A DNA stretch of 64,000 nucleotides from contig CP006833.1 of NCBI GenBank assembly GCA_000495505.1, forward strand, positions 1,054,001 through 1,118,000, in the 5' to 3' direction. Under the pieces are notes generated by a model. The model made no database searches and was not told where the DNA came from. It was given only the letters and a program-made list of their open reading frames with translations. Positions within the stretch are counted from its first letter, which is position 1. Each line of letters begins with the position of its first letter. Made by a program: the position numbers and the translations under genes. Source of the stretch: Campylobacter fetus subsp. testudinum 03-427 (lineage in GTDB: Bacteria; Campylobacterota; Campylobacteria; Campylobacterales; Campylobacteraceae). Positions 1-64,000 of this stretch are shown one piece after another.

Positions 1-108
1 TATATATTTATTGCTTATAAAACGTATTAAATATACAAATAAATAATAAATATATTTAATAAAACTTTATAGACAATAAAAATATATTAAGTAAATTAGG
101 AGTAAAAA

Positions 109-888
109 ATGATAATAGACCTACACAACCACACACCACTTTGCAATCACGCCTCAGGCGCACCTTTAGAATATGCTGCAAAAGCTTACTCAATGGGCTG
201 TGAATACTACGGTTTTAGCGATCACAATCCTATGAAATTTGATGAAAAATACAGAATGAAATTTGAACAAATGCCACTTTATAAACAAATGATAGATGAA
301 GTTAAGTCTAAATTCAGCGGCAAAATGGAAGTGCTGTTTGGCTATGAAGTTGATTTTTTAGAAGGATTTATGGATGAAAGAGTTTTTAATGCAAAATGCG
401 ACTATTTCATCGGTTCAGTGCATTTTTTAAACGGCTGGGGATTTGACAATCCAGAGTTTATAGGCGAGTACAAAAACAAAGATATAGATCAAATTTGGAT
501 TGAATACTTTAATGCTATAACAAATTTAGCAAAATCTGGAAAATTCGATATCGTAGGGCATATAGATCTTATAAAAGTATTTAACTTCAAACCGACAAAA
601 GATATAAAAATCATAGCAAAAGACACTATAAAAGAGATAAAAAAAGCAAATTTAGTAGTTGAACTAAACAGTGCGGGATATAGAAAACCAGTTAGCGAAC
701 TATATCCTAGTGATGAAATTTTAGAAATGTTGGCTGAGTTTAACATACCTATAACACTTTCAAGTGATGCTCATAGCGTGGAGCAAGTAGGACAAAATAT
801 GGATAAAACTATGAAAAAAGCGAAAGAATTTGGATTTAGCGAAGCTGCAATTTTTGTAGATAGAGATAGAAAAATGATTAAAATTTAA
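109..888 (+). CDS. PHP-family histidinol-phosphatase-like phosphoesterase
   Basis: A 259-residue PHP-domain metallophosphoesterase. Seen: the N-terminal HNH pair (H6, H8), D38-H39, E80, H105, H151 and a C-terminal SSDAH (D220, H222), which together form the usual trinuclear metal site of the HisJ/HisK histidinol-phosphatase group. From the family: it would hydrolyse L-histidinol phosphate to histidinol in the cytoplasm, but PHP proteins also act on other phosphoesters. The start is supported by TTAGGAG seven bases upstream. It stands alone, 87 bp before glnA, which has its own promoter. No other his genes lie in the window, so the substrate is inferred from family resemblance only. Confidence 0.75.
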   Translation: MIIDLHNHTPLCNHASGAPLEYAAKAYSMGCEYYGFSDHNPMKFDEKYRMKFEQMPLYKQMIDEVKSKFSGKMEVLFGYEVDFLEGFMDERVFNAKCDYFIGSVHFLNGWGFDNPEFIGEYKNKDIDQIWIEYFNAITNLAKSGKFDIVGHIDLIKVFNFKPTKDIKIIAKDTIKEIKKANLVVELNSAGYRKPVSELYPSDEILEMLAEFNIPITLSSDAHSVEQVGQNMDKTMKKAKEFGFSEAAIFVDRDRKMIKI

Positions 889-936
889 AAAAGACTATAT
901 TTTTAATATAAAACTAAGCTTAAAATTAAAATTTTA

Positions 937-945
937 TGGTATAAT
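937..945 (+). promoter_or_regulatory. Extended -10 promoter of glnA
   Basis: TGGTATAAT (TG, one base, then TATAAT at 940-945) lies about 30 bp before the glnA start. There is no recognisable -35 box, only A/T-rich sequence, as is usual for sigma-70 promoters in Campylobacter. It implies glnA is transcribed separately from the upstream phosphatase gene. Confidence 0.6.
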
Positions 946-975
946 TCTCAAAATCTAAATTTTAAAGGAGCCGAT

Positions 976-2403
976 ATGGGCAAATTTGTAAATAACGTAA
1001 AAGAATTTTTTGAATTCTGCAAGGAAAATGAAGTTAAATTTGTGGATTTTCGTTTCACAGACTTAAAAGGTACTTGGCATCACGTATCTTATAATATAAA
1101 AGCAATCAACGAAGACTCATTCAACGGACTTCCATTTGATGGTAGTTCTATAGATGCTTGGCAACCGATCCATAGATCAGATATGATGCTAAAACCAGAC
1201 GTTGCGACTGCATTTTTAGATCCATTTACTGCAGATACTACTATAATAGTAATATGTGATGTTTATGATATATACAAAGGTGAATTATACGAAAAGTGTC
1301 CTAGAAGCATAGCCAAAAAAGCTTCTCAATACCTAAGAGATAGCGGTGTAGGTGACGTAGCTTATTTTGGACCTGAAAATGAGTTTTTTGTATTTGATAA
1401 TGTTCGCATTATCGATAAACCAAATTGTGCTATGTATGAAGTAGATACCGAAGAGGGCGAGTGGAACGACGGTAAAGAATATACAGATGGATATAATACA
1501 GGTCATAGACCGCGCACTAAAGGCGGATATTTTCCGGTTCAACCAGTTGATAGTATGGTAGATCTAAGAGCTGAAATGGTAAATGTACTTGAGCAAGTAG
1601 GACTTGAGACTTTCGTGGTTCATCACGAAGTTGCTCAAGGACAAGGCGAGATAGGTGTTAAATTTGGTACGCTTGTAGAGGCTGCTGATAATGTTCAAAT
1701 TTATAAATACGTAGTAAAAATGGTAGCTCATCTAAATGGTAAAACAGCTACATTTATGCCAAAACCACTTTATGGTGATAACGGAAGCGGTATGCACGTA
1801 CATCAATCTATCTGGAAAGACGGTAAAAATTTATTTTATAAAGATGGAAATTATGCTAATCTTAGCGATATAGCAAGATGGTATATAGGTGGTGTTTTAA
1901 AACACGCAAGAAGCGTGGCTGCATTTACAAATCCTAGCACAAACAGCTATAAAAGACTAATTCCAGGCTTTGAAGCTCCTAGTATTTTAACTTATTCTTG
2001 CCAAAACAGAAGCGCTAGTTGTCGTATTCCTTATGGCTCAGGAGAGAAAAGCGTTAGAGCCGAATTTAGATTTCCTGATAGCACAGCTTGCCCGTATTTA
2101 GCGTTTGCCGCTATGCTTTTAGCCGGACTTGATGGTATAAAAAATAAAGTAGAGCCTGTTGGTCCTATGGATGAAGATCTATTTGAACTAACTCTTGATG
2201 AGATAAGAGATCGCGGTATAGAGCAACTTCCTCATACTTTAAGAGGTAGCCTTGAAGCAGTTATACGTGATAATAAATATCTAAGTCCTGCAATGAGCAC
2301 TCTGTTTATAGAGACTTATCAACACTATAAATTTGAAACTCAAGTATGGCCTTATGAGCAAAGACCAACTCCATTTGAGTTTAAAACTTCGTATTCTTGC
2401 TAG
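976..2403 (+). CDS. glnA: Glutamine synthetase, type I
   Basis: Makes glutamine from glutamate, ammonia and ATP; the main ammonium assimilation enzyme, a cytoplasmic dodecamer. Seen: 475 residues, the usual GSI length, with metal and ATP-site segments GSGMHVHQS and NRSASCRIP and the glutamate-site stretch around [12 protein letters not shown]. The site that carries the adenylylated tyrosine in E. coli (NLYDLP) reads DLFELT here, with F403 in place of Tyr, so adenylylation control is not expected; the same loss has been described for Helicobacter pylori. AAAGGAG precedes the ATG. It has its own promoter upstream and a strong hairpin after the stop, so it is monocistronic. Confidence 0.97.
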
Positions 2404-2413
2404 TTTATGTAGA

Positions 2414-2445
2414 TTTAGTTTTAGGGTTTTTGCCCTAAAACTAAA
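2414..2445. terminator. Bidirectional hairpin between glnA and the convergent gene
   Basis: A perfect 13-bp inverted repeat (TTTAGTTTTAGGG with its complement) around a 6-base loop begins 11 bases after the glnA stop and ends two bases before the stop of the convergent gene at 2448. The T-rich flank is short, so efficiency is uncertain. Confidence 0.7.
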
Positions 2446-2447
2446 TA

Positions 2448-2885
2448 TTATAAATTTGAAAGTAGAGATTTAAGTTTATCTTTTTGAGTTTGCTCTGCCA
2501 TACGTTTTTCATTCATCTCTTTTTCAAGCTGTTTTTTATAATCCTCAAGAGTCTCATTTATGCTTGCGATAGCTTTGGCTTTATCTTCATCGCTTAAGTT
2601 TTCAACATCTAAATTAGCCATAAGTTCTTGTCTTTTTTGCTCTAATTTCTCATCAATTTTTTGTTGATTTATATTTATTAGAGTTACGGCTGAACCATAT
2701 TTGCTCAAATTTTCTAAGAATTTTTCGACGGTGTCTATCTTATCATTATTTGAAGAATCATCGTTACTAGAGGATTGGCTAACTAGATTAGTCAAAGTAT
2801 CTCCAAAACTATTATCATCGTCATTGTTGATACTTTTATAGGCTGAGCCGACATATTTTGTGATAATGCTATCAGTTACTTGCAT
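2448..2885 (-). CDS. Hypothetical charged coiled-coil protein
   Basis: A 145-residue protein I do not recognise. Seen: a first third rich in Asn, Asp and Ser (about 20-50) and a long, highly charged helical second half (about 75-145, many Lys/Glu with heptad-like leucines) that would form a coiled coil. It has no cysteine, no signal peptide and no membrane segment, so a cytoplasmic location is expected. The start has a good AAAGGAG ribosome site and a TATAAT box at 2951-2956. It is convergent with glnA and monocistronic. No function is proposed. Confidence 0.6.
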   Translation of the reverse strand: MQVTDSIITKYVGSAYKSINNDDDNSFGDTLTNLVSQSSSNDDSSNNDKIDTVEKFLENLSKYGSAVTLININQQKIDEKLEQKRQELMANLDVENLSDEDKAKAIASINETLEDYKKQLEKEMNEKRMAEQTQKDKLKSLLSNL

Positions 2886-2950
2886 TTCAACTCCTTTTTT
2901 TTAGTTGAAAATTACAAGCAAAATATATTCCAAAAATTACGAATATAAAA

Positions 2951-2956
2951 ATTATA
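2951..2956 (-). promoter_or_regulatory. -10 box of the coiled-coil protein gene
   Basis: TATAAT on the minus strand, about 65 bp upstream of the start at 2885, in otherwise empty A/T-rich sequence. Confidence 0.4.
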
Positions 2957-3013
2957 ATAGAGTTAAAAGTTGTATAATTAAATTTAAAAAGATTATCAAA
3001 ATAGGATAAAATG

Positions 3014-3043
3014 ATAAAAAAGGGTTATATAACCCTTTTTTAT
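3014..3043. terminator. Perfect 30-bp palindromic terminator
   Basis: ATAAAAAAGGGTTAT followed directly by its reverse complement, giving a hairpin flanked by A and T runs that can terminate in both directions. It lies just downstream of the exbB stub at 3066-3164 (minus strand) and probably ended the original TonB receptor/exbB operon. Confidence 0.75.
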
Positions 3044-3065
3044 ATCGCAGCACTAGGAGTTTGGT

Positions 3066-3164
3066 TTAAATTTGTAGATTTATCTTTCTTAAGAGGGCAT
3101 TATAAGCTATAAGTCCAAGTATGATAAATATGGCTAGGTCAAGGTATTGCTTTAGGAGTTGCAT
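3066..3164 (-). pseudogene. Probable exbB N-terminal remnant (32 codons)
   Basis: A short reading frame beginning MQLLKQYLDLAIFIILGL and stopping after 32 residues. It has a good ribosome site (GGAGAG) and one hydrophobic helix. The start resembles that of ExbB proton-channel proteins (short amphipathic lead, then the first membrane helix). It begins 15 bp after the stop of a shrunken TonB-dependent receptor on the same strand, the usual place for exbB. The rest of ExbB is absent and a terminator palindrome follows. It could instead be an unrelated small membrane peptide; the ExbB reading rests on motif style and context. Confidence 0.4.
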
Positions 3165-3179
3165 CGCTCTCTCCAACTA

Positions 3180-3437
3180 TCAAAAGTGTGCTTTAAATTT
3201 GAACCAAAAGTTTCTTCGCAAAAGTTTAAATACCAAAGGCGAAATTTGAGGTAGCGGATCACTCTTTCTCATACCGTTCGTATTACTTAAAATTTTTCCA
3301 TAAGTGTATGACATACCAGTGCCGATTTTGAAAATATCTTGCAACAACTCCCAATTTAGACTAGTCTCATCTGCCTTTATACTGTCATTTGCACCAATAG
3401 CGCAGACGCAACCAAGTAACAAATATGCTTTTTTCAT
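3180..3437 (-). pseudogene. Internally deleted TonB-dependent receptor
   Basis: An 85-residue frame that joins a signal peptide (about 1-23) to two separated pieces of a TonB-dependent receptor C-terminus. Seen by comparison with the intact receptor at 8769-10748: residues about 37-70 match its segment from FKIGGGASYTYGK to PLPQISPLAF, and the last residues FWFKFKAHF match its final FWVKFKAHF. The plug, most of the barrel, and about 100 residues between the two matching pieces are gone, yet the frame stays open. AGGA lies upstream of the ATG. This is a decayed paralogue of the OprC/NosA-type receptor; whether the peptide is made is unknown. Confidence 0.75.
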
Positions 3438-3528
3438 CTAATGTCCTAATAATTTAATTGATATTTATAAGGCATTATAAATCTATTTTGTCAAATTTAA
3501 AAATACATTTTATTGACAATTTTTTTAT

Positions 3529-3558
3529 AAATACGAGGATTATGGATAATCGTATTTT
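3529..3558. other. Hairpin in the 278-bp gap before the cytochrome gene
   Basis: AATACGA and ATTAT pair with ATAATCGTATT, leaving a small bulge, and TTTTT follows on the plus strand. It lies between the divergent receptor remnant and the cytochrome gene. It could be an old terminator or an operator; apart from promoters I see nothing else in this gap. Confidence 0.3.
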
Positions 3559-3715
3559 TACGCGAATTCAGAGATAAATTTGAGTAATTCTTAACTATAA
3601 CTAAATATATTTTAAATTTAAATTATCGAATTTATCTTAATTTAATCAATATAAAAAATAAATTTTAAGTTTGAATATGGTAAAGTTGCATATACCAAAT
3701 TAAAGGAGGTATGTA

Positions 3716-5932
3716 ATGAAGAAGTTTGCGAAAATATTTATTTTATTATTCTCCTGTTACGCCTTTGGTGGCGGTTATCCCGCACCAAAACAAGGCTGTC
3801 TCGCCTGTCACGACGGGATCGAGCCATTTAAACCACACGATAGTGAAATGTCAAAACAAATTTACGCTATGAGTGATAGTTTGGGCGATCCAAACGGCTG
3901 TGTATTGTGTCACGGAGGCAATCCAAAAGAGACAAAAGACAAGCTAAAAGCTCATAAAGGTGCTCCAGAAGGTAGCCAATTAAAGGAATTTACCGCAGTT
4001 CCTGGTGCTTTAAATTTAAACGCCAACACCTGTGGGCTTTGTCACGCTAATCAAGTTAGCTCAATGCCAAAATCGCTTATGAACACAGATGCTGGTAAAA
4101 TAAAAGTTATCACCTTTGGCTGGGGGCTTGACACACAAGATGATCTGCACAGATACGCTAACCATCACACTTTGGACGCTGATGGCAACGTTTCGATTTA
4201 CGGCAACGATACCTATAAAAAATATATGCTCGCCCTAAAAGAGCAGCATAAAAATCAGTTTCCAGACGAACTGAAAAAAATCCCTGCTACGGAAATGGAC
4301 AAACTAGCAGCCGATCCAAACAGTGCGATTTACAACTATCTGCGAAACTGCAACGCCTGTCACGTCGAAGGCAAGGGCAAACAGCAGCGTGGGCATTATC
4401 GCGGTATGGGTTGCTCGGCTTGTCACGTGCCTTACGGAGCTGAGGGCTTTTACGAGGGCAAAGATAAATCAATAGACAAAACCAAGCCCGGCCATATGCT
4501 CGTCCATAGTATGCAAGCAGGTAGAAATTCCCCTGTGAATGTCGGCGATGGCAACTACACCGGTATCAGCATCTCCACTTGCAACGCTTGTCACAGCTCT
4601 GGTCGCCGTGTGAGCCTACAATATCAAGGGCTTTTCCCAGTTGATCGCGGCGGCAAGTATATTCCGTTTGACCAAAACGGCGTCCTCCAGCAGCCAAACG
4701 CCACCTACCTCTACAAACACATCAAAGAGGACGTTCATTACAAAGCTGGAATGCTCTGCCAAGACTGCCACACTAGCCCAGATATGCACGGCAACGGCAA
4801 CATCGGCACTGTCGCACTTGGAAACATCGAAATCGAATGCCAAGACTGTCACGGCACACCACAAAAATATCCGTGGGAACTACCGCTAGGAACTGGTGAA
4901 AAACTCTTAGATATAAGCAAGATCACTGATCCAAATTTGATAAAACGACTAAAAGAAGCCAGAGGGCTTTCAGATGTGCAAGATGAGCAGACTGAAAATT
5001 ACGGTTCTAAATTTGACAAAAAAGATGGATTTTTACTCTCCGCTCGTGGCAACCCACTCGGAAATGTTGTCAAAGACGGCGGTAAAGTCATCATCCATCT
5101 AGCAAACGGCAAAGACTTAAACGTACCAGTGCTTAAAGACATCGAGGCTAAAAACGCTTGGAAAAATCCAAAAGGACGCTTAGCTATGGTCGCTACACCG
5201 TCTCACCTCGAAAAGATGGAGTGCTACGCATGCCACGCTACTTGGGCGTCAAGCTACTACGGATATGATTATAGTATCGACTTTAGCAAGGGTCAAAAGA
5301 TGATCGACTGGGTTGAGTCGGCTGAAAAGGTCGGCAAAGACGGCAAAACCGCTGACGCAACGGGCAAACACGTAATGCAAAAAGGCGGCTCAGATGGGGA
5401 TTATAGCCACGCTAGATGGGAAGATCCAATTCTTGGTATAAATGGCGAAGGTATGGTCACTCCGCTTGTCGGCGTCATCCAAACTGTCGGCACAGTCATT
5501 GACGAAAAAGGCAAGGTCTTACTCCAAAACAACGTAGCCAAAACCACTGATGGCAAACTCGCCATCGATATGCAACCGATGAATCCGCACACTTCTACGC
5601 TTCAAGCTAGAGATTGTACCGAGTGTCATCTCAACAACAAAAATATGGGCTTTGGTATCGATGGTGGTGAGCCACAAAAGGCTGTATTTATGGACATCAA
5701 AGACGCAAATGGCAAGGTGCTAACCAAAAATCACAACGTGCAAATCGCTCCGATTAAAAACATCGAAAACGGCAGCTTTATGCAGATTTTGGATGCAAAC
5801 GGCACTCAAGTGATGAGCGTAGATCCGCATTTTTCAAGCGGTGGAGCATTAAGCAAAGAGCAAATTCAAATTTTAAAAGATGAGAATTATATGCAAAAAG
5901 CTCAAGACTCTTTGAAAAAACTAGGTAAATAG
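3716..5932 (+). CDS. Ten-haem c-type cytochrome
   Basis: A 738-residue exported multihaem cytochrome. Seen: ten CxxCH haem sites with first cysteines at 28, 62, 106, 212, 233, 289, 348, 375, 503 and 634, plus extra histidines that could be distal ligands. The N-terminus is a signal peptide; LFSC at 12-15 is a weak lipobox, so periplasmic or lipid-anchored forms are both possible. AAAGGAGG precedes the ATG. The family role is electron transfer or a multihaem reductase; the acceptor cannot be read from sequence. No quinol dehydrogenase, porin or maturation gene is adjacent. Codons are visibly richer in G/C (GGC, GCC, AAC, GAC) than in neighbours, suggesting a different origin. Confidence 0.88.
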   Translation: MKKFAKIFILLFSCYAFGGGYPAPKQGCLACHDGIEPFKPHDSEMSKQIYAMSDSLGDPNGCVLCHGGNPKETKDKLKAHKGAPEGSQLKEFTAVPGALNLNANTCGLCHANQVSSMPKSLMNTDAGKIKVITFGWGLDTQDDLHRYANHHTLDADGNVSIYGNDTYKKYMLALKEQHKNQFPDELKKIPATEMDKLAADPNSAIYNYLRNCNACHVEGKGKQQRGHYRGMGCSACHVPYGAEGFYEGKDKSIDKTKPGHMLVHSMQAGRNSPVNVGDGNYTGISISTCNACHSSGRRVSLQYQGLFPVDRGGKYIPFDQNGVLQQPNATYLYKHIKEDVHYKAGMLCQDCHTSPDMHGNGNIGTVALGNIEIECQDCHGTPQKYPWELPLGTGEKLLDISKITDPNLIKRLKEARGLSDVQDEQTENYGSKFDKKDGFLLSARGNPLGNVVKDGGKVIIHLANGKDLNVPVLKDIEAKNAWKNPKGRLAMVATPSHLEKMECYACHATWASSYYGYDYSIDFSKGQKMIDWVESAEKVGKDGKTADATGKHVMQKGGSDGDYSHARWEDPILGINGEGMVTPLVGVIQTVGTVIDEKGKVLLQNNVAKTTDGKLAIDMQPMNPHTSTLQARDCTECHLNNKNMGFGIDGGEPQKAVFMDIKDANGKVLTKNHNVQIAPIKNIENGSFMQILDANGTQVMSVDPHFSSGGALSKEQIQILKDENYMQKAQDSLKKLGK

Positions 5933-5937
5933 TCTAG

Positions 5938-5965
5938 TTTAAATTTGAAACACTTCAAATTTAAA
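5938..5965. terminator. 12-bp hairpin after the cytochrome gene
   Basis: TTTAAATTTGAA and its perfect complement around a 4-base loop begin five bases after the stop. It is all weak pairs and lies directly before the stronger GC-rich terminator at 5967, so the two may act together. Confidence 0.4.
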
Positions 5966-5966
5966 G

Positions 5967-5996
5967 GCTCAGGCGAGAGATCGTCTGGGCTTTTTT
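5967..5996 (+). terminator. Rho-independent terminator of the cytochrome gene
   Basis: A 10-bp stem (GCTCAGGCGA with TCGTCTGGGC, two G-T pairs) around GAGA, followed by six T residues. Confidence 0.85.
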
Positions 5997-6461
5997 CTAT
6001 CAAATTTATCAAAATACTTAAAAATATAAATATTGCTAATGAATTGCCTTAAAAAATATAGCGATCAAATTTAACCCAAAAACAGCGACTTTTAAGCTAT
6101 GATTTTGCCTGTGAAAAACAAGCATATTTGCCCTCCTAGAATTTCCAAATGCAAATTTAAAGAAATTTTAAACTGCTTTTGCTTAGATATCGGAGCTCTG
6201 AAAGTATCTGGAATTTGCAGTGTTTTAAGAAATTCAACCAACAAAATCTTCAAGCAAAAAAGAGCGAAGCTAAATTTGCCAACAAAGATATAGCCATCAT
6301 AAAAGGAGGAATTTTCATCTTTTATTATAGTTATGAGCGAAGTAAAATAGTGGTTTTGCTGAATTTGATAGGAGGGGTTTTAAGCTGTTTTGGGTCAAAT
6401 TTGATACAAAAGAGTAGCTTTGAGTCCGCTAAAAGCAAACTCAAATTTGATACTCTATATT
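5997..6461. other. 465 bp without a supported gene
   Basis: A/T-rich sequence between the cytochrome terminator and the ankyrin gene. Two overlapping plus-strand frames (6099-6293, 6179-6502) have no ribosome site and unnatural composition. There are two orphan ribosome sites: AGGAGGG at 6131-6137 on the minus strand before a 29-codon frame (6036-6125), and AAAGGAGGAA near 6302-6311 on the plus strand with no start codon at a suitable distance. The pattern suggests decayed genes. Confidence 0.5.
6036..6125 (-). other. Possible 29-codon micro-ORF with a strong ribosome site
   Basis: ATG at 6125 preceded by AGGAGGG five bases upstream; it encodes 29 residues beginning MLVFHRQNHS with a short hydrophobic middle. 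I do not recognise it. It may be the truncated start of a lost gene rather than a working peptide. Confidence 0.2.
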
Positions 6462-6971
6462 TTAAGCAACGCTTGGGGATTTGGTTGTACCAGTTTTTTT
6501 AGTAAAGAGTCTTAGAATTTTTGCACTCACTATCTTAAGAATACCTCTTTTTTGGCTCTTGCTAAGCAGATACTCCGCTATCTCAACACGGTTGAACATA
6601 ATGGCAAAACTGTACGGAGTAAGCCCCATACCGTTGTTTGCGTCGATATCAGCACCATTTTCGACTAAAAGTTTTACCATTTCAAAGTTGCCTTTAAAGC
6701 AAACTCCAGCAAGCGGAGTTTGACCTCTGTCGTTTCTCTCATCTACTCTAGCACCTTTTTGGATAAGCATTTTTGTAGTTTCAAGCGATCCATTATAAGC
6801 TGCTAGCATAATCAAGCTATCGCCTTTGTGATTTTTTAAATTTGGACTAAGTCCTGAGCTTATCATCTTTTCAAGCTCGCTTACTTCGTTGTTTCTAGCA
6901 AAATTAAAAGCATATCCACAAAGCTCTTCGTATCTTTTTTCTTCTTCTGGTGTTAAGTTTATATTTTCCAT
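6462..6971 (-). CDS. Ankyrin-repeat protein, catalase partner (Cj1386-like)
   Basis: A 169-residue protein with three to four ankyrin repeats in its central and C-terminal parts (NHKGDSLIMLAAYNGSLE, DRGQTPLAGVCFKGNFE and GMGLTPYSFAIMFNRVE mark successive repeats) and a basic tail. The ATG at 6971 was chosen because GGAAAT precedes it; the longer frame to 7079 would run through the katA terminator hairpin and into the katA stop. In C. jejuni the ankyrin protein Cj1386 beside katA is reported to bind haem and help load catalase; the same arrangement here implies the same role. It is cytoplasmic, with no signal peptide. Confidence 0.85.
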   Translation of the reverse strand: MENINLTPEEEKRYEELCGYAFNFARNNEVSELEKMISSGLSPNLKNHKGDSLIMLAAYNGSLETTKMLIQKGARVDERNDRGQTPLAGVCFKGNFEMVKLLVENGADIDANNGMGLTPYSFAIMFNRVEIAEYLLSKSQKRGILKIVSAKILRLFTKKTGTTKSPSVA

Positions 6972-7027
6972 ATTATTTCCTTTTTTTTTAAATTTAAAAA
7001 ACTTCCAAAAAAGACTTTTAAATTTAA

Positions 7028-7052
7028 AAAAGCCATGTTTTGCATGGCTTTT
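7028..7052 (-). terminator. Intrinsic terminator between katA and the ankyrin gene
   Basis: AAAAGCCATG and its exact complement around a 5-base loop, followed on the minus strand by a run of six T. It begins five bases after the katA stop and 57 bp before the ankyrin start, so the ankyrin gene would be reached only by read-through or from its own promoter. Confidence 0.8.
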
Positions 7053-7056
7053 ATGA

Positions 7057-8514
7057 TTATTTAGAGTGGCAACATCCACTTTTGCATTTTTGAAGTGCTG
7101 CTTTCACACCTGCTGCGTAAGCTGGATTGATTTTTTCAAAATGACCAAGCGCTCTTTCTATGATGAAATCCTCTACTCCATCCATACTCTCAGCGATATT
7201 TGAATAAAGTCTCTCTTTTTCATCAGCTGGAAGTATAGCAAATAACGCTGCTGCATTGCTGTAATAATCAGTATCTACTCTATGATCAAATCTTTGAGCT
7301 ACATTTGATATAGCAAGATCAGGCTCAAGGTAGTCTTTATTTTCAGCAGGACCGTTAAAGCTATTTGGCTCATAATAAGCACGCGGTTCTTGTTTATAGC
7401 TACCATTATTCATAGATCCAGCTACATAGTAGTTATTTACATTTACTATCGGTTTATTTACATCTAGTTGTTGATAATGCACACCTATTCTGTATCTTTG
7501 AGCATCTGGATAGCTAAAAATTCTAGCTTGAAGCATACGATCTGGGCTGTAGCTGATACCAGGAACTATATTACTTGGACTAAATGCTGCTTGCTCTACT
7601 TCGTTGAAGTAATTCTCAGGATTTTTATTTAAAGTCATAACACCAACTGGTATTAATGGATAATCAGCGTGAGGCCAAATTTTTGTTAAGTCAAATGGGT
7701 TAAATTTACAGTTATTTGCTTGCTCTTCAGTCATAATTTGTATTTTGAAATCCCATTTTGGAAAATCACCTTTATCTATGCTGTTATATAGATCTCTTTG
7801 GTGACTCTCTCTATCTTTTGCTACTATAGCTCCAGCTTCTGCGTTTGTAAGATTTTTAATTCCTTGTCTTGTTTTAAAGTGGAATTTAACCCAAAATCTC
7901 TCACCTGTAGCATTTATAAGGCTATAAGTATGGCTTCCAAATCCGTGCATATGGCGGTAGCTTGCAGGAATTCCACGATCACTCATAAGTATAGTTACTT
8001 GGTGTAATGTTTCAGGATTTAATGTCCAAAAATCCCAGGCTGCGCTATTTGATCTTAGGTGAGTTCTAGGATCTCTTTTTTGAGTATGAATGAAATCTGG
8101 GAATTTAAAACCATCTCTTAAAAAGAATGTTGGCGTGTTGTTTCCTACTAGATCCCAGTTGCCCTCTTTTGTATAAAATTTGATAGCAAAACCACGTACG
8201 TCTCTCTCAGCGTCAGCCGCTCCTGCTTCGCCTGCAACTGTTGAAAATCTTAAAAATAATTTTGTTTTTTCACCTTTTTTAAAAACAGAAGCTTTTGTAA
8301 ATTTAGAGATATCTTCTGTGATTTCTAGCTCGCCATAAGCTCCGCTACCGTTTGCATGTACTGTTCTTTCTGGGATTCTCTCTCTGTTTTGAAATGCAAG
8401 TTTTTCAAGTAGTTGGTAGTCTTGTAATAAAACAGGACCTCTTACGCCCGCTGTTAAACTATTTTGATTATCAGCGATTGGATTGCCGCTAGCTGTGTTT
8501 AATAACTTTACCAT
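7057..8514 (-). CDS. katA: Catalase, haem-dependent monofunctional
   Basis: Breaks down hydrogen peroxide to water and oxygen in the cytoplasm. Seen: 485 residues, a small-subunit clade size, with distal-pocket H53 and N126 (GNNTP, the expected 73 residues apart) and the proximal haem ligand Y335 in [12 protein letters not shown]. The tail ends CKSGCCHSK, a short cysteine-rich end that I cannot explain. AAAGGA precedes the start, and a TATAAT box with an A/T-rich PerR-like operator lies upstream. The ankyrin gene follows after an intrinsic terminator. Peroxide-responsive PerR control is known for katA in Campylobacter and fits the upstream box. Confidence 0.97.
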
Positions 8515-8549
8515 ATTTATTCCTTTATAATAAATTTTATTGTTTGAGA

Positions 8550-8578
8550 ATTATATCTATTAAATAATAATAAATTTT
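8550..8578 (-). promoter_or_regulatory. katA promoter with PerR/Fur-like box
   Basis: On the minus strand TATAAT (8550-8555) lies 35 bp before the start. Directly upstream, 8560-8578 reads as an A/T-only, partly symmetrical TTAAATAATAATAAATTT. The position between -10 and -35 and the TAATAATA core suit PerR, but the match is by eye only. Confidence 0.4.
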
Positions 8579-8702
8579 AAATAGAAATAATTTTTATTGA
8601 TTACAGTTTTTAATGTTATTTTTGCTATAAAATTGATTAAACTCTATATTCTAAGGCTATTATAGCTTAAATACCAGAAATTTGAAAGTCTAAACGAAAC
8701 AG

Positions 8703-8745
8703 ACTCCACACATTAGATAAATGTTTTATATATGGCGTGTGGAGT
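8703..8745. terminator. Long-loop hairpin after the TonB receptor gene
   Basis: ACTCCACAC (8703-8711) pairs exactly with GTGTGGAGT (8737-8745) around a 25-base loop, 24 bp past the receptor stop. The T-rich tail is weak. It probably terminates the receptor gene and separates it from katA. Confidence 0.45.
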
Positions 8746-8768
8746 TTTATATTAATTAAATTTATTGA

Positions 8769-10748
8769 TTAAAAATGCGCTTTGAACTTTACCCAAAAGC
8801 TTCGTCCCGGCTCATAAACTCTAGTAGTAGCTGGTATATCTAAAGTAGAAATTGCTGCTCCATTTTTAGAGTTGTGATAGCTATAAAGTGCGTTATTTAA
8901 GTTTTCAGCTGCGACTAGGAATTGATAATTTTTATATTTATATCCTCCATATAGTCCAACAGTCCAAAAATCATCACTATATCCTAAATCTTTTCCAATA
9001 GCGTTTCCATAACCTTCTTTATAGCGATGTTGAGCTGCATTTGCATAAAACTGGGCGTTTGCAAACCATGATTTTTGCTCAAGTCCAACTAAAAATCTAA
9101 ATGCAAGAGGTGAAATTTGAGGTAACGGATCGCCGTCATTTAAACCGTTTGTATTTTTTAAATTTTTTCCATACGTATATGAAGCGCCACCGCCTATTTT
9201 AAATAGATTTTGAAGCAATATCTCGCCATCAAGCTCTCCACCAAGCATCATAACATCGGTATTAAACGCACTAGTAGCAGTGTCATAACGAAGCATTATA
9301 TAATCATCTATTTTAGAAGCAAAAAGATTGAAACTCAGCTCGGAATTCTCATTTTTAAGTACGCTTCCTAAGTCAATTTGGCTATTTTTTTCTTTATTTA
9401 AATCCATACCGCCTACTTTTGAAAACTCCCAAAAATCAGCAACCCTCTGTGCATGACCTAAACCAGCGTATAAAGTCAGATCATTTAGATAATGCTCATA
9501 TCTAACAAAAGCAGATACTGGATTTTGATCTTTTGAGGTAGCCAATTGTCCCGCGTTATATTTATCTATACTAACGTGATCTATCCTAACGCCGCTAAAG
9601 ACTCCGTAATCGCCTTCTATATACTCACCTTGAGCAAATCCCGAAGTATAGTCGATCACCGCATTTTTTCTATAAGGCATATTGCTAACTAAATTTGTTA
9701 CTATTCCTCCGCCTGAACCCATACCGTTTCTTGAGCTATGCTCGTCCGTACTATATGAAGCGCCTATATATCCGGTTAAATCATCGAAATTTAAAACTCC
9801 CTCAGCTCTAACGCCTTTTATCTCTCTTTTTGGGTTGCTATAACTATAGCTATTTCCTTTGTTGGCATTTGGTCTTAGAGAAAAGTTATCCATAACGTGG
9901 TCAATCTCATGATAAAAAGCTTGCATATTTAGCTGATGCTCACCAAAACCCTGCTCTAATCCTACACCAAAAGACGTACGATCAAATTTTACTCCATCCA
10001 TAGCTCTATCTGCGTATGCCGCTTTTCCACTTCCAAAATCAGCGCTAAAGCTTAAAGCAGTATCGTCTAAAGGCGTAAATGTAGCTATAAGAGCGCCTGT
10101 CTTTTTTGAATATTTGGAATGCACATCATTGCCATCTCCGTCTTTATAATCACCACTTTTATAAATTCCACCAGTTGCTTGCAAACTTCCTAGCTCATTT
10201 CCGCCTAGTAAATTTACACTTGTTTCTCTTCTATCAAAACTACCATAAAGTGCATTTAAATTCCCATTAAAAGTAGTTTCACTAAGGCGAAGCATATCTC
10301 TATCAAATAGCACTGCGCCGCTTATAAGCGCTCCAAATCTCACATCTTGAGGCCCTTTGATAATCCTAACTGATCTATAATTTTCAGGAGATATATAAGT
10401 AACGGCGGTGTCCATTCTACCGCCGCAACCTCCGTGCAGTAAAGAGTTATCTATAAATATAGGAAGTCTTCCAGCACCTTGTGAGCGATACAGAATTTCA
10501 CTTCCGCCGCCGCCTTTTCTAGTCATCGAAAATCCGCTAACATTTAAAAGAGACTTTGCTAGATCAGGAGATTCTAAAATAGTCTCTTTTCCGGCAACTT
10601 CTACTTTTGTTGGCTCATCCAAGATATTTTTTTCTATCTTTGAGCTAACACTGATTTTATCTAACACTACCACTGAATCACTAGTGGTTTGGGCATTTAA
10701 AGCAGTAGCGCATAGCAAAGAGCTTGCGATAACAGATGAAAAACGCAT
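8769..10748 (-). CDS. TonB-dependent copper receptor, OprC/NosA type
   Basis: A 659-residue outer-membrane receptor: signal peptide ending about residue 19 (LNAQ), plug domain to about 150 including IKGPQDVRFGA, then a beta-barrel ending in a C-terminal phenylalanine (VKFKAHF). Seen: C108-GGR-M112 in the plug and H284-V-M286 in the barrel, the CxxxM plus HxM set known to hold copper in Pseudomonas OprC. This points to copper uptake, energised by TonB-ExbB-ExbD encoded elsewhere. AAAGGATC precedes the start. A shrunken paralogue lies at 3180-3437. It could carry another cargo, but the paired motifs make copper the best reading. Confidence 0.85.
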   Translation of the reverse strand: MRFSSVIASSLLCATALNAQTTSDSVVVLDKISVSSKIEKNILDEPTKVEVAGKETILESPDLAKSLLNVSGFSMTRKGGGGSEILYRSQGAGRLPIFIDNSLLHGGCGGRMDTAVTYISPENYRSVRIIKGPQDVRFGALISGAVLFDRDMLRLSETTFNGNLNALYGSFDRRETSVNLLGGNELGSLQATGGIYKSGDYKDGDGNDVHSKYSKKTGALIATFTPLDDTALSFSADFGSGKAAYADRAMDGVKFDRTSFGVGLEQGFGEHQLNMQAFYHEIDHVMDNFSLRPNANKGNSYSYSNPKREIKGVRAEGVLNFDDLTGYIGASYSTDEHSSRNGMGSGGGIVTNLVSNMPYRKNAVIDYTSGFAQGEYIEGDYGVFSGVRIDHVSIDKYNAGQLATSKDQNPVSAFVRYEHYLNDLTLYAGLGHAQRVADFWEFSKVGGMDLNKEKNSQIDLGSVLKNENSELSFNLFASKIDDYIMLRYDTATSAFNTDVMMLGGELDGEILLQNLFKIGGGASYTYGKNLKNTNGLNDGDPLPQISPLAFRFLVGLEQKSWFANAQFYANAAQHRYKEGYGNAIGKDLGYSDDFWTVGLYGGYKYKNYQFLVAAENLNNALYSYHNSKNGAAISTLDIPATTRVYEPGRSFWVKFKAHF

Positions 10749-10935
10749 TTTGATCCTTTTATGAATTTATAACTATTAGTAAATAGATATTTTTATTATT
10801 AAATTAAATTTCATTGTTGAAAATAAATATATAAACTTACACTATATTTAAATTTAACCATAAATAGACAATATTTTAAATAAAATGGTATCTAATATTA
10901 TCTTACACATAGATTAAATATATTATATAAAAGTA

Positions 10936-10970
10936 TAAATTTAAACACCTTTTAAAGGTGTTTAAATTTA
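10936..10970. terminator. Hairpin downstream of lon
   Basis: A near-perfect inverted repeat with 17-bp arms (TAAATTTAAACACC and complement) centred about 58 bp past the lon stop. The rest of 10749-11010 is A/T-rich and holds the receptor promoter region; I see no gene there. Confidence 0.6.
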
Positions 10971-11010
10971 ATAAAATAAAAATAAAAAAACAATAAAATT
11001 GAGTATGAAT

Positions 11011-13410
11011 TTACTTTGAAAACGATAGTTTCAAGACATCTTCTATCGTATCTACAGGAATTATCTGCATATTTTCTTTGACTTCACTTGGTATCTCTTC
11101 AAGGTCGCGATCGTAATTTTTACGCGGAATCAAAGCAGTTTTTATCTTAGCTTTATAGGCTGCTATAAGCTTCTCTTTTAATCCTCCTATAGGAAGAACT
11201 TTCCCGCTCAAAGTGATCTCTCCTGTCATAGCAACATCGCTTTTTATAGGAGTATCACTAAGTATAGAAGCTATGGCTGTACTCATCGTTATACCAGCAC
11301 TTGGACCATCTTTTGGAGTGGCTCCCTCAGGAACGTGGATATGAAGATCAAATGAGTTATAAACCGCCATTTCCTTGCCTTTATCGTCTTTTGCAAGCAT
11401 AGATTTTGGAACTTTTATCTTATTTGTATCGATAAGAGTCTTAACTAAACTAAAAGATATCTGAGCAGACTCTTTCATCACATCTCCAAGCTGTCCTGTG
11501 ATCTGCATAGATCCTTTGCCCTTTATGCGCACAACTTCGATTTTTAGTACATCTCCACCGACACTCGTCCATGCAAGTCCATTAACTATACCTACTTGAT
11601 CCGTGCTATCTACGCTATCTATCTCAAATACTTTTTTATCTAAAAAGTTTTTTAAATTTTTAGGAGTTATAGATACTTTTTGTATCTTATTTTCCAAAAT
11701 TTCAAGAGCGACTTTTCTTAAGATATCAGCTATCTTTCTTCTTAAATTTCTTACTCCGCTCTCTCTTGTGTATTCTTCTATTATCAAGCTTAAAGCTTCT
11801 TTTGTTATGCTGATTTCAGACGGTTTTAATCCATGTTTTTTAAGCTCTGAAGGAATGAGATATTTCTTTGCTATTTGAAACTTCTCTTGCGGAGTGTAGC
11901 TATTTAACGATATAAACTCCATTCTATCTCTAAGTGGAGCTGGTATAAGTCCTATATCATTTGCAGTGGCTATAAATATAACCTTGCTCAAATCCACATT
12001 AAAATTTAGATAATAATCCCTAAATTTAGAGTTTTGCTCAGGATCCAAAACTTCAAGTAAAACAGCAGTTGGATCTCCTTTATATGACCTTGCGAGTTTA
12101 TCTATCTCATCTAAAACAACAACTGGATTCATAGTTTTAGCTTCTATAAGTCCTTGCACTATACGTCCTGGCATAGCTCCTATATAAGTTCTTCTATGAC
12201 CTCTTAGCTCATTTACATCTTCAAGCCCGCCCAAAGCTATACGCACAAGCTCTCTTTTTAAAGCTTTTGAAATAGAGTTTGCAAGACTTGTTTTACCTAC
12301 TCCAGGAGGTCCAACAAAACATAGTATAACTCCGTTATTTGTTTTAGACTCAAGTCCTCTTAGCTCCAAAAGTTCTCTTAGCCCAAAATACTCAACTATA
12401 CGTTTTTTCGGCTTTTCCAGTCCATAATGATCACTATCAAGCTGATTAGCCACATCTTTTACACCGAGCTTTTTTTTAGAGAAATTTCCAAATGGTACAT
12501 CCAAAGCCCAATCCAAGTAGCTTCCAGTCATACTAGCTTCTGAGCCATCAGGATGCATACGCGATAGTTTTAAAATTTGCTTATTTATCTCTTTATAAGC
12601 GTCTTCTCCCATATACGGTTTTTTGGCTTCTAATTTATTTTTATACTCGCTTATCTCTTCTTCGCGCCCAACGTCACTACCAAGCTCTTTTTGTATCTCT
12701 TTTAGCTGCTCTTTTAAGAAATACTCTTTATTTACTTTATCTATTTTAGAATGAACTTTTGATTTTATCTCTTTTTGAAGCTTATTAGCCTCTATCTCCT
12801 CTATCAAATAATCAATTATCTTAAGTACTCTATTTTCTAAATTTTCTTCTATAAAAAAGTCGTAAGCTACACCTTTTTTAAGTCTTAAAGCACTTGAAAT
12901 AAGATCGCAAACTCTAGTAGCTTCTATACTTTCATCTATAGTTTTTAAGAGATCTGGAGGGAAAAAATGATTTAATAAACTTAAGCTTTTTACCTTCTCT
13001 CTTAAAACACTTAAAAGCGCATCAACTTTTTGATTAGAAGGTCTTTCTATATCTATAGTATCTACTAGTGCTATAAGCGGATCGGAGTTTATGTTGGCTA
13101 TGATTTTGCCTTTTTGTGAGCCTTGAAAAAGTATTTTTACTCTACCATCAGGAAGAGATATCCTTCTCATAACACTTCCTATAACTCCAGCGTTATAGCA
13201 AGCATCAAACTCTCTCATACCCTCATTTTGCGGTTTTGATGATACAACCAAAATAGGAGTATTATCTCTAAGAGCTAAGTCAAGTGCTTTTATGTTTTTC
13301 TCATCATTTAAAAAAAGTGGTGTTATCATAAAAGGGTATAAAAATAGCTCATCTTCTACAATAACTGGCAAATTTGCCGGAAAAGTTTTTATACTATTTA
13401 TCTGCATCAA
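11011..13410 (-). CDS. lon: ATP-dependent protease Lon
   Basis: Degrades damaged and short-lived regulatory proteins in the cytoplasm as a hexamer. Seen: 799 residues with the N-terminal substrate domain, a Walker [10 protein letters not shown], a Walker [11 protein letters not shown], and the C-terminal protease domain with the S704-K747 dyad (DGPSAGIT and [10 protein letters not shown]), spaced as in E. coli Lon. TAGGAG precedes the ATG. It follows bamD by five bases on the same strand, so the two are co-transcribed; the lon-bamD pair is also found in C. jejuni. Confidence 0.97.
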
Positions 13411-13415
13411 ATCTC

Positions 13416-14063
13416 CTACTCAAAAGGTCTCATATACCAAGGAAGTTTTGGTTTTATAGAATCTACATTATTTAAAGGCGAACTTTCTAATTTATCTTTA
13501 TAAATTTCAGCCGACTCGCCTCTGTCTGTTCTTTCATAAAGATCATAAATTTGAGTATATAGATACTGTCTTGCTAGTCTAAATTTAACCAGCATAGTCT
13601 CGATAAGAGGTCTGTATTGCGTATTTGGGTATGCGTTTAGAAATTTTTCTATCTCATTGATACTATCTTGCATAAGTTTTTGATTTCTATTTGGTTTTGT
13701 AAAAGAGTCGAAATTTGCCTTTATCTTTAGATACTGAGCAAACTCTATAGACTGCTTTGTTCCGTATCTTTTTATATATTCATCAAGATAGAAATTTGCT
13801 AAAATATACTGCTCTTCATCTACGTGAGCTTGAGCTAATATAAGTAGTATCTGTTCTAAAAGCGGTGAAGCTACGTGTTCGCTGGCAAATGAGACATAAT
13901 GTTTATCGGCACTATCTAAATCGTTACCTTTTATATCTTCAATAATCTGAGAATACCAGCCATCAGGCGTTAGATTAAAAAGTTCGTTGTCATTTTTATC
14001 ACTGCAGCCAACAAAAACAAGTAAGCTAACTGCAAAGATGACACTTTTTAAATTTATTTTCAT
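13416..14063 (-). CDS. bamD: Outer membrane assembly lipoprotein BamD
   Basis: A 215-residue lipoprotein of the Bam complex that inserts beta-barrel proteins into the outer membrane. Seen: a signal peptide with lipobox LVFVGC and lipidated C20, followed by helical TPR-like repeats typical of BamD/ComL (for example around ANFYLDEYIKRYG). AAAGGAAA precedes the start. It heads a two-gene unit with lon. A TATAGT -10 candidate lies near 14095 on the minus strand. In C. jejuni the next gene away from lon is fliW; here the fucose island begins instead. Confidence 0.9.
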   Translation of the reverse strand: MKINLKSVIFAVSLLVFVGCSDKNDNELFNLTPDGWYSQIIEDIKGNDLDSADKHYVSFASEHVASPLLEQILLILAQAHVDEEQYILANFYLDEYIKRYGTKQSIEFAQYLKIKANFDSFTKPNRNQKLMQDSINEIEKFLNAYPNTQYRPLIETMLVKFRLARQYLYTQIYDLYERTDRGESAEIYKDKLESSPLNNVDSIKPKLPWYMRPFE

Positions 14064-14195
14064 CTGTTTCCTTTTTTAGTAATGCAATATTTTACTATAA
14101 ATCAAGTATAAAATCGGTTTAAATTTTATGGTAAATGATTATATCAATATTTAGTAAATTTAGAAAAAATCTATATTTAAATTTGAAATTATTTA

Positions 14196-14204
14196 TGCTA
14201 TAAT
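14196..14204 (+). promoter_or_regulatory. Extended -10 promoter giving a leaderless iclR-family mRNA
   Basis: TGCTATAAT at 14196-14204 ends only six bases before the ATG at 14211. Transcription starting the usual 6-8 bases after the -10 box would begin at or within a base or two of the start codon. No ribosome binding site is present. Confidence 0.6.
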
Positions 14205-14210
14205 CCGCAA

Positions 14211-14978
14211 ATGGAAAAGAAACTACACAATCCAACTCTTAGAGTTCTAGAGATATTTAAAGTACTTTTTGCTAGTAGCAACGGACTTAGTTTTTCTGAA
14301 ATTTCACAGATAACAGGTATATCAAAAGGCACTCTTCATCCTATTTTGATGACTCTCATTTATGAAGACTTTTTACAAATAAATGAAAATAAGATAAATA
14401 TCGGCAAAAACTGCTTTAAAATCGGAAACGCTTACGTTCATTCGCTAGATTTTATAGATACTATAAAACCTCATATGAAAGATATAGTCTTTGTTTGCGG
14501 TGAAATATGCCAACTAGGCGTACTTGATGGATCAGACGTTTTATACATAGAAAAAACAGAACCAAAACAAGCCATAAAATTAGAATCATACGTTGGCAAA
14601 AATCTACCCGCGTACGCTACTGCGCTGGGCAAATGCTTACTTAGCGGACTAAATGATGATGAGATAAGAAAGTTATATTTTGATAAAAACTCATTTCAAA
14701 AATATACACAAAATACAGTTTCAGATATAAACTCGCTTTTAAAACAAATTTATGAAGTGCGAGCAAACGGATACGCACACGAAATAGCAGAAAGCAATAA
14801 AGATATAGAGTGTGTGGCAGTTCCTCTTAGATCTGATGGAAAAATCATCGCTTCAATTAGCGTTAGTCTCCCGATATATCGCTCAAATGATGAAAAAATT
14901 CGCTCTATCATAGAAATTTTAAAACTTCAAGCTGCACTTATAGAAAAAGAAAATAGCCTAATTTATAAATCAAAATAA
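14211..14978 (+). CDS. IclR-family regulator of the L-fucose island
   Basis: A 255-residue transcription factor. Seen: an N-terminal winged helix-turn-helix (about 10-70, with LSFSEISQITGISKGTLHPI) and a C-terminal IclR effector domain (about 80-250, including YIEKTEPKQAIKLES and the ALGKCLLS segment). It resembles Cj0480c, the regulator of the C. jejuni fucose locus. From the family: it binds palindromic operators and responds to a pathway intermediate. TCGTATATAC lies 29 bp after its stop, with two related copies before the next gene. It is transcribed in the same direction as the catabolic genes from its own, apparently leaderless, promoter. Confidence 0.88.
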   Translation: MEKKLHNPTLRVLEIFKVLFASSNGLSFSEISQITGISKGTLHPILMTLIYEDFLQINENKINIGKNCFKIGNAYVHSLDFIDTIKPHMKDIVFVCGEICQLGVLDGSDVLYIEKTEPKQAIKLESYVGKNLPAYATALGKCLLSGLNDDEIRKLYFDKNSFQKYTQNTVSDINSLLKQIYEVRANGYAHEIAESNKDIECVAVPLRSDGKIIASISVSLPIYRSNDEKIRSIIEILKLQAALIEKENSLIYKSK

Positions 14979-15006
14979 TTCAAATTTATCAAGCTTCTAA
15001 TATTGT

Positions 15007-15016
15007 TCGTATATAC
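15007..15016 (+). promoter_or_regulatory. Operator candidate O1 (TCGTATATAC)
   Basis: TCGTATATAC, exactly inverted at 15171-15180. It lies between the regulator and the first catabolic gene, some 140 bp from the other copies, which would suit DNA looping. Confidence 0.4.
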
Positions 15017-15145
15017 AAAATTAAACATAAAATAATTAAACATAAATTTATATTTAATATAGCAGATAAAGTGTTACATTTCTACACTATTTATGATAAT
15101 TATTTGCGATTTTATTGACATTATGATATAAATTTGTTACTATAT

Positions 15146-15184
15146 TTTATCGTATATTAAATATTAGTTTGTATATACGATAAA
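15146..15184. promoter_or_regulatory. Operator candidate O2/O3: 12-bp inverted repeat
   Basis: TTTATCGTATAT (15146-15157) and its perfect complement ATATACGATAAA (15173-15184) flank 15 bases, ending 20 bp before the start of the first catabolic gene. The arms contain the TCGTATAT word of O1. The position over the promoter is what a repressor site for the IclR protein would need. Confidence 0.6.
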
Positions 15185-15204
15185 TAAATTAGAAAGATGA
15201 ATTT

Positions 15205-16092
15205 ATGAAAAGTGTTATATATACTCCTACTGTAACGATTTTCGATGATGAGCAAAATATAGATTTGAAAGCAAATGCAAGGCTTTTAGAGTATCTTTGC
15301 GAATTTAGCTTAGATGGATTTGTACTTTTTGGAAGTACGGGTGAATTTACAGCTTTTGATACCAAACAAAAAAAGAAACTCATAGATTTATACTTAAAAA
15401 CATCAAAATATCCACTATTTGTAGGAACAAGCTCTTTAAACTTTAAAGAGTGTGTAGAACTTAGCAATTACTCTATAGATAATGGCGCAAAAGGCGTTTT
15501 AGTGGTATCTCCGTACTATTACGCTGCTTCACAGAAAAATCTTTTTGACTACTATGATAAACTAGCAAAAATGGTGAATGGCGACATATTTATCTATAAT
15601 TATCCAGCTAGAACAGGAAGCGACATAAACTCCAAAACCGTTTTAAAACTTATAGAAAATAATACAAATATAAAAGGTATAAAAGACACAACTCCTATGA
15701 TTTCTCATACAAAAGAGATAATAGAAGCTACGAAAAAATATAATTTTAGCGTGTATTCAGGTTTTGATGATCATTTTGTGGATAATATTTTTGCTGGTGG
15801 AGTTGGCTGCATATCTGGATTGTCAAATATAGCACCAGACATATGGACAAAGCTTGTAAAATCTGCAAACGACAATGATTTTATAAATTTAAAAAACTAT
15901 TCATCAGCTATAAATAAACTAATGGAACTATACACTTTAGACGCTAATTTCTCACTAATATTTAAAAAGCTTTTAAATTTAAATGGATTAAATTTAAATG
16001 AAAATGCTATTTTTCCTTATAACTCTTTGGACGAGATTAAATTTGAAAAAGCAAAAATGATATTAGAAGATGCAAGAAGGTTGGTAAAATGA
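15205..16092 (+). CDS. DapA-family aldolase (probable 2-keto-3-deoxy-L-fuconate aldolase)
   Basis: A 295-residue class I aldolase of the dihydrodipicolinate synthase/N-acetylneuraminate lyase family. Seen: GSTGEF for the substrate carboxylate, the tyrosine in IYNYPARTG, and the Schiff-base lysine in IKGIKDTT. It resembles Cj0481 of the C. jejuni fucose locus. Context gives the likely reaction: cleavage of 2-keto-3-deoxy-L-fuconate to pyruvate and L-lactaldehyde. It is not the lysine-pathway DapA, judging by its neighbours. The ribosome site is weak (AGAAAG). The stop overlaps the next start as ATGA, so the two are translationally coupled. Confidence 0.85.
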   Translation: MKSVIYTPTVTIFDDEQNIDLKANARLLEYLCEFSLDGFVLFGSTGEFTAFDTKQKKKLIDLYLKTSKYPLFVGTSSLNFKECVELSNYSIDNGAKGVLVVSPYYYAASQKNLFDYYDKLAKMVNGDIFIYNYPARTGSDINSKTVLKLIENNTNIKGIKDTTPMISHTKEIIEATKKYNFSVYSGFDDHFVDNIFAGGVGCISGLSNIAPDIWTKLVKSANDNDFINLKNYSSAINKLMELYTLDANFSLIFKKLLNLNGLNLNENAIFPYNSLDEIKFEKAKMILEDARRLVK

Positions 16093-17606
16093 ATGCTATT
16101 CACGTAGATGAAAGAGATAACGCGGCAACTGCTTTAAAGCCTATTCAAAAAGGTAGTGTAGAACTTGGTGTAACGATAATAGAAGATATCTCAAAAGGGC
16201 ATAAATTTGCTACAAAAGATATCAAAAAAGGTGAAGCGATAATAAAATACTCATCAGTAATCGGTATAGCAAATCAAGATATCAAAAAAGGCGCATGGAT
16301 ACATGTGCATAATATCGAAGGCACTAGAGGTAGAGGAGATATAAGCCAAAATTTACACATCACCTCTCAAGAAGTAAAAAATAAAAAACAAATAGCGTCA
16401 AACGATAAAAAATACGAACTTCAAGGATATAGACGAAGCGATGGGAGTTTTGGACTTAGAAATCATATTTTAATCCTTCCTAGCGTGCATTGCGCAAATA
16501 AAGTAGTAGAAAAAATAGCAGCTGCTATAAACTATGGTTTAGGATTAGGAAATGATGAGTGCAAAGTAGTATATGTGACTCATCAACACGGATGCAGTCA
16601 GCTTGAGTTTGACGCAAGGCAAACTATGGATACTCTAGTTGGAAATGGTGCAAACCCAAATATTTATGGAGTTTTAGTAATCGGACTTGGATGCGAAGTA
16701 ATAAGCGCTCAAAACGTAGCAAAAGAGATAAAAGATAGAGCACCTTATAAAGAAGTAGAACATTTCACCATTCAACAAAGCGGTGGAACTAGAAAAAGCA
16801 TAGAAAAAGGTCTAGAAATAGCTAAAAATATGCTACAAAACGCTCTTAAATTTAAAAAAAGTCGTGGTGATTTAAGCGATCTGATTTTAGGTACTGAGTG
16901 CGGAGGAAGCGATAGTTTTTCAGGCTTAAGCGCAAATCCTGCTTTAGGAGTAGCTAGTGATATAGTTATACAAAAAGGCGGAAGTGTTATATTAGCTGAA
17001 ACTACAGAGCTTATAGGAGCTGAGCATATATTAGCAGCTAGAAGTATAAATGAAGATATAAAAAAACAAGTAATATCTACTATAACAAGCTTTGAACAAA
17101 GAGTTTTGGATTCAAAAGCAGATATAAGAGGAGCAAATCCTAGTCCAGGAAACATAGAAGGCGGATTAAGTTCTATCGAAGAAAAATCTCTTGGCTGTAT
17201 CTATAAAGCAGGAAATCAACCAGTGGTGAGCGTAAAAAAGTATGCACAGCCTATCACGCAAAAAGGTCTCACTCTTATGGATACTCCTGGAAATGATATA
17301 GAGCAGTTAAGCGCAATGGTTGCTGGTGGATGCAATATATGTGTATTTACTACAGGAAGAGGAACGCCCACTGGAAGTCCCATAACTCCGACTATAAAAG
17401 TATCGTCTAATAGCGCCGTTTATCACAATATGAACGATGCTATAGATATAAATGCAGGAAGCATAATAGACGGACAAAAAAGTATAAAAGAAGTTGGTGA
17501 AGAGATTTTAGATTTTATAGTTGCTATCTCAAATGCAAAACTCACAAAAGCTGAGCAAAACGAGCAAAACGACTTTTCGATATGGCGACTTGCCACAACG
17601 GTTTAA
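16089..17606 (+). CDS. UxaA-family dehydratase (probable L-fuconate dehydratase)
   Basis: A 505-residue altronate-dehydratase-type enzyme. Seen: an N-terminal SAF domain (about 10-100) joined to the large UxaA domain, with GCSQLEFDA, ECGGSDSFSGLSANPALG and the C-terminal FTTGRGTPTGSPITPTIK. From the family: metal-dependent dehydration of a sugar acid; context suggests L-fuconate to 2-keto-3-deoxy-L-fuconate. In C. jejuni, as I recall, the matching gene is annotated in two parts (Cj0482, Cj0483); here it is one intact frame. It overlaps the aldolase gene by four bases and is followed 20 bp later by the dehydrogenase. It is cytoplasmic. Confidence 0.88.
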   Translation: MNAIHVDERDNAATALKPIQKGSVELGVTIIEDISKGHKFATKDIKKGEAIIKYSSVIGIANQDIKKGAWIHVHNIEGTRGRGDISQNLHITSQEVKNKKQIASNDKKYELQGYRRSDGSFGLRNHILILPSVHCANKVVEKIAAAINYGLGLGNDECKVVYVTHQHGCSQLEFDARQTMDTLVGNGANPNIYGVLVIGLGCEVISAQNVAKEIKDRAPYKEVEHFTIQQSGGTRKSIEKGLEIAKNMLQNALKFKKSRGDLSDLILGTECGGSDSFSGLSANPALGVASDIVIQKGGSVILAETTELIGAEHILAARSINEDIKKQVISTITSFEQRVLDSKADIRGANPSPGNIEGGLSSIEEKSLGCIYKAGNQPVVSVKKYAQPITQKGLTLMDTPGNDIEQLSAMVAGGCNICVFTTGRGTPTGSPITPTIKVSSNSAVYHNMNDAIDINAGSIIDGQKSIKEVGEEILDFIVAISNAKLTKAEQNEQNDFSIWRLATTV

Positions 17607-17626
17607 CTAAATTTAAAGGATAAAAA

Positions 17627-18403
17627 ATGGATCTAAATTTAAAAGATAAAGTTGTCATAGTTACTGGCGGTGCAAAAGGCATAGGAGCTGGTATATCTCT
17701 TGGACTAGCTAAAGAAGGCGCTATTCCTATTATACTATCTAGATCAAAAGCGTCAAGCGAATTTGAAGATAGCTTAAAAAGTTTAACTTCTAAATTTGAG
17801 TTTGTTCAGATAGATTTAAATAACACAGACGAGATAAAACCAGTTATTGATTATATCGCTAAAAAATATGGAGGAATTTACGCAGTAGTAAATAACGCAG
17901 GAGCAAACGATAATAAAGATTTAGAATCAACAAATTGGATGGAATTTGAAAAAAGTTTGCATTCAAATTTAACTCATTATTACGAAGTTGCTCATAGTTC
18001 GCTTCCCTACCTAAAAGCAAGCAAAGGCTCTATACTAAATATCAGCTCCAAAACAGCACTTACTGGACAAGGCAAAACTAGTGCTTACGCTGCTGCAAAA
18101 GGAGCTATACTAGCTCTTAGTAGAGAGTGGGCGGCGGCTTTGGTTAAAGATAGCGTAAGAAGCAACGCAATAGTAGTAGCTGAATGCTACACGCCGCTTT
18201 ATGAAAGCTGGATAAAAAACTTTGATAATCCAGAAGCTAGACTAAAGCTAATAACAGAAAAAATCCCATTTGGACATAGATTTACCACAGTAAAAGAGAT
18301 AGCAGATACGGCTATTTTTTTACTATCTGACTTATCTAGCCATACTACTGGTCAATGGATATTTGTAGATGGCGGATATGTTCATCTTGATAGAGCATTA
18401 TAA
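17627..18403 (+). CDS. fucX: Short-chain dehydrogenase, L-fucose dehydrogenase type
   Basis: A 258-residue SDR. Seen: the cofactor motif TGGAKGIGAG, NNAGAND, and the catalytic Ser-Tyr-Lys set in LNISSKTALTG and SAYAAAK. It resembles Cj0485 (FucX), reported to oxidise L-fucose and D-arabinose in C. jejuni. Role: NAD(P)-dependent oxidation of L-fucose to L-fuconolactone, the step feeding the lactonase domain two genes downstream. AAAGGAT precedes the start. It sits between the dehydratase and the transporter with short gaps, so it belongs to the same operon. Confidence 0.85.
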   Translation: MDLNLKDKVVIVTGGAKGIGAGISLGLAKEGAIPIILSRSKASSEFEDSLKSLTSKFEFVQIDLNNTDEIKPVIDYIAKKYGGIYAVVNNAGANDNKDLESTNWMEFEKSLHSNLTHYYEVAHSSLPYLKASKGSILNISSKTALTGQGKTSAYAAAKGAILALSREWAAALVKDSVRSNAIVVAECYTPLYESWIKNFDNPEARLKLITEKIPFGHRFTTVKEIADTAIFLLSDLSSHTTGQWIFVDGGYVHLDRAL

Positions 18404-18412
18404 GGAGAAAAT

Positions 18413-19612
18413 ATGCAAAATAAAAATATCAAAATAACTTTTATACTAGTTACGTCTCTATTTTTGCTATGGGGGCTTAGCTATGGACTTTTAGATGTTA
18501 TGAACAAAAACTTTCAAACTCATCTTGGAATCACAAAAGCAAACTCAGGACTTCTACAAGCTGCGTATTTTGGTGCATATTTTATCATTGCTATACCAGC
18601 TTCGCTTATAGCTAGCAAATATAGTTATAAAGTCGGTATCATAGTAGGCTTGCTGCTTTATGCTATTGGATCTTTGATGATAATTCCAGCTAGCAATAGT
18701 GCGAATTTCGATCTATTTTTACTTGCGTTTTTTATCTTAGCTTGCGGACTTGGAAGTCTTGAAACAAATGCAAATCCATATATCACAAAACTAGGAAGCG
18801 ACCAAAGAGCATCTTTTCGCCTAAATTTGGCTCAAAGTTTTAATGGTGTTGGGCAGTTTATCGGACCGATAATCGGTGGAAGTCTATTTTTATCTTTAAG
18901 TCATGGAAATTTAGATGAAAATATGAAAAACGTACAGATGGTATATGTAGGAATAGCAGCTATAGTCTTGTTTATCATGCTGCTTTTTATAATTATTAAA
19001 ATGCCTGAGATAACAAATGAAGATGAAAAACAACAAAATAGCGGAGGATATAAAGATTTGCTAAACTATAAACACTTTAAAATAGGTGTTTTAGCACAAT
19101 TTTTATATGTAGCTGCTCAAGTTGGAGCTGGAGCATTTTTTATAAATTACTCTGTAGAGCATTGGGATACTCTTAGCGATGCTAACGCAGCTTGGTATCT
19201 TAGTACAGCTTTGATAGCATTTATGATAGGAAGGGTTATAACTACTCCATTTATGGTAAAATTTAGTCCAAATAACGTACTTGGGATATATGCGCTCATA
19301 AACTCTATAATCATACTTTTACTTTATGTATTAAGCGGACCTATAAGTGTATATGCTCTTATAGCTATGTTTTTCTTTATGAGCATAAGCTTTCCGACTA
19401 TATTTGCTTTAAGCATAGTAAATATACCTTCAAATTTGGTAAAACCTGCTTCTAGCATACTTGTAATGAGTATAGTAGGAGGAGCTATAATGCCTTTTAT
19501 AATGGGTAAAATAGCAGACGTAACTCATCAAACTGCAGCTGGATTTTTAGTGTTGTTTCCTTGCTTTTTATTTGTTGCTTGGTATGGATTTAAAGGAAGC
19601 AAATTAAATTAA
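18413..19612 (+). CDS. fucP: L-fucose permease
   Basis: A 399-residue major facilitator superfamily transporter with twelve hydrophobic segments, in the inner membrane. Seen: the FucP/GluP-type start (FLLWGLSYGLLDVMNKNFQ) and LGSLETNANPYI in the N-half, where FucP proteins carry the conserved E/N residues. From the family: proton-coupled L-fucose uptake. AAGGAG precedes the start nine bases after the dehydrogenase stop. It resembles Cj0486. The second MFS gene of the C. jejuni locus (Cj0484) is absent here. Confidence 0.92.
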   Translation: MQNKNIKITFILVTSLFLLWGLSYGLLDVMNKNFQTHLGITKANSGLLQAAYFGAYFIIAIPASLIASKYSYKVGIIVGLLLYAIGSLMIIPASNSANFDLFLLAFFILACGLGSLETNANPYITKLGSDQRASFRLNLAQSFNGVGQFIGPIIGGSLFLSLSHGNLDENMKNVQMVYVGIAAIVLFIMLLFIIIKMPEITNEDEKQQNSGGYKDLLNYKHFKIGVLAQFLYVAAQVGAGAFFINYSVEHWDTLSDANAAWYLSTALIAFMIGRVITTPFMVKFSPNNVLGIYALINSIIILLLYVLSGPISVYALIAMFFFMSISFPTIFALSIVNIPSNLVKPASSILVMSIVGGAIMPFIMGKIADVTHQTAAGFLVLFPCFLFVAWYGFKGSKLN

Positions 19613-19631
19613 ATTTAAAAAAGGTTAAAAT

Positions 19632-20735
19632 ATGCTTGAAATAGTAGATACTCACTTTCATATCTGGAATTTAGATATACTACACCTACCTTGGCTAAAC
19701 TCTTATAAAGGAGCCATAAACAGAAGTTTTGATATAGATGATATATGCAAAGCTTATGGTAAATACGATCTCTTCTTTAAAGGAGGAATTTATGTTGAGG
19801 TGGATTGTGATGATAGGGTAAAAGAAGATGAACATATATTTAGTTTAAATAGTCCTTTTATCTTAGCTAAAATTATGAGAGCAAAACTATGTGAGCATAT
19901 GAGACTACCTCTTGGTATCGCAGGAGTTAGAGAGCCTTTACATATAGATAGCTCTAAGCGAGGAAGATGCTTAGAGCAAAGTTTTATATCAGGACTTGAG
20001 GTTTTAAGCCAAATGGATCTGATATTTGAAAGTTGCAATAGAGTTGATGAGATAGAAGATATCTATAACGCGCTATCTTTAGTTCCTGAGCTAAAAGTAG
20101 TTATAAATCACTGTGCAAACGTAAAAGAGCTAAATAGCCAGTACAAAAAAACAATGTCAAAAATAGCAAAACTTCCAAACGTATATCTGAAAATTTCCGG
20201 ATTCGCAACTAAAGATAAAAATTTTGTAAAAAATCTCCTTGACTTCGTAAGCAATGAATTCGATAAAAGCAGACTTCTATATGCTTCAAATTTCCCTGTT
20301 GTAGAGTTGTATTCAAATTTCGATGAGCATTTACAAATTTTAAGAGAGTATTTTTCAGACGATGCTGATTTTTTCTCAAAAAATGCAAAAAAACTCTACA
20401 AAATCAACAAAACACAGAAATTTGCAAGCGTGATAAAACTAAGAAAAGATAAAATCAATACATACAAAAAACTTCATGAAAATCCATTATCAGGAGTAAA
20501 TAAAATGATAAAAGAGTGCGGTATAACCAGATATGAAATTTATCATAGAGATGATATGCTGTTTTCTATTATGGAGTATAACGGAGATGATTTTGATTAC
20601 GATATGGCAAAAATGGCAAATGATGAAGCTACAAAAGAGTGGTGGAAACTAACCGATCCGTGCCAAAAAAGAATCGAAGACGCTAAAAAAGATGAGTGGT
20701 GGGCGACTATGGATTTAGTTTATCGATTTAAATAG
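19632..20735 (+). CDS. Fused L-fuconolactonase-like hydrolase and L-fucose/rhamnose mutarotase
   Basis: A 367-residue two-domain protein. Residues 1 to about 258 are an amidohydrolase-2 lactonase (COG3618 type): DTHFHIW (H8, H10), VINHCAN, and ASNFPV near the end of the barrel. Residues 263-367 are a complete RhaM-type mutarotase: ASVIKLRKDK, EIYHRDDMLFSIMEY, EWWKLTDP and EWWATMDLVYRF. In C. jejuni these are separate adjacent genes (Cj0487, Cj0488). The fusion joins the anomer-converting step and the lactone-opening step on either side of the dehydrogenase. AAAGG precedes the start. It is the last gene of the island. Confidence 0.88.
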   Translation: MLEIVDTHFHIWNLDILHLPWLNSYKGAINRSFDIDDICKAYGKYDLFFKGGIYVEVDCDDRVKEDEHIFSLNSPFILAKIMRAKLCEHMRLPLGIAGVREPLHIDSSKRGRCLEQSFISGLEVLSQMDLIFESCNRVDEIEDIYNALSLVPELKVVINHCANVKELNSQYKKTMSKIAKLPNVYLKISGFATKDKNFVKNLLDFVSNEFDKSRLLYASNFPVVELYSNFDEHLQILREYFSDDADFFSKNAKKLYKINKTQKFASVIKLRKDKINTYKKLHENPLSGVNKMIKECGITRYEIYHRDDMLFSIMEYNGDDFDYDMAKMANDEATKEWWKLTDPCQKRIEDAKKDEWWATMDLVYRFK

Positions 20736-20780
20736 TTTTAAATTTAAAGAAATTCTCAACATTGAGTCTTAAATTTAAAA
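20736..20780 (+). terminator. Possible terminator of the fucose operon
   Basis: TTTTAAATTTAAAG pairs, with one bulge, with CTTAAATTTAAAA around a segment that itself can form CTC-GAG. It is A/T-only and directly follows the fusion gene stop; a weak candidate. Confidence 0.3.
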
Positions 20781-20844
20781 AAAATACTTTAAATTTATGA
20801 TAAAAAATGGTAGAATATACTAAATTTAAAAAAGGAGCATACAG

Positions 20845-21231
20845 ATGACATTTAGTGTTAAAAGTCCAATATTAGGTTTTGAAGGTATTAAAAACGTAGA
20901 AATTACAAAAATTGACGATTTTTTTGTTAAAATGCAAGATAAAGACGGAGATACGTCATTTACTATGATAAATCCATACTCACTAAGAAATTATGAATTT
21001 GATATACCTACATACTATCAAGACTTAATGCAAATAAGCGACAAAAGCGAATTGCAAGTATATAATATGCTAGTTATTTCTAGCCCTATAGAAGAATCAA
21101 GCGTAAATTTTATGGCTCCTATAGTTTGCAATACTACAAATATGACACTTTCACAAGTCATACTTGATCCTGTGAATTACCCTCAGTATAGCCAAGCCGA
21201 AAAAATAAGCACACTTCTTAAAAAGAAATAA
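20845..21231 (+). CDS. fliW: Flagellar assembly factor FliW
   Basis: A 128-residue cytoplasmic protein of the FliW family, recognised by its start ([13 protein letters not shown]), SFTMINPY in the first half, and a C-terminal INPxL-like [12 protein letters not shown]. From the family: FliW binds flagellin and relieves CsrA-mediated repression of flagellin translation; this is well described in Campylobacter. AAAGGAG precedes the ATG and a TAGAAT -10 candidate lies near 20812. In C. jejuni fliW (Cj1075) is next to bamD (Cj1074c); here the fucose island separates them. Confidence 0.9.
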
Positions 21232-21259
21232 TTTTAGTGGCCTTTGCCACTAAATTACT

Positions 21260-21922
21260 ATGAAACATGCTTTTACAGTATTGGAGCTTATCTTAGTTAT
21301 TGTTATAGTAGGAATTAGCGCTGCGGCGGTACCTGCACTAGTGATATCTAGTACAAAAACAAGTGAAACTGTTTTACTGCAAGAAGCTATAACCTCATCA
21401 AAAACAAAACTCTCTCAAATATCATTATATCCTTGGAACAGCGCGTTAGTAGGCTCTGGTACATTTCCTATCATACAAACATCAGATACACCTGATATAA
21501 CAAAAAGCAGAAAAGGTTTAGAAAGTTTTTATAGTCCAAGAGCTATTACAAGGCAGAATACTGATGGTACTGGAGAAGAACAAGTCAAAGCAGCGCCCAT
21601 AGAAAATACTAAAAAAGAAGGAATAAATCAATTTGACCAAGATAAAGGAAGTATAAAACTAACAGGCGATCCAAATAATAGTAAAAATATTTTAAAACTA
21701 GACTACAAAGTAGAGGTTGGATATGTAGATATCCAAAATGGAACACTTACGTCTTCAACCACTAATAAAACTAATACAAAAGATGCGATTTTAGTAGAGA
21801 TGCAAACAACAGCAACTCTTTCAGATAAGGAAAAAAACGTGGTAATGAGAGCTTATAGTTTCAATATAGGAACGCCTAAGCTTCGTAAAAATGTATCTTT
21901 TGATAATGGTGATTTTAAATGA
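21260..21922 (+). CDS. Type II secretion/competence pseudopilin-like protein
   Basis: A 220-residue protein with a type IV prepilin start: a short basic leader (MKHA), then FTVLELILVIVIVG with glutamate at mature position 5, followed by a hydrophobic helix and a soluble domain. The prepilin peptidase would cut between A4 and F5. From the family: subunit of a pseudopilus, in Campylobacter usually the DNA-uptake (cts) system. No ATPase or secretin gene is beside it. The next gene starts within its stop codon region (4-base overlap), and two more prepilin-like genes follow. Confidence 0.78.
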   Translation: MKHAFTVLELILVIVIVGISAAAVPALVISSTKTSETVLLQEAITSSKTKLSQISLYPWNSALVGSGTFPIIQTSDTPDITKSRKGLESFYSPRAITRQNTDGTGEEQVKAAPIENTKKEGINQFDQDKGSIKLTGDPNNSKNILKLDYKVEVGYVDIQNGTLTSSTTNKTNTKDAILVEMQTTATLSDKEKNVVMRAYSFNIGTPKLRKNVSFDNGDFK

Positions 21923-22881
21923 TGAAACGCGCATTTACTATGATAGAACTAGTCGTAGCTATAGTGATCTCTGGTATATTGCTGTCTATAGGAGTTAAAA
22001 TATTTGATGTGATTTATACAAATTACATCCGGCAAAAACGCATAGTAGAACTAGAATCCATATCAAAAACAGTTATAGAACAGATAGAAAAGCGTCTATC
22101 ATACCGCATAAAACCGACTTTATCGATGAAAATAGGAGATGACTATAAAGCTTTGGACAAAGCAAAAGAAGCCGAGGAGGGCGTTATAGACTACCCGTTC
22201 ATTTGGTATATGCAAAGCTATGAAACACAAAGGATATTTGACTCTGAAAATAATAGAATATTTGGTTGGACTGGATTTATAAATTTAGATTTAGATAAAG
22301 ATAAAACATTTCCAGATGAGAACGGACTAACCATCAACTCACCGAAAAGTAATTTTTCAAAGATCAAAGATATTATCAATGATTTGGGCTTTAGTGATCT
22401 TTTTATAATATTTAAAGTAGATCCAGAAAACAATATCAACCGATACTATGTAAAACCAAATACTACAAATCTTATAAATCCTTTAGCACATAAAATAGAA
22501 ATAGAAAGTAATACAAATTTAAAGATAAACAAACCATTAAAGGAAATTCTTGAAAAGAAAGATGCTAATGACAAGTTTATCAATAAATTAGAAATATCTG
22601 AGCTATACTATCTATCTCACTCCATAAATCAACTTAGTATAGATAATAGCAAAAATCTTTTACTAACTGAATTTATTCCATTTGGAGATAATGGAGCACA
22701 TAAAGAAGTTAGTAAAAACGTATTAGCCACAAACGTAAGCTCACTTAGATTTAAGTATCTAGGTGGAAGCGACTCTATCTCTATAAAACTCTGCCTAGAA
22801 GATCCAAACACTGAAATAGAAGATCCAAACACTGGAAATAAGCGAATTTTAGAAGTTTGCAAAACTCAGGTGGTGCAGTGA
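21919..22881 (+). CDS. Minor pseudopilin-like protein
   Basis: A 320-residue protein with the prepilin signature MMKRA then FTMIELVVAIVISG, glutamate at mature position 5, and a long N-terminal helix. The large C-terminal part (about 40-320) is unlike a major pilin and suits a minor pseudopilin of the GspJ size class, but I cannot place it further. It overlaps the preceding gene by four bases and the next by one, so the three are translationally coupled. Exported, anchored in the inner membrane until assembly. Confidence 0.72.
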   Translation: MMKRAFTMIELVVAIVISGILLSIGVKIFDVIYTNYIRQKRIVELESISKTVIEQIEKRLSYRIKPTLSMKIGDDYKALDKAKEAEEGVIDYPFIWYMQSYETQRIFDSENNRIFGWTGFINLDLDKDKTFPDENGLTINSPKSNFSKIKDIINDLGFSDLFIIFKVDPENNINRYYVKPNTTNLINPLAHKIEIESNTNLKINKPLKEILEKKDANDKFINKLEISELYYLSHSINQLSIDNSKNLLLTEFIPFGDNGAHKEVSKNVLATNVSSLRFKYLGGSDSISIKLCLEDPNTEIEDPNTGNKRILEVCKTQVVQ

Positions 22882-23360
22882 TGAAAAAAGCTTTTAGTTT
22901 GATTATGGCGATATTTTTTATGGTTATACTTGGGATAGTAGGAACTCTTACGTTAAGAATCATAGCTGGAGGCAGCAAAGAGAGTGCGGATTTATATCTA
23001 TATGAACAAGCAAAACTTTTAGCTATTAGCGGAACTGAGTATGCTATACTAAAAATTCAAGAAACCGACTTTACAAACGACTGTGCAAACGAAGTCACTT
23101 TATACTATCCGACAAAAGACAAATACATTTTTAAAATTACTGTAGATGTAACATATATAGGAGCAAATCAGCCCAACAAGTGTGAAAAATGGATAGATTC
23201 TGGTATCACGCAAGATGAGGACGGTCAAGAGCTAAAAGACGCTGATGGCAAACCTAAAACTTCTATCCAAGCAGTTATCTTAGATACAAGCGTAATCTCA
23301 GAACCAAGTATTACTCAAGAACAGATCTCTATAAAGCGTACAACTATCCAAAAACCGTGA
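22881..23360 (+). CDS. Prepilin-like protein lacking Glu5 (GspK/PilX-like)
   Basis: A 159-residue protein beginning MKKA then FSLIMAIFFMVILGIVG. The leader and hydrophobic helix are prepilin-like, but mature position 5 is methionine, not glutamate. In known systems the tip subunit GspK also lacks Glu5, so this may cap the pseudopilus. The ATG at 22881 overlaps the previous stop by one base; a frame open to 22857 would add eight unlikely residues. Two cysteines follow at some distance (NDCANE and NKCEKW), which could form a disulfide outside the cytoplasm. Confidence 0.68.
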   Translation: MKKAFSLIMAIFFMVILGIVGTLTLRIIAGGSKESADLYLYEQAKLLAISGTEYAILKIQETDFTNDCANEVTLYYPTKDKYIFKITVDVTYIGANQPNKCEKWIDSGITQDEDGQELKDADGKPKTSIQAVILDTSVISEPSITQEQISIKRTTIQKP

Positions 23361-23365
23361 TTTTA

Positions 23366-23374
23366 TGATATAAT
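23366..23374 (+). promoter_or_regulatory. Extended -10 promoter of hpf
   Basis: TGATATAAT (TATAAT at 23369-23374) starting six bases after the last prepilin gene and about 30 bp before the hpf start. Confidence 0.55.
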
Positions 23375-23403
23375 ATATTAACTTTATTCCAAAGGAGTAT
23401 GAA

Positions 23404-23934
23404 ATGAATACAAGTATTGTAGGAAAACAATTTGAATTAACACAAGCCATAAAAAACTATATAGATAATGCATTTGAGTCATTATCTAAATACAATCTTG
23501 ATATTATTTCAAGTAGGGTTATCATATCAGCAGATGAAAAACAAGGTAAAAAAGGTTTTGATGTTGAATTTGCTATAAACCTTGCTAAAAAAGACACTAT
23601 AGTCATAAGACAAAAAGATAAAGATCTTTACGCAGCTATCGACTTAGCAGTTGATAGAGCAAGTAAAGTTTTACGCAGACATCACGATAAACTAACAACT
23701 CATAAAAACAAAGACGATGAAAAAGCGAGTATAAATGGTATCGTAACTGAGCCTCATATAGATGGAGTAGATGAGATAGTTCCAGCTGAACTTGAGCTTT
23801 ATAAACCTATCGAGATAGAAGAAGCTTTAGAAAAACTAAAAAGCTCAGGTGCGCAATTTTATGTATTTAATGATATGGAAGCTAAAATGCGTATCATTTA
23901 TAAAAGAAACGACGGGAAATTTGGACTTTACTAG
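23404..23934 (+). CDS. hpf: Ribosome hibernation promoting factor, long form
   Basis: A 176-residue long HPF. Seen: an N-terminal HPF/RaiA domain (about 1-100, ending in DRASKVLRRHHDKL) and a C-terminal dimerisation domain (about 118-176: IVPAELELYKPIEIEEALEKL to YKRNDGKFGLY). From the family: it pairs ribosomes into inactive 100S dimers in stationary phase or stress. AAAGGAG precedes the ATG; it has its own promoter and a strong terminator, so it is monocistronic. Confidence 0.95.
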   Translation: MNTSIVGKQFELTQAIKNYIDNAFESLSKYNLDIISSRVIISADEKQGKKGFDVEFAINLAKKDTIVIRQKDKDLYAAIDLAVDRASKVLRRHHDKLTTHKNKDDEKASINGIVTEPHIDGVDEIVPAELELYKPIEIEEALEKLKSSGAQFYVFNDMEAKMRIIYKRNDGKFGLY

Positions 23935-23942
23935 ACAAGTTT

Positions 23943-23976
23943 GCTTTCTGGAGTATTAACTCCGGAAAGCTTTTTT
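23943..23976 (+). terminator. Rho-independent terminator of hpf
   Basis: A 12-bp stem (GCTTTCTGGAGT with ACTCCGGAAAGC, one G-T pair), ATTA loop, then six T. Confidence 0.9.
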
Positions 23977-23985
23977 AAATTTATA

Positions 23986-25260
23986 TTAATTTTGATATTT
24001 TCTCACTATATTTTTTACAACTCTACTTATCAAATCCACTGAATTTATCTCACAACGTTCATTTATACTATGAGGTGAATAGATATTTGGACCGATCGAA
24101 CAAGCTTCTAAACCGCTCTGTTTTGATAGTAAAACTCCACACTCAAGTCCTGCATGAACAGCTTCAAATTTAGCATTTTTATTTAACTCTTGCATAGAAG
24201 ATAACACTTCTTTAGCAAAATCAGTAATCTTAGGCGTCCAAGCCCTGCTCTCTTCGGCAAAACGCACATCAAGTCCAGCCATTTTAGCTAAAACTTCCGT
24301 TTCAAATTTAATTCTTTCAAGCCCCAAATCGCTCATAGATCTTGCAAAAAATTCTATTTCTAACATATTTTTATCTTGCTTGATGATAGACAAATTTATA
24401 CTCTCATTGACGATTTTTAAACTCTCATCATAACTTCTTACTCCTTGAGCAAATGAATTTATAAAACTCAAGATACAATCTGAATTTTTTAGTACAAGAA
24501 CCTCTTTTTTACCTAATTTTTTGACTTTTATCAAACTATTATCTTTTAAATTTAGATCATCACAGATCACAGTAGCAACGGCTTTTACCGGTATAGAGTT
24601 GTTTCTTTCGCCACCATTTATACTAACTATCTTTGCTCCATTTTTAGCTAAAAAATCAGCTAAAAGTTTTATAGCATTTGGTATATCTTTTACTATCTCT
24701 ATACCGCTGTGACCGCCTTTTAATCCGCTTATTTCTACTTCATAGACATTATTTGTTTCATTTTTTGTTTCTATTTTAGAACTAGCAAATATGCTAACAC
24801 CGCTTGCACACCCTATAAAAACGCCGTCTTGATGCTCACTGTCTAAATTTAAAATGCGTCCGCTTACTAGCTTAGTATTAAATCCGTTTGCACCAAGAAG
24901 CCCTACTTCTTCATTATTTGTAAATAAAACTTCAAGACTCTCAAATTCCCTCATCATCTCCATAATTATAGCTACGCCGATTCCATTATCTGCACCTAGA
25001 GTTGAATTTTTTGCTTTTAAAAAACCATTTTCTTTTATGACCTCTATATTTGGCGCATTACCTACGCAAACCATATCATAATGAGCCTGCAAACAGATAT
25101 TTGGTTTGCCTTTTATAGCGTATATATTGCCAAACTCATCGCTACTTACTCTAAATCCGCTATCTTTTGAGAATTGCATTAAGTATTCTTTTAGTTCATC
25201 TGTTTCAAAACTACAATGCGCAATGGAGCAAATTTCGCTGAAATAATCAAAAACTTTCAT
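23986..25260 (-). CDS. pepD: M20 aminoacyl-histidine/cytosol dipeptidase (PepD type)
   Basis: A 424-residue zinc dipeptidase. Seen in order: LQAHYDMVC (metal His and catalytic Asp), TLGADNG (bridging Asp), TNNEEVGLLGA (catalytic and metal Glu), LDSEHQDG (metal Asp), and a C-terminal SPHSINERCE (metal His). A lid or dimerisation segment lies in the middle. From the family: it hydrolyses a wide range of dipeptides including Xaa-His in the cytoplasm, useful to an organism that feeds on amino acids. It is shorter than E. coli PepD (485). It lies alone, convergent with hpf and divergent from the lipoprotein gene. Confidence 0.88.
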   Translation of the reverse strand: MKVFDYFSEICSIAHCSFETDELKEYLMQFSKDSGFRVSSDEFGNIYAIKGKPNICLQAHYDMVCVGNAPNIEVIKENGFLKAKNSTLGADNGIGVAIIMEMMREFESLEVLFTNNEEVGLLGANGFNTKLVSGRILNLDSEHQDGVFIGCASGVSIFASSKIETKNETNNVYEVEISGLKGGHSGIEIVKDIPNAIKLLADFLAKNGAKIVSINGGERNNSIPVKAVATVICDDLNLKDNSLIKVKKLGKKEVLVLKNSDCILSFINSFAQGVRSYDESLKIVNESINLSIIKQDKNMLEIEFFARSMSDLGLERIKFETEVLAKMAGLDVRFAEESRAWTPKITDFAKEVLSSMQELNKNAKFEAVHAGLECGVLLSKQSGLEACSIGPNIYSPHSINERCEINSVDLISRVVKNIVRKYQN

Positions 25261-25323
25261 TTTATAACGCCTTTACATATTTTTTAACAAAAATTATAGC
25301 ATTTTAATGATAAGATATCGGCT

Positions 25324-25506
25324 ATGAAACGTATCGTTAGTTTTGTTATTTTGGTTTTTTTGTTACAAGGTTGCATCTGGGTAAATGAGCGCGGTATCTC
25401 AAATAAATATTATAACGACTGCAAAGAGTACTACGACGGAGCTGGAATTTATCATAAAAAATGCGATGAAAATCTCTTGGATTGGTCAAATGAATCTAGT
25501 AAATAA
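25324..25506 (+). CDS. Small lipoprotein
   Basis: A 60-residue exported peptide. Seen: a signal peptide with lipobox LLQGC (lipidated Cys at 17) and a short mature part of about 44 residues containing two more cysteines (NDCKEYY and KKCDEN), which could form a disulfide. Function unknown. Its end overlaps the cmoB start by 17 bases, so the pair is probably translated together. It has only a weak ribosome site. Confidence 0.6.
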   Translation: MKRIVSFVILVFLLQGCIWVNERGISNKYYNDCKEYYDGAGIYHKKCDENLLDWSNESSK

Positions 25507-26338
25507 TGCAAACAAAGAGCTTTTTGAAAAAATAAATAATCTTAAAAATTACAGCTGCAAAGTTAAGCTCAGCGATGCCATAGAAATACAAATAGATGAT
25601 TTCGATGATAGCGTAATAGAACTTGCAAAAGATCTAAAACCGTGGAGAAAAGGTCCTTTTAAACTAAATACTACACTCATAGATAGCGAATGGCAAAGCT
25701 TTATCAAATTCAATGGGCTCAAGCCTTTTTTAAATTTAAAAGATAAAGTTGTAGCTGATGTGGGCTGCAATAACGGATATTATATGTTTAAAATGTTAGA
25801 ACTTGAGCCAAAAAGCATAGTAGGATTTGATCCTAGCGTGCTTAGCTTTTTGCAATTTAGTTTTATAAATCATTTTGTGAAATCAAATATCAAATTTGAA
25901 CTTCTTGGAGTGCAAGATTTACCTAATTATAATATCAAATTTGATACGATACTCTGTCTTGGAGTTTTATATCATAGAAGCGATCCTATAAAAACGTTAA
26001 AAGAGTTAAAAAGTAGCTTAAATCAAGACGGTGAAGTATTTATAGATACTATGTTTATAGAACGAGACGATGAGTTTGTCTTAAGTCCCAAAAGCACCTA
26101 CTCAAAGATACCAAATATCTATTTTATACCTAGTATAAAAGCTCTTAGAAACTGGTGTGAAAGGGCTAAATTTAAAACTTTTGATATACTCAGTATAAAA
26201 AATACAGATTTTAACGAGCAGAGAAAAACGCAGTGGATATATGGAGAAAGCTTGGAAAACTTTTTAGATCCAAACGATCCTAGATTAACTATAGAAGGTT
26301 ATCCTGCTCCAAAACGTGTTTATGTAAGATTAAGTTAA
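25490..26338 (+). CDS. cmoB: tRNA U34 carboxymethyltransferase CmoB
   Basis: Transfers the carboxymethyl group of carboxy-SAM to 5-hydroxyuridine at wobble position 34 of several tRNAs, giving cmo5U. Seen: 282 residues with the CmoB segment PWRKGPFKLN, a Rossmann motif DVGCNNGYYMFKM, LCLGVLYHRSDPI, and the C-terminal TIEGYPAPKRVYVR. The ATG at 25490 gives the usual family length and overlaps the lipoprotein gene by 17 bases; the frame is open further upstream but that part does not look native. Its partner cmoA is 28 kb away at 54068. The Cj0977-like gene follows 11 bp later. Confidence 0.92.
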   Translation: MNLVNNANKELFEKINNLKNYSCKVKLSDAIEIQIDDFDDSVIELAKDLKPWRKGPFKLNTTLIDSEWQSFIKFNGLKPFLNLKDKVVADVGCNNGYYMFKMLELEPKSIVGFDPSVLSFLQFSFINHFVKSNIKFELLGVQDLPNYNIKFDTILCLGVLYHRSDPIKTLKELKSSLNQDGEVFIDTMFIERDDEFVLSPKSTYSKIPNIYFIPSIKALRNWCERAKFKTFDILSIKNTDFNEQRKTQWIYGESLENFLDPNDPRLTIEGYPAPKRVYVRLS

Positions 26339-26349
26339 AAGGTAGTTTA

Positions 26350-26859
26350 ATGGCTGAAAATGTCTATAGTGATAGCATAAAAGATGGCGTAACGGTGATA
26401 GATGAAAGTCTATTTCAAAATTCTTTAAATATGCCTCAGGCGATAAATACAATCTTCAATGGAAGTATAATAGACGCTAAGCAAAACTACTCAAAAACTG
26501 TTCTAAAAACAAATAACGATATGATATATGATGATGAAGGGCTTATACATAGTGGATTTATATTTAGCGCAGCAGACTGGTCTGCTCAAGTAGCGGTAAA
26601 TCAACCTTTTAGTGTCACTATAGGCGCAAAAGTAAGCTTTTTTGCTCCGGCTAAAGTAGGAGATATCATAGAATTTGAAGCACATGCGTACTTTGATGAA
26701 TCAAAAAAACGAGAAATAAAAGTTATAGGAAAAATCAAAGAAATAAAAGTTTTTGAAGGAACTTTCCAAATAGTAGTTTTAGAAGATCATATATTTAAAC
26801 TTCAGAAAAAAAGCAAAGAAAAACAAAATGAACAAGCAGCTCAAAAAGCTGCTAAATAG
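26350..26859 (+). CDS. Hotdog-fold protein, Cj0977-like
   Basis: A 169-residue cytoplasmic protein. It resembles C. jejuni Cj0977, a hotdog-fold protein controlled by flagellar sigma-28 and needed for invasion though not for motility; cmoB (Cj0976) precedes that gene too. Seen: a central segment LIHSGFIFSAADWSAQVAVN (hotdog helix) and VSFFAPAKVGDIIEFEAHA (strand region), and a charged, Lys/Gln-rich tail. A catalytic acyl-CoA residue is not evident. I did not find a convincing sigma-28 promoter in the 11-bp gap. Its stop overlaps the convergent MBL gene by 8 bases. Confidence 0.82.
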   Translation: MAENVYSDSIKDGVTVIDESLFQNSLNMPQAINTIFNGSIIDAKQNYSKTVLKTNNDMIYDDEGLIHSGFIFSAADWSAQVAVNQPFSVTIGAKVSFFAPAKVGDIIEFEAHAYFDESKKREIKVIGKIKEIKVFEGTFQIVVLEDHIFKLQKKSKEKQNEQAAQKAAK

Positions 26860-27442
26860 CTTGCATCCAGCGTTTTAAATTTCGTTTTTCACTCTCTAAG
26901 CTTGTTTGATCTCCGTGCCCCGGATATAGCTTGAAATCTTTGAAATTTAAAACCCTCTCAAGGCTTTTTCTCATTTCAACAGCATTTGAAAAAGGAAAAT
27001 CATATCTCCCAATAGAATTTTTAAATATAAAATCGCCACTAAACATAACACCTTCTATCTCTATCATAGAACATCCAGGAGTATGACCTGCAAAATGATG
27101 AAATGTAAATTTAAAATCGCCTATTTCGATACTTTGACTATCTTCTACCAAAAAATCAGGTTTAAAAGTAGTTTGCAGATATGCAAACGGATCTTGTTCG
27201 CATAAAAAAGCGTCGTCTTTTGGTATATAAATAGGTATTTTAAATTTATCCCTTATCGCATTATCATCATAAATATGATCAAAATGCCCATGAGTATTTA
27301 AAATAGCAAGCGGATTTTTGCAAACTTTACTCACCCATTCAAGAGCTCCATCGCCCGGATCAACTATAACCTCGCCAGATTCTTTTATTAAAATGTAACA
27401 ATTTGTATCATAAATTCCAAAAGATTTTGATAAAATTTGCAT
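26852..27442 (-). CDS. Metallo-beta-lactamase-fold hydrolase (glyoxalase II-like)
   Basis: A 196-residue MBL-fold enzyme. Seen: the metal motif NTHGHFDHIYD (HxHxDH), HHFAGHTPGC with the next metal His, FSGDFIFKN (bridging Asp), and a final YPGHGDQTS His. From the family: hydroxyacylglutathione-hydrolase-like thioester hydrolysis; the true substrate is unknown, as Campylobacter has limited glutathione use. It is the Cj0809c counterpart, divergent from nadE as in C. jejuni. It converges on and slightly overlaps the hotdog gene. Confidence 0.85.
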   Translation of the reverse strand: MQILSKSFGIYDTNCYILIKESGEVIVDPGDGALEWVSKVCKNPLAILNTHGHFDHIYDDNAIRDKFKIPIYIPKDDAFLCEQDPFAYLQTTFKPDFLVEDSQSIEIGDFKFTFHHFAGHTPGCSMIEIEGVMFSGDFIFKNSIGRYDFPFSNAVEMRKSLERVLNFKDFKLYPGHGDQTSLESEKRNLKRWMQAI

Positions 27443-27532
27443 TTTCCCCTCCTTTGCTTATAAGCGGTAATTAAAAGTTTTATTTTAACATTTTTTAGTT
27501 ATAATGCAACTAATTTCTTATAGGCAAATTTA

Positions 27533-28279
27533 ATGAAAGATTTTAAATTTTTAGAAAATAAATTATTATGCTTTTTAGATAAATATCTAAAACAATCTGG
27601 GGCTAGTGGATTTAGTATAGGAGTAAGCGGCGGACTTGACTCTGCCATAGTCGCTACTTTATGTTCAAAAGTAGCCAAAACTCACGCTCTTTTAATGCCT
27701 ACAAATAGTTCAAATAATCTAAATTTAGAAGATGGTTTAATCCTATGCGAAAAGCTTGATTTAGAGTATGAAGTTATAAATATAGAACCGATCTTACAAA
27801 GCTTTATGTCTGTTTTAGATACTACAAACAAACTAAGAAAAGCCAATATAATAGCAAGAGTTAGAATGATACTGCTATACGACAACTCAGCTAAACTAGG
27901 TACATTAGTAGTAGGAACAAGCAATAAAAGCGAGAGGCTACTAGGCTATGGAACTATATATGGAGATACTGCTTGCGCACTAAATCCTATCGGGGATATT
28001 TATAAAAGTGACCTATTTTTGTTTGCGAAATACTTAGAAATAGACGAAAACATAATAAACAAAGCCCCAAGCGCAGATCTTTGGGAAGGTCAAAAAGACG
28101 AAGATGAGATAGGTTTTGCTTATTCTATCGTCGATGCCGTGTTAAAAGAATTTGAAAAAACGTCTCAAAGAGAGAATTTATACGCTATTTTTGATAGAAA
28201 TTTAGTAGATAGCGTACTTAATAGAGTAGAAAAAAATAGCTTTAAGCTAAATCCGGTACCGATTGCAAATATCAGTTAA
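27533..28279 (+). CDS. nadE: NAD synthetase, ammonia-dependent
   Basis: Last step of NAD synthesis: amidation of nicotinate adenine dinucleotide with ATP and ammonia. Seen: 248 residues, the short NH3-dependent type, with the pyrophosphatase loop GVSGGLDSA, LLMPTNSS, and the later VVGTSNKSERLLGYGTIYGD that binds the substrate. No glutaminase domain is present. It is divergent from the MBL gene and starts a long run of genes on the plus strand ending at 33700, with gaps of 25 bp or less. Confidence 0.95.
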   Translation: MKDFKFLENKLLCFLDKYLKQSGASGFSIGVSGGLDSAIVATLCSKVAKTHALLMPTNSSNNLNLEDGLILCEKLDLEYEVINIEPILQSFMSVLDTTNKLRKANIIARVRMILLYDNSAKLGTLVVGTSNKSERLLGYGTIYGDTACALNPIGDIYKSDLFLFAKYLEIDENIINKAPSADLWEGQKDEDEIGFAYSIVDAVLKEFEKTSQRENLYAIFDRNLVDSVLNRVEKNSFKLNPVPIANIS

Positions 28280-28291
28280 AAAAGGATAAAG

Positions 28292-29425
28292 ATGAGAGAT
28301 ATAGCATTTTTTAGACCATACATTACCGAAAGAGAACATGAATTAGTAAAAGAGAGTCTTGATAAAAACGCCGTTTATATGGTGACAAATTTAGAAGATA
28401 AGATAAAGAAGTATTTCGGAGTAAAACACGTCATAACTACAAATAACGGAACCGCAGCAAATCATTTAGCACTTTGTGCTATGGATCTTAAAAGAGGAGA
28501 TAAGATAATTTGCTCGGTAAATGCTTTTCCTAGCATAGCTCAAGTCATTCGTCATTTTGATGCTGAGCCGATATTTGTGGATATAGATGAAGATGATTTT
28601 AACATAAGTCCAGTTGAGCTAGAAAAAGTATTAAAAGAGCAAAAACATAAAAAACTAAAGGCTGCTTTCGTAACTCACGTCGCAGGACAAAGTGCGGATA
28701 TGGACACTATATATGCTTTAGCAAAAGAAAACGGTATAAAAATCATAGATGATGCTAGTCGCGCTATGGGCGCTACATATAAAGGCAAACTTATAGGAAA
28801 TTTAGACTCATATATGTCTTGCTTTCAGATAAATCCTCAAGTACAGCACGCCATTGCATCAACTGGTATTATATTAACAAATGATGATGAAATGGCAAAA
28901 CGCGCCAGACTCATAAGAAATCACGCAATAGTAAATGACAGCTTTGATAAAGATGGAAACTTAGGATACGTTTATGACGTAGTAGATATAGGACAAAAAT
29001 ATGATTTAAACTCTCTTTGCGCTGCTTTTAGTATAGCTCAATTTGAGAAACTAGAGATGTTTATAAGAAGACGCAAAGAGATAGCAGCGATATATAATGA
29101 AGAGTTAAAAGCATGCCCTCATATAACTACTCCTGTTATAAAAAGAGATCATGTATATAATCAATACATAATAAAAGTAGATAAAAACAGAGATGGTTTT
29201 GCAAGAGAGCTAAAAGATGCGGGAATTCATACAGGTCTTCACTACATACCACTTCATCTGCTAAGCTATTACAAAACAAAATACAATCTTAGGGTAAATG
29301 ATTTCCCAAAAGCATTAAAAGTATATCAACAAGTACTATCTTTGCCTATCTATGCCGCTATGAGTAATGATGAAGTAAAATATGTCTGCGATACAATAAA
29401 ATCAGTAGCAAAAACTCGTGTTTGA
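28292..29425 (+). CDS. DegT/DnrJ/EryC1-family protein lacking the PLP lysine
   Basis: A 377-residue protein with the fold-type I sugar aminotransferase layout: NNGTAANHLAL (phosphate site), IIDDASRAMGA (D154, the PLP nitrogen ligand), and the C-terminal YIPLHLLSYY and VLSLPIYAAMS. The Schiff-base lysine should follow the SF-type segment, but C177 to T191 reads CFQINPQVQHAIAST and there is no lysine from 167 to 202. H186 lies in this loop; the related dehydratase ColD uses histidine there. So it may be a dehydratase, a non-catalytic homologue, or act with an unusual mechanism. It sits between nadE and lpxK, and lpxK starts within its last codons. A role in lipid A or Kdo chemistry is only inferred. 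Confidence 0.8.
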   Translation: MRDIAFFRPYITEREHELVKESLDKNAVYMVTNLEDKIKKYFGVKHVITTNNGTAANHLALCAMDLKRGDKIICSVNAFPSIAQVIRHFDAEPIFVDIDEDDFNISPVELEKVLKEQKHKKLKAAFVTHVAGQSADMDTIYALAKENGIKIIDDASRAMGATYKGKLIGNLDSYMSCFQINPQVQHAIASTGIILTNDDEMAKRARLIRNHAIVNDSFDKDGNLGYVYDVVDIGQKYDLNSLCAAFSIAQFEKLEMFIRRRKEIAAIYNEELKACPHITTPVIKRDHVYNQYIIKVDKNRDGFARELKDAGIHTGLHYIPLHLLSYYKTKYNLRVNDFPKALKVYQQVLSLPIYAAMSNDEVKYVCDTIKSVAKTRV

Positions 29426-30362
29426 GAGAAAACTGCATAGCTGGATAAATAGATATTTCTATCGTCCAAGGTATCTTGAAACGCTAATTTCTATGGTTTT
29501 AAGCCCACTAGCTTTGATATATTATGTTTTAGTAGTTATCAAATTTAAACTCTCAAAACAGATTAAATTTGATATACCTATAATAAGCATTGGAAATTTA
29601 ATAGTCGGTGGCACGGGCAAAACTCCACTTACAAAAGCTATTTTTAATCAATACAATACCAAATTTAGAACTTTTATCATATCAAGAGGATATAAAAGAA
29701 GTAGCAAAGGTATGCTAAAAGTCTGCATAGACGGTGAGATACTATGCAGCGTAGATGAGAGCGGCGATGAAGCTATGGAGTATGCGCTCAGTCTTAAAAA
29801 TGCAAACATCATAGTAAGCGAAAATAGAAAATTAGCCATTAATGAAGCGATAAAATGCGGCGCAGAGCTTGTTTTGCTTGATGATGGATTTGGAAAGTTT
29901 GATATTTTTAAATTTAATATTATTTTAAAACCCGCTATAGAACCTGTTTTTAACCTAGTTTTGCCTAGCGGAGCGTATAGATATCCAAAAAGTTTTTATA
30001 ATTTTGCGGATTTCATTCCAACAAAAGACGATATAATAAGCTCTAATCACATAATAAACAAAACAACAAATATGGTTTTAGTAACAGCCATTGCAAATCC
30101 GCTAAGGCTAAAAAATATATTTGATAACTGTCTTGGCGTGGAGCTGTTTGAGGATCATCACAAATTTACAAAATCCGAAATAGAAAATATATTTAAAAAA
30201 TGGAATACAACAACTATTTTGGTGACTCAAAAAGATTATGTTAAAATACGAGATTTCGGCTTTAATGTTTCGATTTTAGAACTGCATACCGAAATTTCAT
30301 CTCAATTCAAGCTAAAATTAGATGAGTTTATAGATAATTACAAACAAAATATGATAAAATAA
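29418..30362 (+). CDS. lpxK: Tetraacyldisaccharide 4'-kinase
   Basis: Phosphorylates the lipid A disaccharide precursor at the 4' position on the cytoplasmic face of the inner membrane. Seen: 314 residues, an N-terminal membrane segment (about 20-43), the P-loop GNLIVGGTGKTP, ISRGYKR, and LLDDGFGKFDI. The start is GTG at 29418, overlapping the DegT gene by 8 bases. It is followed by argB, and the order lpxK-thrC-kdsB is otherwise as in C. jejuni. Confidence 0.93.
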   Translation: MFERKLHSWINRYFYRPRYLETLISMVLSPLALIYYVLVVIKFKLSKQIKFDIPIISIGNLIVGGTGKTPLTKAIFNQYNTKFRTFIISRGYKRSSKGMLKVCIDGEILCSVDESGDEAMEYALSLKNANIIVSENRKLAINEAIKCGAELVLLDDGFGKFDIFKFNIILKPAIEPVFNLVLPSGAYRYPKSFYNFADFIPTKDDIISSNHIINKTTNMVLVTAIANPLRLKNIFDNCLGVELFEDHHKFTKSEIENIFKKWNTTTILVTQKDYVKIRDFGFNVSILELHTEISSQFKLKLDEFIDNYKQNMIK

Positions 30363-30387
30363 TAATAAAATAAATTAAGGAAAAGTT

Positions 30388-31230
30388 GTGTTAAAAAGCA
30401 TAAGAACAGCTGAGATAATATTAAGCGCCCTACCTTATATCCAGAAATTTAGAGATGAAATTTTTGTTATAAAATACGGTGGCGCAGCTCAAATAGATGA
30501 AAATTTAAAAAATAATTTTGCAAGAGATATTGTGCTTTTACAACTAGTAGGCATTAAAGTCGTCATCGTACATGGAGGCGGAAAAAAGATAAATTCATTT
30601 TTAGAAAGACTAAATTTAAAAAGTGAATTTATAGATGGTTTAAGAGTCACAGACAAAGATACTATGGAAGTAGTAGAAATGACCTTAAGCGGACTTATAA
30701 ATAAAGAAATAACAAGTCTTTTAAACAAGCACGGCGCAAGAGCTATTGGTGTAAGCGGTAAAGATGACAATATGTTAAGGGCAAAAAGCTTAGATAATGG
30801 AAAGTACGGATTTGTAGGAGAGATAACAGACGTCAATGAAAATGTCATATCAACCATAATAAACGACGGACTCATACCAGTCATCGCACCTATTGCCATA
30901 GGAAGCGAGTATGAAACATATAACATAAACGCAGATCTTTGCGCAAGTGCTATAGCTAGTAAATTAAAAGCTAGAAAAGTTATATTTTTAAGCGATATTA
31001 AGGGGGTGTTAGATCAAGATGAAAAACTTATCAGCAAGCTAAACGAAGCTTCTATAAATGGGTTAAAAGATAGTGGAGTGATCAGCGGCGGAATGATACC
31101 AAAAATAGATGCTTGCTTAGAATGTGTAAAAAGTGGAGTCGGTGCAGCACATATAATAGACGGAAAAATTCCTCACTCTTTGCTGCTGGAAATATTTACA
31201 GATGAAGGTATAGGGAGCGTTATAAAATGA
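30388..31230 (+). CDS. argB: Acetylglutamate kinase
   Basis: Second step of arginine synthesis: ATP-dependent phosphorylation of N-acetylglutamate. Seen: 280 residues with VIKYGGAAQ and VIVHGGGKKIN (nucleotide and substrate loops), ADLCASAIASKL, and GGMIPKIDACL near the end. The start is GTG at 30388, preceded by TAAGGAAA. Its stop overlaps the next start (ATGA). No other arg gene is in the window, and its place in the lpxK-thrC-kdsB run, where C. jejuni (as I recall) has none, suggests rearrangement. Confidence 0.94.
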   Translation: MLKSIRTAEIILSALPYIQKFRDEIFVIKYGGAAQIDENLKNNFARDIVLLQLVGIKVVIVHGGGKKINSFLERLNLKSEFIDGLRVTDKDTMEVVEMTLSGLINKEITSLLNKHGARAIGVSGKDDNMLRAKSLDNGKYGFVGEITDVNENVISTIINDGLIPVIAPIAIGSEYETYNINADLCASAIASKLKARKVIFLSDIKGVLDQDEKLISKLNEASINGLKDSGVISGGMIPKIDACLECVKSGVGAAHIIDGKIPHSLLLEIFTDEGIGSVIK

Positions 31231-32969
31231 TAGTATTAAGTACAACACCAGATGAGAAAACAGCACATAAGTTAGCCAAAGAGTTAGTAGATAAAAAAGC
31301 TGCTGCTTGCGTGAATTTTATAAAAGATATGAAAAGTTTTTATACTTGGAAAAGCAGAGTACAAAATGATTCTGAAGTTCTTATGATGATAAAAGGAAAT
31401 TATAAAAAAATAAAAGATGTTATTTTAAAAAATCACCCTTATGAAATACCAGAAGTCATAGCCATAAAACCTAAAAAAATAGAAAAAAGCTATAGAAAAT
31501 GGTTAGAAAAAAGTACAAAAACATCGCCTATGTTAGTAGGTACAAGGCTAAATAGCGGTGAAGAAGCTTCTTGTGTTAGTTTAAGCGAAGCTCTATTGCA
31601 ACCAGCAGCGAAGCATGGCGGACTTTACGCGCCTATAAATTTACCTATTTTAGATGATAACTTTTTCAAAAAGGCATACAAATTAAAGTATGATGAGATA
31701 GCTATGATGATCATTAAAAAGTTTAAATTTGATATAGACAAAGATATTTTTAAAAAAGCATTAAAAAGATATGCTAAATTTGATAAAGAAGCAGTGGAGA
31801 TAAAAAAATTAAATAAAAATTTATATATAAATGAACTATGGCACGGACCTACAAGAGCATTCAAAGATATGGCGCTTCAGCCTTTTGGTGCAGTTTTAAA
31901 AGAGCTTGCTAAACAAAATAATAAAAAATATCTCATTATGTGTGCAACAAGCGGCGATACTGGACCTGCGACACTTAACACATTTAGCGACGTTCAAAAT
32001 ATAAAAGTCGTATGCATATATCCAAAAGACGGCACAAGCGAAGTTCAACGCTTACAAATGGTAAATCAAAAAGGTGCAAATTTAAAATCCATAGGCATAA
32101 AAGGTAACTTTGATGATGCTCAAAAAGCTTTAAAAACGCTATTAAACGATAAATCTTTTAAAAACGAACTATCAAATTTAGGGCTTAATTTAAGTGCTGC
32201 AAATTCTGTGAATTTTGGAAGAATTTTATTTCAGATTATTTATCATATCTATGTTTGTATAAAAATAAATAGCAATAAAAAGCCGATAGATATCGTTGTT
32301 CCAAGTGGTAATTTCGGTAATGCTTTAGGGGCGTATTACGCTAAAAAAATGGGTGCAAACATAGGAAAAATAAAAATCGCTTCAAACGCAAATAATATCC
32401 TAACAGAACTTTTCACAACAGGAATTTATGACCTACAAAATAAAAAATTGATTCAAACCATAAGCCCTGCGATGGATATACTAATTAGCTCAAATGTTGA
32501 AAGACTTCTATTTGATAAGTTTGGAAGCATCAGAACAAAAGAGCTTATGGATAGTTTGAAAAGCAGTGGATTATATAAACTAACTAAAGAAGAGCTTGAT
32601 GAGCTAAAAGCTGACTTTGAAGCTGACTTTTGTAGCGATGAAGAGTGTGAAAATTATATAAAAAACGTTTCAAGCAAAGGTATTTTGATAGATCCACATA
32701 CAGCAACTTGCCTAAAACTAGTTGATAATGATAAACTTAGCGTGATAACATCTACAGCTCAATGGGTGAAATTTACTCCAAGTATGATAAAAGCTATCAA
32801 AAATAGACCTACAAAAGATGAATTAGCCGACATGAAAGAGCTTGCAAAAGAGTTTAATGTAAAAATTCCAAAATCTATCTTAGAGTTATTTTCACAAAAA
32901 GAACTTCATAAAGAGATTATAGAACAAGATAAGATAAAATCAAACATTATAAATTGGCTTAAAAAATGA
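31227..32969 (+). CDS. thrC: Fusion of CutA1-like domain and threonine synthase
   Basis: A 580-residue protein. Residues 1-98 are a nearly full CutA1 domain (VLSTTPDEKTAHKLAKELV, KKAAACVN, YTWKSRVQNDSEV, NHPYEIPEVIAI). Residues from about 102 are a complete threonine synthase: the usual start (VSLSEALLQPAAKHGGLYAP), GPTRAFKDMAL with the PLP lysine, and SGDTGPATLNTF. ThrC converts O-phosphohomoserine to threonine. There is no stop or ribosome site between the parts; the internal ATG at 31530 lacks one. CutA1 trimers bind metals or small effectors, so the domain may oligomerise or regulate ThrC. ATGA overlap with argB, and with kdsB at the end. Confidence 0.92.
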   Translation: MIVLSTTPDEKTAHKLAKELVDKKAAACVNFIKDMKSFYTWKSRVQNDSEVLMMIKGNYKKIKDVILKNHPYEIPEVIAIKPKKIEKSYRKWLEKSTKTSPMLVGTRLNSGEEASCVSLSEALLQPAAKHGGLYAPINLPILDDNFFKKAYKLKYDEIAMMIIKKFKFDIDKDIFKKALKRYAKFDKEAVEIKKLNKNLYINELWHGPTRAFKDMALQPFGAVLKELAKQNNKKYLIMCATSGDTGPATLNTFSDVQNIKVVCIYPKDGTSEVQRLQMVNQKGANLKSIGIKGNFDDAQKALKTLLNDKSFKNELSNLGLNLSAANSVNFGRILFQIIYHIYVCIKINSNKKPIDIVVPSGNFGNALGAYYAKKMGANIGKIKIASNANNILTELFTTGIYDLQNKKLIQTISPAMDILISSNVERLLFDKFGSIRTKELMDSLKSSGLYKLTKEELDELKADFEADFCSDEECENYIKNVSSKGILIDPHTATCLKLVDNDKLSVITSTAQWVKFTPSMIKAIKNRPTKDELADMKELAKEFNVKIPKSILELFSQKELHKEIIEQDKIKSNIINWLKK

Positions 32970-33700
32970 TAATCATACCAGCTCGCCTTGCTTCGACTCG
33001 TTTTGAACATAAAATTCTAAGAACCATTGATGGCGTTCCTATGTTTGTAAAAACTGCTATGAACGCCAAAAATGCGGATAGCGTGTTAATAGCCTGCGAC
33101 GATGAACAAGTAGCAAACATAGCAAAAAATTATGGTTTAAACGCTGTTTTGACAAACATAACTCACGAAAGTGGAACCGACCGCATAAATGAAGCAGCGA
33201 ATAAATTCAATCTAAAAGATGATGAAATCATCATAAACGTTCAAGCTGACGAGCCGTTTTTTGAAGTGGAGAATTTGATTAAATTTAAAGATTTTGCAAG
33301 AAAAGCCATTGAAAGTGGTTCGTTTATGGCTAGCTGTTTTAAGCTAGTAAATAAACAAGAAGCGCAAAATCCAAATTTAGTAAAAGTTGTGCTAGATACA
33401 AACGATAACGCTCTATATTTTTCACGCTCACTTTTGCCGTATCCCAGAAGCGAGTGTGAAGTTTTCAAAGCTCATATAGGAATTTATGCATATAGTGTAG
33501 CAAATTTAAAAGAGTTTTGCACTTTAAAGACAAAAGAGTTAGAAAGTATAGAAAAACTAGAACAGCTAAGGGCTCTGCAAAGCGGCAAAAAAATCAAAAT
33601 GATGCAGATAGAGACGCAAAGTATCGGGATAGACACCAAAGAGGATTTAAAAGCTGCGGCGGATAAATTCGGTTTCAAAATTGACCAAAATCAAATTTAG
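32966..33700 (+). CDS. kdsB: CMP-Kdo synthetase
   Basis: Activates Kdo with CTP to CMP-Kdo for the lipopolysaccharide inner core. Seen: 244 residues starting MIIIPARLASTRFEHKIL (nucleotide-binding loop), VNVQADEPFF with the metal Asp, ALYFSRSLLPYPR, and KAHIGIYAYS. It overlaps the thrC fusion by four bases and ends the run that began with nadE. It works upstream of lipid A decoration, as does lpxK in the same run. Confidence 0.95.
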   Translation: MIIIPARLASTRFEHKILRTIDGVPMFVKTAMNAKNADSVLIACDDEQVANIAKNYGLNAVLTNITHESGTDRINEAANKFNLKDDEIIINVQADEPFFEVENLIKFKDFARKAIESGSFMASCFKLVNKQEAQNPNLVKVVLDTNDNALYFSRSLLPYPRSECEVFKAHIGIYAYSVANLKEFCTLKTKELESIEKLEQLRALQSGKKIKMMQIETQSIGIDTKEDLKAAADKFGFKIDQNQI

Positions 33701-33741
33701 CTATATGCATTTGTGATACAATAGCCAAAAAAAGGCGAGCT

Positions 33742-34092
33742 ATGACAAATGAAAAATTTTTAGAACAGATCGAAACTGTGGCTAAATTTACACAAATTTA
33801 CTGTGATGATCATCATAAAAACGAGCCAAAAACTATATCTAAATTTAAAACTATTTATAAAGGTGTAAATTTAAATAAATTTATAGAATATAACTTATGC
33901 AAAGAGTGCGAACATCTTCTTTTATACGCAAATGAAAAGCTACAAAACTGTCCGCACGAAGAAAAACCAAAATGCAGAAAATGTCCGCACATATGCTATG
34001 AAAAAAACGAGCTAAAATATATGATAAAAGTGATGAAAAGTAGTGGTATAAAGCTTGGATTATCAAGGATAAAATCATTTTTTAAAAGTTAA
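33742..34092 (+). CDS. Nitrous-oxide-stimulated-promoter family protein
   Basis: A 116-residue small basic protein of the family Pfam calls nitrous oxide-stimulated promoter. Seen: cysteines in LCKECEHLLLYANEKL, NCPHEE and CRKCPHICYE, with nearby histidines, which could bind zinc or an Fe-S cluster. Its biochemical role is unknown. The ribosome site is AAAAAAGGCG. No denitrification gene is adjacent. It is probably transcribed with kdsB or just after it, as the gap is 41 bp. Confidence 0.75.
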   Translation: MTNEKFLEQIETVAKFTQIYCDDHHKNEPKTISKFKTIYKGVNLNKFIEYNLCKECEHLLLYANEKLQNCPHEEKPKCRKCPHICYEKNELKYMIKVMKSSGIKLGLSRIKSFFKS

Positions 34093-34139
34093 TATATATA
34101 CTATATTAAGTTATTTTGTGATATCATAAAATAAAAAAT

Positions 34140-35216
34140 ATGAAACAAATTATACAAGAAATCAAATCAGAATCGGCAAAAAACGTATATCATAAACTAC
34201 TTGTGATATATTTATTATTGCTATTTACATATTGCATTGTATTTGCATATTCTGGTATGTCTTTTTTGCTCATAAATGGTGCGATAACATTTGCAATATC
34301 CATAATAATCTACGATGAATTATACGAAGAAAAATACCAATCACTTATAAATATCTGGATACAACTAAGCGGCACTTATAATATAGTTTGTGATATCATA
34401 GTCATGGGTTGGGGATATGGATTTGAGCTATTTTTAGTCGGTCTAATCGCGATATACTACTCATCTGCTATAAAAAGTAGTTATTTTAAAATCATAATTG
34501 TAATGGCACAATCCATAACTTATCTTGTTTTATACTATCTACTTGCTCATCAAGATATAAGCTATGGAAATGATAATTTAAAACATATATCATATATATC
34601 TGCATTTTTAGCAGTCGTATTTGTGTTCTTCTTTTTACATCAAAATTTAAATATAGTAGGCGCAGTAGATATTTTAAATTTGCAAAGAAAGAAAAAAGAT
34701 TATCAACTCATAGCAGAACATGACTTTTTAACAGGATTTTACACTAGAGCTCCTATGCGCGAGATACTAACTAACCGCTTAAATATGCTAAAAAACAAAG
34801 AGTTAAAATCCATATGTATAATCCTATGCGACCTTGATAATTTTAAAAATATAAATGACACGTTGGGGCATATTTTTGGTGATACCATACTAAGCAGAGT
34901 TTCAGCTTCTTTAAAAAGTAGCTTTATAAAATATGGCAAACTTTGCAGATGGGGTGGAGAGGAGTTTTTAATAGTTTTAGAAAACAGAAATGCCGCAGAT
35001 ATAAAAGATATAATAGAATCAGCAAGACTAAAAGTAGAGAGATTAAATCCAGAAGGAATAAAAGTAAGCGTAACATTTGGCGCACTTTATCTCACGAAAA
35101 TCGAAGAAGACTTTGAGTTAGAACCGACTATTCGCATTGTCGATGAGCTTATGTATTACGGAAAAAGTCAAGGAAAAAATAGACTGGTATTTAAAAATTA
35201 TGAATATAAAAAGTGA
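34140..35216 (+). CDS. Membrane diguanylate cyclase (first of tandem pair)
   Basis: A 358-residue inner-membrane protein: about six hydrophobic segments in residues 15-180, then a GGDEF domain (about 190-355) with HDFLTGFYTRAP, CDLDNFKNINDTLGH and the active-site loop RWGGEEFLIV. It should make cyclic di-GMP. The inhibitory I-site RxxD, nine residues before the loop, is absent (IKYG). The membrane half has no named sensor fold that I recognise. No clear ribosome site precedes the ATG. The next gene is a paralogue overlapping its end by 17 bases. Confidence 0.85.
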   Translation: MKQIIQEIKSESAKNVYHKLLVIYLLLLFTYCIVFAYSGMSFLLINGAITFAISIIIYDELYEEKYQSLINIWIQLSGTYNIVCDIIVMGWGYGFELFLVGLIAIYYSSAIKSSYFKIIIVMAQSITYLVLYYLLAHQDISYGNDNLKHISYISAFLAVVFVFFFLHQNLNIVGAVDILNLQRKKKDYQLIAEHDFLTGFYTRAPMREILTNRLNMLKNKELKSICIILCDLDNFKNINDTLGHIFGDTILSRVSASLKSSFIKYGKLCRWGGEEFLIVLENRNAADIKDIIESARLKVERLNPEGIKVSVTFGALYLTKIEEDFELEPTIRIVDELMYYGKSQGKNRLVFKNYEYKK

Positions 35217-36216
35217 TAATCTATCAACAAATTTAAGAACCGTGCTAATTATGTTTTTAGTAGCTAGCATAGGTTACTTTATAGCTTTTATTAGTTTAAA
35301 AATATATGAATTAGCGATTGTTAGCATAATCGGAGTATTTATATATATTTTTTGCATTAAAACAGTAGATAAAAATGAACTTGAAAAAGCATTTTTTATA
35401 GCTCATATACAAATTTTGTTTAGCTCTAGTATAAGTGTTTTGATACTTGGCTGGGGATATGGATTTCATATTATATTGATAGCTTTAATATCTATTATGT
35501 ATATTGATATATTTAGAAATAGACTTATATCTTATATGCTGGTTTTATCGGAGTCCATTATCTACATATCGCTATACTTTGTATATATTTTCAATGAAAA
35601 AGAGCAGCCAGTGCCATATTATCAAGACTACTTTTATGTGGCGAATTTTTTATTTCTTATAATTATGCTTCTTATCATATCTAAAATACTCAAATCCACA
35701 GATATCGCATACTTTTATCAACTAAAAGATGATAATGATAAATTTAAAAATGCATCTCAAACTGATGATTTAACCGGACTTATAAACAAAAGAACATTAA
35801 ATTTAATAATAGACAACAAAAGACGAAGTAGTATGATAATCGCTATGTGCGATATAGACAACTTCAAACAGATAAATGACCAGTTTGGACACAACACCGG
35901 AGATCTTGTTTTAAAAACATTATCAAATATATTTTTAGATCATACAAATAAAACAGATATAGTTTGCAGATGGGGTGGAGAGGAGTTTATGATAGTATCT
36001 TTTGATATAAGTAAAAACGATTTTGTAACCAAAATTCAAAAGATAAAATTTCAAATTAGTGAAACTATCATAAAAGAAGGCAATGAAACGTTTAATTTTA
36101 GTGTTACTTTTGGGGTATCTGAAGTAGGAAATGATAAAAATTTACTTATAAAACAAGCAGATGACAGATTATACAAAGGCAAACACGGTACAAAAAACTG
36201 CATTATTTCAAAATAA
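35200..36216 (+). CDS. Membrane diguanylate cyclase (second of tandem pair)
   Basis: A 338-residue paralogue of the gene before it: the same membrane half (GWGYGFHIILIAL matching GWGYGFELFLVGL) and a GGDEF domain with TDDLTGLINKR, CDIDNFKQINDQFGH and RWGGEEFMIV. The I-site arginine is missing (NKTD in place of RxxD). The ATG at 35200 starts 17 bases inside the first gene; an open frame to 35137 would place its start inside the partner GGDEF domain without a ribosome site. Translation is probably coupled. Ends at a hairpin shared with dsbD. Confidence 0.84.
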   Translation: MNIKSDNLSTNLRTVLIMFLVASIGYFIAFISLKIYELAIVSIIGVFIYIFCIKTVDKNELEKAFFIAHIQILFSSSISVLILGWGYGFHIILIALISIMYIDIFRNRLISYMLVLSESIIYISLYFVYIFNEKEQPVPYYQDYFYVANFLFLIIMLLIISKILKSTDIAYFYQLKDDNDKFKNASQTDDLTGLINKRTLNLIIDNKRRSSMIIAMCDIDNFKQINDQFGHNTGDLVLKTLSNIFLDHTNKTDIVCRWGGEEFMIVSFDISKNDFVTKIQKIKFQISETIIKEGNETFNFSVTFGVSEVGNDKNLLIKQADDRLYKGKHGTKNCIISK

Positions 36217-36220
36217 ACTA

Positions 36221-36252
36221 AAATAAGCAGCTTTTTAGAGCCGCTTATTTTT
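36221..36252. terminator. Shared terminator between the cyclase and dsbD genes
   Basis: AAATAAGC (36221-36228) and GCTTATTT (36243-36250) form a stem with T on the plus side and A on the other, placed between two convergent stops. Confidence 0.65.
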
Positions 36253-37999
36253 AAATATCATCTATATGTTTTAAAAATTCGTCATAAGGCACGTAACCTA
36301 CAAGCTGTTTTGAGTCTAGCTCTTTTTTATCTTTATAAAATATAAGTGCAGGCGGACCAAAAACGTTGTATTTTCTCATCATAGCTATATCTTCAGGAGT
36401 ATTATCAGAAACGTCTATCTTGATAAGAGTGAAATCCTTTAATCTTTTTATAACATCTGGATTTGTAAATGTTTTCTCATCAAGCTCTTTACAATTTACG
36501 CACCAAGTAGCCCAAAAATCGATCATAACAGGTTTTTGACTGCTATTTATAGCGGCTTCAAGATCTTTTAAATTTGAAACATAACTGAACTCTACTTTAT
36601 CGCTGCTATTTTTTGATATCGCAGAATTATTATATGAATTTAAATTTGGAGCAAAAGTAGAAATGCTAAATATAGAAACTAAGATTATCGAAACTATAAA
36701 TATCAATATTCCAGATGATTTTAAAAACTTAGTAGCGCCGTCTTTTGCTTCGTTGAACGCGCCTAGATATACCGCAAAAAATATTCCAAGAGCTCCGTAA
36801 AGTGCATTTGAAATTTCAGACCCAACTACTCTATCAAGCATCCAAACAGCCATTGCAAGCATCAAAAATCCAAATATTCTTTTTATCTCTTCCATCCAAA
36901 ATCCCGGTTTTGGAAGTAATTTTGAACTACCAAGACCTATCAATAAAAGAGGAACTCCCATACCAATACTCATAACAAATAGAGCTATACCTCCAAAAAG
37001 AGCATCTCCGCTTTTGGCTATGTATAAAAGAGCTCCAGCAAGTGGCGCAGCAACGCAAGGTCCAACTATGAGAGCTGATAAAAATCCCATAACGCCGACG
37101 CCGATTATTCCACCTTTTTTCTCACTCTTTGAGTTTATATAGTTCTGAATTTTTTTAGGCATTTCGATGTTGTAAAATCCAAACATAGAAAACGATAACA
37201 GAACAAATATAATGCTAAAACCTATGATAACGCTTGGAATTTGAAGCAGTCCTTGAACACTTGCGCCAAATACGCTCGCCAAAACTCCTGCTAAAGCGTA
37301 AGCTAACGACATAAAAAATACATAAACAAAACTTATCCAAAAACCTGTTTTAGCCGATGGTTTTTGACCTGTTTTTGATACTATTATGCTTGAAACTATC
37401 GGAATCATAGGAAATATGCAAGGCGTAAGAGACAAAAGCAAACCATAACCAAAAAACGTGACGATAGTAAGAAGCTTGCCATCGTCAGTAAATGATTTTG
37501 CTATCTTATCTTGTTGTGAATCACTGCTAACTTTTTTATCTATATTAGAATTTGAAGATATAGTTTTTGAAGCAGATATCTCTTTTACTTGAGCTTTATC
37601 ACCATCATAAGTAACGATGTAATGACTCTCTATAGGCTGATAACAAAATCCACTATAAGCGCAACCTTGGTAATTTAATTGTATATTAAATTCATTACTA
37701 CTTACAAAATTCTTGAGCAAACCCTCTGGTATAAATAGATCAAAATTACCACCATATATATCATACTCATCGTGTTTTTCATATTTAGGTAAATTTAAAA
37801 ACTCGGTTATATCGGTATCTGCAACCTTAACTTTAAGTTTATCTTTATATAAATAAACACTTTTATCTACTACGAGATTGATATTTATACCTTGCGTTTT
37901 ATCGCCTGTGATATTGACTTTAAAAGCATCTTCTACGCTAAGAGGCTCAGCAAAAACGGTGCTAAAAAGCAAGATAAATGAAATAAGTAGCTTATGCAA
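36251..37999 (-). CDS. dsbD: Thiol:disulfide interchange protein DsbD
   Basis: Carries electrons from cytoplasmic thioredoxin across the inner membrane to periplasmic partners, including those needed for cytochrome c haem attachment. Seen: 582 residues in the full three-part form: signal peptide (about 1-17), periplasmic alpha domain with two cysteines in YQGCAYSGFCYQP, a membrane domain with eight helices and the two key cysteines (LTPCIFPMIP and VGPCVAAPLAG), and a C-terminal thioredoxin domain with WCVNC. It is next to ppk2, divergently, as in C. jejuni (Cj0603c-Cj0604). Confidence 0.95.
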   Translation of the reverse strand: MHKLLISFILLFSTVFAEPLSVEDAFKVNITGDKTQGININLVVDKSVYLYKDKLKVKVADTDITEFLNLPKYEKHDEYDIYGGNFDLFIPEGLLKNFVSSNEFNIQLNYQGCAYSGFCYQPIESHYIVTYDGDKAQVKEISASKTISSNSNIDKKVSSDSQQDKIAKSFTDDGKLLTIVTFFGYGLLLSLTPCIFPMIPIVSSIIVSKTGQKPSAKTGFWISFVYVFFMSLAYALAGVLASVFGASVQGLLQIPSVIIGFSIIFVLLSFSMFGFYNIEMPKKIQNYINSKSEKKGGIIGVGVMGFLSALIVGPCVAAPLAGALLYIAKSGDALFGGIALFVMSIGMGVPLLLIGLGSSKLLPKPGFWMEEIKRIFGFLMLAMAVWMLDRVVGSEISNALYGALGIFFAVYLGAFNEAKDGATKFLKSSGILIFIVSIILVSIFSISTFAPNLNSYNNSAISKNSSDKVEFSYVSNLKDLEAAINSSQKPVMIDFWATWCVNCKELDEKTFTNPDVIKRLKDFTLIKIDVSDNTPEDIAMMRKYNVFGPPALIFYKDKKELDSKQLVGYVPYDEFLKHIDDI

Positions 38000-38131
38000 T
38001 GAATTTCCTTGTAAAAAATATTTGGCAATTCTACTTCATTTTTGTAAATATCTTCATCAAAAGCGGTAAATTTTAATGAAACTTTTAATTAACTAAGTAT
38101 AAAATTATATATACTTTAAAAAGGAGCAAAA

Positions 38132-38962
38132 ATGGAAGAAAAAAAAGATGATTTTGTTATGGTGAAAGTAAAAAAATCTACACTAAAATACGAAAAAGAA
38201 CTTAGACAACTACAAATCGAACTTCTCAAATTTCAAAATCATGTAAAAGCAACAGGTCTAAAAGTACTAATTATAATAGAAGGAAGAGACGCGTCAGGAA
38301 AAGGCGGCGTCATCAAAAGACTTACTGAGCATATGAATCCTAGAGGATGTAGAGTTGTCGCTTTGGAAAAACCAAGCGATGTTGAGCGAACTCAGTGGTA
38401 TTTTCAAAGATATTCAGATCATCTTCCAAGCGCCGGCGAGATAGTGATATTTGATAGAAGTTGGTACAACCGTGCAGGAGTTGAGCCTGTGATGGGATTT
38501 TGTACTCAAGAGCAACATAAAGAGTTTTTAAGACAAGTTCCTAAATTTGAAGAAATGTTGGTAAGTTCTGGAATTTTACTATTTAAATTTTACTTCTCTG
38601 TCTCAAAAGATGAACAAAAAAAACGCTTCAAAGATAGAAAAACAGATCCACTAAAACAGTTCAAACTATCTACAGTAGATCAAAAAAGTCAAGAACTATG
38701 GGATCAATATACGGTCGCAAAATACTCAATGCTACTAGCTTCAAACACTCCTTACGCACCATGGACAATCATAGTTAGCAACGATAAGAAAAAAGCTAGA
38801 CTAAACACATTTAGATATCTATTAAGCAATGTTGAATATGATAAAAAAATAAGCAATGACGATATGAAAATAGATGACAAAATAGTCAAAACAGGAAGTA
38901 CTGAGATAAGACTTATGGAAGAAAATCTTAGAAATGAGAATTTAAAACAGATAAACGGATAA
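38132..38962 (+). CDS. ppk2: Polyphosphate kinase 2
   Basis: Uses polyphosphate to phosphorylate nucleoside diphosphates or monophosphates, in the cytoplasm. Seen: 276 residues with Walker A GRDASGKGG, the PPK2 lid and Walker B segments RTQWYFQRYSDHLPSAGEI and FDRSWYNRAGVEPVMGF, and RKTDPLKQFKLS. Single-domain type. AAAGGAG precedes the ATG. It has an independent transcript with respect to dsbD (divergent) and is separated from dnaK by a hairpin. Confidence 0.93.
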   Translation: MEEKKDDFVMVKVKKSTLKYEKELRQLQIELLKFQNHVKATGLKVLIIIEGRDASGKGGVIKRLTEHMNPRGCRVVALEKPSDVERTQWYFQRYSDHLPSAGEIVIFDRSWYNRAGVEPVMGFCTQEQHKEFLRQVPKFEEMLVSSGILLFKFYFSVSKDEQKKRFKDRKTDPLKQFKLSTVDQKSQELWDQYTVAKYSMLLASNTPYAPWTIIVSNDKKKARLNTFRYLLSNVEYDKKISNDDMKIDDKIVKTGSTEIRLMEENLRNENLKQING

Positions 38963-39064
38963 TGATTTTTAAGTATCTTACTAAATTTAATACTTAAATT
39001 TATATTTAAATTTAAATGTTTAATAAGCAAAAAACTATAACTGAATTTATATATTTTTGTATTT

Positions 39065-39090
39065 AGAGTTACGAATTTGATCGTAACTCT
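39065..39090. terminator. Hairpin between ppk2 and dnaK
   Basis: AGAGTTACGA and its perfect complement around a 6-base loop, 13 bp past the dnaK stop. It can serve both convergent genes; T runs are short. Confidence 0.65.
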
Positions 39091-39102
39091 ATTTGTTGAT
39101 TT

Positions 39103-40983
39103 TTATTCGACTTCTGCGTCTATAACGTCATCGTCTTTTTTCTTTTTCTGCGCGGTATCGCCATCAGCACCTGCATTTTGATCTTTATACATAGCTTCGG
39201 CTAGTTTATGGCTAACTTCACTTAAAGCTTTCACTTTTACATCGATTTGCTCTTTTGAAGCACTTTCATCTTTTAATACCTCTTTTAGATCATTCAAAGC
39301 CGCTTCGATCTTTGCTCTATCTTCAGCTGGGATTTTCTCACCCATTTCGCTTAGAGATTTTTCAGTTTGGTGAGCTAAACTATCGGCTGCATTTCTAGCT
39401 TCTACTGCTTCTTTTCTCTTTTTATCATCTTCTTTGTGTGCTTCAGCGTCATTTACCATTTTATTTATCTCTTCTTCGCTAAGACCGCTTGAGCCGCTTA
39501 TAGTAATGTTTTGAGCTTTACCGCTAGCCTTATCTTTTGCTGAAACAGTTAAAATTCCGTTTGCGTCTATATCAAACGTAACTTCGATTTGCGGTACGCC
39601 ACGAGGTGCTGGCATAATGCCTTCAAGATTGAAGTTACCTAGACTTTTGTTGTCTTTTGCAAACTCACGCTCACCTTGAAGCACGTTTATAGTAACCGCG
39701 CTTTGATTGTCTTCAGCAGTTGAGAAAGTTTGAGACTTTTTAGTAGGAATTGTAGTTCCTTTTTCTATAAGTTTGCTCATAACTCCACCAAGAGTTTCGA
39801 TACCAAGGCTTAATGGAGTAACATCAAGCAAAAGCACATCTTTTACATCGCCTTTTATAACAGCGCCTTGTATAGCAGCTCCGATAGCGACTACTTCATC
39901 AGGATTTACTGATTTGTTTAGCTCTTTACTAAATGCTTTTTTGACTTCTTCTTGCACTAGAGGAACACGAGTCGAACCACCCACCATAACTACTTCTTTT
40001 ATATCGCTTTTGCTTATACCAGCGTCTTTGACAACTTCATTTATTTTTGTGATAGTTTCACCTACTAAGTCGTCTATCATACCTTCAAATTTAGCTCTGC
40101 TAAGAGTTTTTGTAAGGTGTTTTGGTCCTGTCGCGTCAGCTGTGATAAATGGAAGATTTATAGTTGTTTCCATAGCACTACTTAACTCTTTTTTCGCATT
40201 TTCAGCAGCTTCTTTTAATCTTTGAAGAGCCATTACGTCATTTTTTAGATCGATTCCAGTTTCACTTTTGAACTCACTTACTAAAAAGTCGATAAGTCTA
40301 TTATCAAAGTCATCACCGCCTAAAAACGCGTTACCACCAGTTGCTAAAACTTCAACTACGCTATCGCCTGTTTCAAGCACGGTTACATCAAATGTACCAC
40401 CACCTAAGTCATAAACTACGATTTTTTCAGCCTCTTTTTTATCAAGACCATAGGCAAGAGCTGCGGCTGTTGGCTCATTTATGATACGAAGTACATTTAG
40501 TCCTGCGATAGTTCCTGCTTCTTTTGTAGCTTTTCTTTGGCTATCATTAAAGTACGCAGGCACGGTGATAACAGCATCCACAACGCTCTCACCTAAAAAC
40601 GCCTCTGCATCTTCTTTTAATTTCATAAGAACCTTAGCCGAAATTTCTTGTGGAGTATATGTTTTACCTGATATCTCAACGGCGCACGCACCATTTCTAT
40701 CTACTATATGATACGGAAGACGATTTTTTGCTTCCCCGGCATTTTTCTCATTCATCATAAGACCCATAATTCTTTTTATAGAAAATATAGTCTTTTCAGG
40801 GTTTGTTACTGCTTGACGCTTTGCAGTATCGCCCACTAAGATCTCACCTTTATCGGTGAAAGCTACTACTGAAGGAGTCGTATTTTTACCTTCTTTATTT
40901 GGTATAACTTTGCTTTCGCCTCTTTCATATATGCTTACGCATGAATTTGTTGTTCCTAAGTCTATTCCTATTACTTTACTCAT
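39103..40983 (-). CDS. dnaK: Chaperone DnaK (Hsp70)
   Basis: ATP-driven folding chaperone of the cytoplasm. Seen: 626 residues with the Hsp70 signatures [22 protein letters not shown] and [14 protein letters not shown], the interdomain linker [13 protein letters not shown], and a charged tail ending in [10 protein letters not shown]. It is the last gene of hrcA-grpE-dnaK, 36 bp after grpE, under heat-shock control through the CIRCE element at 42328. No dnaJ follows. Confidence 0.98.
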
Positions 40984-41019
40984 TTTTTATCCTTTTTAAA
41001 TTTAATTTACTTATCTGAT

Positions 41020-41541
41020 TTATTTGGCTATCACGACCATAGACGGTCTTAAAACTCTATCATTATATAGATAACCTTTTTGATAAACTCCAGCTATCTT
41101 ACCACTTTCTACCTCATCTGTTTCTATATAATTTATAGCGTTGTGAATTTCTGGATTAAACTCTGCATCGGTGCTAATCTCCTTGATTCCGTATTTTTCA
41201 AAACATTTCTTAAACTGTTCTATGGTTAAGTTTATGCCGTCTTTTATCTTATTTGCTATCTCATCATCACCGCCTTGTAAATTTGAAGCGATCTCCAAAG
41301 CATCGATGACTGGAAGCAGATCTCTTGCAAAGCTCTCATTTGCAAATTTAACAGCTTCACCCTTTTCTCGCTCTAAGCGCTTTTTGATATTTTCAAAATC
41401 CGCAGTAGCTCTCATCAAGCTCTCTTTTGCTAAAGCCAACTCATCTTTTACATCTTCATTGAGCTTAGTAAAACTTACATTATCATCAAAGTTATCTGGT
41501 ATATTATCTATATTTTCATTTTTGTTGGTATCTTCGCTCAT
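41020..41541 (-). CDS. grpE: Nucleotide exchange factor GrpE
   Basis: Releases ADP from DnaK. Seen: 173 residues: an acidic, unstructured start, a long helix (about 35-95, with ADFENIKKRLEREK), and the C-terminal beta domain (FNPEIHNAINYI to VLRPSMVVIAK). Its start overlaps the hrcA stop by four bases. Confidence 0.96.
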   Translation of the reverse strand: MSEDTNKNENIDNIPDNFDDNVSFTKLNEDVKDELALAKESLMRATADFENIKKRLEREKGEAVKFANESFARDLLPVIDALEIASNLQGGDDEIANKIKDGINLTIEQFKKCFEKYGIKEISTDAEFNPEIHNAINYIETDEVESGKIAGVYQKGYLYNDRVLRPSMVVIAK

Positions 41542-42326
41542 GCTGCCTCCTTAATACTATTTAAAAATTTCTCATAATCGCTATAAACACTACCAGCGCA
41601 GATCATTACAGCATTTTTACCCTCATAAGTAACATCAGTTTTAATTCCCATATAACCAGAATCAAAAACCGGTTTAAAAGCTAAATTCGATCTGAAATAG
41701 TGTTCAAAAGCAGGATCTAAGATAGTTTTTATCCTCTCATCTTTACATATTTCAAATGCAACTTTTTCATTTTCTTGGAAGTAAATTCTACTTCTTTTTA
41801 GCTCTTTTATTTTAGCTCTAAGCTCACTAAGACCGACTTGCATAGTTATCCTATCAAGCTCTTCAAGGCTAATTCCTACTAAATTATTTAAAAATTTCTC
41901 TACTTTAGGATTAAATTTAATAACTATACTCTCGCTTTCAAAATCCAGAACTAAAAATCTATCTTTTAAATTCAAGATCTCTTTCAATGTTAGTTTTCCT
42001 GCGCCAAAAATCATACAGTAAATACCAAAATTATAGACCAAAAAATTTAAAATATCACTATCATTTATGATAAAATTATTATCAAATTTAAGTCTATTTT
42101 GCCAGTAAAACTGCATAGTTGAAACCGTAGGAATACGCCCACCGCTTATGTGAAGCTGAGTTATAGCTCCTTCATCGCTTAGCTTTTTGAAATAAACCCT
42201 AATCGTAGATGCCGGTATGCTAGTACTCATACGAGTTCCGAGTTCGCTTGAACCTATAGGCTCATTTGCTTCTAAGTAAGCACGTATGATTGATTCTAAT
42301 ATCAGATCTCTTTTATCTACCTTCAT
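41538..42326 (-). CDS. hrcA: Heat-inducible transcription repressor HrcA
   Basis: Represses heat-shock genes by binding CIRCE. Seen: a winged helix at the N-terminus (KRDLILESIIRAYLEANEPIGSSELG, then STIRVYFKKLSDEGAI) and a GAF-like and dimerisation part after it; 262 residues. I start it at the ATG at 42326 rather than the upstream ATG at 42347, because the CIRCE element spans 42328-42354 and the codons between would lie inside the operator. The GAG of GAGTGCTAAG then acts as a modest ribosome site, so repressor and ribosome compete. Confidence 0.93.
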   Translation of the reverse strand: MKVDKRDLILESIIRAYLEANEPIGSSELGTRMSTSIPASTIRVYFKKLSDEGAITQLHISGGRIPTVSTMQFYWQNRLKFDNNFIINDSDILNFLVYNFGIYCMIFGAGKLTLKEILNLKDRFLVLDFESESIVIKFNPKVEKFLNNLVGISLEELDRITMQVGLSELRAKIKELKRSRIYFQENEKVAFEICKDERIKTILDPAFEHYFRSNLAFKPVFDSGYMGIKTDVTYEGKNAVMICAGSVYSDYEKFLNSIKEAA

Positions 42327-42327
42327 C

Positions 42328-42354
42328 TTAGCACTCTTCCTATTCAATTGCTAA
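42328..42354. promoter_or_regulatory. CIRCE operator overlapping the hrcA ribosome site
   Basis: TTAGCACTC, 9 bases, then AATTGCTAA. The first arm is a perfect match to the CIRCE consensus; the second matches 7 of 9. It lies one base from the hrcA ATG and just downstream of the promoter. Confidence 0.85.
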
Positions 42355-42358
42355 GTGA

Positions 42359-42388
42359 ATTATACAACATTGAGCCTATCTTTGTCAA
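42359..42388 (-). promoter_or_regulatory. Canonical sigma-70 promoter of hrcA-grpE-dnaK
   Basis: TTGACA and TATAAT on the minus strand, 18 bases apart. A full -35 box is uncommon in Campylobacter and suggests a strong basal promoter held down by HrcA. Confidence 0.8.
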
Positions 42389-42462
42389 GTCTTTTAAATA
42401 AAAATATTAAAATATTTACAAAATTTATATCCATCAACATAAATTTAGACTATATATACGTT

Positions 42463-42587
42463 TTTACGTATAAAATATATGTTATACCGTAAAGATAAAC
42501 ATATTTAATATACTTATATATTCTATTCAGTATATAATATAGTTTTTAAAGTATATTTAATGATAATTCTTGTATAATTTTACGTAT
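42463..42587 (+). promoter_or_regulatory. Repeated TTTACGTAT words at a leaderless HTH gene
   Basis: TTTACGTAT occurs at 42463-42471 and again at 42579-42587, where it overlaps the ATG of the HTH gene; TACGTA is its own complement. Between them TATAAT (42573-42578) ends seven bases before the ATG. The arrangement suits autoregulation of a leaderless transcript. Confidence 0.4.
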
Positions 42588-42840
42588 GATAAAAGTTAGC
42601 AATATTTTTAATATATTACATAACGCCGTTGAGAGCCAAAATCTTGGAAATAAAATATCTCAATCGCAAATGGCTGAACGATTAGGAGTATCTATGAGAA
42701 CATACCAAGACTGGAGACTGGGTACTACAAGTCCGCAAGCTGCTATGGCTATATGCAAAATGCTTTGCGAACTCGATGATGAAGAGGCTCTCCATACTAT
42801 TAAAAAAATAAAAAAGGCTTTAGGAAACCGCTTTGAGTAA
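42586..42840 (+). CDS. Small HTH regulator
   Basis: An 84-residue cytoplasmic DNA-binding protein. Seen: a helix-turn-helix of Cro/XRE style at about 22-60 (ISQSQMAERLGVSMRTYQDW, then GTTSPQAAMAICKML), with little else. There is no ribosome site; the -10 box seven bases upstream implies a leaderless message. The target may be its own promoter, where TTTACGTAT is repeated. A second small gene overlaps its end by 8 bases. The pair recalls small two-gene regulatory or antitoxin modules, but no known toxin fold is visible. Confidence 0.72.
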   Translation: MIKVSNIFNILHNAVESQNLGNKISQSQMAERLGVSMRTYQDWRLGTTSPQAAMAICKMLCELDDEEALHTIKKIKKALGNRFE

Positions 42841-43021
42841 ATTAACAAACAAAGAACGTACCGACTTAGAAAGCATCTTTTCACTGATATGCACCAAAGA
42901 TAATGATTGTAAATTAATAGAGTTTTATAAACAATTTTATAAAGGCTGTCACAAAACAGTTAAAAAAATTAGAATAAAACTCTATAAAAAAGCCAGACGG
43001 TATAAACCGCTAATTAAATAA
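42833..43021 (+). CDS. Small basic protein coupled to the HTH gene
   Basis: A 62-residue, strongly basic protein (pI clearly high from 17 Lys/Arg), starting at a TTG with TAGGAA upstream and overlapping the HTH gene by 8 bases. It contains three cysteines (SLICTKDNDC and KGCHK) and a Lys/Arg-rich tail (KKIRIKLYKKARRYK). I do not recognise it. Nucleic-acid binding is plausible from charge. If the TTG is not used there is no other good start. Confidence 0.5.
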   Translation: MSKLTNKERTDLESIFSLICTKDNDCKLIEFYKQFYKGCHKTVKKIRIKLYKKARRYKPLIK

Positions 43022-43243
43022 TTCTTTATAATTTTTTTTCATAAATTCAATTACTTCTATAACTTCACCTACGCCTTGTGCTTCTGAATTTTCTAATACA
43101 TCATCGATATTTTCGATATAAATATCACAAGCATCAAGAAGTTTATCTTTTTTCACTCCGGCAAAATACAACATTCCTTGCATCATTATATCAAGCTCGT
43201 AACTCATCTCTTCTTGCGTGATTTCGTTTTCATAATCTTTCAT
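43010..43243 (-). CDS. Hypothetical small acidic protein
   Basis: A 77-residue acidic helical protein (rich in Glu and Asp, one cysteine) with no motif that I recognise. It is the last gene of the rrf2-flhA-DHH operon on the minus strand; its ATG overlaps the DHH stop by four bases, so translation is coupled. It overlaps the convergent basic protein gene by 12 bases. Confidence 0.65.
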   Translation of the reverse strand: MKDYENEITQEEMSYELDIMMQGMLYFAGVKKDKLLDACDIYIENIDDVLENSEAQGVGEVIEVIEFMKKNYKELFN

Positions 43244-44256
43244 TTTGTCACTCCTGTTTTTTTCTCTATAAGCTGTGTTATTTGAGATTTTACCAACTCA
43301 TAGTTATAACTATCCTTAAATCCGGTAAAAAATCCACCACTAGCATTTATATGCCCTCCTCCATCTACCAACTCTTTTGCCATCAAACTAACATCTAAAT
43401 TTCCATTTGCTCTAAAACTAAATGTTTTTTTGCTAGTAACATCTAAAAAGAAATCATAATCTGGATTCGCCACCAAAAAGTCATTTCCGATAATAGACGT
43501 ACTACCTATATTATGCGTTAGAACGCCTTTGTGACCTCTGTAATCTATAGTAAATTTATCTTTTTCAAAGCTTAAAAGTCTTACAAGATAAGATGAGTTG
43601 AGATTGCTAAGCGTGTCATCGTTTTTAAATTTAAAAAACGCCTTTTTTATATGATGTATCTCGTCATCTAGCTTTATGTGAGCATTATTTTGTCCTATAA
43701 ATTCCATAAAAGAGTTCATCAAATAAAACATATACTCCATATGTTTCTCCTCAAAAAGCACCTTATTTATCTCTCTTGCTCCAGCTATAATGCCCATACA
43801 AACCTTGCCAAGCTCGAAATTTGGATCATCTTTTAACCATATATCTACCGCATTTACAACATTACAGTAAGACTCAAGCCTTTCATCAGCACCGAACATA
43901 GAACTAAAAAAATCATACGTAATCTTAGTTGCACATCTTTTAGAATCCATATAGTACCACTCAAATTTATCCGCACACTCAAGCCCTGTTTGGTGATGAT
44001 CTAGTAGTATAAGTTTTATATTTTTATCGCTTATTAAATTCTCATAATGCATGCATTGCTGCATAGTTAAATTTAGATCCGTTATCAATACAATAGCTTT
44101 TTCGTCGCCTATTTGAGATAAAATATGAGTAAATTTATCGTCTATCTCTTTTCCATAGTTTGAGTTATAAAATTTGATATTTTTAAGATAAAAACTAGTC
44201 ACTAACTGAGCTGAATATCCATCTAAATCCGTGTGACTGAGGTGGTAAATTTTCAT
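43240..44256 (-). CDS. DHH-family phosphoesterase
   Basis: A 338-residue DHH/DHHA1 enzyme. Seen: HTDLDGYSAQ (first metal motif), LITDLN, LLDHHQTG (DHH motif), and the C-terminal DGGGHINASGG of the DHHA1 substrate domain. From the family: Mn-dependent hydrolysis of phosphodiesters such as short oligonucleotides or cyclic dinucleotides; the substrate is not determined by these motifs. It follows flhA by 10 bases. A c-di-GMP or pGpG role would link to the tandem cyclases 8 kb away but is only a guess. Confidence 0.82.
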   Translation of the reverse strand: MKIYHLSHTDLDGYSAQLVTSFYLKNIKFYNSNYGKEIDDKFTHILSQIGDEKAIVLITDLNLTMQQCMHYENLISDKNIKLILLDHHQTGLECADKFEWYYMDSKRCATKITYDFFSSMFGADERLESYCNVVNAVDIWLKDDPNFELGKVCMGIIAGAREINKVLFEEKHMEYMFYLMNSFMEFIGQNNAHIKLDDEIHHIKKAFFKFKNDDTLSNLNSSYLVRLLSFEKDKFTIDYRGHKGVLTHNIGSTSIIGNDFLVANPDYDFFLDVTSKKTFSFRANGNLDVSLMAKELVDGGGHINASGGFFTGFKDSYNYELVKSQITQLIEKKTGVTK

Positions 44257-44266
44257 ATTTTTCCTT

Positions 44267-46438
44267 TTAAATTTCTGGTATTTCTATCACGCCTAATGTT
44301 TCAAACTGCGTATTTGGCGCGATCTCAGCAAAACTTAGTATAACTATATCTATGGCAAAGTTTTGAACTATATTTGCTATAAATTTTCTTATACTAGGCT
44401 CAACGCAAAGTAGCATATCGCCTTGTTCGCTGATATTTCGATTTGCTCTTTTTTGACGCAAAGCATTTACTATAGCCGAAGTTTGAGCCACATTTATCAT
44501 TAGGTGATACGCTCCGTCTTTGTAATTTAAACTATCTATAAGCTTTTGCTGCACAGGAGCGTCTAATATATAGAAGTTCAGCTGACCTTTCTCATCTGCG
44601 TAAAGTGATGTTATAACTCGGCAAAGTGCAGCCCTTACATGCTCGATTATCATATCTAAATTTTTGCTTACTTCTGATACATCTCCTACTGCTTCAAGTA
44701 TGCTCAACATATCTTTTATAGGAATGTTATTTTTAAGCAGAGCTTTTAAAACTTTTTGTATAAGCCCCACACTAGCTACTTTTAAAGTATCTTCTACTAC
44801 AACTGGATATTCTGATTTTACTTTCTCTAAAATATTTTGAACCTCTTGTTTGGTAAGAAGTTCGCTTGCGTTTTGTTTGACAAGCTCACTCATATGAGTC
44901 GATATAACACTAGCTGGATCAACAACGGTATATCCACTAAGAATCGCATCTTCTTTTAATCCTTGATCTATCCATAAAGCATCAAGTCCAAATGCTGGCT
45001 CTTTTGTCGCGATACCATCTATATCGCTACTTACATATCCACTATCCATAGCCAAAAACTTATCAGCATATATAACGCCTTGACCGATTACAACGCCTTT
45101 TAACTTAAATCTATACTCATTTGGTGGAAGTTGGAGATTATCTCGTATTCTGATTTTTGGCATTAAAAATCCAAGAAGTCCAGCTATATTTCTTCTCATA
45201 GCGCGTATTCTTTCTATCAAATCCCCATCAGCTAATTTCAAAAGTCCATATCCAAGATCAAGCTCTAAAATCTCGATTTTTAGTATATCATCTATCTTTA
45301 TCTGCTCTTCTTTTGCTATCTCTTCTTCGCTCTTTTTAGCAGGTTTAGCGTCTCCACCCGCATCAGCCAAAGTAGATGAACCTTGTTTTTGAGGTTTTTT
45401 TTCATCTTTTTTTATATTAGAAAAATCCAGCTTCCCTTCTTCTGTTTGCTTCATTATATAACCGATACTCAAAAATAAAATCGCCATAAATCCAAGCGAA
45501 AAAGTAGGAAGTCCAGGCACCAAAGCAAACACAAATAGTATAAATCCTACTATCAAAAGTGTTTTATATTCACCTAAAAGCTGGCTTATAACGCCTTCTG
45601 CGAAATTATCCTCATCTTTACTAGCTCTAGTTATGATAATAGCAGTAGCAGTTGAAGTTATAAGTCCTGGAATTTGACTGACCAAACCATCACCTATAGT
45701 TAAGATAGTGTATGTTTGAGCCGCATTTGCCATATCAAGATCATGCTGAAAGGTGCCTATTAAAAATCCACCTATTATATTTATAATAGTTATGATGATA
45801 CCAGCAACAGCGTCACCTTTTATAAATTTAGACGAACCGTCCATAGCTCCATAGAAGTTTGCCTCTCCGATGATCTCTTGACGACGTGAGCGCGCTGTTT
45901 GCTCATCTATCAATCCAGCATTTAAATCCGCATCGATAGCCATCTGTTTTCCTGGCATAGCATCAAGAGTAAATCTAGCTTGCACTTCACTAACTCTTGT
46001 TGAACCCTTTGTTACAACCATAAAATTTATAAGAACTAATATACAAAATACTATAATACCTATAACATAATTTCCACCCACAACAAACTGTCCAAAACTA
46101 GCTATGATCTCACTAACTGCTTCTGGACCATTATGACCTTCACTCAAAATCATACGAGTTGTGGCTATATTTAAAGATAGGCGAAATAGCGTTATTATAA
46201 GTATCAAAGTAGGAAATGTACTAAGATCTGTCGGTTTTGGTATATATATAGAAATCAATATTATCAATACAGAAATAGACAGCGAAAGAGCTAAGAAAAA
46301 ATCAAGTACCGGGCTTGGGAGTGGAACTATGATAATAGCTAAAATAGCTATAATAACAAAAACGACGGTTAGGCTTTTAGCCTTTACAAATGGTGCTAAA
46401 AACGGAGCAACCATCGTTAATATATTACGTTTTGTCAA
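44267..46438 (-). CDS. flhA: Flagellar export apparatus protein FlhA
   Basis: Inner-membrane core of the flagellar type III secretion gate. Seen: 723 residues: eight membrane helices in the first 330 residues, the conserved FHIPEP-region segment (GSTRVSEVQARFTLDAMPGK), a linker rich in Lys/Glu (about 335-380), and the large cytoplasmic C-domain that docks export chaperones. It begins two bases after rrf2, an arrangement also found in C. jejuni (Cj0882c-Cj0883c). Confidence 0.96.
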   Translation of the reverse strand: MTKRNILTMVAPFLAPFVKAKSLTVVFVIIAILAIIIVPLPSPVLDFFLALSLSISVLIILISIYIPKPTDLSTFPTLILIITLFRLSLNIATTRMILSEGHNGPEAVSEIIASFGQFVVGGNYVIGIIVFCILVLINFMVVTKGSTRVSEVQARFTLDAMPGKQMAIDADLNAGLIDEQTARSRRQEIIGEANFYGAMDGSSKFIKGDAVAGIIITIINIIGGFLIGTFQHDLDMANAAQTYTILTIGDGLVSQIPGLITSTATAIIITRASKDEDNFAEGVISQLLGEYKTLLIVGFILFVFALVPGLPTFSLGFMAILFLSIGYIMKQTEEGKLDFSNIKKDEKKPQKQGSSTLADAGGDAKPAKKSEEEIAKEEQIKIDDILKIEILELDLGYGLLKLADGDLIERIRAMRRNIAGLLGFLMPKIRIRDNLQLPPNEYRFKLKGVVIGQGVIYADKFLAMDSGYVSSDIDGIATKEPAFGLDALWIDQGLKEDAILSGYTVVDPASVISTHMSELVKQNASELLTKQEVQNILEKVKSEYPVVVEDTLKVASVGLIQKVLKALLKNNIPIKDMLSILEAVGDVSEVSKNLDMIIEHVRAALCRVITSLYADEKGQLNFYILDAPVQQKLIDSLNYKDGAYHLMINVAQTSAIVNALRQKRANRNISEQGDMLLCVEPSIRKFIANIVQNFAIDIVILSFAEIAPNTQFETLGVIEIPEI

Positions 46439-46440
46439 TT

Positions 46441-46845
46441 TTACTTCTTAATAATATCTGCTAAACTAATGTTGTCTAAAAAGTCATCAACTTTTAATTG
46501 CAATGAATTAAACATAGGCCACATCTTGCAAATATCGCCTTTATTGCTAGGACAATCGCTTCTTGCATTACTGCATTCAAATACAGAAGCTTTTCTCTTT
46601 TCAGCACTTTCTAAAATCTTTTTTATACTTATATTTACTGGCTTATTAGCTAAAATAAATCCACCATTTGCGCCTTTAAAGGAATTTAGTATTCCTTCTT
46701 TTGCAAGATTTTGCAAGATTTTAGCTAAAAAGCTTTTTGAGATTCCAAGTTCGGTTGACATTGTATCTACGTCTTTTGGAGAGTTACTTTGTGATAAAAG
46801 TATCAAAGATAACAAAGCATATTCACTAGCTTTAGTAAATAGCAC
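46441..46845 (-). CDS. Rrf2-family regulator with Fe-S cysteines
   Basis: A 134-residue winged-helix regulator. Seen: an N-terminal HTH (about 5-60, with STELGISKSFLAKILQNLAKEG), the Rrf2 wing KGANGGF, and three cysteines at 91, 98 and 106 that match the cluster ligands of IscR-type proteins. It probably senses iron-sulfur status, oxygen or nitric oxide. It is first in the operon with flhA and divergent from rpsO. Confidence 0.88.
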   Translation of the reverse strand: MLFTKASEYALLSLILLSQSNSPKDVDTMSTELGISKSFLAKILQNLAKEGILNSFKGANGGFILANKPVNISIKKILESAEKRKASVFECSNARSDCPSNKGDICKMWPMFNSLQLKVDDFLDNISLADIIKK

Positions 46846-46972
46846 ATGGACTCCTTAAATTTTTGATTTTAATATTTTACCAAATTTTATTTAAATTTTG
46901 ATTGATACGCTGGGTATCTTTTAAATTTAGCAGATTAAATTTAGTTTCAGCTTTCTTTTTGCTTTACTTAGA

Positions 46973-46978
46973 TATAAT
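46973..46978 (+). promoter_or_regulatory. -10 box of rpsO
   Basis: TATAAT about 43 bp before the rpsO start, preceded by T-rich sequence. A strong CAGGAGGT ribosome site lies at 47009-47016. Confidence 0.6.
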
Positions 46979-47021
46979 TTCCGTTCAAAATTTAATTTAA
47001 ATACCGCTCAGGAGGTCAAAA

Positions 47022-47294
47022 ATGGCTTTAGATTCGGCTAAAAAAGCAGAAATAGTTGCGAAATTCGCTAGAAAAAGCGGAGATACAGGTTCTCCAGAAG
47101 TTCAAGTAGCACTTCTTACAAAAAGGATTTCAGAACTTACAGAACACCTAAAAATCAATAAAAAAGATTTTAGTTCTCGTCTAGGTCTTCTTAAGCTAGT
47201 CGGAAGAAGAAAAAGACTTTTAAAATACTTAAAAGCTAAAAACTACGAATCTTATACAAAACTTATCGCTGAGTTAGGCATAAGAGATAAATAA
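47022..47294 (+). CDS. rpsO: 30S ribosomal protein S15
   Basis: Small-subunit protein that binds 16S rRNA early in assembly. Seen: 90 residues, the usual length, with the S15 signature around [21 protein letters not shown] and [17 protein letters not shown]. It has the consensus ribosome site AGGAGG. A terminator hairpin starts four bases after its stop and runs into the ribosome site of the next gene. Confidence 0.98.
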
Positions 47295-47298
47295 TAAA

Positions 47299-47319
47299 AA
47301 AGCCCTATTTTAGGGCTTT
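47299..47319 (+). terminator. rpsO terminator covering the pabB ribosome site
   Basis: AAAGCCCTA, TTT, TAGGGCTTT: a perfect 9-bp stem. The 3' arm holds AGGG, the only ribosome-site-like sequence before the pabB ATG at 47324. Confidence 0.7.
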
Positions 47320-47323
47320 GACT

Positions 47324-48241
47324 ATGATAAAAGCTGCTTTAAATTCATTTCAAAATACGCCTTTTATAGCAATTATCAGCTATGATAAACCAGATGATAA
47401 TATAATTTGCTCTCCACAAAACGCCATTAAACTAGGAATTAAATTTAAACTAAACGCTCTGAATCAAACACCAGTAAGCTATTTTTTAGAAAAATATCCA
47501 ATTACTTTTGATGAGTACAAAAAAAGTTTTGATAAAGTTATAAACCACCAAAGAGATGGAAATAGTTATCTTTTAAATTTATGTTTTAAAACAAAAATAA
47601 AAACAAATTTAAGCTTAGAAGAGATATATAATCACGCAAATGCTGCTGCTGTTATCTATAAAAAAGATGATTTTGTATGTTTTACTCCAGAACCTTTTGT
47701 GAGCATAAAAGATGGATTTATCCATACGTTTCCTATGAAAGGCACGATAAACGCCGATATACCAAACGCAAAAGAGCTGCTTTTAAATGATCAAAAAGAG
47801 TTTAGCGAACAAGCTATGATGACAGATCTTATGCGAAATGATCTAAATATGGTAGCCACAGATGTAAAAGTAGAGCGTTTCAGATATATACAACGCGTGA
47901 AAAATTTATACCAAACCAGCTCGCATATAAGTGGAAAGTTGCGAAAAGAGCTTAAATTTGGCGATATTTTCAGCAAACTTTTACCAGCTGGATCCATAAC
48001 AGGAACTCCAAAAATCCAAACTTGCAAGATCATAAAAGAGTGTGAAAATGAGCCTAGAGGATTTTATAGCGGAGTTTTTATATATTTTGATGGTAAAATT
48101 TGCAGGAGTTTTGTTATGATAAGATTTGTAAAACAAGATGATAATGGGTTATCGTTTTTTAGCGGTGGAGGCATAACAACTAGAAGCGACGCGAAAAAGG
48201 AGTATGATGAACTCGTACAAAAAGTCTATTTTCCTTTTTGA
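47324..48241 (+). CDS. pabB: Aminodeoxychorismate synthase component I
   Basis: Makes 4-amino-4-deoxychorismate from chorismate for folate synthesis. Seen: 305 residues, the catalytic half of the chorismate-binding family: SYLLNLCFKT, FSEQAMMTDLMRNDLNMVA, the catalytic GSITGTPKI, and RGFYSGVFIYFDG. The N-terminal half found in larger PabB/TrpE proteins is missing, as in the short PabB type. ATG at 47324 chosen over an in-frame TTG at 47318 that lies in the terminator. It overlaps pabC by 35 bases in another frame. Confidence 0.9.
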   Translation: MIKAALNSFQNTPFIAIISYDKPDDNIICSPQNAIKLGIKFKLNALNQTPVSYFLEKYPITFDEYKKSFDKVINHQRDGNSYLLNLCFKTKIKTNLSLEEIYNHANAAAVIYKKDDFVCFTPEPFVSIKDGFIHTFPMKGTINADIPNAKELLLNDQKEFSEQAMMTDLMRNDLNMVATDVKVERFRYIQRVKNLYQTSSHISGKLRKELKFGDIFSKLLPAGSITGTPKIQTCKIIKECENEPRGFYSGVFIYFDGKICRSFVMIRFVKQDDNGLSFFSGGGITTRSDAKKEYDELVQKVYFPF

Positions 48242-48794
48242 AACGATAAAAATCATCGACAAAGAGGTTTGTAACTTAAATTTTCATATAAAAAGAGCTA
48301 AAAACTCTACAATAAACGGTCTTAAATTTGATTTTTCGGATATTTTGCAACCTCCTTTTAACGGAACTCTTAGAGCAAAAGTGATTTATGATATAAATGG
48401 GAATTTAAAAAATGTAGAGTATTTTCCATATGAAATGCGCGATTTTTATGAGTTTAAACTAGTAAATATAGACTTTGACTACGATAAAAAATATCTCGAT
48501 AGAAGCAAGATAGAAGCAGCAAAATCCAACTTCAATGAGATAATAATGATAAAAAACGGTCTCATCACAGATACCAGCATAGCAAATATCGCCGTATTTG
48601 ATAGCTGCAACGATACATGGCTAACGCCCAAAACTCCGCTCCTAAAAGGAACGACAAGAGATAGGCTTCTTCAAAATAAATTTTTAAAGCAAAAAGATAT
48701 AGATCCAAACGATCTCTTAAAAGCAAAAAGATTTGCCATTATGAATGCTATGATAGGTTTTTTAGAGCTAAAATTATTTAAATTTAGCTACTAA
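48207..48794 (+). CDS. pabC: Aminodeoxychorismate lyase-like (class IV PLP enzyme)
   Basis: A 195-residue fold-type IV PLP protein. Seen: FETIKIIDKEV at the start, a Lys-containing central segment KYLDRSKIEAAKSNFNEIIM, ITDTSIANIAVF (cofactor phosphate loop), and WLTPKTPLLKGTTRDRLL. From the family: removal of pyruvate from aminodeoxychorismate to give 4-aminobenzoate. AAGGAG fits the second of two adjacent ATGs (48207) better than the first (48204). It is shorter than E. coli PabC (269). Located directly after and overlapping pabB, so the two steps are coupled. Confidence 0.82.
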   Translation: MNSYKKSIFLFETIKIIDKEVCNLNFHIKRAKNSTINGLKFDFSDILQPPFNGTLRAKVIYDINGNLKNVEYFPYEMRDFYEFKLVNIDFDYDKKYLDRSKIEAAKSNFNEIIMIKNGLITDTSIANIAVFDSCNDTWLTPKTPLLKGTTRDRLLQNKFLKQKDIDPNDLLKAKRFAIMNAMIGFLELKLFKFSY

Positions 48795-48841
48795 ATTTAA
48801 ATAAATAGATCAAATTTATATCTTTGCTAGACAAGCTCGTT

Positions 48842-49477
48842 TTATTTTTTAAATTTTAAAATACCAAATTTCAGCTTTTTGTTCTCCTCTAAAAGCATAT
48901 CATCGGGATTGACCAAAACTCCGATTTTCGCCGCTTTTAAAAGTGGAAGATCATTTATACTATCGCTATAAAAAACAGTATCTCCAAACTCATCTTGTGA
49001 TAATAGCTCTTTTATGCGCTCCACTTTCCCCTCTTTAAATGCAGGAATTCCGCTCATACGCGCGCTATAAACTCCATTTATCATCTCACTGTTTGTGGCT
49101 AAAAACTCATCTATGCAAATGAACTGACAAATAGCCTTTACTATAAAATCGTTTGTAGCTGAGATAACTATCTTTCTGCCGCCGTTTTTATCTATCAAAT
49201 TTAGAGCGTCTTTGTAGATGATAGGTTCTATTTTATCTTTTATATATCTATCTAAAAGCGGTTTTAGATCACTATTTTTCATACCTTTTAAAGGCATCAA
49301 AAAATGTTCTTGATACGCGTTCATATCAAGAACTCCTTTTGCATAATCCTCTTCAAAAATAGCTTGTTTCAAAACAAAATCATACTCCACAAAAGAGTTC
49401 TCATACATAAAATCAACCCAAAGCTTAGCACTATCTTCTTTTATAATAGTTTTATCAAGATCATATAGATAAATCAT
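48842..49477 (-). CDS. HAD-superfamily phosphatase (SerB-like subfamily IB)
   Basis: A 211-residue HAD hydrolase. Seen: the nucleophile motif YDLDKTII, a helical cap (about 15-85), motif II VISATND, a motif III lysine in GKVERIKE, and motif IV FYSDSINDLPLL. It should remove phosphate from a small metabolite. It is the last gene of an ABC importer operon, overlapping the ATPase gene by 17 bases, so it probably acts on the imported compound or its product. The set resembles Cj0727-Cj0733. Confidence 0.85.
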   Translation of the reverse strand: MIYLYDLDKTIIKEDSAKLWVDFMYENSFVEYDFVLKQAIFEEDYAKGVLDMNAYQEHFLMPLKGMKNSDLKPLLDRYIKDKIEPIIYKDALNLIDKNGGRKIVISATNDFIVKAICQFICIDEFLATNSEMINGVYSARMSGIPAFKEGKVERIKELLSQDEFGDTVFYSDSINDLPLLKAAKIGVLVNPDDMLLEENKKLKFGILKFKK

Positions 49478-50462
49478 CCAACTCCTTTATCATTTCTAAA
49501 TGAATTTCTAAAAATACGCTATCACCCACTTCATACAAAGAGTTTAAAGAGTGATTCAAAGTATCTACTTTTAAGCTTATACCTTTGGCGTCTATAGCGT
49601 ATCTTATGATATTTCCTAAAAATATCTTCTCTTTGATCACCGCTTGTATAGATCCGTTTTTTGTTATTTCTATAGTTTCTGGTCTTATCGCAAGGTCTCT
49701 TTTAAAATTATGATTTACTAAATTTAAAAGTGTCTCAGAGCTTAGTATATTATAACTTCCTATAAAACTAGCTACAAATTTATTTTTTGGTTTAAGATAT
49801 AACTCTAAAGCGTCACTATTTTGAGCTATTTTACCATCTTGCATAAGAATTATTCTATCACTCATAGCAAGAGCCTCTTCTTGATCGTGAGTTACGAAAA
49901 TCGTAGTTAAACTCATCTTTTTAGTTATCAGTTTTATCTGTTCTCTTAGATGTTTTCTTATCTTTGCATCAAGAGCCGAAAGAGGTTCGTCTAACAACAG
50001 CATACTTGGTTTAGTAACAAGAGATCTAGCAAGAGCCACTCTTTGAGCCTGACCACCGGAGAGTTGATGCGGATAGGATTTTATCTCTTTTTCAAGCCCA
50101 ACTGTTTCAAGCATCTTTTTAACTCTTTTTTCTATATCTTTTTTATCTACTTTTTTGATTTTTAATCCATAAGCTATATTTTCATAAACATTTAAATTTG
50201 GAAAAAGAGCGTAGTTTTGAAATACCATACCGATATTTCGCTTTTTAATGCTAATTTTAGTTATATCTTTATCATCTACAATGATCTTTCCGCTTTGCGG
50301 AGTACTAAGCCCACAGATACATCTAAGAAGAGTGGATTTACCACATCCAGATGGACCTAAAAGAGTTATCAACTCACCTTTTTTTGCACTAAAACTGATA
50401 TTATCAAAGACAAGCTTATCTTTATATAATTTTTTTAAATTTTTGATTTGCAAATATGACAT
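49461..50462 (-). CDS. ABC transporter ATPase, organophosphorus-type importer
   Basis: A 333-residue nucleotide-binding subunit. Seen: Walker A GPSGCGKST, signature LSGGQ, Walker B MLLLDEPLSALD, the switch histidine in FVTHDQEE, and a C-terminal TOBE-like regulatory region (about 245-333). It energises the two permeases encoded just upstream (1-base gap). The type is that of the Fbp/Pot/2-aminoethylphosphonate importers. Substrate not determined. Confidence 0.9.
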   Translation of the reverse strand: MSYLQIKNLKKLYKDKLVFDNISFSAKKGELITLLGPSGCGKSTLLRCICGLSTPQSGKIIVDDKDITKISIKKRNIGMVFQNYALFPNLNVYENIAYGLKIKKVDKKDIEKRVKKMLETVGLEKEIKSYPHQLSGGQAQRVALARSLVTKPSMLLLDEPLSALDAKIRKHLREQIKLITKKMSLTTIFVTHDQEEALAMSDRIILMQDGKIAQNSDALELYLKPKNKFVASFIGSYNILSSETLLNLVNHNFKRDLAIRPETIEITKNGSIQAVIKEKIFLGNIIRYAIDAKGISLKVDTLNHSLNSLYEVGDSVFLEIHLEMIKELDDLSI

Positions 50463-50463
50463 T

Positions 50464-51243
50464 TTAAACCTTTTTTCTATGACTTATGTATGAGCTTATA
50501 AAATTTGCTATAAATATCAAAAACAGATAGCTAATAATAGCTGCGCTTGAAATATGACCACTTTTGTTTTTGATGTTATAAAGATATACTTGAAGAGTTT
50601 CAAAATGCGCACCTGCAAGTATATTTGCATATAAAAACTCACCTATCAAAAATGAAAACGATAGAAATATCGATATGAGTATTGAGTCTTTTAAATTTGG
50701 AATTATCACTCTAAAAATAGCCCTAAATATACCATTTCCAAGAATATAATTTGAATAAACTATCTCTTTTAAATTCAAAGCCGCGATATTATTATCAATA
50801 GTTCTATATATAAAAGGCACAGCGATACAAAAGTAACAACCTATAAGTATGTACGGAGTCCCGCTTATAGTATCGCTATATAAATTTAAAAGTCCCGCAC
50901 TAAGCACGATAGGAGCGATGGCAAAGGGCAAAACAGATATAAAACTCATTACATTTTTTAAATTTAAAAAGTAAAAATTTGCACAAAATACAACCGGAAA
51001 CAAAAATAAAATAGCTAGAAATATCGCCACAAAACATACTAAAAGCGAGTTTAAAAGTGCTTTTAAAAATCTAGGATCGCTTAAAAGATCTTTGTAATGA
51101 GATATGCTAAATCCATCTGGTAAAATATTTGACGACCAGCTTGAAGATACTGAGTATATAAAAGTAGCCGCCATAGGTAAAACTATGATAAAAAACAACA
51201 CCAAAACAACGCTATAATGATAAATTTTAGATAATCTACTCAT
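50464..51243 (-). CDS. ABC transporter permease, second subunit
   Basis: A 259-residue inner-membrane permease with six hydrophobic segments. An EAA-like loop is visible about 165-185 (KEIVYSNYILGNGIFRAIFR, then VIIPNLKDSI). It pairs with the permease upstream and overlaps it by four bases. Confidence 0.87.
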   Translation of the reverse strand: MSRLSKIYHYSVVLVLFFIIVLPMAATFIYSVSSSWSSNILPDGFSISHYKDLLSDPRFLKALLNSLLVCFVAIFLAILFLFPVVFCANFYFLNLKNVMSFISVLPFAIAPIVLSAGLLNLYSDTISGTPYILIGCYFCIAVPFIYRTIDNNIAALNLKEIVYSNYILGNGIFRAIFRVIIPNLKDSILISIFLSFSFLIGEFLYANILAGAHFETLQVYLYNIKNKSGHISSAAIISYLFLIFIANFISSYISHRKKV

Positions 51244-52082
51244 ATTTGTCTCTTGTAATTAAATAAATTTGATACAAAAAACAGCATTAACGCTATGATG
51301 AGCATCAAACAAAATAGCATAACGCTAAGCGCACTAGCTAAATACGGATTTAAGTCGATATCTCCTGCTATCAAAGATGCTATTCGCACTGGAACTACAT
51401 TAAAGTTTCCACTACTAAGAGCGTAAATAGTAGCGTAAGCTCCAACTGCATTTGCAAATAATACTATGAAAACTCCGATTATAGATGGCATCATAATAGG
51501 TATGGCAACTTTTAACCAATAAATAGCTCTACTAGCTCCAAGTATATCGCTAGATTCGCTGCTTCCTCTATCTAAAACGTTAAACGCTGGATATAATAGC
51601 AAGATGGCGAGTGGAATTTGAAAGTAAATATATACCAAGTTTATCCCAACGCTTCCATAGATATCAACAACAAAATCAATCCCCAAATCCCTAAAAAGCA
51701 GATTTATAGCGCCGTTTGCACCCATTAAAATGATAAATGCAAAAGCCAGAGGAACCCCTGAAAAATTGCTAGTCATTGTATTTAAAGATAAAAATAAATT
51801 TCCAAAATGCGAGGTTTGAATTTTATAAAGCGAATATGAGCCAAAAAGAGAGATTATAAGTGCCACAAAACTAGAAATCAAACTTATATAAAATGAATTT
51901 AAAAAACTCTGCATAAAAAATCTACTCTCAAATATTTCTTTATAATTACCAAACCCCCAATCCCCATTTTGATCTATAAAACTATTTATCAAAATCCACA
52001 AAAACGGAGCTACGATAAACATAAAAAATACCGCAAAAAACGGGATTAAAAAAAGAGTTGCGATAAACTTTTCTCTGCTCAT
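51240..52082 (-). CDS. ABC transporter permease, first subunit
   Basis: A 280-residue inner-membrane permease with six hydrophobic segments and an EAA-like loop at about 175-200 (SESSDILGASRAIYWLKVA, then IPIMMPSI). It overlaps the phosphodiesterase gene by four bases and the second permease by four bases, so the operon is tightly coupled. Confidence 0.87.
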   Translation of the reverse strand: MSREKFIATLFLIPFFAVFFMFIVAPFLWILINSFIDQNGDWGFGNYKEIFESRFFMQSFLNSFYISLISSFVALIISLFGSYSLYKIQTSHFGNLFLSLNTMTSNFSGVPLAFAFIILMGANGAINLLFRDLGIDFVVDIYGSVGINLVYIYFQIPLAILLLYPAFNVLDRGSSESSDILGASRAIYWLKVAIPIMMPSIIGVFIVLFANAVGAYATIYALSSGNFNVVPVRIASLIAGDIDLNPYLASALSVMLFCLMLIIALMLFFVSNLFNYKRQI

Positions 52083-52882
52083 TTCAACAGCTCTTTAGTA
52101 AATTTTTTATCGTGATTTATACCTAAAATTTCACAAACCAAACCACAAATTTCACTCTGATCCACTTGAGTTTCGGCAAAACTAAACTTATCACCAAAAA
52201 CAAAAAATGCTACGTCTGTTTCTATATCTAAATTCCCGCCATGAGTACCGTCGTTATTCATACCGTGATCACTTGTGATAATCACATTTACGCCCTCCTC
52301 TAGCCATTTTAGCACCAAAGGAGATAATATAGTATCAACTTTTCTAGCCGCATTTCTATACTCTTTGCTTTCGTGAGAAAACTTATGACCTATATCATCT
52401 ATATTCATAGAGTGAAAAAGAGTGAAATCCAGATCAAATTTAACCCTCAAACACTCTGCATCGCTAAATAAATGACTATCGTTGTAGTCATCTTCATAGT
52501 AAAAAATGCCATAAGGTATATTTAAACTCTGCTCATTTATCACAATTCTATCTTTGAAATGGTTAAACAAAGTTTTATTATAAAGTTCGCTTATCCAGTA
52601 GTACGCAGCTGCACCGGCTTTTAAATTAGCTAGTTTTACATACTCAAATATACTTTTGTTGCTGCTAAAAGGTTTGCAATAGTTGTTTAGCACACCGCTT
52701 AAAGCTGGTTTAACTCCTGTCAATATACACTCATAAAGCGGTCTTGAGATAGATGGAAGTTCGCTTTTCATCTTATAAATTTTACCCATATTTGCATTGC
52801 AAAGTGCGAGCAAACCGCCCATACACTGCTGCGCCGTGCTATATTCAAGACCGTCTAAAATCACCAAAACTACCTTAGACAT
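52079..52882 (-). CDS. Type I phosphodiesterase / alkaline phosphatase superfamily protein
   Basis: A 267-residue enzyme. Seen: VLVILDGLEYS with the first metal Asp, LPSISRPLYECILTG where the nucleophile (Ser or Thr) should sit, DDIGHKFSHE (metal Asp and His), and TSDHGMNNDGTHGG (metal Asp-His and His). From the family: cleavage of phosphodiester or phosphonate compounds using two zinc ions. It has no signal peptide, so it acts in the cytoplasm on what the importer brings in. Cj0729 holds the same place in C. jejuni. Confidence 0.82.
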   Translation of the reverse strand: MSKVVLVILDGLEYSTAQQCMGGLLALCNANMGKIYKMKSELPSISRPLYECILTGVKPALSGVLNNYCKPFSSNKSIFEYVKLANLKAGAAAYYWISELYNKTLFNHFKDRIVINEQSLNIPYGIFYYEDDYNDSHLFSDAECLRVKFDLDFTLFHSMNIDDIGHKFSHESKEYRNAARKVDTILSPLVLKWLEEGVNVIITSDHGMNNDGTHGGNLDIETDVAFFVFGDKFSFAETQVDQSEICGLVCEILGINHDKKFTKELLK

Positions 52883-52948
52883 TTCATTTCCTTAAATAAA
52901 AATAATTCATTTTAAATTTCTAATTTTAATTTACATAAATTTACTATG

Positions 52949-53995
52949 CTATTTCATATTTATAATCACATTTTCTTGCCAAAGTCTTGGAAGTTTTTTC
53001 GCAGTCTTTTCCCAAACTTCGAGATTTTTTATAGGCTTAGCATTTTTATACTCATTTTCTGGTATAAGTTTATCTTTTACATCTTGTGGAAGCTCTATAT
53101 AAGCACTTCTAATCGGTCTGGCGTAACCTTTTGCTAAGTTTATTTGACCTTTATCAGACAAGATATACTCTCTAGTAAGTTTTGCTGCGTTTATATTTTT
53201 AGCGTATTTGTTGATAATGGTTGTATAGCCACTAACTATAGAACCATCTTGTGGTATAGTTACTAAATATCTATCTTTGCCCACTTTATCTCTGTAATTA
53301 AGAGCGTTAAAATCCCAAATTACAGCTACATCTATCTCGCCTTTTTCTAAATTTGCGACACTAGGATCTACCATAGCTAAACGACCCTGTTTTGCTAATT
53401 TGGCAAAGAAATTTAAAGCTGGACTTAAGTCTCTCTCATCTCCTCCCAAAGCGTAATTTGCCGCTAAAACTCCACTAACTGCTTGAGCTGCCACGCTCAC
53501 ATCACCTACAGTAACCTTATAAGTTGCGTTTTCAAGATCTTTCCAAGTTTTTGGAGGATTTTTTACTGTTTGATTGTTTATTATAAAAGCTATAGTACCA
53601 GTATAAGCTAACATCCAGTGACCATCTTTGTCTTTTGCCCAATCAGGTATTTGATCCCAATAACTAGTTTTAAAAGGCTCACTAACACCTTCTAAAACCG
53701 CTATACGACCAAAACTTTGACCAACATCACCGATATCTGCCGTTGCATTTTTCTTTTCAGCTTTAAATTTAGCTATTTCTTGAGCCGAACTCATATCAGT
53801 ATCACTATGTTTAAGCAAATAAATATTAGCTAAATCATTCCAAGTATCTTTCCAGTTTGCCCAAGTATCTGGCATTCCAACGCTATTTATAGCACCTTCT
53901 TTTTTGGCTGCTTCTATCAAATTCGAGTCTATATCAGCTGCATTTAATGCTCCAAAAACAATAGCCGTGCTAAGAAAAGTTTTAAGTATTTTCAT
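52949..53995 (-). CDS. ABC transporter substrate-binding protein
   Basis: A 348-residue periplasmic binding protein of the COG1840 type (iron, thiamine or 2-aminoethylphosphonate binders). Seen: signal peptide ending LNA-AD at residue 19-20 and a two-lobed mature part (AYTGTIAFIINNQTVKNPPK, VAVIWDFNALNYRD). AAGGAG precedes the start. It is the first gene of the five-component importer operon; a 66-bp gap separates it from the phosphodiesterase gene. The substrate is unknown; partner enzymes suggest a phosphoester or phosphonate. Confidence 0.88.
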   Translation of the reverse strand: MKILKTFLSTAIVFGALNAADIDSNLIEAAKKEGAINSVGMPDTWANWKDTWNDLANIYLLKHSDTDMSSAQEIAKFKAEKKNATADIGDVGQSFGRIAVLEGVSEPFKTSYWDQIPDWAKDKDGHWMLAYTGTIAFIINNQTVKNPPKTWKDLENATYKVTVGDVSVAAQAVSGVLAANYALGGDERDLSPALNFFAKLAKQGRLAMVDPSVANLEKGEIDVAVIWDFNALNYRDKVGKDRYLVTIPQDGSIVSGYTTIINKYAKNINAAKLTREYILSDKGQINLAKGYARPIRSAYIELPQDVKDKLIPENEYKNAKPIKNLEVWEKTAKKLPRLWQENVIINMK

Positions 53996-54067
53996 TTTGT
54001 CTCCTTTAAGAAATTAACAAATTGTAATTTCTTTTGGAAACAAAATAGCTACAAAATTATGATTTAA

Positions 54068-54772
54068 TTATTTAAAAGCTATAAATGTAGCAAAATTTGC
54101 CCATTTAAAAATCGTTTCTACGCCTTTAAAACCTGCATTTAAACAGAGTTCTTTATTTTCATTTTCGCTATATGGGATAAGGATATTTTCCAAAGCTTGA
54201 CGCTTTTGTGCGATCTCAAATTTAGAATATCCTTGCGTGTGTTTATAATTTTCATATATTTCTATCATATCAAGAGTTAATTTTTTATCTTCATAAACTA
54301 GTTTTTCGCTAAAGATAAATATTCCACCGCTTTTTAAATTTAAATATACCTTTTTTATAAATTCCTCTCTTTTTATAGGACGAATGAATTGCAAAGTATA
54401 ATTTAAAATAACAGCGTCACTACCGCTAAAATCAAAATCCAAAATATCACTTACGTATAAATTCAAATTTGCCAAGTAAGCCAAAGATCTGTTTCGTGCA
54501 GTTTTTATCATAGCCTCGCTGCTATCAACACCGTTTAAACTTAGATCACTTCTAAGCTTGAAAATCTCAAGCAAAGTCGTAGCAGTAGAGCAACCAAGAT
54601 CAAAAACTTTAGCATTTGGTGACAAATTTTTACTTAAAATTAAAGCGATAAGAGACTGCACATCGCAGTAATACGGCACGGATCTGCTGACCATATCATC
54701 AAAAACACTCACTACACTCTCATCAAACTCAAACTGCTTTTTTATAGGACGTTTAAAAACCTCATCTCTCAA
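54068..54772 (-). CDS. cmoA: Carboxy-SAM synthase CmoA
   Basis: Converts S-adenosylmethionine and prephenate to carboxy-SAM, the donor for CmoB. Seen: 234 residues with the CmoA-specific start FDESVVSVFDDMVSRSVPYY, the SAM loop VFDLGCSTATT, GVDSSEAMI, and LNYTLQFI. It overlaps the ribF stop by four bases. cmoB is at 25490. Together they modify wobble uridine 34. Confidence 0.93.
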   Translation of the reverse strand: MRDEVFKRPIKKQFEFDESVVSVFDDMVSRSVPYYCDVQSLIALILSKNLSPNAKVFDLGCSTATTLLEIFKLRSDLSLNGVDSSEAMIKTARNRSLAYLANLNLYVSDILDFDFSGSDAVILNYTLQFIRPIKREEFIKKVYLNLKSGGIFIFSEKLVYEDKKLTLDMIEIYENYKHTQGYSKFEIAQKRQALENILIPYSENENKELCLNAGFKGVETIFKWANFATFIAFK

Positions 54773-55650
54773 ACTAAATCCCTTGCGTGTATATAATCAT
54801 CTTGCAAGCTCAAATCACAGCATTTTGCGACGTTTCTTGCTATGAGCATATCTTTTGATATCTGAGTTTTTAGTTCGGCTAGAGAGTCGAATTTAAAATT
54901 ATCTCTAATTCTCTCTATAAAACAGACCCTAACTTCATCTACATTATCTTTTAAATCTACATCAAAAAGATGACTTTCTATGCTAAAAACGCCATCTGTG
55001 GTAAGTCTATTGCCTATAAAAGTTATAGAACTATAAGTATCATCGCCTATTTTTGTTCTAGTTGCATAGACACCGTCTTTTGGGGTAATGTAAGGCTCAA
55101 CTACCAAATTTAGCGTCGGATATATACTCTTTTTTCCTAGACCTTGACCGCTTATGACTCTACCTTTAATGCTATATTCGCGTCCTAAAAGGCGATTTGC
55201 TCTATATATATCACCGTCTCTTAAAAAACGCCTTATAGCAGAGCTATGGACGCCTAGCCCATCAAAACTGAACTCATTTACAACTAAAACTTCACCGTGA
55301 AATAAATTTTTAAGATCGTGCTTATCCCAAGCTCTATCTTTTCCAAATTTAAAGTCATAACCAACGACTATACGTTTTAAATTTGGAAACTCATTTTCTA
55401 AAAGTTTTAAAAACTCATCTCCTCTAAGCTCCACAATATCTTTTAAATAATAGTAAAAACAGGGTACTCCAGCATATTCTTCTCTCCTATCTCCAGGAGT
55501 TATACAAGCTTTATCGCTCTCTACAACGACCAACGCGCCGTTTTTGCCTAATTTTTTTATAAGCTCTTTGTGGCCTTTATGAATACCATCAAAATGACCT
55601 ATAGCGATGGCTTCTATCTTATCTTTTGACATAGTAGTAAAATAACTCAA
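54769..55650 (-). CDS. ribF: Bifunctional riboflavin kinase / FAD synthetase
   Basis: Makes FMN and FAD from riboflavin. Seen: 293 residues with the nucleotidyltransferase domain (IGHFDGIHKGHKELI, VGYDFKFGKDR, SSAIRRFLRDGDI) and a flavokinase domain (GQGLGKKSIYPTLNL, ITPKDGVYA). The start is TTG at 55650, five bases after a perfect AAGGAGGG; the next in-frame ATG (55632) has no such site. It begins inside the end of tlyA (32-base overlap). Confidence 0.93.
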   Translation of the reverse strand: MSYFTTMSKDKIEAIAIGHFDGIHKGHKELIKKLGKNGALVVVESDKACITPGDRREEYAGVPCFYYYLKDIVELRGDEFLKLLENEFPNLKRIVVGYDFKFGKDRAWDKHDLKNLFHGEVLVVNEFSFDGLGVHSSAIRRFLRDGDIYRANRLLGREYSIKGRVISGQGLGKKSIYPTLNLVVEPYITPKDGVYATRTKIGDDTYSSITFIGNRLTTDGVFSIESHLFDVDLKDNVDEVRVCFIERIRDNFKFDSLAELKTQISKDMLIARNVAKCCDLSLQDDYIHARDLV

Positions 55651-56320
55651 GGTTACCCTCCTTACCGGTGATTAGAGACTCTTTGCTCTTTTTTAAACTC
55701 CAGCCAAGTTCGCTTGCGGCTATCTCAAATTTTGCTTTAGATAGGTTTATCAGCTTTTTATCTTTGACAACGCCTTTTTTGCTTCTTTTTGCATTTGCTC
55801 CTACTTCAAACTGCGGCTTAAACAGCAAAATTATATCTCGTTTAGCTAAACGGTCGATATCATTTAAAATTTGTAAAATAGATATAAAACTAACATCAAC
55901 CGTGACTAAATCAAATTTAGGCGAATTGAATTTTCTTATATCAGTATTTTCTTGCACTATAACTCTTTTATCGTTTCTTAAAACGGTGCTTAATTGAGCG
56001 CTTCCCACATCTAAAGCAGTTACGCTTTTAACACCGTTTTCAAGTAAAATTTGTACAAATCCACCAGCGCTGCTACCAACATCAAGAGCATTTAAATTTA
56101 AAAAACATGGTTTTAATTCGTCTAAAAAACCTTTTAGTTTAAGAGCAGCTCTACTAACATAAATATTATCATTTACAAAAACTCTCTCATCGCCATTTAC
56201 TTCTAAACTCGGTTTATCTATCATACTTTCGTTTAAAGTTATATTTTTTGCTTTTATAAGCTCACTAGCTTGATTTCTGCTAATGCCAAGAGTTGTGGAT
56301 ACAAAAACATCGGCTCTCAT
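55619..56320 (-). CDS. tlyA: TlyA-family rRNA 2'-O-methyltransferase
   Basis: A 233-residue protein with an N-terminal S4 RNA-binding domain (about 1-60) and an FtsJ-like methyltransferase domain (about 60-233) with DVGSSAGGF (SAM site), LVTVDVSFISI, and a KPQFEVG lysine. From the family: 2'-O-methylation of rRNA cytidines; its state sets sensitivity to capreomycin-type drugs. It overlaps the ligA stop by four bases and carries the ribF ribosome site near its end. Confidence 0.92.
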   Translation of the reverse strand: MRADVFVSTTLGISRNQASELIKAKNITLNESMIDKPSLEVNGDERVFVNDNIYVSRAALKLKGFLDELKPCFLNLNALDVGSSAGGFVQILLENGVKSVTALDVGSAQLSTVLRNDKRVIVQENTDIRKFNSPKFDLVTVDVSFISILQILNDIDRLAKRDIILLFKPQFEVGANAKRSKKGVVKDKKLINLSKAKFEIAASELGWSLKKSKESLITGKEGNLELFYYYVKR

Positions 56321-58254
56321 TTTAAACTTTCATACTCACTCTCATCTATCGTTCTTACGCCTAATTTATTTGCTTTTTCTAGCTTACTTCCAGCTTCATT
56401 TCCATATAATACAAAATCCGTTTTTTTAGACACGGAGTTAGATATTGTAGCGCCATAGCTTTCTAACTGAGCTTTGAACTCATCTCTGGAGCGCGAAAGA
56501 GTGCCTGTTATGACTACAGTTTTTCCTGAAAATATATTTGTTTTTAGCTCTAAATTTTGTATTTTTGGAGTGATGAACTCTAAAAGTTCTTTTATCTTTT
56601 CTAAATTTACTCTCATAAACTCAAGATAACTAAGAGCCATAGCTTCACCAAATCCATCTAAAGATAAAAGCTCTTCAATAGTTAGCTCAAGCCACTTATC
56701 TCCGTAATTCTTTGCTATTTTTTTAGCCGCAACTTCACCGATATGCTCGATACCCAAAGAAGTTATAAATTTATCTAAATTTGGAGTTTTAGAGTTATCT
56801 ATAGCTAATAGCAAATTTGAGATTTTTTTAGTTTTAAATCCCTCAAGACCTATAAAACTAAGCTCATCAAGCCTATAAATATCAGCGATATCTTTAATAA
56901 TATTTTTTTGATATAAAAGCTCTACTATAGCATCGCCAAGACCATCTATATTCATACATTTTTTAGATGCAAAATAGATAATAGAACTCACAACTCTAGC
57001 TTTACAAGTTAGATTTTGACACTTTATAAAAACGCCTTCATCCAAAAGTTCATTTCCGCATTCTGGGCAAATTTTGGGGCGGATTATCTCGCTTTGAGTT
57101 CCGTCTCTTCTATCTTTAAATACTCCAGTGATCTTAGGTATAACATCTCCACTTCTTATCACGGTGACAAAGTCGTTTTTCATCAAATTTAGTCTATCTA
57201 TCTCATCGAAATTATGAAGCGTAACATTTTTTACAAATGCACCATCTATCAAAACTCCATCAAGCAACCCTACTGGAGTTACGACTCCTGTTCTTCCTAC
57301 TTGTAGCAAGATATCTATCAGTTTTGCAGTCTTTTCAGTAGCAGGAAATTTATAAGCTACCATAAATTTTGGAAATTTAACAGTATAACCAAGCTGATTA
57401 GCTTTTGATAGATCATTTACTCGTATCACCATTCCATCCATCAAAATAGGCTTAAGCTCTCTTGCGCTTAAAAGCTCTTTATAAGCAATTTTTAACTCAT
57501 CGATACCTTTGATAACTTTACAAAAATCATCACGTAAAAAACCAAGACTCCTCACAAAATCCATAATCTGCGAATGCTTATTAAATTTCAAAGAGTTCTC
57601 TCCAACTCCCCACGGATAAAACTTAAGTTTTCTTTGCTTAACTATACTATTATCAAGCTGCCTAAGACTTCCTGCTGCTGCGTTTCTTGGATTTGCTAAA
57701 GGCGGTTCTGAGTTTTTGCTACGCTCACTATTTATCAGTTCAAAATCATCTTTTGATATTACGACTTCGCCTCTTATTTCTATTTTGTCTTTATAGTCTA
57801 TTTGCAACGGCACTGAGCTTATAACTTTTGCGTTGTTCGTAACATCTTCTCCGACGCTTCCATCGCCTCTTGTAGCAGCACTTATAAGATTTCCGTTTTC
57901 ATAAAGCAAATTTAAACTAGCGCCATCAAATTTAGGTTCAGCAAAAAACTCGCAATCTGTTTTATCTCCTCTTAAAATCCAAGCAACAAGCTCACTATCG
58001 CTAAATATATCTTCCATAGACCACATTTTTGCGATATGAGATATCTTTTTAAACTCATCTAAAACTTCTCCGCCGATTCTATTTGTAGGAGAGTAAGAGA
58101 GTTTTAAATCCGGATTTTCTTTTTCAAACTGAACTACAGCGTTATAAAGCTTGTCATACTCATCATCTGATGCTATCGGAGAATCATCGGTATAATAAGC
58201 CTTTGCCCATAAATTCAGCCTATCGACCGCTTTTAAATAATCATTTTTATCCAT
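56317..58254 (-). CDS. ligA: NAD-dependent DNA ligase
   Basis: Seals nicks in DNA during replication and repair. Seen: 645 residues in the full LigA layout: Ia domain, adenylation site K108 in AEPKFDGAS, OB fold (VTLHNFDEIDRLN region), four zinc cysteines (CPECGNELL and KCQNLTCKARV), helix-hairpin-helix repeats (GLEGFKTKK, LDGFGEAM), and a C-terminal BRCT domain (GKTVVITGTLSRSRDEF). It directly follows folP with no gap and overlaps tlyA. Confidence 0.97.
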   Translation of the reverse strand: MDKNDYLKAVDRLNLWAKAYYTDDSPIASDDEYDKLYNAVVQFEKENPDLKLSYSPTNRIGGEVLDEFKKISHIAKMWSMEDIFSDSELVAWILRGDKTDCEFFAEPKFDGASLNLLYENGNLISAATRGDGSVGEDVTNNAKVISSVPLQIDYKDKIEIRGEVVISKDDFELINSERSKNSEPPLANPRNAAAGSLRQLDNSIVKQRKLKFYPWGVGENSLKFNKHSQIMDFVRSLGFLRDDFCKVIKGIDELKIAYKELLSARELKPILMDGMVIRVNDLSKANQLGYTVKFPKFMVAYKFPATEKTAKLIDILLQVGRTGVVTPVGLLDGVLIDGAFVKNVTLHNFDEIDRLNLMKNDFVTVIRSGDVIPKITGVFKDRRDGTQSEIIRPKICPECGNELLDEGVFIKCQNLTCKARVVSSIIYFASKKCMNIDGLGDAIVELLYQKNIIKDIADIYRLDELSFIGLEGFKTKKISNLLLAIDNSKTPNLDKFITSLGIEHIGEVAAKKIAKNYGDKWLELTIEELLSLDGFGEAMALSYLEFMRVNLEKIKELLEFITPKIQNLELKTNIFSGKTVVITGTLSRSRDEFKAQLESYGATISNSVSKKTDFVLYGNEAGSKLEKANKLGVRTIDESEYESLK

Positions 58255-59397
58255 CTAACCCTCAATATCCAAATCTCTATAAGCAAGCGCTAGTTTAAAC
58301 ATCTGCGCATGTTCGCCAACATCATGAACACGCACTATACTAGCTCCGTTATAAAACGCATTAAGATGTAAAAATAGCGTTCCAGCCAATCTCTCATCAA
58401 CACTACTCTTAGAGTAAAAATCAATAACCGATTTCTTACTAGCTCCGACAAAAAGAGGATAACCAAAATGCAAGAAATGCTCCAAATGCTTTATCAAAAT
58501 CATATTATCTCTAGGCGTTTTTCCAAATCCTATCCCAACATCAAGATATATATCCTTCGCTCCCAAACTCTCTAAAATTTCCAGCTTTTTACTGAAAAAA
58601 TCATCAACTTCACTTAGAATTTCACAGTCGCAAACATTTTGTTGCATAGTTTGTGGATCGCCTTTTTTATGCATAAGACAGTAACTAGCACCAAATTCCT
58701 TTGCTAACGTGGCTAATGAGCAGTCCGCGCTTATATCATTTATCATACTAAATCCGCGCTCCAAAGCGTATCTAAGGCATTTTTTATCAAAACTATCAAG
58801 ACTTAGTTTTACCTTTTCGTGTAGTTTATTTGCATAAATTTCATCGATAACTGGTTTAACTCTATCAAACTCAAGTTCGCTACCTATATACTTGCTTCCT
58901 GGGCGAGAACTTACCATACCGATATCAACGTAACTAGCGCCATCATTGATCATTTTTTCTATCTTAAAAACAGCTTCGTGTATATTTGTTCTGCTGCGTG
59001 GATTAAAACTATCTTCATTGAAATTTAAAACACCCATTATAAGAGGATTATCCGGTTTTTTGAACTCTTTTGAGATAAATTTAGCTAAAGTTTTTAGTCC
59101 GAAATCTTGCATTAACTCCTTTTTAGCCAAATAAGAAATTTGCTTATCATTTGCTATAAGAAGTGCATTTTCAAGCTCATCTCCGCCTAAAATACTTCCT
59201 TTTGAACTAACTAGCTCAGCACCTATGCTCAAAGCGTCTTGCTTTAAGATATTTGCTGCGGCTCTTTTTATATCTTTTATATAAAAAAAGTTCAAACGGC
59301 TCTTTTGTTTCATAATATTTAGCCCAGCTTTTTGAGGCTTTATGGTATCGCAGATACTTTCAAATCCGCTATTTGCATCTATCTTAAAAACTCTCAT
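58255..59397 (-). CDS. folP: Dihydropteroate synthase with N-terminal extension
   Basis: Joins 4-aminobenzoate to the pterin diphosphate in folate synthesis; the sulfonamide target. Seen: the catalytic TIM barrel from about residue 118 on (MGVLNFNEDSFNPRSR, DIGMVSSRPGS, NDISADCS, DVGIGFGKT, GASKKSVID, RVHDV). The length of 380 exceeds the common 270-290 because of about 115 extra N-terminal residues, an extension also seen in Campylobacter/Helicobacter enzymes. It overlaps holB by four bases. PabB/PabC at 47-48.8 kb supply its substrate. Confidence 0.93.
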   Translation of the reverse strand: MRVFKIDANSGFESICDTIKPQKAGLNIMKQKSRLNFFYIKDIKRAAANILKQDALSIGAELVSSKGSILGGDELENALLIANDKQISYLAKKELMQDFGLKTLAKFISKEFKKPDNPLIMGVLNFNEDSFNPRSRTNIHEAVFKIEKMINDGASYVDIGMVSSRPGSKYIGSELEFDRVKPVIDEIYANKLHEKVKLSLDSFDKKCLRYALERGFSMINDISADCSLATLAKEFGASYCLMHKKGDPQTMQQNVCDCEILSEVDDFFSKKLEILESLGAKDIYLDVGIGFGKTPRDNMILIKHLEHFLHFGYPLFVGASKKSVIDFYSKSSVDERLAGTLFLHLNAFYNGASIVRVHDVGEHAQMFKLALAYRDLDIEG

Positions 59398-60011
59398 CGC
59401 ATCCTTTGCATAATCAGTAATAAAAGCGGTGTTAAAACCTGAGTTGATTTTGCATTTAGATCAACTAAACGGTAAATTTTATAAAAATATCTATAATCTT
59501 CAGCACTAAAAGAAGCTCCAGAGTCGATAGCTTCGCAAACTATCGACTTTACTAAATTTAATAAAGAAGTTTTATTTAGTTTATCTACTTTTTCTAAAGA
59601 TATGCTTTGTTCTATAAAATTATATATATCTTTAAGCTCTAGTTTTTTTAAATTTAAACCAGTAGCCGCTCTTTGTAAATTTAACTTTCTATTTTCTATC
59701 ATAAGTCTTGAACGAATAGTGGGTAAAAGACTATTTTTAGACGGCGCTACAAGGATAAAAACGCTGTTTTTTGGAGGCTCTTCTAGTATCTTTAGAAGTG
59801 CGTTTTGCGGTTCAATCCCAAATTTAAAAGCCATTATAACTATAACTTTTTCTTCTATTTCAGCTATGTAAGCCTCATTTATAATCTCTTTTGCATCATC
59901 AACCAAAAAATTATCATATTCAAAAATACGTAAAAAATTCGGCTTAACATCTCTTGTAAGCTCATCTTTGACGCTATTAAAATCGCTTGAAATTATGATT
60001 TTACTATGCAA
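59394..60011 (-). CDS. holB: DNA polymerase III delta' subunit (short form)
   Basis: A 205-residue clamp-loader subunit. Seen: the AAA-like segment FLRIFEYDNFLVDDAKEIINE, KVIVIMAFKFGIEPQNALLKI (with NALLKxLEEPP, the delta' hallmark), and TIRSRLM. It lacks the Walker A loop and the C-terminal third present in E. coli HolB, as is usual for the shortened forms in this phylum. It lies between hobA and folP, as in H. pylori. Confidence 0.88.
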   Translation of the reverse strand: MHSKIIISSDFNSVKDELTRDVKPNFLRIFEYDNFLVDDAKEIINEAYIAEIEEKVIVIMAFKFGIEPQNALLKILEEPPKNSVFILVAPSKNSLLPTIRSRLMIENRKLNLQRAATGLNLKKLELKDIYNFIEQSISLEKVDKLNKTSLLNLVKSIVCEAIDSGASFSAEDYRYFYKIYRLVDLNAKSTQVLTPLLLLIMQRMR

Positions 60012-60019
60012 AACTTCTC

Positions 60020-60562
60020 CTATAAACTTACTTTACCAAACAAAACTGCGTCTATACTTTTATCAAATAGTCTAAACAAAGATAGAAGTTTAATATCGAG
60101 CAGATCATCATTTGAGCTTAGATAAAAGCTATTTTGTGCTTGTTCATCAAAAAGCCACATATAGCTATCATCTTTACTTTTTGCTATCAAAGACAACTTT
60201 GAGCTTGACTTTCCTACGTAAAAATATATAAATCCATTTGGAAAAGCGATACTTAACATATCTTCTAAAAGATTTATCTCCTCTTTAGAGTTTATCTCAT
60301 TAAATGATGGATAAAGCGATTTTAAAGATACAAAAGGAAGTATCGGTCTAGCATTATCTCTACGATTAATATTTCTTAGAAAATAGCTCTCAAACCACTC
60401 TCTTTCCTCATCGCTAATGACTATAAAAGTAACACCATCAAACAGATATTTTACTCTAGAAGCAAGCAGTGGAGCCCACTCCACACGCCTTTCTTCCATC
60501 CAACTCATAAGAGAGCCTTCATCTCTTATAGCTTCTAAGCTCCACTTGATAAAATCAGTCAT
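60020..60562 (-). CDS. hobA: DnaA-binding initiation factor HobA
   Basis: A 180-residue protein that binds the N-terminal domain of DnaA and promotes its assembly at oriC; known from H. pylori (HP1230) and confined to this phylum. Recognised by length, the start TDFIKWSLEAIRDEGSLMSW, EERRVEWAPLLAS, and by lying between lysC and holB as in Helicobacter. It starts at the lysC stop (1-base overlap). Confidence 0.9.
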   Translation of the reverse strand: MTDFIKWSLEAIRDEGSLMSWMEERRVEWAPLLASRVKYLFDGVTFIVISDEEREWFESYFLRNINRRDNARPILPFVSLKSLYPSFNEINSKEEINLLEDMLSIAFPNGFIYFYVGKSSSKLSLIAKSKDDSYMWLFDEQAQNSFYLSSNDDLLDIKLLSLFRLFDKSIDAVLFGKVSL

Positions 60563-61776
60563 TAGTTATCAAGCTCATAAGCTTTATGAAGTGCCCTAAC
60601 TGCCAACTCTCCATATTTTGACGCTACTATCATAGATATTTTTATTTCGCTAGTAGAGATCATCTGTATATTTATACCCTCATTAGCCAAAGTTGAAAAA
60701 GCAAGACTTGCTACGCCACTATGACTCTTCATACCTACTCCAACAACGCTCACCTTTACTACGTCGCTGTCTATTTCAACTGATTTTGCCACACCATCTA
60801 CAACGCTTCTAGCTGCTTCCATCTCATTTTGCGGTACTGTAAAACCAAGACTTGTTGTACCGTCTTCATGGCTTGTGTTTTGAATTATCATATCTACATT
60901 TATATTTTTTTCAGCAAGTTTCTTAAAAATTCCAGCTGCAACTCCTGGCTTATCGACAACACCGCGCATAGTTACTCTTGCTTGATTTTTATCTAAAGCG
61001 ATGCCGCTGATTAATGCTTGTTCCATACTGCTATTTTCCATATTTGCCTCTCCTGTGATTAATGTTCCTTCATTATTATTAAAACTACTTCTAGTAACTA
61101 AACTTACATTTAATTTTTTAGCTAGCTCAACGCTTCTGTTTTGCAGTACTTTTGCACCCATACTAGCAAGTTCTAGCATCTCATCATAACTAATCTTTTC
61201 AAGCTTTCTAGCTTTTGGCTCTATACGAGGATCGGTTGTATATACTCCATCTACATCAGTATAAATTTCACACAAATCAGCATTCAAAGCTCCTGCTATA
61301 GCAACAGCACTAAGATCACTTCCTCCACGTCCTAAGGTAGTAACGTGTCCATTTGCATCAACGCCTTGAAAGCCTGCTAAAACTACGATTTTACCTTCGT
61401 TTATAGCTTTTTTCATATTTGAATTATCTATACTTATAATTCTAGCTTTTGTATAAGTATTATCTGTAAGTATGCCAGCTGATCTACCGCTCATAGCTAC
61501 AGAAGAGTACCCTTTTTCATTTAACGCTATAGATAAAAGTGCGCTAGTAACTCTTTCTCCTGAGCTTAATAGCATATCCATATCGCTGGAACATGGCTCG
61601 TTTTTAGTAAAATACTCAGCATATTCAATTAGCTTATTAGTTACTCCACTCATAGCTGAGACTACGACTACTACGTCATTTCCAGCCTTTTTTGTCTCTA
61701 TCACCCTTTTTGCTACTTCTTCAATCCTCTCAAGCGTACCGACACTTGTTCCGCCGTATTTTTGAACTATAAGCAT
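60562..61776 (-). CDS. lysC: Aspartate kinase
   Basis: First step of the lysine, methionine and threonine pathways. Seen: 404 residues with the kinase start IVQKYGGTSVG, GRGGSDLSAVA, and VDGVYTTDPR, then two C-terminal ACT domains (about 265-404) that bind inhibitory amino acids. It works upstream of the threonine synthase fusion at 31227. An internal start for a separate beta subunit was not looked for in detail. It overlaps nudH by one base. Confidence 0.96.
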   Translation of the reverse strand: MLIVQKYGGTSVGTLERIEEVAKRVIETKKAGNDVVVVVSAMSGVTNKLIEYAEYFTKNEPCSSDMDMLLSSGERVTSALLSIALNEKGYSSVAMSGRSAGILTDNTYTKARIISIDNSNMKKAINEGKIVVLAGFQGVDANGHVTTLGRGGSDLSAVAIAGALNADLCEIYTDVDGVYTTDPRIEPKARKLEKISYDEMLELASMGAKVLQNRSVELAKKLNVSLVTRSSFNNNEGTLITGEANMENSSMEQALISGIALDKNQARVTMRGVVDKPGVAAGIFKKLAEKNINVDMIIQNTSHEDGTTSLGFTVPQNEMEAARSVVDGVAKSVEIDSDVVKVSVVGVGMKSHSGVASLAFSTLANEGINIQMISTSEIKISMIVASKYGELAVRALHKAYELDN

Positions 61777-62246
61777 TAAATATACCCCTCCTCTTTAAAA
61801 TATTTCAGTACCTTATTATATACGTTTTTTTTAAAATGATTAACGCTTTCTAAAACTTCATTTTGCATAACAAATCTATAATCATTAAACTCTGGATTTT
61901 TAGTATTTAAGTTTATCTTTGCCATCGGCTTAAGTCTTACTAAAAAATATTTCTGTGTTTGACCATCGTATGGAGCCATTTTTTTAGCTATATTTTGTGG
62001 AAAATCATAGCTAAGCCACTGCGGATGCTCACACAAAATCTCAACATCGCTAGTGCCTATCTCTTCTCTTAGCTCTCTTAAAAGTGCATCTCTTGGGACT
62101 TCTCCCTTGTCGATTCCACCTTGGGGAAACTGCCATGCACCGATTATATCATATCTTTGAGCTATAAAAATTTTACACTCAAGCGGATAAGTTGGAGATA
62201 GGATAACTGCTGCTACATTTGGTCTGTAGTTTTTCTCTTTATCCAT
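61776..62246 (-). CDS. rppH: RNA pyrophosphohydrolase (Nudix)
   Basis: A 156-residue Nudix enzyme (NudH/RppH) that removes pyrophosphate from 5'-triphosphate RNA to start decay, and splits dinucleoside polyphosphates. Seen: a Nudix box GGIDKGEVPRDALLREL then REEIGT, preceded by WQFPQGG, and the typical RppH start NYRPNVAAVIL. It heads the run nudH-lysC-hobA-holB-folP-ligA-tlyA-ribF-cmoA, all coupled by overlaps or short gaps. Confidence 0.92.
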   Translation of the reverse strand: MDKEKNYRPNVAAVILSPTYPLECKIFIAQRYDIIGAWQFPQGGIDKGEVPRDALLRELREEIGTSDVEILCEHPQWLSYDFPQNIAKKMAPYDGQTQKYFLVRLKPMAKINLNTKNPEFNDYRFVMQNEVLESVNHFKKNVYNKVLKYFKEEGYI

Positions 62247-62345
62247 TTTTTTTCCTAAAATTTTAAAAAAAATGCTACCCTAAAAGCGTTTAAAGTTTAA
62301 TAAATAAAAGAGTTTTAAGAGATATTTTTATACAATTTTCTTTTA

Positions 62346-63401
62346 GTGAAAAGAGGAACTTTGCAAATCTACATACATATACCATTTTGTGAATCAAAAT
62401 GCCCTTACTGTGCTTTTGGCTCTCACAGCGATAAATTTAGTCTCACGAAGCGCTATTTTAACGCACTTAAAAGCGAAATAAACAAATCCATTTTAAATTT
62501 AAATGAAAAAATAAGTACGATTTTTATAGGTGGCGGTACGCCTAGTAGCGTTGAAGCTGGATTTTACTCAGATATTTTTGAAATTATGAAACCAAAACTT
62601 GCTAAAAACTGCGAGATAACAACCGAAGCAAACCCGAACTCAGCAAGCTTAAAATGGCTTTTAGGAATGAAGGAGTTTGGAGTAAATAGAGTAAGTTTCG
62701 GAGCTCAAAGTTTCAATGAAAAAAAGCTTAAGCTACTTGGTAGAATCCACTCAAAAAACGGTATTTCACAAGCTGTACAAAATGCCAAAATGGCCAAATT
62801 TAAAAACATAAATATAGATCTAATGTACGGAACAAAGCTTGATACGAAAAAACTTCTTTTGTCTGAAGTTGAAAATATTTTTAACTTAAATATATCTCAC
62901 GTTTCAGCCTACTCTTTGATGTTAGAAGAAAATACTCCATTTTTTGAACGTATAAATCTCAAAAAAGATAGCCCCTCACTAGCTAAATTTATGATACAAG
63001 AGTTGGAAAATATAGGTCACAAACAGTATGAAATATCAAATTTCGGAAAACCTTGCTTACATAATATAGGCTACTGGAAGCAAAAAGATTACCTTGGATT
63101 TGGAGCTTACGCAGTGGGAACTGTAGGAGAAAAACGATTGTATTCTCCATCAAATTTAGAAGCCTATATCAAAAATCCTTTTGAAAAATCAGTAGAAAAT
63201 TTAAGTAAAAAAGATAGATTAAACGAGCATATTTTTCTTGGGCTTAGAAGTATAGTTGGAGTTAAAAATTCAAATTTAAATGATCTGCAACGCCAAAAAG
63301 CAGATATTTTAGCTAAGAAAAATAGAATTTATATAAAAAATGGGCGCATTTTTAATAAAAACTTCTTACTTAGCGACGAAATTTATCTATTCTTAACCTA
63401 G
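62346..63401 (+). CDS. hemW: HemW-like radical SAM protein
   Basis: A 351-residue (from GTG 62346) radical SAM protein. Seen: the cluster motif CESKCPYCAFG, the SAM motif FIGGGTPSS, VSFGAQSFNEKKLKLLGR, and NIDLMYGT. It is HemN-like but has the HemW-type CxxxCxxC-A-F start and lacks the long HemN N-terminus; HemW inserts or carries haem rather than making it. The start is uncertain: a TTG at 62361 follows AGAGGA and gives a start of MQIYIHIPFC, which may be the real one. Divergent from nudH. Confidence 0.88.
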   Translation: MKRGTLQIYIHIPFCESKCPYCAFGSHSDKFSLTKRYFNALKSEINKSILNLNEKISTIFIGGGTPSSVEAGFYSDIFEIMKPKLAKNCEITTEANPNSASLKWLLGMKEFGVNRVSFGAQSFNEKKLKLLGRIHSKNGISQAVQNAKMAKFKNINIDLMYGTKLDTKKLLLSEVENIFNLNISHVSAYSLMLEENTPFFERINLKKDSPSLAKFMIQELENIGHKQYEISNFGKPCLHNIGYWKQKDYLGFGAYAVGTVGEKRLYSPSNLEAYIKNPFEKSVENLSKKDRLNEHIFLGLRSIVGVKNSNLNDLQRQKADILAKKNRIYIKNGRIFNKNFLLSDEIYLFLT

Positions 63402-63456
63402 CAATTAGAAAAAAAATTGTAAAATGCTATACAAAAATCTATAATTAGGAATACCT

Positions 63457-63912
63457 ATGTTTGGAATGAGCCTACCAGAAATAATCATAATAGCGATTAT
63501 TGCGGTTATTTTTTTAGGTCCTGATAAATTACCCGATGCTATGGTAAAAATAGCTAAGTTTTTCAAACTATTTAAGCAGACCGTAAATAGCGCAAAGAGT
63601 ACATTTGAGCAAGAAGTTAAGATAGCCGAACTCAAAGAGGATGCAAAAAAATATAAAGATAATATAGCAAACGCAGCTAGTAGCGTGCGCAAAAAGCTGA
63701 CTTTTGAGGAGCTTGATGAGCTAAAAAGTACTGTTGGTGACGCAAAAAGTAGCATAAATGAGAGTTTAGCAGATATCAAAAACGAGATAACTAAAGATCC
63801 TTTAACAATGCTAAATAACGATCCATTAAATAACGAAACTCCAAACGAACCATCAAGCAATCCATCACCAAATTTAAATTTAGAAAATAAAGAAATAAAA
63901 AAAGAGGCATAA
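63457..63912 (+). CDS. tatB: Twin-arginine translocase subunit TatB
   Basis: Inner-membrane receptor part of the Tat pathway that exports folded proteins with an RR signal. Seen: 151 residues, an N-terminal membrane helix (MSLPEIIIIAIIAVIFLGPD), the GPDKLPDAM hinge, an amphipathic helix, and a long charged Asn/Pro-rich tail. AGGAAT precedes the start. The stop overlaps the tatC start (TAATG). Confidence 0.93.
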   Translation: MFGMSLPEIIIIAIIAVIFLGPDKLPDAMVKIAKFFKLFKQTVNSAKSTFEQEVKIAELKEDAKKYKDNIANAASSVRKKLTFEELDELKSTVGDAKSSINESLADIKNEITKDPLTMLNNDPLNNETPNEPSSNPSPNLNLENKEIKKEA

Positions 63913-64000
63913 TGTTTGAAGATTTAAGACCACATTTAATAGAACTTAGAAAACGACTTATCATCAGTGCATTTGCTGTTATAGTATGCTTCATAATATG
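63912..64000 (+). CDS. tatC: Twin-arginine translocase subunit TatC (partial)
   Basis: First 29 codons of TatC, cut by the window end: MFEDLRPHLIELRKRLIIS, then the first membrane helix. The start matches the conserved TatC N-terminus (HLxELRxRL). It overlaps the tatB stop by one base. Confidence 0.9.
   Translation, partial: MFEDLRPHLIELRKRLIISAFAVIVCFII

Follow-up and report, generated by a model that had tools for sequence, protein, structure and literature searches.

The gene lying between nadE and lpxK in Campylobacter fetus subsp. testudinum 03-427, here named DegT', encodes a DegT-fold protein without the Schiff-base lysine of its family, and its status as a pseudoenzyme is well supported by sequence: the catalytic residue is lost, the gene is under purifying selection, and it has been retained in the lineage. 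We tentatively propose, with nearly an even chance of being correct, that DegT' is an ancient pseudo-aminotransferase that now has a non-PLP role, accessory or regulatory, in the LpxK (lipid A 4'-kinase) step, a function suggested by gene linkage. No description of this protein was found in the literature searched.

The window analyzed here is a stretch of 64,000 nucleotides of contig CP006833.1, in which an intact open reading frame at positions 28292–29425 (+ strand) encodes the 377-residue DegT'; Pfam PF01041 (DegT/DnrJ/EryC1/StrS) matches residues 11–369 with E = 1.2e-89. Upstream lies nadE (27533–28279, +; PF02540, 2.6e-70), separated by a 12 bp gap, and downstream the tetraacyldisaccharide 4'-kinase gene lpxK (29418–30362, +; PF02606, 3.7e-43), whose GTG start overlaps the 3' end of DegT' by 8 bp. 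kdsB is located ~3.5 kb downstream of DegT', in agreement with the gene order given by the first-pass annotation. Elsewhere on this strand of the window, a CutA1 domain (2e-28, residues 2–95) is fused in frame to threonine synthase (Thr_synth_N, PALP) at 31227–32969; in several relatives (e.g., L019 and L020) the two parts are matched by two separate ORFs. The 169-aa protein encoded at 26350–26859 (+) appeared hotdog thioesterase-like by eye and had no Pfam match at 1e-5.

The AlphaFold2 model of DegT' (pLDDT 93) predicts with confidence a fold of the ArnB/PseC type, these two being the closest PDB structures with a TM of about 0.9. The resemblance includes the length, the pyridine-nitrogen Asp, and the small-domain 'HYIP.H...YYK' region; in contrast, DegT' lacks the Schiff-base lysine, the phosphate serine, the His/Gln at 157, and the partner-subunit Asn/Arg. 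Comparison with known members by phmmer gave 2.5e-45 for ArnB, 1.9e-22 for KdnA, and about 1e-13 for ColD, and DegT' missed the cut-off of the PseC equivalog TIGR03588 (277 vs 423.5 bits). Three further DegT proteins are encoded in the same genome, all with the lysine.

An alignment with active members, which contained no gap at this site, placed V184 (codon at 28841–28843, +) in the Schiff-base lysine column, the segment Q179-I-N-P-Q-V184-Q-H186-A-I-A-S-T-G192 lying over SFHxxK...EGG of the active enzymes. The earlier observation that no lysine occurs from residue 167 to 202 held true. Residues were counted in 83 non-redundant orthologs and 24 non-redundant lysine-bearing paralogs; lysine occupies the column in 24/24 of the paralogs and is missing from 79/83 of the orthologs, where L, M, V, T, F, G, S, I, A, and others were found, Lys in four cases and His in none. 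Invariant in the active paralogs, column 184 ranks with the most variable in the DegT' clade (entropy rank 0.98 of 1), and judged from these alignments the loss of lysine is beyond chance. At column 185, 30/83 orthologs have a lysine, which is neither conserved nor present in the window protein. The four orthologs with Lys at column 184 (L084, L085, L086, and L109) are divergent and nested inside the lysine-less clade, and their lysine may reflect chance or partial reversion. Since an internal aldimine cannot form once the Schiff-base lysine is lost, DegT' very likely does not transaminate.

The first-pass annotation was mistaken in describing all the other landmarks of the family as present. 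The phosphate-binding serine of active members is replaced by Q179, the His/Gln in contact with O3' by R157, the Glu of EGG by S190, and the partner-subunit Asn/Arg ('NYR' pair) by K236 and D238, while neither the serine nor the Asn/Arg is conserved in the clade; the functions given to these columns are those established for ArnB and its relatives. Retained are G192 and the pyridine-nitrogen aspartate D154 (codon at 28751–28753, +), the latter correctly noted before and kept in 80/83 orthologs, as well as a mostly aromatic residue at position 79 of the orthologs. An active-site loop two residues longer than usual had also been described. Two extra residues relative to ArnB do exist, but they precede the strand (170–175) and are common to active PseC-like proteins, and the serine column lies 14 residues from G192 in DegT', equal to ArnB/PseC; the lengthening at the lysine was rejected as a misalignment.

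Of 120 genomes sampled in the family, 85 contained an ortholog of DegT' (48–98% identity), and further orthologs were found across the order Campylobacterales; in the tree they form a single clade with full support, separate from the lysine-bearing DegT paralogs. A search across the phylum for a lysine-bearing, lpxK-linked ancestor found none, the sporadic Lys-184 cases being nested, and other phyla were covered by a short-peptide scan that detects close relatives only. The most similar of four lysine-bearing proteins compared was the L112-type DegT of Campylobacterales, which is 36% identical to DegT' and has the KRGD, FDA, and YYK.KY motifs in common with it; in contrast to DegT', enzymes of this type keep SFYATK and EGG and have no lpxK link. 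Whether they are the sister of the DegT' clade depends on root placement. The L112-type gene adjoins genes for a PseB-like 4,6-dehydratase and a sugar-phosphate transferase, and on this account the ancestor of DegT', in a tree whose root is not fixed, was probably a nucleotide-sugar aminotransferase. In two genomes of 99% completeness, G020 and G041, DegT' is the sole true member of the DegT family, which argues that it is independent of an active DegT partner. Neither PseC nor any other sugar aminotransferase of the DegT family was present in these two genomes.

Pairwise omega values were 0.03–0.10 for DegT', 0.07–0.21 for nadE, and 0.08–0.17 for lpxK, and DegT' had the lowest of the three in 9/9 pairs. 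At the nearest long locus (L034), DegT' was the best conserved of 10 neighboring proteins (82%, followed by argB at 79% and the others at 58–67%); at less closely related loci DegT' was surpassed by argB and sometimes by thrC, cmoB, or kdsB. The lysine was lost long ago, yet selection is stronger than on the neighbors, and DegT' therefore probably has a new job, one in the making of the outer membrane and most likely not that of an aminotransferase. Across the 83 orthologs, 40 positions are conserved at ≥95%, peaking at residues 67–93 (KRGDKIICSVN...RHFDAEP; codons at 28490–28570, +), the best conserved stretch of the clade. The conserved charged residues of the clade are K67, R68, R87, D90, E92, D229, D301, and K330, of which R87 and E92 are rare in paralogs. 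Loops 67–70 and 87–92 are predicted to adjoin at strand ends remote from the former cofactor pocket, assuming the strand order of fold type I, and could form a candidate binding surface. The motif at residues 67–93 is not a purely new feature, as it is partly present in L112-type enzymes.

The linkage of DegT' to lpxK was preserved in 76/77 testable non-redundant loci, that to nadE in 62/79 loci, and that to kdsB in 19/58 testable loci. Almost every family sampled retains the order nadE-DegT'-lpxK despite shuffling of the outer genes, and several lineages retain the DegT'-lpxK pair without an adjoining nadE. Overlap of DegT' with lpxK is common among orthologs, the commonest size being 8 bp. 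The only testable ortholog without an adjoining lpxK (L066, 5983–7104) still has nadE upstream. Among sampled genomes without DegT', to which the C. jejuni and H. pylori groups would belong judging from gene order and background knowledge, nadE is directly joined to lpxK in 15/18, indicating that the insertion of DegT' is specific and that the protein is not universally needed. Such junctions imply one of two histories for DegT': several clean losses, or a single gain within the order followed by loss in some groups. A mirror-tree test of DegT' against LpxK gave no special signal (partial r 0.26; 0.36 with nadE). Just upstream of nadE/DegT'-lpxK, several further families of Campylobacterales encode a DUF455 (PF04305) protein of about 270 aa (L083, 7209–8030; L087, 8383–9204; L104, 7460–8260; L111, 4728–5540).

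The proximity of kdsB had led to a reading of DegT' in terms of Kdo and KdnA, which was rejected because kdsB is linked in so few loci compared with lpxK. KdnA, the 8-amino-Kdo aminotransferase (5k8b), has a DegT fold and carries a catalytic Lys; DegT' has V184 instead, is distant from KdnA in sequence, and does not conserve the kdsB link.

DegT' might still be an enzyme, one whose rebuilt site uses the conserved charged residues listed above for new chemistry independent of PLP, such as the modification of a lipid A or Kdo precursor. The number of highly conserved positions, including the paralog-rare charged residues R87 and E92, favors such activity; nevertheless, we consider it unlikely, as loops 67–70 and 87–92 lie opposite the old cofactor pocket according to predicted secondary structure, and the KRGD, FDA, and YYK.KY motifs, being found in lysine-bearing L112-type enzymes too, may be structural. 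Much less probable is a PMP-dependent dehydrase working without lysine in the manner of ColD, as had been suggested from H186. ColD and the E1/DdhC-type DegT dehydrases also lack the lysine; they have His at its position and keep the PMP site. H186 is indeed a loop residue in the window protein, and D154 and the mostly aromatic position 79 would suit such an enzyme, but H186 is two positions past the lysine column and occurs in 13/83 orthologs, the lysine column of the clade varies freely and is never His, the PMP-holding serine and partner-subunit residues are not conserved, and ColD is a distant relative. That DegT' is a pseudogene in decay has virtually no chance of being correct: the loop does vary between genera, with little change within a genus, which bears out in part an earlier concern about random decay in homologues, but the low omega values reveal strong purifying selection on the whole gene, reading frames are intact in the listed orthologs, and this reading is already refuted by selection.

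Two further explanations turn on the identity of a partner. Catalytically dead paralogs kept by selection are known among PLP-fold proteins, where LCB1 and antizyme inhibitor serve their active paralogs, and DegT' could similarly be the dead subunit of an active DegT aminotransferase, like LCB1 with LCB2 in serine palmitoyltransferase. Active sites of DegT enzymes form at the dimer interface and most genomes encode further DegT proteins, but G020 and G041 have no other true DegT member, so an obligatory heteromer is unlikely and the idea as a whole improbable. In trypanosome deoxyhypusine synthase, too, a dead paralog activates its partner (PMC3663545). In all these examples the dead protein works on or together with its own active paralog, in contrast to DegT', which occurs in genomes without any. 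NadE, or NAD metabolism, would seem an equally improbable partner in place of LpxK; nadE adjoins DegT' at most loci and its distance-matrix correlation is slightly above that of LpxK, but DegT'-lpxK pairs persist in lineages without an adjoining nadE, and elsewhere nadE and lpxK are joined without DegT'.

Among the readings offered by the first-pass annotation, a non-enzymatic role fits best and is contained in the one we prefer, in which DegT' assists or regulates the LpxK step. According to this proposal, an ArnB/PseC-type nucleotide-sugar aminotransferase would have been duplicated early in Campylobacterales, and the duplicate, having come to sit between nadE and lpxK, would have retained its fold but given up the PLP lysine along with the majority of cofactor contacts. 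Overlap of the genes would couple production of DegT' to that of LpxK, and DegT' might set the supply or activity of the kinase by binding either LpxK itself or a nucleotide-sugar or lipid A precursor. A more specific version is doubtful. In it DegT' detects a nucleotide-sugar or lipid A precursor and, acting as regulator or chaperone for 4'-phosphorylation of lipid A, governs LpxK across most Campylobacterales. Several observations speak against the proposal: the mirror-tree test gave no special DegT'-LpxK signal, the conservation of D154 could indicate a residual cofactor site, the retained lpxK linkage may be operon inertia, and Lys occurs at column 184 in four divergent orthologs.

Annotation based on family membership will label DegT' an aminotransferase, which is very likely wrong. 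The protein offers a clean bacterial case in which cofactor chemistry was lost, selection is stronger than on the adjoining essential genes, and the gene is tied to that of a lipid A enzyme. If DegT' acts on LpxK, it would reveal a point at which outer-membrane synthesis is controlled in species like Campylobacter fetus and their environmental relatives, and such control of LpxK would, if true, be a layer of LPS regulation without a known counterpart elsewhere.
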